Program-made: the position numbers and the translations under genes
Virus record (IMG/VR): IMGVR_UViG_3300034407_000304
Location: 1 to 21,338 of that record
Length of the DNA stretch: 21,338 nt
Source: a virus
Reading direction: 5' to 3' (one strand)
Part shown: in pieces, positions 1-21,338 of the stretch
Numbering within the stretch: position 1 is the first letter of the stretch
How the letters are laid out: each line of letters begins with the position of its first letter
The notes under the pieces: model-generated
Told to the model about the DNA's origin: nothing
Seen by the model: the letters and a program-made list of their open reading frames with translations, nothing else
Database searches by the model: none

Positions 1-4
1 GCTA

Positions 5-280
5 ATGAAAGCATCAGCTATTGCCATGGGTCAGCAACCTAAACTACCTCAGCTCAATGTATATGAAGCACAAAATAAAAGGTTTGAAGGTAGAAGAAAA
101 GAAGCATATGATATCATAGAAGAGTTTGGCCCATTAACAGTAGTTGAGTTACAAAATTTTATGGGCTTTCAAACTATTCAAGGTGCAAAAAATATTATAC
201 ATAAATTAACAAGGCAAAATAAAATTAAAAGATTACCTAATCTAAATAAAAATAGATATGTTTTATATGAAGTAAAGTGA
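5..280 (+). CDS. Small winged-helix-like protein, function unknown
   Basis: This is a 91-residue lysine-rich protein. Residues about 30-88 have the pattern of a small winged helix: a first helix (EAYDIIEEFGPLT), a helix-turn-helix (VVELQNFMGF then IQGAKNIIHKLTRQ), and a beta-wing-like end (KIKRLPNLNKNRYVLYEV). Winged helices of this size usually bind DNA or RNA, so a phage regulatory or accessory replication role is inferred, not shown. The start is uncertain. The ATG at base 5 sits at the window edge, no ribosome binding site can be checked, and the frame is open to the edge, so the gene may begin further upstream. M8 is an alternative start. The stop codon TGA overlaps the ATG of the next gene (TGATG), which suggests translational coupling within one plus-strand unit that points against the late genes. 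Confidence 0.65.
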   Translation: MKASAIAMGQQPKLPQLNVYEAQNKRFEGRRKEAYDIIEEFGPLTVVELQNFMGFQTIQGAKNIIHKLTRQNKIKRLPNLNKNRYVLYEVK

Positions 281-480
281 TGACAGAATTAACAATCGTA
301 AAGTTTCTTAAACGTATGGATAAAGCTAATGTACCTAAGAATGGCTATCCATATGATAGAGTGATAACAAGTGACAAGTTCTTAGTACAATTAGCACAAG
401 AAGTTAGTGACTTATGCACTACAGTTATTGTGTTAAATGATGAGCTAGAAAGAATAAGAAAAAATTCTATTGATGTTTAA
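280..480 (+). CDS. Hypothetical 66-residue protein
   Basis: I do not recognise this protein. It has 66 residues counted from the ATG at 280; a GTG one codon upstream is the alternative start. It is mainly helical and charged, and the C-terminal half (LVQLAQEVSDL to VLNDELERIRKNS) reads like an amphipathic helix or short coiled coil. The start overlaps the stop of the upstream winged-helix gene by one base, so it is probably co-translated. Its last 14 bases overlap, in convergent orientation, the end of the minus-strand gene at 467-673. It is therefore the last gene of the plus-strand unit. Coding status is inferred from the tight coupling and the lack of a competing long frame. Confidence 0.55.
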   Translation: MTELTIVKFLKRMDKANVPKNGYPYDRVITSDKFLVQLAQEVSDLCTTVIVLNDELERIRKNSIDV

Positions 481-673
481 CTTTAATGCACTGGCAATCA
501 ATATAAAATAATTCACCGCCTTTAGTTTCTATTGCATCAGCCATAACATAAACTGCTCTCTTAATATTTTGTTCGCATCTTGCTTGTGTTGTTTCTGCAA
601 TAGGTGGAACCCAACCTTTACACACATCACCAACAGAAAATGTAGCGCAGTATATCATAGCCATAATCCACAT
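467..673 (-). CDS. Small membrane or secreted cysteine-containing protein
   Basis: This 68-residue product begins with a short hydrophobic stretch (MWIMAMIYCATFSV) that could be a signal peptide or weak membrane anchor. A soluble part with four further cysteines follows (DVCKGW, ARCEQN, YIDCQCIKV). I choose the ATG at 673 because it forms a TAATG junction with the stop of the metallophosphoesterase gene, with AAAGG about ten bases upstream. A TTG nine bases earlier would leave the ribosome binding site too close. The paired cysteines fit an extracytoplasmic, disulfide-bonded protein, but this is inference. It is the last gene of the late minus-strand unit and its end overlaps the convergent plus-strand gene by 14 bases. 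I do not recognise a family. Confidence 0.6.
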   Translation of the reverse strand: MWIMAMIYCATFSVGDVCKGWVPPIAETTQARCEQNIKRAVYVMADAIETKGGELFYIDCQCIKVKHQ

Positions 674-1776
674 TATAAACAAACCTTTACACGACTTACT
701 TCACCTTCTTCTTTATGATATGTAATCCCCTGCATCTGTGACCGACTACTATAAGCATGACTAGAAGCATAGGAATCTTTACCTGTTACTGCACGTAACT
801 GTTCAACAAGAACACCGCCTATCTCACGCATCATTGTGTGATGCAAGTGTCCAGTAAAATAAAATCTATGTTTAGTTCTACCCCATATATCAGGCCAGGC
901 ATCAGCCATATGCATAACAAGTCTATCTGCTTTAGCTTTATCTCCATGGTGCGCGGCAATCATAACACTTCCAAACTCATGCACAAAGAAATCAGCAGAC
1001 GTTTGTTCAACGGTCACTCTAGTATTATTCTTGTAACGCTCCGCGATTGCAAACATCACAGCCAAATAGGAAGTCTCGTTGTGATTACCACGCAGTACCC
1101 TGCATATTACCTGCTCATGTTTCTGCAACGCACAATCAATCGCCGCAGCTAACGCAGTTATTGCACACCTTAGAGAATAAAAAAATCTTTCAGATACATC
1201 GAGTGGATGTTTATTTCTAGGAGTTTGAGCATTGTTATCATCAGCGTGAGTAAGATCACCAACATCTAACACCAATGCATATTTAGATTGTGGCGAACTA
1301 GCAACACATTTAGCCATTCCAGTTTTAATTCTTTCTACCGCAATGTCAGAATTATATTCTTCACCAGTCTCGCTAGCGTGCGCTCTCATGCCTATGTGTG
1401 CGTCGGCGATAGGGTAAAGGGTAAGTAAGTTATCTTCCACCACCTCAGGAGGCTTTACAATCTCACACAGAACAATTCCATTTATAACATCTCGTATTGA
1501 TTCTGCTATATCGTTTGTATTTAAACTATCTGTTTCGTTTCTAAAATATAAACTAACATCATCAGTCTTAATCCAACCAGAATGTACAGCATTAATGTTT
1601 GCCATACCTGTTTCATTCATGGCATACTTTATACCATCATCAACTTCTTCATATTTCTTAGCTGAATTTATTCTATGCCTTAGAGCAGAGCGACTAATCC
1701 CTAGAGCCTTAGCCGCTTTGACTTGGCTACCATACTTAACAACAGCATCAAGTGCCTCTTGTTGTTTTGGTGTCAC
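673..1776 (-). CDS. HTH-metallophosphoesterase fusion protein
   Basis: This 367-residue protein has two parts. Residues about 14-36 (GSQVKAAKALGISRSALRHR) are a Fis-type helix-turn-helix, the kind used to read DNA. Residues about 120-330 carry the calcineurin-like metallophosphoesterase signature: D125-x-H127 (ADAHIG), GD at 173-174 (DVGDLTHADD), GNHNE at 230-234, HHGD at 276-279 and GHLHH at 309-313. These residues bind two metal ions and support phosphoester hydrolysis; nucleic-acid ends or cyclic nucleotides are the usual candidates. The whole metal-binding set appears intact. The start is GTG, with AAGGA six bases upstream, and it overlaps the stop of the upstream cysteine-repeat peptide (GTGA). 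The substrate cannot be read from sequence. A DNA-directed nuclease or regulator is plausible because of the HTH. Placement in the late unit behind the fibre is unusual for a DNA-metabolism enzyme. Confidence 0.88.
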   Translation of the reverse strand: MTPKQQEALDAVVKYGSQVKAAKALGISRSALRHRINSAKKYEEVDDGIKYAMNETGMANINAVHSGWIKTDDVSLYFRNETDSLNTNDIAESIRDVINGIVLCEIVKPPEVVEDNLLTLYPIADAHIGMRAHASETGEEYNSDIAVERIKTGMAKCVASSPQSKYALVLDVGDLTHADDNNAQTPRNKHPLDVSERFFYSLRCAITALAAAIDCALQKHEQVICRVLRGNHNETSYLAVMFAIAERYKNNTRVTVEQTSADFFVHEFGSVMIAAHHGDKAKADRLVMHMADAWPDIWGRTKHRFYFTGHLHHTMMREIGGVLVEQLRAVTGKDSYASSHAYSSRSQMQGITYHKEEGEVSRVKVCL

Positions 1777-1856
1777 TTTCTTTCCTTACAAATACACTTG
1801 TTTATACAAGCGCATGATTCTTTGCATATACATTTATCTCTGCATTTACAAGTCAT
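1773..1856 (-). CDS. 27-residue CxC-repeat (metallothionein-like) peptide
   Basis: This short frame encodes 27 residues: MTCKCRDKCICKESCACINK followed by CICKERK. Eight cysteines fall in four CxC pairs at residues 3/5, 9/11, 15/17 and 21/23, an exact six-residue period, with lysine, arginine and acidic residues between. Closely spaced CxC motifs are the hallmark of metallothioneins and other metal-thiolate peptides, so zinc or copper binding is a reasonable inference. Translation is supported by context. The ATG lies one base after the stop of the upstream gene, AGGA sits seven bases before it, and its TGA overlaps the GTG of the metallophosphoesterase gene (GTGA). It thus exactly fills the space between two real genes and could also couple their translation. 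It may supply or hold metal for the adjacent metal-dependent enzyme, but nothing in the sequence proves that. Confidence 0.6.
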   Translation of the reverse strand: MTCKCRDKCICKESCACINKCICKERK

Positions 1857-1857
1857 G

Positions 1858-2415
1858 TCAATTTCCTACTAATGGGTTGTCTAATGCTTCCTGTAATCTT
1901 TCACTTAATCTATCTTCTAATTGCTTTAAGTTAGAATCAATGCGCTCCTCTGTATCTCTCATTGTATCTCGCACATCTTTTTCTGTTTCTCTATTTAAAG
2001 ATTCTATTTCTCGCAAAGAAGAATTAACATCTTTATTTAATTGATTCATCTCAGCTAGTGTATTCTCTACCATTAAATCTATAGATGCTTGTGTGTCTTT
2101 AATTCTATCAGAAGATTTTTCTACCTTGTTATCTATCTTATCTATGTAACCTTCTAGCTTTAGTATATCATCACGCAGATTATTCTTAATGTCTTTACTA
2201 TACTCCAACGCACTATCTAGTTTTGTTTGGATTAGTGTGTTCTGAGATTTAATAGCACTAATATTTATATTCTGTATGATACCTTTCATATCCATATAGT
2301 CTTTGTAAACTTCAAAGCCGCCCCATAATCCACCGCCAAGTGCCGAAACAATTGGTACAAGTAACATTAACTTGCCACCTTTTATCTTTGCTCCTGCTAT
2401 TTCTACTTCAGCCAT
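1858..2415 (-). CDS. Membrane-anchored coiled-coil protein (possible inner-membrane spanin-like)
   Basis: This 185-residue protein starts with a short basic segment (MAEVEIAGAKIKGGK), then one hydrophobic helix at about residues 16-35 (LMLLVPIVSALGGGLWGGFE), then a long charged region to the end rich in heptad-like leucine, isoleucine and methionine spacing. The three lysines before the helix predict an N-in, C-out topology, placing the coiled coil in the periplasm. This is the architecture of i-spanins, but also of other structural membrane proteins, so lysis is only a hypothesis. A holin-like role is an alternative. The start has AGGAG upstream, overlapping the stop of the lipoprotein gene nine bases away, which suggests the two are made together. 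Confidence 0.75.
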   Translation of the reverse strand: MAEVEIAGAKIKGGKLMLLVPIVSALGGGLWGGFEVYKDYMDMKGIIQNINISAIKSQNTLIQTKLDSALEYSKDIKNNLRDDILKLEGYIDKIDNKVEKSSDRIKDTQASIDLMVENTLAEMNQLNKDVNSSLREIESLNRETEKDVRDTMRDTEERIDSNLKQLEDRLSERLQEALDNPLVGN

Positions 2416-2424
2416 ATCACACTC

Positions 2425-2832
2425 CTAGTTTTCAAATGATAAACTTCTTAGTTGATTAATTTCTTTTTGTAACTTTAATACTTCTAGTTCTTTCTTCTGT
2501 AATTCTAGTTCATACAATCTATTACAATCTATTCTTGATCTAGCCCTAGCACCAAGAGGTATTGTTATCCTACTGTATACACCTATGTCACCAGTTTGTT
2601 TGCTATTATCTTTTCCTTGTATAATACCTGTAACACCAAACTCCCAATTAGTTGCTGATCCTATAGCATTAGAACAATCTAATTCTCCTGCTCTAAATTT
2701 ATCTGCTTGAAAGTTTTGATTTGCGTTAGGTAAAGAAAGATTCAAAGAGTTAGATGCGGAATCAGCTAAAGCTATTATGGCAGTACAACCAGAGATAAAT
2801 AATACTAATACTATTAATAATACTATTCTCAT
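2425..2832 (-). CDS. Phage lipoprotein with C-terminal coiled coil
   Basis: The 135-residue product has a lipoprotein signal: a basic start, a hydrophobic core (VLLIVLVLFI) and the lipobox ISGC with the lipidated cysteine at residue 16. The residue after it is threonine rather than aspartate, which fits sorting to the outer membrane. The mature part has a segment WEFGVTGIIQG followed by GDIGVYSRITIPLG that alternates like a pair of beta strands, flanked by two cysteines (LDCSNA and RIDCNR) that could pair. The last 30 residues (YELELQKKELEVLKLQKEIN) are a coiled coil. The start overlaps the upstream stop by four bases (ATGA). A role in the host envelope is clear; whether it acts in lysis (o-spanin-like), superinfection exclusion or something else is not. 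Confidence 0.78.
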   Translation of the reverse strand: MRIVLLIVLVLFISGCTAIIALADSASNSLNLSLPNANQNFQADKFRAGELDCSNAIGSATNWEFGVTGIIQGKDNSKQTGDIGVYSRITIPLGARARSRIDCNRLYELELQKKELEVLKLQKEINQLRSLSFEN

Positions 2833-3203
2833 TTTTTTATCTTAGAACATATGCGTGAAGCTATTAATGTTACCTGCTCTTTACTTTTAAATACTTTTGA
2901 TTCGGTACAAATGTAAACAGCTTTAGCCATATCTCTTGATCTTATATAAACATCAAAACTTTTTCTTTTATTATACCCTACCTCTATGACATTAGAAGTA
3001 GAAGCAAACGGAACTGGTTTCCATTTGTCAGTAAAGACACCTATCTTATACCATGACACATCACTTCTGCGATTAAATATTTTTAAGTTTGCTACTGATA
3101 CACCCTCCACATAAGACGACTCTAGCTTTGGGTAAGCTGGTGTCATCTCATGCGCGTGTAAAGAACTACACAAACATAAAGCTATTATTACTTGGCGATA
3201 CAT
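2829..3203 (-). CDS. Secreted beta-rich protein, possibly Ig-like
   Basis: This 124-residue protein begins with a clear signal peptide (MYRQVIIALCLCSSLHA, likely cut after residue 17). The mature 107 residues alternate in a beta-sandwich manner: a valine/asparagine strand (VSVANLKIFNRRS), a tyrosine/tryptophan strand (WYKIGVFTDKWKPVPF) and strands VIEVGYNKR, FDVYIRSRD and AVYICTESK. Two cysteines (YICTES and SRICSK) could form a disulfide. The strand order and the PVPF element recall the N-terminal domain of fimbrial chaperones, but I see no diagnostic motif, so this is low-confidence inference. The start overlaps the end of the upstream secreted-protein gene by 16 bases, and its own stop overlaps the lipoprotein start. 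The ribosome binding site is weak, so coupling is likely. Confidence 0.7.
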   Translation of the reverse strand: MYRQVIIALCLCSSLHAHEMTPAYPKLESSYVEGVSVANLKIFNRRSDVSWYKIGVFTDKWKPVPFASTSNVIEVGYNKRKSFDVYIRSRDMAKAVYICTESKVFKSKEQVTLIASRICSKIKK

Positions 3204-3682
3204 TCCGCTACTATTAATGCTGTGTAATTACCAGCAGGTAACGATTTAGTGCTACCATACTGAGCAGTAGAAGCTACAGTAAACCAAGTGCTACCAGCTA
3301 ATGTTAAGTTAAACTCAGTTACATTATTGTAAGTAACCTTAGCCCCTTCGTATGCACTCATATCTGATACGCTTACCTGTCCTACGACTGTACTACCTGT
3401 CCATGCAACTGAGTCATTAAGTGTTGGGCTTGATGAGAAGCTGTTAGGGTGTGTAAACTTAGCCTTATAATAATCTGCTTGCGCTACATCAATTCTAATT
3501 GACGCTGGAACGCCACCATCTGCTGGCACTGTGGACAATTTGTAAGGAAGGGGGTGTCCATAAACACCAGAGGTTTCTGTCCATACAGAACATTTGGGTT
3601 GTACTTGACCTGTAATGGGAGAATCAATTGCCATTGCAGAGCTTGTTGATAATAAAAATATTAATGGTACTATTTTTTTCAT
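3188..3682 (-). CDS. Secreted beta-rich protein, possibly pilin-like
   Basis: A 164-residue product with a textbook signal peptide (MKKIVPLIFLLSTSSAMA, cut after AMA at residue 18). The mature part is rich in serine, threonine, valine and glycine and reads as a beta sandwich. There are two cysteines, one near the mature N-terminus (PKCSVW) and one near the C-terminus (VAECIAK). They could tie the first and last strands together, as in some secreted adhesins and pilin-type domains. There is no lipobox and no membrane segment after the signal. The start has AGGA six bases upstream and lies eight bases after the stop of the previous gene. The function is unknown. Export to the periplasm or outside is the only firm statement. 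A host-envelope or virion-surface role is inferred from its place behind the tail fibre. Confidence 0.72.
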   Translation of the reverse strand: MKKIVPLIFLLSTSSAMAIDSPITGQVQPKCSVWTETSGVYGHPLPYKLSTVPADGGVPASIRIDVAQADYYKAKFTHPNSFSSSPTLNDSVAWTGSTVVGQVSVSDMSAYEGAKVTYNNVTEFNLTLAGSTWFTVASTAQYGSTKSLPAGNYTALIVAECIAK

Positions 3683-3690
3683 GTCATTTC

Positions 3691-4587
3691 CTAATCTTTA
3701 TATTGTAATCTAACTATTCTTCTGTGAGACTTATCTTGTTTTAGATTTATTAACGCTGTGGCATTATCTTCTATGGTACTATCTACTAATTTAACTGTTT
3801 CTTCATACTTACCACCTTCTATAGTTGCACTATAATAACCATCTAATGTGCCAGCCGCAGCCATTTGCTGCATCATTGCTAGTTGTTGTGTTGGATTCGC
3901 TATTTGTTCTGCCGCTCCTGCAACAGCCAACGCTCTTTCCATTTTTAATTCTTCCTGTTCCTCTTCTTCTTTCTTTTCTTTTGCAGCTTGTTCTTCTTCT
4001 TGTTCTTCTGTCTTACGATCTAGTTGATACTGAACCCATTCATCATAGTAAGGATCATCTATCGCTGGTTCATTATTAAGCAGATCATTGTCTAAAAGAT
4101 ATTGATACAAAGCATCTTTAAAATTAGGGCAGCTAGGATCAGAAAGTGGAATGTAACAAGGATCAAACTTATAATTGTACGCTACTATTACATCGCTAAG
4201 TGTTGCGCCATTACTAGCTGTGATACTTCCTTCTCCCCACTTAGTGCCAAGAGAAGGATTAACAACATCAAATCCTATCTTAGTATTGCTTGGTAACTGA
4301 TCCCAGTTATCGTGTCTTTCATATATATTACCAGTTCCGGTGCTGTTCTTATTTACAATAGAAACTGTAGAATCTGCACTGCTACTTTTATTTATTGTAT
4401 ACTTATGAAATATGCCTTGAATTTCTAACCCTGCCTCTGGTGGCAACACATCTGTCATATTCCAGGTGTGTTTATTCTTAGCTACATTGTTTGTTCTTCC
4501 GTATGTGTAATCAGAATATAAACAAGAGGGCCAAGAAAAGACCAATAACAGCACCAGCACCTGTTGCGGTGTTCTTGGTATCATCAT
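3691..4587 (-). CDS. Secreted protein with acidic coiled-coil segment
   Basis: The 298-residue protein starts with a signal peptide or membrane anchor (hydrophobic core VLVLLLVFSWPSCLYS, residues 10-25). Residues about 26-140 form a beta-rich region (TYGRTNNV, GLEIQGIFHKYTI, VIVAYNYKFDPC). A strongly charged, glutamate-rich coiled-coil follows at about 190-225 (KTEEQEEEQAAKEKKEEEEQ), then an alanine/glutamine/methionine-rich helix and a C-terminal helix. A pair of cysteines frames SDPSC near residues 142-152. The start is well supported: AAAGGAGG lies six bases upstream of the ATG at 4587 (a second ATG follows at 4584). This places its first 77 bases inside the upstream gene in another frame. 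It looks like an exported structural or envelope protein. I do not recognise a named family. Confidence 0.75.
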   Translation of the reverse strand: MMIPRTPQQVLVLLLVFSWPSCLYSDYTYGRTNNVAKNKHTWNMTDVLPPEAGLEIQGIFHKYTINKSSSADSTVSIVNKNSTGTGNIYERHDNWDQLPSNTKIGFDVVNPSLGTKWGEGSITASNGATLSDVIVAYNYKFDPCYIPLSDPSCPNFKDALYQYLLDNDLLNNEPAIDDPYYDEWVQYQLDRKTEEQEEEQAAKEKKEEEEQEELKMERALAVAGAAEQIANPTQQLAMMQQMAAAGTLDGYYSATIEGGKYEETVKLVDSTIEDNATALINLKQDKSHRRIVRLQYKD

Positions 4588-5113
4588 CCCATTCCTCCTT
4601 TGCTCCTGTCTTAGCGTCAGGAACTAAGTGTGGGTTATTTTTCCATGCGTCTTTAGCTGGCTGACCTACAAGACCATCAAATGGACATGGTGTTCCAGCA
4701 TTCATCATGCTTTCAAACACACGCTTGTCCATACAAAGCACGCTGACTGCTGCAACTTTCATTCCCATATCATAGAGAACTTTAGCATTCTTTAATCTTT
4801 CGCAATTCATATCTCTTGTTGCAGTACCTACTGAGATACCTAGTATCTGTGTTTGAACTGCACCTGACATACCTACTGTGCATAAGTCTGAGTTAGAATT
4901 ATTTATTGTAGGTGACATTGCTGAGGGTGGAGGTGACTTAACTGTAGTTTCTGAACTTAAAGTAGAGTTAACAGAAGATGTTGTATTACTATTAGTCTCT
5001 ATACAGTTAGCATTAGTAGCACTGTCACAACCTTCAGCATATACTTGTTTAGCCATCATTAACATAAAAACTACAAGTATTGCTATTACTGTGTATATAA
5101 AAAATGATTTCAT
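4511..5113 (-). CDS. Envelope protein with two membrane segments
   Basis: This 200-residue protein has an N-terminal hydrophobic helix (FIYTVIAILVVFMLMMAKQV), possibly cleaved after VYA at residue 26. A low-complexity serine/threonine/asparagine linker follows (about 30-75). Next comes a compact domain with cysteines at SDLCTVG, RDMNCERL, VLCMDK and TPCPFDG, and finally a hydrophobic C-terminal tail (ATGAGAVIGLFLALLFIF). The short segment CMDKRVFESMMNAGTPCPFD looks like a conserved core. The protein probably spans or sits on the inner membrane with a periplasmic domain. No strong ribosome binding site is visible before the ATG, which lies 12 bases after the previous stop. Its last 25 codons also encode the signal peptide of the next gene in the +1 frame. 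I do not recognise its function. Confidence 0.72.
   Translation of the reverse strand: MKSFFIYTVIAILVVFMLMMAKQVYAEGCDSATNANCIETNSNTTSSVNSTLSSETTVKSPPPSAMSPTINNSNSDLCTVGMSGAVQTQILGISVGTATRDMNCERLKNAKVLYDMGMKVAAVSVLCMDKRVFESMMNAGTPCPFDGLVGQPAKDAWKNNPHLVPDAKTGAKEEWDDDTKNTATGAGAVIGLFLALLFIF
4594..4601 (-). promoter_or_regulatory. Strong Shine-Dalgarno inside the upstream gene
   Basis: The minus strand reads AAAGGAGG followed by AATGGG and then ATGATG. This near-perfect ribosome binding site lies within the coding part of the preceding gene and decides the start at 4587. It shows that the 77-base overlap is real translation of a second frame rather than a wrongly called start. Confidence 0.75.
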
Positions 5114-5125
5114 ATCTAGTTTAAG

Positions 5126-5431
5126 TTAAGACCAAGGTTTGCCGCTACCTTTGGTCGGGGTTTTCATTTCTGCAATCTGTGCGGCAATGCCTGTTTCGAT
5201 TCCAGTTTTGTCTAGCTGAGCTTGTGCCCATGCTATACAATTTGCTTCAGTTACGCTGTCGTATGCTATAAAATCACTGTCCGTTGAGTCAGGCGAATGT
5301 CCTGTTGAACCATAGCTTGATGCAGAGTGGTCGCCATCGACGCCTGTGCATCTCCAATGGATGACATTTATTCCACCTGTAGATATTGTGCGGTCAACCT
5401 GTGGTATTGACCATGTATATGTGACTGCCAT
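5126..5431 (-). CDS. DUF7936-like tail-associated protein
   Basis: A 101-residue protein starting MAVTYTWSIPQVDR, with a glycine/serine/histidine-rich middle and a helix SVTEANCIAWAQAQLDKTGI, ending GSGKPWS. From memory, small phage proteins that begin with this TYTW strand, have a helix with a conserved tryptophan and end in a proline-tryptophan pair form a family (DUF7936) common near tail fibre genes of marine and other phages. I cannot run a search to confirm. It has no signal peptide, so it is more likely a cytoplasmic or virion protein than an envelope one. AGGA lies seven bases before the start and the fibre stop only four bases before it, so it is coupled to the fibre gene and may assist the fibre or attach to it. 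Confidence 0.7.
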   Translation of the reverse strand: MAVTYTWSIPQVDRTISTGGINVIHWRCTGVDGDHSASSYGSTGHSPDSTDSDFIAYDSVTEANCIAWAQAQLDKTGIETGIAAQIAEMKTPTKGSGKPWS

Positions 5432-5435
5432 TTTA

Positions 5436-8039
5436 TTATCCTTCTAATGCTGTTATTCTTGCCTCAATAGAAGCAAATCGTTGTTCGTTATATGCGGCTA
5501 CAAAAGATAATAACTCAGGGTATCTAATGCCCATCCTAGTTTTAGAGACTGCACCTTCTGTACCTTCTTCCACTTCATTACCTTCAGAATCTACAAGCCA
5601 TGTACTTGAGATAAACAATGAGTAATCACCAGCATCTAAACCTTCTGCTGTAAAAGCCGCCTGTACATCTTGAGCTATAATACCTGTATGAGTACGAGCA
5701 TTATCACCCTTCTCAGCTACACTGTCTTTCCAACGGAATGTCTTAAACAGTGCTGAGATACGTTTACCTACTAGCATTTCTGTAGCTGTAAGTGATGCTA
5801 TGTCTTGCTTTTCGGTTTGGTCAGAAGTTTGGATTGTGCCGTTGGTGGCGTAGATGTTGTCGTATCTTGCCGAAGCTGTACCAAAAGAAATAGAATCATC
5901 TCGTGTTGCTCCTGTATCACCTCGTGCAGGGATAATAGCGTTAGAGCTATCAAGAAAGCGTAAACCTGTATCAGTTGTACCAATATACATATCAGTACCT
6001 ATTGTACCAATATTCCCCACCGTGGAGCCGTCTTTGCGGAAGTCTACTAGATCGCCATCAGAACCCTGACGATTAACATATAGCGGAGTTCCTGTTCCTG
6101 CTATTTGAATCTGCCCTGTATTTAAGGCTATGCCTGTACCAGACGAATCGTTGTATACGCTGTTACTAGTAGTTCCGACCAACACGCTACCACCATTCGG
6201 ACTTAAAATGATATCACGATAAGCTGCTCCGTAATCTGCCGCTTGAAGCCAAGCATAGCTATCATCAACAATACCAAATAATAGTCTTGTGTCTGTAATA
6301 GCTCCAGTTCCAGTAGTTAATGCTAAAATGCCATTGGTAAGGCCACCAACATTGGCCCCACTTACGCCTGTAACTGTTAGTTTTTGAGCTGGTGCAACTG
6401 ATGTACCAATTCCCACCCGACCGCTACTGTCGATGCGCATTTTTTCACTAGAACCATCAACTCTAAATCTAATAGAACTATCTGCTGTTGCATCATCTCT
6501 ATCAGCAACAATAAATAAATTTCCACCATCTGCAAAGATAGCACCATCAATATTATTTGAGGTATCAGCAAACTCTATTATCCCTGCACCTGTTCCTGAA
6601 CCTCCTGATATTTTTAATTTTTTATGGTCAGCCTCATTAGCAATCGTACCAGTTCCAATTCCCACGTTGCCTGAGCTGTCGATAAATAAATCATTTTCAC
6701 GGGCAGCACCACCTATACCAAGACCTGTACCTTGAACTTGTATTCCACCTGCTTGAGTTCCTCCAAAATAGAACTCCATAGCTGTTCCACTACTTCCTGA
6801 CCTTGTAAATTTTGATTTACCTCCATTTCCACTTACTTCTAATAATTGTGCTGGAGATGTAGCCCCAATCCCAACATTTCCAGCAACTGTTAGGGTCGTA
6901 GCCATATCAACAGCACCGTCAATATCTACCACATCAAGGTTAGCTATACCGTCTACGTCTATGTTGCCTGAGATATCTAAACTTGCCGCCGCTATTTCAC
7001 CAGATGCAGTAAGAGAAGTTATGTTAGGGTTAGCACCACTACCAGCTAGTGATGCCATGTCAGCAATAACAGAGCTCGTAGCAAGTAAACTTAAATCCTC
7101 TACAATTGCACTTGTTGCTAGTAAATTTAAGTCAGTAACAATGTCGCTTGTTGCTAGTGTATTTAAATCAGATACAATGTCAGATGTTGCTAAAGTATTT
7201 ATATCACTAACAATATCGCTGGTTGCAAGTGTGTTTAAGTCAGATACTATGTCGCTTGTAGCGAGTGTATTCATATCAGCAATAACATCTGATGTAGCAA
7301 GCAATGCCATGTCAGCTATTACATCTGCATTTCCAAGCAATGCCATGTCAGCAATAACAGCACTAGCAGCGAGAGCATTTATATTTGTTATTGCACCTGC
7401 AACACTTGTTACATTGCTAGCTATTCCTGCAACTGTTGTTACATTACTAGCTATACCAGCAACGATTGTAACATTTTCTGCTATACTTGCTGTTATATTA
7501 ATATTATTTGTAATTGCAGAGAGAGAGTTAACATTAGCTATAGTAGGGCCAACTTCTGCTGCACCAGTGCTAGCATTAAAGCCTAAAACAGTTCCTTTTC
7601 TTGCTGCAACAAGAGGTAATTCCATACTTACTGCTGAATCGGAATCTGCTAAGTGTAACGCTCGATCAATCGTATCGTCATTGTCAGCTTGAATAGCAAC
7701 AAATCTATCTAGCTCAGTGTTAAGAGTGTCTATAGAAAATGAGCCTGATACTGGAAAGTCTGTTGTTCTTGATAAAGCAATGCTTCTTGTAATAACAACG
7801 GTGCTTCCACCACTTGCACCAGTTACACTATTACCAGATGTAGTATTTATAGTGCCAGTAGAGCCATTACCACCTGATATTGTGTAGTGTGTTGTTAGTG
7901 TTTTCTTAGTACCATCTACATAGAAGTTAAGATCAGCTTCGGCAAAAAACTCAAATGGCACAGTAAATGCTGTTTGAGTTGCACCCTCATTTACCGTATA
8001 TGATATACGCGGTGTATTGTCTGATAAACTAATAGTCAT
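5436..8039 (-). CDS. Tail fibre with T7-type N-terminus and S74 chaperone domain
   Basis: The 867-residue fibre binds the host surface. Residues about 1-135 match the T7 gp17 N-terminal attachment domain (RISYTVNEGATQTAFTVPFE, then the stretch around FPVSGSFSIDTLNTELDRFV). Residues 189-218 hold ten-residue NVTxVAGIAS repeats, 222-329 hold nine twelve-residue repeats, and 387-620 hold beta-helix-like modules with a recurring VGIG motif. The C-terminal 129 residues are an intramolecular chaperone of peptidase family S74. S739 with K744 (TSDQTEKQDI) and HTGIIAQDV are the expected catalytic and conserved positions. S74 domains help trimerise the fibre and then cut themselves off before the serine. 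GAGG lies six bases before the ATG. It is the only clear receptor-binding gene in the window. Confidence 0.92.
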   Translation of the reverse strand: MTISLSDNTPRISYTVNEGATQTAFTVPFEFFAEADLNFYVDGTKKTLTTHYTISGGNGSTGTINTTSGNSVTGASGGSTVVITRSIALSRTTDFPVSGSFSIDTLNTELDRFVAIQADNDDTIDRALHLADSDSAVSMELPLVAARKGTVLGFNASTGAAEVGPTIANVNSLSAITNNINITASIAENVTIVAGIASNVTTVAGIASNVTSVAGAITNINALAASAVIADMALLGNADVIADMALLATSDVIADMNTLATSDIVSDLNTLATSDIVSDINTLATSDIVSDLNTLATSDIVTDLNLLATSAIVEDLSLLATSSVIADMASLAGSGANPNITSLTASGEIAAASLDISGNIDVDGIANLDVVDIDGAVDMATTLTVAGNVGIGATSPAQLLEVSGNGGKSKFTRSGSSGTAMEFYFGGTQAGGIQVQGTGLGIGGAARENDLFIDSSGNVGIGTGTIANEADHKKLKISGGSGTGAGIIEFADTSNNIDGAIFADGGNLFIVADRDDATADSSIRFRVDGSSEKMRIDSSGRVGIGTSVAPAQKLTVTGVSGANVGGLTNGILALTTGTGAITDTRLLFGIVDDSYAWLQAADYGAAYRDIILSPNGGSVLVGTTSNSVYNDSSGTGIALNTGQIQIAGTGTPLYVNRQGSDGDLVDFRKDGSTVGNIGTIGTDMYIGTTDTGLRFLDSSNAIIPARGDTGATRDDSISFGTASARYDNIYATNGTIQTSDQTEKQDIASLTATEMLVGKRISALFKTFRWKDSVAEKGDNARTHTGIIAQDVQAAFTAEGLDAGDYSLFISSTWLVDSEGNEVEEGTEGAVSKTRMGIRYPELLSFVAAYNEQRFASIEARITALEG
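6168..6881 (-). repeat. VGIG-type beta repeats in the fibre shaft
   Basis: Within the fibre, the modules GNVGIGATSP, GNVGIGTGTI, GRVGIGTSVA and GSVLVGTTSN recur at spacings of about 70-95 residues. Each opens a segment of beta-rich sequence, as in many phage fibres with S74 tails. The copies are diverged at DNA level, so they are old modules rather than recent duplications. Confidence 0.65.
7053..7376 (-). repeat. Nine 12-residue (36-nt) repeats in the fibre
   Basis: Nine consecutive copies of a twelve-residue unit with consensus TLATSDIVSDLN span fibre residues 222-329. Outer copies read LLGNADVIADMA or LLATSSVIADMA and the four central copies are nearly identical. The DNA follows a 36-base period with mostly synonymous differences, so purifying selection on the peptide is likely. 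Leucine and isoleucine/valine spacing suggests a coiled-coil or stacked-strand shaft whose length could change by unequal recombination. Confidence 0.85.
7386..7475 (-). repeat. Three 10-residue (30-nt) repeats in the fibre
   Basis: Three units NVTIVAGIAS, NVTTVAGIAS and NVTSVAGAIT lie directly ahead of the 12-residue array in protein order, at fibre residues 189-218. The unit length changes from 10 to 12 residues at the junction, which marks a change in shaft geometry. Confidence 0.75.
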
Positions 8040-8093
8040 ATTTAACCTCTTTTTTCTGCCTTATATTGCAAGCTTTTTCTATGCAACGCACAA

Positions 8094-11000
8094 TTAAAAC
8101 CAATCTTCAAAGTTATTTGTAAATTCATTGATCATACCTTTTGCAAACCAAAGCCGCATAAAAGGTAAAGTTCTTATTAAATTTTTAGCTCCTTCGGAAA
8201 AATCTCCTGCTATCATATCTTTAAGAGCTTCAAGATAATCATACCCAATGCTTGGCCCTGCACCACCTAATCCTATCGTAGCACCATAAGCATCATCAGA
8301 TGGAAACTTAGGCTGTATTAAACCGCCAGTTATATTTTTACCACTAAGAGCAAGTCCTGTATGCAGTGATTGATAAAACATATCTGAATACAAAGCAGCA
8401 ATACCACTTTGATCAAATCCTCTAGCAAACCAATCCCTCCAAGTCATTTCATCAAATGCCCAATCAGGAGTTTTAATTTGTACTGCCATCATGCCAAGTC
8501 CAAGAGACATTGCTAACCCAACAGTTCTATTTTTCATTTGACCTTGAGCAGCAGACATTGTTATTTTATTTATAGCACCTAAAGCATAACTATAAAATTG
8601 GAATGGCAAACCAAGTAAACCGCTTTCTATTCTAGCGTATCCTTTAACTACTCTATGTTCTGGCATACCAAATTTACTTGCAACGCTCATAGGAATATAA
8701 GCAACACCGTCAACTATAATAGGTTTATCAGCAGGTGTACCCATAATAATAGTGTTTAGTATACCGCTCTGTAATGCAGTTCTAAATGTTGTTAATGTTT
8801 CATCATCTACTTTTGGCGATGTTTCCCATTTTAAAGTATTAGGTAATATTAACCCATTAGCTGTTACTTCGTGTGGCGTTGCAGCTATTTTAGCTGCCAT
8901 TCTTTCATCTATATTGTATCGAGCTAAATAAGATTTTTCTAATTTAGTTGCTTTTTTGTTAATTAATTTTTTAGACATATCAATTAAAGAATGTCCACGA
9001 ATAACAGAATCTAGTGTTTTTGCTAAATGTGTTATTGGTGCTAAACCATTAGCAAGATAAAAAGTATTTTTAATTTTATCATATTTAGTAGAGGCATTAA
9101 CATCATTAGTAATATCTTCTACCATTCTAAAATGTGAATTACCTTGAATTAACTCGATAGCTTCACCAACAAGTTTAGCTTCATTACCTTTTAATGTAAC
9201 TTTGTTGTCAGATAATAAAGCTTGCAACCCTTTAATTATATCTTGCCAATCATGTTCCATCATAATTTTAGCAAAATCTGGTATAGCTGATATACCTGCG
9301 CTACCTAAGTAATTAAGCTGTGCTGCTTCTTTTAAATAAAAAGCAACTTGATTATCCCAAGCGTCAGGACTTCTTTCTAATGTAGAGCCAACAACTCTTT
9401 GATGCATATGGTAATAATCTTTTCTCCAAGCTAAAACTTCTTTTTCTGTTTTGCCTGCTGCGTACATCTCTTCTGTAACATCATCCATTACATCTTCAAT
9501 GCTTTTTCCATTATACATTTTAGCAAACTCATATTTACCTGCTACTTTATGAGTGTACCCTTTCATAACAGCTATTGGATCTTGCACAATATAATCCCAA
9601 ACTAATTGATTAGGAATATCTAGCTCTCTGTGTTTAAAATGTTTTGATTTACCTGCACCTACATTAGGCACATCTTCTGCATCTGCTATATTTAATATAT
9701 TATCAACAGTCTTTTTTACTCTATCAGCAATAGCATCTGGACTATCACTTAAATTAGTTTGATTCCATTTATTATTTTTATCTTTAGACCAAATAACAGG
9801 GTTATCTTTATACCATTTAAATATAATTTTTTCAAATTCTTCTCTATTTTTTTTAATATAATTTTTATCCCAGTATCTAGGTAAAAAAGATTTTTCTCCT
9901 AATGGAGTTACCTCTCCTGCTGTTTGCAAAGAAAGAGTGTTTTCAGATATTTCATTTTGTTTTCTTAATATTTTGTCTTCAAAAAATTTTGTTCTATATC
10001 TAGCAGCATTAGGATTTCTTTTTTTAAAATCTTCTAAAGCATTTTTTAATCTTTGTAATTCGAGTTCAGAATCTTTAATTATTTTTTTAATATTTGTTTG
10101 GTTTCCTATTTGACCAGTAGCTTTTAACCTCACTTCCCATTTAGTAAAAAATTTATCTAATTCTTTAATAGCGTTTTTTTCTGAAGGTGTAATACCTTCT
10201 TCTCCAAATGTTCTTTTTCTATTTGCTTCAATTAAAAAATCATTAAATGTTTGCCTTGCGTTTGATTTTCCAGCAAAATTTTCTGCTCTTACTGCTAATT
10301 CAGATGTATTAACTCCAAGAAAAGTTTTGGCTTCAGTATCAATTTGATCTCCCCATTCTTTTAATGTTTTTTGATATACTTGTACCCATTCTCCATTCTT
10401 AATTACTGCTCTTTGATAAATAGAAGGAGCTAATGTCATACCTAATTTATGCAAATTTAATAAAACACCGCTATCGCTTGCCATTTCTAGCATAGTTCTT
10501 TTTGCATAATCTATATTATCTGCGCCAAGAACTCTTTTTAAAGGTGTACTAATTAAATTCCCTATCCAACCACCAGAAGCAATAGCATATTTATCAGTAG
10601 AAGCTGTATTTTTAACTTCTAAATGCCTTACTCCAAGTTCATTATCTATACCAGCTAATCTTTTTGTTTGATAAGTTTTTGATTTTTGTAATTTAGTTGT
10701 GTCAAGTTTATCAGTCCCCATTTTAACATTAATATCATCTACTTTTTTAGCAATTTTTTCTCGTTCAACTCTTAAATCTTCTGTTGTTTTATTTTGGAAT
10801 TTGTTCCTTGCAGATTTTAATTGAGCTTGAGATAAAGTATTATTACCCATCATTAAATTTATATTATCTAAATCAGCTTGTTCATTCTGCGCTTTTTGAG
10901 CATTAGAAACCATTCGATTAAAAGCATTATTTTTAGTTATAGCAGGAACAGAAATTGCACTTGTTAACAATCCACCAGTAACAGCAGCAAACCCAATATT

Positions 11001-11504
11001 AAGAGCAGACTCACTTACAGTAGCCAATGGATCAACTGGATAACGAATAGCTTCTAATCCTGTTTGCAATCCTCCAACTCCAATAGCACCTCTAAGAAAA
11101 GTTTTACCTACAGTAAGAGCAGGGCCGCCTAAAGGTATTGTTACTAAATTAATTGGATCAAAAATAGCTGCTCCTATCTGTGACCAAAAACTAGAATTTT
11201 CTAAAATTTCTCTGCGTTTAGTATTTTCGTCAATACCTCTTTTTAAAGACTTCATATGATCTGCGTTTTTTGCATAAAGCAAAGAAGAGCCGTATTGCTC
11301 ATAACCTTTTAAATCATCTTTAGGAGAATACCCTAAGTCAACACTATCATCTTTAAAATTTTGTGTGTTTTTTATCCACTCAATTAATGGATCATATGTA
11401 TACCCAAGAGATGCGCCCACTGTAGACCAAAAAGGAACATTAGGATCAGATAATTCTTCACCTAAATTTAACTGATTTCTATATGGCGTTAACTTATAAA
11501 CCAT
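8094..11504 (-). CDS. gp16-like internal virion (ejection) protein
   Basis: At 1136 residues, this is the largest gene and lies where T7 places gene 16, between the gp15-like gene and the fibre. T7 gp16 is ejected into the cell and forms part of the channel across the envelope. The N-terminal 200 residues carry hydrophobic, glycine-rich stretches (IGAAIFDPINLVTIPLGGPA, FAAVTGGLLTSAISVPAI) suited to membrane insertion. A long charged helical region follows (about 200-620), and the C-terminal part has more hydrophobic helices (VGLAMSLGLGMMAVQI). I see no lytic transglycosylase signature near the N-terminus, unlike T7 gp16, so a peptidoglycan-cutting activity is not supported. AGGAA lies 12 bases before the start. 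The gene is very AT-rich. The 54-base gap before the fibre gene holds a weak inverted repeat only. Confidence 0.78.
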   Translation of the reverse strand: MVYKLTPYRNQLNLGEELSDPNVPFWSTVGASLGYTYDPLIEWIKNTQNFKDDSVDLGYSPKDDLKGYEQYGSSLLYAKNADHMKSLKRGIDENTKRREILENSSFWSQIGAAIFDPINLVTIPLGGPALTVGKTFLRGAIGVGGLQTGLEAIRYPVDPLATVSESALNIGFAAVTGGLLTSAISVPAITKNNAFNRMVSNAQKAQNEQADLDNINLMMGNNTLSQAQLKSARNKFQNKTTEDLRVEREKIAKKVDDINVKMGTDKLDTTKLQKSKTYQTKRLAGIDNELGVRHLEVKNTASTDKYAIASGGWIGNLISTPLKRVLGADNIDYAKRTMLEMASDSGVLLNLHKLGMTLAPSIYQRAVIKNGEWVQVYQKTLKEWGDQIDTEAKTFLGVNTSELAVRAENFAGKSNARQTFNDFLIEANRKRTFGEEGITPSEKNAIKELDKFFTKWEVRLKATGQIGNQTNIKKIIKDSELELQRLKNALEDFKKRNPNAARYRTKFFEDKILRKQNEISENTLSLQTAGEVTPLGEKSFLPRYWDKNYIKKNREEFEKIIFKWYKDNPVIWSKDKNNKWNQTNLSDSPDAIADRVKKTVDNILNIADAEDVPNVGAGKSKHFKHRELDIPNQLVWDYIVQDPIAVMKGYTHKVAGKYEFAKMYNGKSIEDVMDDVTEEMYAAGKTEKEVLAWRKDYYHMHQRVVGSTLERSPDAWDNQVAFYLKEAAQLNYLGSAGISAIPDFAKIMMEHDWQDIIKGLQALLSDNKVTLKGNEAKLVGEAIELIQGNSHFRMVEDITNDVNASTKYDKIKNTFYLANGLAPITHLAKTLDSVIRGHSLIDMSKKLINKKATKLEKSYLARYNIDERMAAKIAATPHEVTANGLILPNTLKWETSPKVDDETLTTFRTALQSGILNTIIMGTPADKPIIVDGVAYIPMSVASKFGMPEHRVVKGYARIESGLLGLPFQFYSYALGAINKITMSAAQGQMKNRTVGLAMSLGLGMMAVQIKTPDWAFDEMTWRDWFARGFDQSGIAALYSDMFYQSLHTGLALSGKNITGGLIQPKFPSDDAYGATIGLGGAGPSIGYDYLEALKDMIAGDFSEGAKNLIRTLPFMRLWFAKGMINEFTNNFEDWF

Positions 11505-11523
11505 TTAATTTTAAATTCCTATA

Positions 11524-14500
11524 TTAATACATTGGCATAAATGCACGCGGATAAGCTCGAATTAAAGGTTCAGCAGATGTATTTGAAGAAATAGATGTTT
11601 TTATACCAGAAACATTTCCTGCTAAACTTTCTCTATATTTTATTGAATCTTCTAATTCTTCTAAAGTATAACCAGATTCTGTATTTGCTTTATTAGTTAA
11701 ATATTTGACAAGATAATCATCTCTATTACTAAATGCTAAATGATCTCCATCAGCAGTTCTAACTGGTTCTAATCCTCCATCTTCTCTTCGTACATAAGCT
11801 GCATGAATTACTAATTGATCAGAACTTGGGATAGGTACTAATACAACCCTTTTAGCCTTACCTTTTGCTATTTGTTCATTCCACAAAACTAAAGCTAAAT
11901 TAGGATTCTGAGGAACATTAGCAACTATTAAACCAGTTCTAATTGCATTGCCGACCATAGAAAGCAAAGTTTCATCTTTTTCAAAAATTAAATGAGGACT
12001 AATTTTACTTAATTCTTGCTGAACATGGCTTATAAATTCTTGTGATAATCCTTGAACTCTTCCATAAGTAGAAGCAATAGAATTTCTTGATCTATTTACA
12101 TTTTGATTACCTGCATCAAGAACTAAACCCTCAGTATCTTTATATACTTTTCTATATCTTTCTTCTATTTTATCTTTTATTTTATCTAATTTCATTCCAC
12201 CTAAATGCAAATATTTTACATACGGAATAAAATCGGCTATTGCTTGACCGTCTTTTTTTAAATCATCGTTAATTGATTGAACAAAATCTTTTACATCTTT
12301 ATATTCATTTTCTTTTAAATCAACACTAAACTTTTTGTTAAAATCTGTTGAGTTAATTTCATCCGCTCTTAAAATAAACTCTAATGCTTTTTCATTTCCT
12401 TCTGCAATAGAAATTGCAATTGCTGTTTCAAAAATATTATTTGTATCTGCATCTAATACATCTTCTAATAAATCGTGTGGAATTGATTCGTCAGGATTTA
12501 ATCTATTTTTTAATGTATTTACTAACCCAACAACACCTGCCGCTTCTTCTCGAGAAACAACCCCTCTTGCTACTTGATTAAAATATGCATTTACTTCTGT
12601 AGGAATAACATTAAGCTCCATAGATTTAATTAAACCTGCAAACAATCTAGGATTATCTTGCATTAAGTTAGGATTGCTTAAATTTTCTGCTAAAGTAAAT
12701 TTTGCACTTGTATCTTGAATATCAATAGCAAATGATTCTCCAGACTTTAAAGGCAAATAAGGATCTATAAACATAGATTGTGCCATTTCCTGATCTACTT
12801 TGCTATTTGTACTATTCCCACTAATTATTCTTTTTTTATTTCTTTCAAAAGTATTTCGTTGACCTTCTGCTGTTTCAAATTGACTTAATCGACTATTGAT
12901 ACTTCTCATAGAAGATTCTAATTCTGATTTTAAAATACCTTTACTTTGTATATCTTCTAGTATTTCTTTTACTTTAGGCATACTATCTAAAGCAGTGCTA
13001 TCATCTTCTTGCAAATATCTTAGTGCAGCATTTGTTTCAGCAGTACTTTGAAAACGTATTTGACCTAAAGCTTCTTTAGAAATAGTTAATGTTAACCTTC
13101 TTATTAAAGCATTAGCACGTTCAAAATCCATTTTTGAATACATTCCATCAGGATTATTTAATTCATTAATTAAAGAATTATAAAGCCTTTCATTTTCTTT
13201 ATAGCTATTTAAAGATAATGTTTTTCTTAATTCGTTTTCTTGTGTAAGAGCAGCTTGCGTGTGATTTTTTATTTCTTGTATATCTTCTTCTGCATATTGT
13301 CTTGTTAAATCAGATAACAATCCTTTAAAGCCAGTAATTTCTATTTTATTTCTGTTAATAAAATCTACTGTAGCTTTTCCTTTAGCAGAAAGTTTTGCTA
13401 AATATCTTTTATCTCCTTGTAAAGTTAAATTTATTTCATTTATACTTATATCTTCTGTAATTGCTAAATCAAATATAGCCTGTTTTAAAACAGTATTTTT
13501 TATTGTTTCTTTTCGTTCTTGTATTAATCCTATTTCTTTAATTATATTTGGATCATCATTAGCCATATTTGCTTGAATTAATGTTTTAGCCTGATCATCT
13601 AATTTTTTTAATTCAGTTTCAATTTTTCCATTTTTAGTTAAATCTACTGTTCTATTAAAAAATGATTGTTCTATTTCATTCTCTTTAGCAATTTGTTGTG
13701 ATCCAAATTCGTAAACATTTAATATCATTTGCGTTTCTTGTTTAGCTAAAGATTCCGCATTTAATATTTGGATATTTTTTCCTATATCGTTTCCAATATT
13801 ACTAAGAATAGCTCTGTCACCACTAGTTGTTGCTATTAATTGTGTAAGTATTTTTCTTGCATCTTGATACTTATCATCATTTAAAGCGTTATAATCACCA
13901 GTAGTTAAGGCAACAGAAAGTGCATTTCTTTGATTGTCACCCCCAACTAATGGAATAATAGTATTGTCTCTAAGCATTTCTTGCGCTTGATAAAGACCAA
14001 GAGTTGCTAGAAATTTATCTTCAAATTTTTCTGCGCTACCTACTGGTAAAATATTAGCGGCCTCAGCATCTTCTATTTCAACAATTAATTCATCAGCTTG
14101 TGTTCCTACAAAATTTAAAGCTAAGTCTTTGTTAAAATTTACAAAGTTATTATAAAATTCTTCATTTAAAAAAGTATCAATTTTATTTTCAATATTTAAA
14201 GCAAGCTCTTGATTATTTTTTTCTATTGCATTTGCTTGGATATTTAATTCGGTAGCTCTTGTTATTGCTACTCCACCAACTTTAACAGTTTCTTTCCATT
14301 TGCCTTGAGCGTTTGCGTGCATATCAGCAACATACCTAGACATTTCTTCTCGAAATAATTCTGGTTCAAACTTATATTTTAATTGAAGTTCTTGAGCTTT
14401 TATTTTTAACTCATTTTCTATAGAAGCTCCAAATCTTTTTTCTACAACGCGCTTATAAGCATCTCTAGCAATTATACCTCCACTAAACATTTTAGGATCT

Positions 14501-14736
14501 AATGCTCTTGGCTTGCCAGTTTCGGCATCAAATGCAATTATTTCTGATTGCTCAACAGCCATAGCTGCATCAAGACCAGATTGCTCTGCTCGTTTAGCAC
14601 CTTCTTTTAAAGCTATTTCATTTAACCTGCCAGCAGTATTGGCGACAGCTTCCCACATTTGAGTTTCACCAGTCTCAAATCTAGTTACTCCTATTGGTTG
14701 ATTTATATAGGATCTTTTTTGTTTAGTTACTGCCAT
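11524..14736 (-). CDS. gp15-like internal virion protein
   Basis: This 1070-residue protein is almost wholly helical and charged, with no signal peptide or membrane segment. It starts INQPIGVTRFETGETQMWEA and has a region of short alpha-helical repeats rich in glutamate, lysine and asparagine. Its size and place between the gp14-like and gp16-like genes fit the T7 core protein gp15 (747 residues in T7), which forms the periplasmic tunnel of the ejectosome. It is about 320 residues longer than T7 gp15. Assignment rests on synteny, length and composition, not on a catalytic motif. The start lies one base after the previous stop, with a weak CAGG upstream. Nineteen bases separate it from the gp16-like gene. 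Like its neighbour it is markedly AT-rich compared with the capsid genes. Confidence 0.75.
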   Translation of the reverse strand: MAVTKQKRSYINQPIGVTRFETGETQMWEAVANTAGRLNEIALKEGAKRAEQSGLDAAMAVEQSEIIAFDAETGKPRALDPKMFSGGIIARDAYKRVVEKRFGASIENELKIKAQELQLKYKFEPELFREEMSRYVADMHANAQGKWKETVKVGGVAITRATELNIQANAIEKNNQELALNIENKIDTFLNEEFYNNFVNFNKDLALNFVGTQADELIVEIEDAEAANILPVGSAEKFEDKFLATLGLYQAQEMLRDNTIIPLVGGDNQRNALSVALTTGDYNALNDDKYQDARKILTQLIATTSGDRAILSNIGNDIGKNIQILNAESLAKQETQMILNVYEFGSQQIAKENEIEQSFFNRTVDLTKNGKIETELKKLDDQAKTLIQANMANDDPNIIKEIGLIQERKETIKNTVLKQAIFDLAITEDISINEINLTLQGDKRYLAKLSAKGKATVDFINRNKIEITGFKGLLSDLTRQYAEEDIQEIKNHTQAALTQENELRKTLSLNSYKENERLYNSLINELNNPDGMYSKMDFERANALIRRLTLTISKEALGQIRFQSTAETNAALRYLQEDDSTALDSMPKVKEILEDIQSKGILKSELESSMRSINSRLSQFETAEGQRNTFERNKKRIISGNSTNSKVDQEMAQSMFIDPYLPLKSGESFAIDIQDTSAKFTLAENLSNPNLMQDNPRLFAGLIKSMELNVIPTEVNAYFNQVARGVVSREEAAGVVGLVNTLKNRLNPDESIPHDLLEDVLDADTNNIFETAIAISIAEGNEKALEFILRADEINSTDFNKKFSVDLKENEYKDVKDFVQSINDDLKKDGQAIADFIPYVKYLHLGGMKLDKIKDKIEERYRKVYKDTEGLVLDAGNQNVNRSRNSIASTYGRVQGLSQEFISHVQQELSKISPHLIFEKDETLLSMVGNAIRTGLIVANVPQNPNLALVLWNEQIAKGKAKRVVLVPIPSSDQLVIHAAYVRREDGGLEPVRTADGDHLAFSNRDDYLVKYLTNKANTESGYTLEELEDSIKYRESLAGNVSGIKTSISSNTSAEPLIRAYPRAFMPMY

Positions 14737-14737
14737 A

Positions 14738-15244
14738 TTAATATACCTGAGATGTTGGATAACTTGTTGGCGTTGGAGTAGAAGCGGGCCATATATTTGC
14801 CATATTATAAATACCAGTAAGAGCAGTTCCCATCATATTAGTATACCCTGCACTTAAAGCGTTATTACCTCTTTCTCTCGCTAATCCAGCCTGTACAGTT
14901 CTTGTTCTTGATTGATAATCAGCTTGTAAAGCTATAGCATTTAAATCTTCCCCAACAGTAACAGCATTAGCTTCTTGGAAAGCTTGTATTGATGCACTAT
15001 CTACATCAACACCACTTGCAGAAAACACAGCTAAATTAGATTTTTCAGCAGAAATGTATTCAGCTACACGCGCATTTTGATTTTGCATAGCTTGTACTTT
15101 ACCCATCTCTCTATCAATTTCTATTTGCTTTGCTTGCCTATCTTCAGCTTTTTTTTGAGCTTGCGCTTGTTTTTGCTGCGCGCTCATTTGCATCATAGTA
15201 CTGCCAGCAGCAGCAATGAATTGTAATTCTGGGCCAAAACACAT
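14738..15244 (-). CDS. gp14-like internal virion protein
   Basis: The 168-residue protein starts with MCFGPELQFIAAAGSTMMQM, has a glutamine/alanine/lysine-rich helix at about residues 20-60 (QQKQAQAQKKAEDRQAKQIE), continues with further helical sequence (VAEYISAEKSNLAVFSASGV) and ends in a proline/threonine tail. Length, composition and place right after the tail tubular B gene match T7 gp14 (196 residues), which on infection forms a channel in the outer membrane. The start overlaps the preceding stop by one base (TAATG), so translation is coupled. The gp15-like gene follows one base after its stop. There is no classic signal peptide, as expected for a protein packed inside the head and ejected. 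Confidence 0.8.
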   Translation of the reverse strand: MCFGPELQFIAAAGSTMMQMSAQQKQAQAQKKAEDRQAKQIEIDREMGKVQAMQNQNARVAEYISAEKSNLAVFSASGVDVDSASIQAFQEANAVTVGEDLNAIALQADYQSRTRTVQAGLARERGNNALSAGYTNMMGTALTGIYNMANIWPASTPTPTSYPTSQVY

Positions 15245-17850
15245 TAGAATACTAACTCCGCTATAAGACCATTAACCTGCATTGGTAATGGTGCTGATTG
15301 ACTTATTGTGATCTGTGGATCACGACTATAACCAAGTAATCTAAACTCTTTCTTTCCTGTTACTGGTGCTTGTTGCAAAGAAAGATCATCTGTTACTTGC
15401 CTAATTAAAAGACTTGTTCCATTTACACTTACAGAAAGAGTAGTGTTTAAGTCAACAACTACACTTGCTAAACTTCTTGGTTCACCTGTAACTGGGCCAC
15501 TTTGTGAAACAATATCTAATGGATTTGTTTTTAAATTAACATCAAACTTTAAACCTATCTCAGCTACAGAAGTAGTTTCTACAGCAGAAACATCTACATT
15601 CCCACCAGCTACAGTAAACTGTCCAAGATAGTTTGTACCGTTTATAACATCAACGACTGCACCATTTGCATATGTAGCAGACACATCAAAGACACCTGCG
15701 CTACCAGTATAAACTTTAGCAACATCAGTATTAAATGCAGCTTGAAATTCACAAAGAAATATTTGGTGTGTACCAGCACCAGTATTAATAATTACATTAG
15801 CAAACACTCTATCATCTATAGTTACAGTAGAGGAAAATCTTCCTTGACAAGTAAACTCTGCCCACCCTGCACGTTTTTTGCTCCTGTTAGAATTAAATAC
15901 TGCAAGAGTGCCATCGTTATTCAAAACAAATATATAACTTTCAGTTCTATCTATTGCGCCATAAAGTATATTCATTTCTTTTGGTGCTTTAATAAGGTGT
16001 GCAGATAATTCAGATAATGATCCTGCTGAGTAAGCTAATTCAGAATCAGTAAATAAATATTCTCTAACAATAGCACCACCTTTTTGCACAAACACAGTAG
16101 CACCATCTATAACTTGTGGCCTAACAAAATCACTACCAAATGGCGTTTGTCTTTTTACAGTTGTTGTTGTTGGCGTTAATGGTTTGTTTTGAAATGAAGG
16201 TATAAACATTTCAGATGTAGCGGTAAATATTTGTAAATCACGATTAGATACTAAATGTCTAATTTGGTTAATCTCACCAATACTTGCTGTAATTTGTATT
16301 GAATCATTATCTTCTGCTGTACCAACGTCAAAGTTATAATACTCAGCAGACTTACTCATAAATATAGAATCTGGTTGCGATATAGTTCCTGCAAATATTA
16401 ATCTGTTTTCATGAAAAGCAACAGCAGCAGGATACCCCCTTAATGCAGAGAATGATTGTTCTGACCAATTTTCAGAAGCGGCGTGTGTTGTTATTACTGG
16501 CGCACCACCGCCATCTACACTTGCATTTGCAGAACCACCTGCATCAAAAGTATAATGATTATCATCAATAATAGAAGTAACTGTTCTTGAACCATTAAGA
16601 TTACTAGAAGATATATTACCAACAGCAGCAGCTTTAGAAACAACAATAACATCATTAACTGCCAATCCATGTTTAACGTGAGTAACAATAACTTCAGCAG
16701 AACTATCTGTTGTTCTAAAAGCATTTATATCTAATGTTTGCTCTAAAGAATCGAGTATAGTGCCAGTAGCTTGTGTTGTAGATTGAACAGAAGTAATTTC
16801 TATTTCTGCTCCATGATACCTAATAGTTACACCAACGTGAAAAGAATTTGGATAATTACCACCTGATTGACTTCCTGTAGTATCCCAATAAGCAACGTTT
16901 GTTGTTAGTGTAGCACCACTCCCACTTGTTTTAGATGGGTCAAGTGTAACACCTAAAGACTGAAAAGAAAAATAAGGTTGATAAATTAATTTAGAATCAG
17001 ATTTTACATCAAATTGAAATAACTCTATTTGGAATGTTGTAAGGCTTGTTCTAACAAGTTGTCTTGGCATAAACAATGGATGACAAATAAACATAACATC
17101 ACCTGCTTGAGCAAAAGTATACTCATGCAAATAAGTATCAGAAAATGGTAGAGCAGCACTATCAGTATCAGCCGTTATTGTAGCGACTAAGGACACTGCT
17201 CCAGTTGTTGGGCTTATTTGAAAACATCTTACCTTAGCATTTTCTAAAGATATTATATATCTCTCATCGTCAGAAAATATAAAAGGTAATAATCTTGATT
17301 GTACTTTTGAGCCACCCGAAAAGTTTGTTACAGTTAATCTTGTTGCGTCTGTGCTTTCTGTGGCTAAATAAGTACCGCCATTAGGTTTATCCCTTGTTAC
17401 TGTGACAACAGCAGCAGCAGGATTAGCTACTGTAAATCCATCAATAGCATTAATCGCGGTATAAAGATTGTCTGCTGTTGTGTCGTTTGAATTATTGGGT
17501 CTAAAATAATGTATGTTATTTACCGCAGCAGAAGGTGCATCACCGCTTATTGCTTGGGCTTCTAGTATATATAAATTACCATCTGCATCATAAAACTTAA
17601 TCTGTGTTCCTACTGCTATATTAGCATAGTCAGATACAGTAATAGTAAATGTAGTTCTCTCTACAGTAATGTCATATTCATAAATATTCTCTAGGCCCGG
17701 TCTTTTAATTACACCGCCTTCTGCCCTAAGAAATAAATTTTCTACTCTTTGAGCGGAAGCTGTATAAACATCAGAATCAGTTCTTGAATATAGGGAAGGG
17801 CTTACTTCTCCAAATTGGAAGTTAGTAATAGGTACTCGTACTTTCTGCAT
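15244..17850 (-). CDS. Tail tubular protein B (gp12-like)
   Basis: A 868-residue protein with the signature opening of T7 gp12-type tail nozzle proteins: FQFGEVSPSLYSRTDSDVY followed by GGVIKRPGLENIYE. The body is beta-rich throughout (TFTITVSDYANIAVGTQIKF, WAEFTCQGRFSSTVTI). In T7 the protein forms the nozzle below the gatekeeper ring and holds the fibres. I take the ATG at 17850, which overlaps the stop of the gp11-like gene (TGATG). A TTG one codon upstream is a less likely alternative. AAAGG lies some ten bases before. The gene is longer than T7 gp12 (794 residues) but within the range for the family. Its stop overlaps the start of the gp14-like gene. Confidence 0.9.
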   Translation of the reverse strand: MQKVRVPITNFQFGEVSPSLYSRTDSDVYTASAQRVENLFLRAEGGVIKRPGLENIYEYDITVERTTFTITVSDYANIAVGTQIKFYDADGNLYILEAQAISGDAPSAAVNNIHYFRPNNSNDTTADNLYTAINAIDGFTVANPAAAVVTVTRDKPNGGTYLATESTDATRLTVTNFSGGSKVQSRLLPFIFSDDERYIISLENAKVRCFQISPTTGAVSLVATITADTDSAALPFSDTYLHEYTFAQAGDVMFICHPLFMPRQLVRTSLTTFQIELFQFDVKSDSKLIYQPYFSFQSLGVTLDPSKTSGSGATLTTNVAYWDTTGSQSGGNYPNSFHVGVTIRYHGAEIEITSVQSTTQATGTILDSLEQTLDINAFRTTDSSAEVIVTHVKHGLAVNDVIVVSKAAAVGNISSSNLNGSRTVTSIIDDNHYTFDAGGSANASVDGGGAPVITTHAASENWSEQSFSALRGYPAAVAFHENRLIFAGTISQPDSIFMSKSAEYYNFDVGTAEDNDSIQITASIGEINQIRHLVSNRDLQIFTATSEMFIPSFQNKPLTPTTTTVKRQTPFGSDFVRPQVIDGATVFVQKGGAIVREYLFTDSELAYSAGSLSELSAHLIKAPKEMNILYGAIDRTESYIFVLNNDGTLAVFNSNRSKKRAGWAEFTCQGRFSSTVTIDDRVFANVIINTGAGTHQIFLCEFQAAFNTDVAKVYTGSAGVFDVSATYANGAVVDVINGTNYLGQFTVAGGNVDVSAVETTSVAEIGLKFDVNLKTNPLDIVSQSGPVTGEPRSLASVVVDLNTTLSVSVNGTSLLIRQVTDDLSLQQAPVTGKKEFRLLGYSRDPQITISQSAPLPMQVNGLIAELVF

Positions 17851-18443
17851 CAACTACGCCTTTGAGTTATAAACCTCGATGTATTTAGAGTACGATTTGT
17901 TTGTTGCTGTGAGTCTAAGCCTCTTGCTTTAGCCATAGCCATCACGCCTTTTTGTTCCATAAGTTGAGATAAACTTGCATCTCTTGCTAAAGCTACTGCA
18001 AACACACTAGCTAAAGCGTACTCTACAGCCAACACAAAATAGGAAGGCCAAAATTCTTCATCAACTCTAAACGTATAATCTAGTATTAATTCATCGCTAG
18101 AGCCTGCATCACAAAATATTTTATTACCATATGATTGATACAATATTGGATAATCATTTACTGTTACCGCATGAACCATAAGTGAATCACTTGGTATTTG
18201 ATAAGCTGAATCATATCTGCCAGTAGGTGCGTCAGATAGTTTATTTAACACAGCTTGGTTTGTTGCAAATCTCCACCTAGTATTTACAAGAGAAGCTCTA
18301 GCAACATCTTCATACATATTAGAAGCAACGAGTGCTTCATTGTTTCCGTCATCAAACGAAGTAATAGGCTCTGCGCCTATCAATATTAAAGCCCTGCTAG
18401 ATACATCTACAGGGGAATCTGCTGAAGTGCTTATTACTGCCAT
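17850..18443 (-). CDS. Tail tubular protein A (gp11-like)
   Basis: This 197-residue protein matches the T7 gp11 gatekeeper family. Near the N-terminus it has SSRALILIGAEPITSFDD and EALVASNMYEDVARASLVNT, then RWRFATNQAVLNKLSD, the usual family pattern of a start helix, a tryptophan-arginine-phenylalanine segment and a following tyrosine-rich part. The C-terminus (TNRTLNTSRFITQRRS) is basic. The protein bridges portal and nozzle. Its length is close to T7 gp11 (196 residues). The ATG at 18443 has no Shine-Dalgarno directly in front; the 11 bases before it are TTTATATATAT. The nearest AAGGAG lies 32 bases upstream on the other side of a perfect GC hairpin. Confidence 0.93.
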   Translation of the reverse strand: MAVISTSADSPVDVSSRALILIGAEPITSFDDGNNEALVASNMYEDVARASLVNTRWRFATNQAVLNKLSDAPTGRYDSAYQIPSDSLMVHAVTVNDYPILYQSYGNKIFCDAGSSDELILDYTFRVDEEFWPSYFVLAVEYALASVFAVALARDASLSQLMEQKGVMAMAKARGLDSQQQTNRTLNTSRFITQRRS

Positions 18444-18454
18444 ATATATATAAA

Positions 18455-18475
18455 TGGGGGGCTATTAACCCCCCA
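18455..18475 (-). terminator. G6/C6 hairpin between head and tail genes
   Basis: On the minus-strand transcript, U plus six G pairs with six C plus A around a seven-base loop (UUAAUAG), and UUUAUAUAUAU follows. This is a strong seven-pair stem with a weak U-rich tail, sitting after the capsid and decoration genes. In T7 the late terminator T-phi lies at the same place, behind gene 10, where it lets head genes be transcribed more than tail genes. Partial termination is therefore likely. The tail is not an ideal U run, so it might also work mainly as an RNA structural element in translation. Confidence 0.6.
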
Positions 18476-18481
18476 CTCCTT
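18476..18481 (-). promoter_or_regulatory. Displaced Shine-Dalgarno AAGGAG ahead of the hairpin
   Basis: AAGGAG directly precedes the hairpin stem. It is 32 bases from the gp11-like start in linear RNA but only 11 bases away if the 21-base hairpin is folded out. No other start codon is within normal reach except inside the stem-loop, and no other Shine-Dalgarno serves the gp11-like gene. Confidence 0.5.
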
Positions 18482-18483
18482 TA

Positions 18484-18747
18484 TTAATCGCCATCTGTTT
18501 CAACGACAGCGGTGCCGTCTGAAACATCTACTACAGAGCCAGTGTTCGAAAGAACATTAACAAAGTGAGTTGTTGGCGTGTTTGTATCGCAAACAATCAT
18601 CAAGTCACGAACAGCAAGCATATTTGCTGCATCGTTAAAGTAACCTGCTGTGTTTACGGTAGCAATCGCATCCGCACTTGTGTAGAACCACAAGTTTGCA
18701 TTTGATGCACCACCAATGCGAGTTAGTCCACTTGCGCTAAAAGCCAT
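18484..18747 (-). CDS. Small presumed capsid decoration or head fibre protein
   Basis: The 87-residue protein is beta-rich and slightly acidic, with no cysteine pair or membrane segment. It reads SGLTRIGGASNANLWFYTSA, then AGYFNDAANMLAVRDLMIVC and a C-terminal strand pair TGSVVDVSDGTAVVETDGD. It lies 14 bases after the capsid stop with GAGGAG upstream of its ATG, so it is probably made at high level with the capsid protein. Short proteins in this position in phages are often head decoration, cement or head fibre subunits; this is inference from position and size. Two stop codons in a row (TAATAA) end it, and the AAGGAG and hairpin follow at once. Confidence 0.72.
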   Translation of the reverse strand: MAFSASGLTRIGGASNANLWFYTSADAIATVNTAGYFNDAANMLAVRDLMIVCDTNTPTTHFVNVLSNTGSVVDVSDGTAVVETDGD

Positions 18748-18761
18748 AATTTAACTCCTCT

Positions 18762-19574
18762 CTAAGAATTATTGTCAAGGACTTCATAAACGCCTGCCGA
18801 ATTAATTACGACTGCGCCCATGGACATCATTGAGGTTGCGAGATGAGAAACTTTCTCAGGTACATAGTTGACCTCAGTAGAAACATCAGAGTTAATACCA
18901 AGTCCAACAGCAGAGCTGTGGTAGCAAATGTTTTTACCAGCAGTAACCGCAGACGTTGAGAAAACTTTTAATCCTAAAAATTCTTTCATTGTCATTCCGC
19001 CTGCAAATGGAAGGTTTTTATCACCAACATAATCAGAAGAGGCGAACTCTTCAATTAAGAATAGGTCAGCGAAACCTTTAGGATGCATAGCCAAATATCT
19101 TTGGTTATCTTCTGGAACATCATTTGTACCTAAAGTTTCAAACAATGATAACAAGTCAGCCTTTGCAAGGGCAGAACCAGTATCATGTATCTGAGTTGAG
19201 CTAGCACCAGAATCCATTGCTGCGTACAGAATGGCATCAGTCTTACGACCTAGTGCAGCAGCAGCAGATTGTGCTACAGCTTGACGCTCGTTAATGTTGA
19301 CTTTCAACTCGTCCAACTTGTCGATGTACTCAGCAGCATAGTAATCTGCCATTGTAGCTTCGACTGTGGTGTGAGCTAGTTCCATTGGTGTGACATTACC
19401 GTTGCGCGATTTTGTTGTCGCTTCGGCACTGCCGATCTTTTGGAATCTGACCACACTTCCAGTAACATTAGAAGTACGAACAGTATTCCGCAGCTTTGAA
19501 CCCATACGTTGATACGCTAGATGCACATCAGATTCAAACTGCTTAATAAAGGCTGTATCTATTGTATTAGCCAT
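18762..19574 (-). CDS. Major capsid protein
   Basis: A 270-residue protein in the capsid slot between scaffold and tail genes. The N-terminal part (FIKQFESDVHLAYQRMGSKL) is an extended arm and helix. The middle (ATMADYYAAEYIDKLDELKV then ERQAVAQSAAAALGRKTDAI) is the long spine helix region, and the C-terminal part (LGLKVFSTSAVTAGKNICYH) reads as the beta-rich A-domain of an HK97-fold capsid. At 270 residues it is shorter than T7 gp10A (345), similar to many small HK97-type capsid proteins. AAGGAA lies about ten bases before the ATG. The gene looks less AT-rich than the internal virion genes, as common for highly expressed capsid genes. An 84-base gap before it may hold a promoter. Confidence 0.88.
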   Translation of the reverse strand: MANTIDTAFIKQFESDVHLAYQRMGSKLRNTVRTSNVTGSVVRFQKIGSAEATTKSRNGNVTPMELAHTTVEATMADYYAAEYIDKLDELKVNINERQAVAQSAAAALGRKTDAILYAAMDSGASSTQIHDTGSALAKADLLSLFETLGTNDVPEDNQRYLAMHPKGFADLFLIEEFASSDYVGDKNLPFAGGMTMKEFLGLKVFSTSAVTAGKNICYHSSAVGLGINSDVSTEVNYVPEKVSHLATSMMSMGAVVINSAGVYEVLDNNS

Positions 19575-19658
19575 TTTATCAGTTCCTTATTTAAGTTGCA
19601 TTTAAAGTATCTTGAGTGTCCGCTCTGTCATATCAATGCAGGTATCCTTACGGGCTGC

Positions 19659-20177
19659 TCAATGAATTACGGGTCTTGATGGGAAAGCGTAAACATTCTT
19701 TCTACGTTGATTGCAACGCACAAAATGAGCCATATTAAAACCATGCTCATTGCAATACATTTCTGTAAGATCAAAACCTAACCAACCTAACCATTGAAGC
19801 ATCTTATGATTACCCTCCCAAGTATCTACAATAATTTCATGATAGTGAGTGTGTAAATAATCAATTAACTTAGGAGATGCTTTAACAAAGGAAAACCAAT
19901 TCTCTTTCATTTTCTCAGAAAATACTGTCCACATTATTGCTTTTTGATGTGTAATACCTGTTATACCTACAATAGCTAAAGGCTCTTTACTATTTTCTAT
20001 AGCAAAAACATCAGGTGTTTCTGAGTATTGAATAAGAGTTTTCATTAAATCAACTTTATATACAGCTTCAGCTTCAAATAAATTTTCTGTACTCATTGTG
20101 CTGTACATAGGAATTACATGGCGTTTCTGCATGGGAACCATTTGTAGGCTCCCATGGCTTATAAGAACTTTATCCAT
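19659..20177 (-). CDS. gp13/GNAT-like protein
   Basis: This 172-residue protein (counted from the ATG at 20177) resembles the T7 gp13 family, whose fold is that of GNAT acetyltransferases. Residues 113-135 (HEIIVDTWEGNHKMLQWLGW followed by LGF) have the final GNAT-like pattern: a strand, an asparagine, then a helix ending in LGF. Earlier parts (DVFAIENSKEPLAIVGITGI) look like the central strands. I do not see a full acetyl-CoA binding loop (RxxGxG/A), so it may be an inactive virion protein as in T7. The start is uncertain: ATGs at 20198 and 20195 would lengthen it by up to seven residues; none has a good ribosome binding site. I prefer 20177 because it overlaps the scaffold stop by only eight bases. 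In T7 gene 13 follows gene 12; here it lies before the capsid gene. Confidence 0.75.
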   Translation of the reverse strand: MDKVLISHGSLQMVPMQKRHVIPMYSTMSTENLFEAEAVYKVDLMKTLIQYSETPDVFAIENSKEPLAIVGITGITHQKAIMWTVFSEKMKENWFSFVKASPKLIDYLHTHYHEIIVDTWEGNHKMLQWLGWLGFDLTEMYCNEHGFNMAHFVRCNQRRKNVYAFPSRPVIH

Positions 20178-20892
20178 ATAACTTTTTGAAACCATCATCT
20201 ACTTGCTTAACAAAATGAGGGTCACGCCTTGCTGAGTTCCAATATCTTTCATCTTGCATCATTGCTTGTAAATCTGCTTCATCAAAACTAGGAACAGGAG
20301 AGGATTGAGCAGAAATTTGAGTGTCTTTATTTTTTGCCATAATATGCTCAATAAGCATAATACCTTCTGCTGTTTCACCTAATCTTTCTACTGCTCCGCT
20401 TAATTCATCGGGAAAGTATTTATTAGCAAACATACTAACAGCTTCTATTCTTGAGTTAGCATTGTCACCTAATTTTTCTTGCTCTGCTTGCAAATCATTT
20501 TTAGGCATAGCAGCATCAATAGCTTTAGCATACATTTCTATACCTTCTTTAAATTGATCTTGACTAAAGCCATTATTAAATGCGTGTTCTGACCACCAAT
20601 TAAGAAGATCATTATCTGTAGCACCTTCTGGATCTATAACCTCAGGTAACTCATAGTCACCTTTAGATTCTGGCCTATTAATAAATCTTTCAGCATTATA
20701 TTCTTTTATAATATCTTCTTGTTTAGCTCCAAGTTTACTAGACAGTTCAGAGTAAGCTTTGCTTAAATCTTCTGGTGTATTAAATTTTTCAGGAAGCCAT
20801 TCAGGTTTTTCTGGTGCGGCTTCTTTTGGAGGCTCTTGTATTAGTGTGTCTTTAGTTTCTTCTACTGTTTCTTCTACTGTTTCTTCAGCCAT
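20170..20892 (-). CDS. Capsid scaffold (assembly) protein
   Basis: A 240-residue acidic helical protein typical of T7 gp9-like scaffolds. It opens with glutamate/threonine repeats (ETVEETVEETKD), a proline-rich linker (IQEPPKEAAPEKPEWLPEKF) and then the family-like segment WLPEKFNTPEDLSKAYSELS, followed by helices to a short basic end (DPHFVKQVDDGFKKLYG). The basic C-terminal helix would contact the capsid protein. The position between portal and capsid genes supports the role. AGGA lies ten bases before the start, and the gene overlaps the preceding stop by eight bases. The length is slightly below T7 gp9 (about 307 residues). Confidence 0.88.
   Translation of the reverse strand: MAEETVEETVEETKDTLIQEPPKEAAPEKPEWLPEKFNTPEDLSKAYSELSSKLGAKQEDIIKEYNAERFINRPESKGDYELPEVIDPEGATDNDLLNWWSEHAFNNGFSQDQFKEGIEMYAKAIDAAMPKNDLQAEQEKLGDNANSRIEAVSMFANKYFPDELSGAVERLGETAEGIMLIEHIMAKNKDTQISAQSSPVPSFDEADLQAMMQDERYWNSARRDPHFVKQVDDGFKKLYG
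20856..20886 (-). repeat. 12-nt tandem repeat at the scaffold N-terminus
   Basis: The plus strand repeats TTTCTTCTACTG twice, followed by a partial third copy. In frame it encodes the tetrapeptide ETVE repeated at the acidic scaffold N-terminus. The exact DNA identity suggests a recent slippage expansion in a region that tolerates length change. Confidence 0.75.
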
Positions 20893-21163
20893 TTGATTTT
20901 ATCCTGTGTGCATGGTTAATTCTAGTTTCTATAAGGCCAATAACAAATCGTTGCCCTTCAACATGACGCAATTCCTCAGTGCTTACATTTGCACCGTGAA
21001 CTAAATCAATAGTTATACTTCTTAAATATCTAAGAACTTCTTTACCAGTATCAGAACTAAATAACTGAGCTATATTTTTACTTATTTGCTCGTCTAGTTC
21101 TTTTGTTCTCTGGTGTCCGTCAATTCCAACATTGATTTGTTTAGATTGTTTTTTACTGCTCAA
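20885..21163 (-). CDS. Bbp19-like small head-module protein
   Basis: The 92-residue protein is basic at the N-terminus (SSKKQSKQINVGIDG) and helical after it: IAQLFSSDTGKEVLRYLRSI then EELRHVEGQRFVIGLIETRI. The pattern F...GKEVL..L, followed by EG.R.VI..I, matches my memory of the Bbp19-like phage protein family, which sits next to portal and scaffold genes; no search was possible. The start is TTG. No ATG, GTG or other TTG stands near the N-terminus in frame, and AGGAG lies seven bases before this TTG, so it is well supported. It overlaps the portal stop by 11 bases and the scaffold start by eight. The function is unknown; a role in head assembly or packaging is inferred from position. Confidence 0.72.
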   Translation of the reverse strand: MSSKKQSKQINVGIDGHQRTKELDEQISKNIAQLFSSDTGKEVLRYLRSITIDLVHGANVSTEELRHVEGQRFVIGLIETRINHAHRIKSNG

Positions 21164-21338
21164 CTACTTGCTCCTGTTGTTGCGGCTCTCCTTGCACCAT
21201 TTGTTGCTGTTGAGCCATTTGTTGTGCCATCGCAACTAATTGCTTACGCTCATTTTCGTCACGAATCAAGGTATCAGGTACACCAAATTTCTTAGCAAGG
21301 AAAGCGGCAGTTTCCTCAGAGTTAACAAGAAGCTGCAT
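21153..21338 (-). CDS. Portal protein, C-terminal end (partial)
   Basis: Only the last 61 codons are in the window; the gene continues past the right edge. The visible part has a helix (EETAAFLAKKFGVPDTLIRD) followed by a glutamine/methionine-rich tail (MAQQMAQQQQMVQGEPQQQE). Such a tail, directly before Bbp19-like and scaffold genes, is common in T7-type head-tail connector (portal) proteins. The identity rests on synteny and this tail; the core of the portal fold lies outside. The first methionine visible is internal and not a start. Confidence 0.75.
   Translation of the reverse strand: MQLLVNSEETAAFLAKKFGVPDTLIRDENERKQLVAMAQQMAQQQQMVQGEPQQQEQVVEQ

Follow-up and report, generated by a model that had tools for sequence, protein, structure and literature searches.

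The window analysed here is a stretch of 21,338 nucleotides from a viral contig (IMG/VR record IMGVR_UViG_3300034407_000304, positions 1 to 21,338). Close to one of its ends it carries a series of tightly packed genes on the minus strand, among them a frame of only 27 codons. The features are the following:

673-1776, minus strand: gene for an HTH plus calcineurin-like metallophosphoesterase (MPE), PHROG 704, 'DNA repair exonuclease' (phrog_704, E=8e-85)
1773-1856, minus strand: gene of 27 codons plus stop for a peptide with four CxC pairs, MTCKCRDKCICKESCACINKCICKERK; its frame is open in all loci of the eight-cysteine form (class A)
1864-1867, minus strand: AGGA, a ribosome-binding-like site 7 bases 5' of the peptide ATG
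1858-2415, minus strand: gene for the MAEVE... (MAEV) protein, with an N-terminal hydrophobic segment and a long predicted coiled coil
2425-2832, minus strand: gene for a lipoprotein-like protein of 135 aa, part of a conserved cassette and the source of anchor alignment A1
2829-3203, minus strand: gene for a secreted HEMTPAYP protein of 124 aa, in the conserved gene order of the cassette
3188-3682, minus strand: gene for a secreted protein of 164 aa with a predicted beta-sandwich structure (pLDDT 77)

No tRNA and no Rfam RNA was found in the window. The strand of the short frame was missing from the preliminary description; the plus strand of 1773-1856 is interrupted by a stop, and the frame is that of the minus strand. 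Read from 1856 to 1773, it gives a Lys-rich peptide of 27 residues with a net positive charge, in which eight residues (30%) are Cys, versus 0.5% in the remaining proteins of the window. Histidine and aromatic residues are absent from it, and a single Tyr is found in a few relatives (CIYKC). The CxC pair is the sole arrangement of its cysteines: the first pair is CKC and the others CIC, CAC and CIC, placed at residues 3/5, 9/11, 15/17 and 21/23 with a step of exactly six, in the layout X2-[CXC]-X3-[CXC]-X3-[CXC]-X3-[CXC]-X4. This exact period, already claimed in the preliminary description, is found a single time in the window and never in 100 dinucleotide shuffles of it; given eight Cys in 26 positions, such a perfect register has a probability of ~4e-6. 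The signals reported earlier are also in place. The ATG (1856-1854) starts one base past the TGA of the preceding gene (1860-1858), AGGA lies seven bases before it at 1867-1864, and the peptide's own TGA (1775-1773) overlaps the GTG start of the MPE gene (1776-1774) as GTGA. A ribosome-binding-like site precedes every distinct peptide of 27-30 aa among those listed, and a signal peptide is absent from this form.

Conservation argues strongly that this frame is a gene. A search anchored on the MPE, made without regard to the peptide, yielded 28 viral loci, 24 of which extend upstream of the MPE start; the frame is intact in 23 of these 24, and every Cys is kept in all 23 close relatives that have it. 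A second anchor equally unbiased for the peptide, the lipoprotein-like gene of 135 aa (alignment A1; 348 viral relatives), gave 80 loci, with the eight-Cys peptide in 20 and a five-Cys relative in the same cassette in 11. Among distinct copies of the peptide the pooled pN/pS is ~0.21, indicating strong purifying selection across lineages, and synonymous sites are near saturation between lineages. Between the window and contig L426, for instance, 21 of 72 nucleotides are different, yet every Cys has been retained (simulated P 8.5e-5). Frame 0 is free of stops in 72 locus rows, and the other two forward frames all contain stops, bearing in mind that these rows partly repeat the same contigs and that locus counts are not independent events. 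Conservation extends to the six-residue spacing and to residues other than Cys (K4, K8, A16, K24, R26, K27 and, mostly, I10 and I22); where a copy was found by DNA pattern, the pattern itself dictates part of its Cys and Lys codons, and their invariance was not used as evidence. On the opposite strand, nearly every copy leaves two frames open across the interval; we take these as by-products, since it is in the sense frame that silent changes spare the Cys. In the window, an antisense open frame of 149 codons (1595-2044, plus strand) spans the peptide and both neighbours and is probably a by-product of composition. All copies of the peptide found come from uncultured viral contigs. Judged by these sequence comparisons, the frame is a genuine, unannotated phage microprotein gene. 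The preliminary description, which had announced a real microprotein too short for length-limited gene callers and had proposed the comparison of synonymous and nonsynonymous change, is borne out on these points: at 27 residues, the gene has stayed unannotated in marine phages.

The same data bear on the idea that the frame acts as a Cys-sensing leader, in which ribosomes pausing at the eight Cys codons would regulate the overlapping downstream gene. Polycysteine short ORFs in mycobacteria reportedly act as regulatory leaders (work attributed to Canestrari et al., 2020, cited in PMC9094748), and the phage frame resembles them as a short ORF rich in Cys codons placed just before a gene, with a start-stop overlap and with downstream genes that vary. 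In contrast with those leaders, it is conserved at the protein level, including non-Cys residues and the exact period, despite near-saturated synonymous sites, although in pattern-found copies the search itself dictates part of these residues. Besides, the stop and start overlap, leaving no space between the peptide and the next gene for a terminator or antiterminator. Because non-Cys residues are conserved and there is no such gap, we consider a leader improbable.

The preliminary description had coupled the peptide to the MPE and suggested metal delivery or redox control of this enzyme. Two facts speak for a dedicated partnership: the GTGA overlap in the window's clade, and the presence of the MPE next to the peptide in 23 of the 36 viral contigs that carry the strict eight-Cys form. 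In the remaining 13 the peptide has no adjacent MPE. Seven of them have the same upstream gene and the peptide, followed by a protein of 56-57 aa (MASPKPTKP(D/A)LWSRAKSEA...) instead of the MPE, and six diverged contigs (L055, L158, L164, L174, L177 and L179) have the peptide beside other genes. Conversely, in contig L021 the peptide is missing between a MAEV-type upstream gene and an MPE 86% identical to that of the window. Relatives that keep the two flanking genes but lack the peptide had been named beforehand as the observation that would speak against the proposal; L021 is the one case found, and it refutes the pairing while leaving the gene unaffected. A constant co-occurrence with the MPE is thus not observed, partnership as a general rule is contradicted, and metal delivery to the enzyme is unsupported since the two occur apart. 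The adjacency is most likely an accident of certain lineages, and the peptide no dedicated cofactor chaperone for the MPE; because of this decoupling, we regard an MPE-specific metallochaperone or redox partner as highly improbable. Among annotated sequences, the MPE has its closest relatives in Sulfitobacter phages.

The CxC-x3-CxC unit is found in other peptides of these phages. Class B comprises peptides of 26 aa with five Cys from ~50 contigs, of the form M[SAP]Y[LFI][NK]R[VIL][LIV]R[AS][IL]L[AN]MPCNCCDKC[QK]C[GN][KNRS] (in shorter notation M.YLNR.LRAIL.MPCNCCDKCQCG.), in which silent changes abound (15 protein variants against 25 at the nucleotide level). It is also an unannotated microprotein family, found in other lineages in the same cassette as class A and usually joined by TGATG or TAATG to the start of a membrane-protein gene; the copy at L422:5998-6078, for example, overlaps such a start, in this case of a gene of phrog_2524. 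Class C is an ORF of 12 codons, MCKCNGKCICGK, present in three nearly identical copies (L235:144-182, L245 and L262) in the same kind of cassette and overlapping the next gene by ATGA, which possibly places it among the shortest conserved phage genes. These copies came from a search with the pattern CKCxxKCIC, which proved too loose, as the other newly fetched matches were noise. In class D, MSCKCKGKCSCG forms the N-terminus of DUF6321 proteins. Tags of the CKCKGKCSC type were seen on such proteins in L458, L489, L491 and L497, and for the DUF6321 homologues in annotated cyanophages and pelagiphages the match mostly excluded the tagged N-terminus. Class E bears a lipobox (MKYLIIAILGATLVGCACMPC..CPCDKVCACKGECICDK) and lies beside a trypsin-like protease; it is a lipoprotein-like peptide of 43 aa with CxC repeats, seen in other phages (L283, L287, L290 and L317) between the protease gene and a gene of 210 aa. 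Classes A to E share the CxC-x3-CxC step, and B also shares its position with A; this is a likeness of motif and not an established homology. A general scan of viral contigs for four CxC pairs was set aside as mostly low-complexity or out-of-frame noise, with L055 as the sole true new member.

In its conserved order, the cassette begins with genes for secreted proteins (~200, 298, 164 and 124 aa), followed by the lipoprotein-like gene of 135 aa and the coiled-coil MAEV gene, which most class A lineages have next to the peptide on its upstream side; then come an optional two-TM protein, the CxC peptide, a small membrane protein and an endolysin. Pelagibacter phage HTVC115P has one cassette gene in common, a distant homologue of the MAEVE... 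protein, with no CxC peptide near it. The secreted protein of 164 aa (3188-3682, minus strand) weakly resembles chaperone-usher pilins in Foldseek comparisons (E ~0.005 for the best of these) and, judging by the predicted structure, could form with its neighbours a phage-encoded pilus-like module. In the neighbourhoods read, no gene for metal transport, sensing or resistance was recognised beside the peptide.

This arrangement raises the possibility that the peptide is a regulator of lysis, that is, a membrane-surface accessory of the downstream membrane protein, antiholin-like or setting the timing of a holin, with its cysteines as a metal or thiol switch. In the six diverged contigs a small membrane-protein gene lies near or directly after the peptide, with an endolysin gene next in several; the endolysins are clear (Glyco_hydro_108, phrog_465). 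The 152-aa type of membrane protein has weak holin matches (PF11351 GTA_holin_3TM at E=0.0018, below the cut-off, and phrog_3427 holin at E=0.017). The five-Cys form, with an N-terminus predicted by eye to be amphipathic, is joined to a membrane-protein gene in most rows. Adjacency to holin-like and endolysin genes is seen in most rows of class B and in the class A lineages that have diverged, and is missing from the window's own lineage and from the MASPKPTKP lineage. Against a role in lysis, two large groups, with the MPE or the MASPKPTKP... protein next, keep the peptide without such a neighbour, and some other five-Cys copies are followed by a terminase-like gene (MSRQLTEKQ) or a Lys-rich one (MKGV). 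The assignment as holin is itself weak: the MFGLL/MLGIL type of membrane protein belongs to phrog_2524, of unknown function, and has no holin match, and its structure model was of too poor a quality to be used. A role in lysis, the main rival reading, is possible but unlikely in our view. A broader version, which we find quite unlikely, would make all these CxC-x3-CxC peptides of 12-30 residues (eight-Cys, five-Cys, four-Cys, lipoprotein and domain-fused) a marine-phage metal-thiolate set that, at the lysis module, acts as metal- or thiol-gated regulators of membrane proteins, a metal-sensing lysis timer. Several cassettes also encode, close to the CxC peptide, a small membrane protein whose DADGDGVVTDEE motif resembles an EF hand (PF13202, E=0.018), as at L055:5585-5905 (minus strand).

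Known families offer no match. At E<=10 the peptide has no hit in Pfam, PHROGs or NCBIfam, a profile search of the PDB gave chance-level matches only, and no metallothionein model is matched by profile. In annotated cultured phages, tblastn searches that masked low-complexity sequence by default returned nothing relevant, and cultured CRP-6, CRP-13, HMO-2011 and Vibrio phages have no CxC peptide at the same membrane-protein gene. A pattern scan of bacterial and archaeal genomes gave only low-complexity or antisense matches, with no Lys-rich short ORF and no host homologue; these genome and phage-database negatives depend on the choice of pattern and on the masking. Our searches of the open-licence literature turned up no phage-encoded protein described as metallothionein-like.

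Closely spaced CxC pairs are a hallmark of metallothioneins, as the preliminary description had noted in claiming a metallothionein-like layout, and eight Cys in 27 aa arranged as four CxC agree with that claim; a short Lys-rich chain lacking both His and a signal peptide is likewise in keeping with how copper/zinc metallothioneins are built. By broad criteria the peptide qualifies: it is short and very rich in Cys with CxC pairs, and has few or no aromatic residues or His. The bacterial metallothioneins SmtA and BmtA (Metallothio_Pro) are small, Cys-rich prokaryotic metal-binding proteins, from which the phage peptide differs in having CxC pairs only, no His and half the length; it fits neither the SmtA type nor any catalogued family model. 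Its Cys layout is closest to those of short fungal and ciliate copper-metallothioneins. The family 8 Cu-MTs of Neurospora crassa and Agaricus bisporus have 26 residues, seven Cys and the pattern X2-[CXC]-X5-[CXC]-X3-[CXC]-X2-C-X3 (PMC4755600). They share with the phage peptide nearly its size, the building from CxC, the X2 before the first pair and one X3 spacing. Their X5, X3 and X2-C spacing departs from the uniform X3 of the phage peptide, which does not follow the fungal pattern, has linkers rich in Lys, Ile and Asp, is phage-encoded and shows no detectable sequence homology to them. Ciliate family 7b CuMTs, such as those of Tetrahymena, are built from repeated CKCX2-5CXC with CKC predominant and Lys flanking Cys (PMC4862169). 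The phage spacing fits this scheme, but those proteins are much longer and the phage peptide, at 27 aa, has one CKC only, so it would work alike at most. We thus see it as a peptide that probably works like a metallothionein and belongs to no named family.

CxC motifs can also be redox-active, and the pairs might be thiol-disulfide couples rather than metal ligands, in a redox peptide or disulfide catalyst, or belong to a RiPP precursor. The 27-30 aa form has no signal peptide, and Pfam searches of neighbouring genes, which covered part of the window's genes, revealed no modification enzyme; we hold this reading very doubtful.

The explanation we favour, with a little more confidence than doubt, is that the microprotein is a small cytoplasmic metal or thiol buffer made late in infection. 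We infer that it would be translated inside a late operon, from its own ribosome-binding site. Under the reducing conditions of the cytoplasm, the eight thiolates, in four evenly spaced CxC pairs along a Lys-rich chain, could then close around soft metal ions, Zn(II) or Cu(I), in a small cluster, like short fungal and ciliate metallothioneins, and the peptide would act as a buffer alongside envelope and lysis proteins. The recurrence of a two-CxC unit in the 26-aa form (MPCNCCDKCQC), the 12-aa form, the DUF6321 N-terminus and the lipobox form supports this buffer, several settings being what is expected of a portable metal site. The placement ahead of membrane and lysis genes counts against it, because it could mean a role in lysis. 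So do the absence of a match to any metallothionein profile, the lack of a copy in the annotated cultured phages searched, and the fact that the neighbourhoods read showed no recognisable metal-related gene beside the peptide.

The uniform CxC-x3 repeat makes the peptide a clean, synthesizable test object. More generally, the family libraries searched lack a class of conserved phage genes below ~30 codons. Should metal binding be confirmed, few known metallothioneins would be as short as this peptide, and marine phages would have in it a conserved product of their late genes that hints at control by metals or thiols while infection proceeds.

Follow-up and report, generated by a model that had tools for sequence, protein, structure and literature searches.

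Membrane-tail and signal-peptide readings of one stretch of DNA at a gene junction of marine phages

The gene pair and its cassette

The window, a virus record of 21,338 bases from IMG/VR, carries on its minus strand two genes, A (4511..5113, 200 aa) and B (3691..4587, 298 aa), which share the 77 nt from 4511 to 4587, B being read in the +1 frame of A. A consists of an N-terminal signal peptide or transmembrane segment, a Ser/Thr/Asn linker, a four-cysteine core and a hydrophobic C-terminal tail (residues 186-200, AGAVIGLFLALLFIF, 4514..4558), the last of these being apparent in the sequence, in an AF2 model and in relatives. B is predicted to be exported and comprises a beta-sandwich domain, a charged helix and a conserved C-terminal motif with QY. 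Its predicted signal peptide (residues 1-25, 4513..4587), with a cleavage site taken from alignment with relatives, lies entirely within A, as does the strong Shine-Dalgarno (SD) sequence AAAGGAGG (4594..4601) found 6 nt before its ATG, the order in the window being AAAGGAGG, AATGGG, ATG. A first-pass annotation of this DNA had described 77 shared bases read in frames shifted by one, an SD six bases ahead of the second start, and an end of A (AGAVIGLFLALLFIF) and a start of B (LVLLLVFSWPSCLY) that overlie each other, and all of this agrees with the sequence: the two open reading frames share exactly 4511-4587, with B one base later. The position of the first ATG (4587) is an ATG in 19 of 20 close relatives and that of the second in 10 of 20, and the first is the likelier start of B. 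At the other end of the overlap, the stop codon of A (TGA, 4513-4511) supplies GA, the first two bases of B's D26 codon. The T content is 36% across the overlap and 47% over the last 17 sense codons of A.

The conserved core of A (residues 60-160, 4634..4936, minus strand) contains C78, C104, C127 and C143 in columns that are invariant or nearly invariant in 97 sequences. A matches phrog_20531, a family of unknown function (E 7e-14), as do all 97 members of the A alignment; the profile spans 314 positions, more than A, and no function is described for it. The AF2 model of A (mean pLDDT 75) has helices at residues 2-20 and 177-199, the latter confident, and found no structural match in the PDB. 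That of B (mean pLDDT 84) shows a confident beta sandwich plus a long helix. The sandwich, which is jelly-roll-like and spans residues 23-142 (4162..4521, minus strand; pLDDT mostly above 90), has a best VIA Z of 8.2 to assorted jelly rolls, an ambiguous value at the level of a common arrangement. No function for A or B emerged from Pfam, PHROGs, NCBIfam, Foldseek or the sequences of the PDB, where the matches did not go beyond phrog_20531 and members of the same viral family, and tblastn gave no match to B in phage records. The term 'envelope protein' used for A by the first-pass annotation is apt for the envelope of the host cell only and not for that of a virion, since this is a tailed phage, with matches to a major capsid protein and to a tail fibre with an endosialidase-type chaperone. 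In C-terminal sorting signals of the GlyGly-CTERM type, the hydrophobic stretch is followed by a basic cluster. The tail of A gives no support for such a signal, since among 165 hydrophobic tails just one has K or R in its last four residues, and no NCBIfam CTERM model was among the best 25 of 34 families for the 97 A members. With no trailing basic residues, the membrane topology of the tail is uncertain.

A and B are the first genes of a cassette, A-B-C-D-E-F (1858-5113 in the window, minus strand), whose order is fixed in 89/89 junctions with room for it, on contigs of 35 to 147 kb. C (164 aa, 3188..3682), D (124 aa, 2829..3203) and E (135 aa, 2425..2832) are predicted to be exported, and F (185 aa, 1858..2415) has an N-terminal transmembrane segment and a coiled coil; they lie downstream in 101/101, 97/97, 94/94 and 89/89 junctions with room, respectively, and F is also found at 56 of 57 such loci of the A_115 type defined below. 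Five of the window's six cassette genes begin with a signal-peptide-like segment and F with a transmembrane one. C and D have no Pfam or PDB relative of note, and E has no PDB relative. The family belongs to marine phages; 28 loci sit in genome contigs whose titles name metagenome bins, uncultured isolates or the like; a cellular origin was rejected for these, which are probably phage contigs. Near the cassette are genes that, by their motifs, we take to be cell-wall hydrolase-like. From this gene content and these neighbours, one may guess at an envelope-directed role, e.g. surface modification or a part in lysis, the nearby hydrolase-like genes making lysis or envelope change likelier. E was considered as a lipoprotein and rejected, its lipobox-like SGC being present in the window member only and absent from the other aligned rows (28 rows). 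E with its SGC and F with its transmembrane segment and coiled coil adjoin each other, and could be a spanin pair or be mistaken for one.

The overlap within and beyond the window's lineage

Scanning IMG/VR with A and with B gave at least 150 loci which, together with the window, provided at least 143 pairs with A's stop in the locus (six loci were without A, one without B and one without A's end), collapsing to at least 113 unique 300-nt A/B junctions. When the start of B was chosen solely among those overlapping A, B was in the +1 frame of A in 113/113 unique junctions among the matches listed, and the overlap measured 62-86 nt in 108 of them, 44 nt in four and 125 nt in one; in one of the 44-nt cases (L001), an upstream ATG that would give 77 nt is present, with a weak SD. 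Free start calling placed gene 2 downstream in at least five window-type loci (L039, L066, L067, L073 and L080), which counts against the explanation favoured below. Some SD-like motif precedes B in 110/113 junctions (AAGGAGG or AAGGAG in 41), and the stop of A is TGA in 102/113, those of B and C being mostly TAA. Overlaps of at least 40 nt were found in 96/96 loci for A/B, in none for B/C and D/E, and in two for C/D. The comparison of hundreds of relatives indicates that the A/B overlap is conserved and that both readings are kept.

A wider set was assembled from scans with A of HTVC023P, HTVC115P and CRP-207 and from 11 phage records. It holds 396 loci with A, of which 372 include A's stop and 450 nt beyond, collapsing to 297 unique junctions that were typed by their nearest query. 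With an overlap counted from 44 nt upwards and a tail called hydrophobic at a 12-residue KD mean of 1.5 or more, 111 of 112 window-type junctions have both features and one has neither. The A_115 type is similar (61 junctions: 53 with both, seven with neither, one with a tail and no called overlap). The A_207 type has the overlap with a hydrophilic tail in 64 of 65 junctions and neither feature in one, and the A_023 type has the overlap with a hydrophilic tail in 20 of 59 and neither in 39. Over all lineages, 84/297 junctions combine the overlap with a hydrophilic tail and 48/297 lack both features. Across the four lineages of A, the 250 overlaps that reach 20 nt are all in one phase, and a hydrophobic tail coincides with an overlap in 164 of 165 tailed junctions, the exception (L304) having no called gene 2. 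The signal-peptide overlap is thus more widespread than the hydrophobic tail. In the CRP-207 lineage the signal peptide of gene 2 lies inside A and yet A's tail is hydrophilic, while HTVC202P, HTVC033P and Mosig, for example, have relatives of A without a hydrophobic tail and a gene 2 that begins no earlier than the stop of A. The first-pass annotation had named as damaging to its case any relatives in which the second gene starts downstream without a signal peptide or the first lacks the tail, and had proposed checking whether hydrophobicity is kept in both frames. Such relatives exist outside the window's lineage, and they restrict the claim to that lineage, in which 111/112 junctions have both tail and overlap, rather than overturning it. 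Since distant relatives have the overlap with a hydrophilic tail, or neither feature, dual hydrophobicity is a trait of a lineage and is not forced. This makes the family a natural experiment in dual coding, in which lineages without one or both features are built-in controls.

In a tree built from 44 representatives over 102 columns, in which few branches are strong, the overlap needs five changes and the tail four. In the best tree, the tailed window-type and A_115 rows form one side of a branch with support 59, which lends no support to two separate origins of the tail; the tail may have had a single origin. Gene 2 of the window type and that of A_115 match over 42 C-terminal columns only (a single hhalign comparison, of alignments A2 and A6), i.e. 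a short common C-terminal motif stands behind apparently unrelated front domains, and no convincing match was obtained to gene 2 of A_207 or A_023.

Selection on the two frames and how they fit

The first-pass annotation had proposed looking for reduced synonymous change in the overlap, and it is seen in both frames. At four-fold sites (276 pairs, 83 sequences), divergence in the A frame is 0.236 in the overlap vs 0.439 in A's body, and in the B frame 0.139 vs 0.485 in B's body. With each sequence used in one pair only, the overlap diverges less than A's body at third positions in 29 of 36 pairs and more in six, the remaining pair being equal to two decimals (sign test on 29/35, p 1e-4). Two-frame rates, which are simple counts with no phylogenetic correction, gave for the window type (42 pairs) 0.57 (0.41-0.74) for A (dNN/dSN) and 0.82 (0.65-0.99) for B (dNN/dNS), for A_115 (19 pairs) 0.27 (0.16-0.40) and 0.78 (0.51-1.10), and for A_207 (26 pairs) 0.65 (0.37-0.97) and 0.56 (0.34-0.86). 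These values indicate purifying selection on both frames, more strongly on the tail of A. Support for B is marginal: the constraint on its frame is weak, the window-type interval almost reaching 1 and that of A_115 including it.

When the residues of one protein were held fixed and codons were redrawn from the phages' own usage, fixing A's tail left the B frame open in 24% of draws and both open and hydrophobic in 7.5%, as against 57/57 and 55/57 observed. Fixing B's residues gave an open and hydrophobic A frame in 34% of draws, or 61% of the open ones (57/57 observed), so that part of the tail's hydrophobicity comes free. In control segments taken from the N-termini of other cassette proteins and of A itself, the +1 frame is open and hydrophobic in 15 of 381 cases (A 3/171, C 1/57, D 3/65, E 2/45, F 6/43), compared with 46 of 48 for the overlap. 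The dual reading of A/B is more than chance and, with the conserved overlap and the signs of purifying selection, these controls uphold the proposal of the first-pass annotation that this is overprinting with both frames kept.

Its further idea, that one thymine-rich run gives the two proteins their hydrophobic residues from identical bases, is not supported as it stands. In 58 junctions under 80% identical, the last eight codons of A encode mostly Leu (337), where B has Ser (176), Tyr (100) and Cys (60), a polar stretch; over the preceding nine codons A has mostly Gly, Ala, Leu and Val, and B has Leu (195), Ala (90) and Val (87). The hydrophobic cores of the two proteins are offset by about half and coincide in part only, Gly, Ala and Val codons of A with a final T being read as the Leu/Val core of B. 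Codon choice follows suit in the terminal Leu run, where CTC accounts for 142 of the 337 Leu codons at the final eight positions of A, as against 60 of 579 in the body of A (Fisher p 4e-28). Of the last seven signal-peptide codons of gene 2, the share that begin with T is 79% for the window type, 56% for A_115, 15% for A_207 and 9% for A_023; for the signal peptides of A itself it is 27%. Where A has no hydrophobic tail, cleavage is most often predicted at conventional AxA sites (ANA, VSA, SNA, AFA). The contrast between tailed and untailed lineages argues that A's tail reshaped the signal peptide of B. The family thus allows one frame's reshaping of the other to be measured, down to unusual Ser/Tyr/Cys cleavage regions.

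Cleavage sites across the lineage were placed with a home-made score, by which A's stop falls exactly at B's site in 74 of 111 window-type junctions and within three codons of it in 89. For window-like sequences, the score prefers S18|W19 over S25|D26, seven codons earlier (VFS|W in 11 rows); in A_207, A's stop lies mostly 0 to 16 codons beyond the site. For most of the lineage, then, the signal peptide uses up the overlap, and for the window itself we infer this. With the overlap stopping at about the end of the signal peptide, the mature domain of B would lie clear of it.

A shared gene end and its alternatives

What these data very probably reflect is a 3' end of A that doubles as the signal-peptide region of B, with both readings kept by selection and fitted to each other with an offset. 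From sequence and conservation, B would be initiated independently by ribosomes at the SD inside A. A would be exported through its own N-terminal signal and, in the window's lineage, its last 15-20 residues would act as a membrane anchor, while B would be exported via a signal peptide read one base later in the same DNA and cut off near A's end. Codon and substitution tests point to maintenance of both readings by selection. Small residues of A with T-ending codons (GGT, GCT, GTT, ATT) would supply the Val/Leu core of B, and A's terminal Leu codons, shifted towards CTC, would supply B's Ser/Tyr/Cys cleavage region.

Plain genome compression with translational coupling, the two readings having no special relation, seems rather unlikely. 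Overlapping genes are common in phages, B's start does lie within A, and composition favours phase 1 in long same-strand overlaps (PMC2542354), but the other junctions of the cassette have no deep overlap and the length of this one is held near the size of a signal peptide (62-86 nt in 108/113), while a start 77 nt before A's stop would be far for termination-reinitiation. Slightly less plausible still is a hydrophobic tail that arose as a by-product, A having lost its stop and run into the signal-peptide region of B, so that B's reading alone matters. The near confinement of the tail to overlaps (164/165) and its appearance in 34% of B-fixed draws (61% of open draws) would fit such an origin, which seems difficult to reconcile with the stronger constraint on the A frame (0.57, and 0.27 in A_115), with a T-first codon shift seen in the signal peptides of tailed lineages and absent from untailed ones, and with the hydrophilic tails that the same phase yields elsewhere (hydrophobic in 0/15 in A_207 and 0/5 in A_023).

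The layout also recalls two-component spanins of the overlapped type, in which the export signal of B would lie inside the gene of its inner-membrane partner. In Rz/Rz1-type spanins, the envelope gene upstream contains the signal sequence of the exported protein, frequently in its +1 frame, and starts are often mis-annotated (PMC6139136). Overlapped or embedded Rz/Rz1 pairs, as in lambda and P2, are the closest precedent for a signal sequence inside an upstream envelope gene. That A and B are themselves such a pair is nevertheless highly improbable. Of the N-terminal transmembrane segment and periplasmic coiled coil of an inner-membrane spanin partner, the model of A shows a hydrophobic N-terminal helix but no long coiled coil. 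The presumed hydrolase-like genes are near, yet A has no spanin family match, and has a cysteine core and a signal-peptide-like start of its own; many of its relatives are without the C-terminal hydrophobic tail, and B is no lipoprotein, a lipobox-like motif being present in just 10 of 111 B proteins.

A 3' end of A that doubles as the signal-peptide region of B has other parallels. Signal peptides also lie over the 3' end of an upstream gene in HIV-1 vpu/env and in the glycoprotein overlaps of arteriviruses, which are animal viruses with proteins unrelated to A and B. In phiX174 D/E, T at third positions of the other frame gives rise to a hydrophobic membrane segment (PMC8227390); there the segment belongs to an internal gene, whereas one frame here gives a membrane tail and the other a signal peptide, their cores being offset. 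A literature search of titles and abstract openings found no paper describing the A/B overlap. This kind of gene overlap is known; what is new is the conserved dual coding of membrane tail and signal peptide, set beside lineages in which one or both are missing.

A more tentative extension, which we regard as possible though doubtful, is that A's 3' end serves as a built-in export signal for any gene that follows, with swappable partner domains, the tailed lineages having been tuned further for a dual membrane tail/signal peptide. Between lineages the mature parts of gene 2 differ and the phase of its signal peptide inside A is fixed; on this reading A's stop would mark the cleavage site, and new domains could thus be swapped in.

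There is also a practical side, in that gene 2 starts are annotated too far downstream in two phages, which hides their signal peptides. For gp53 of HTVC115P (L157:6413-7876), the annotated GTG start at 6476 loses the signal peptide and an ATG lies upstream at 6413; for gp74 of CRP-207 (L158:2468-3295), the same is true of the GTG at 2510 and the ATG at 2468. From either ATG, a textbook predicted signal peptide is read inside the preceding gene. In MW202481 (L160:5983-6512), the relative of A is unannotated and the start called for the following gene falls far within it.
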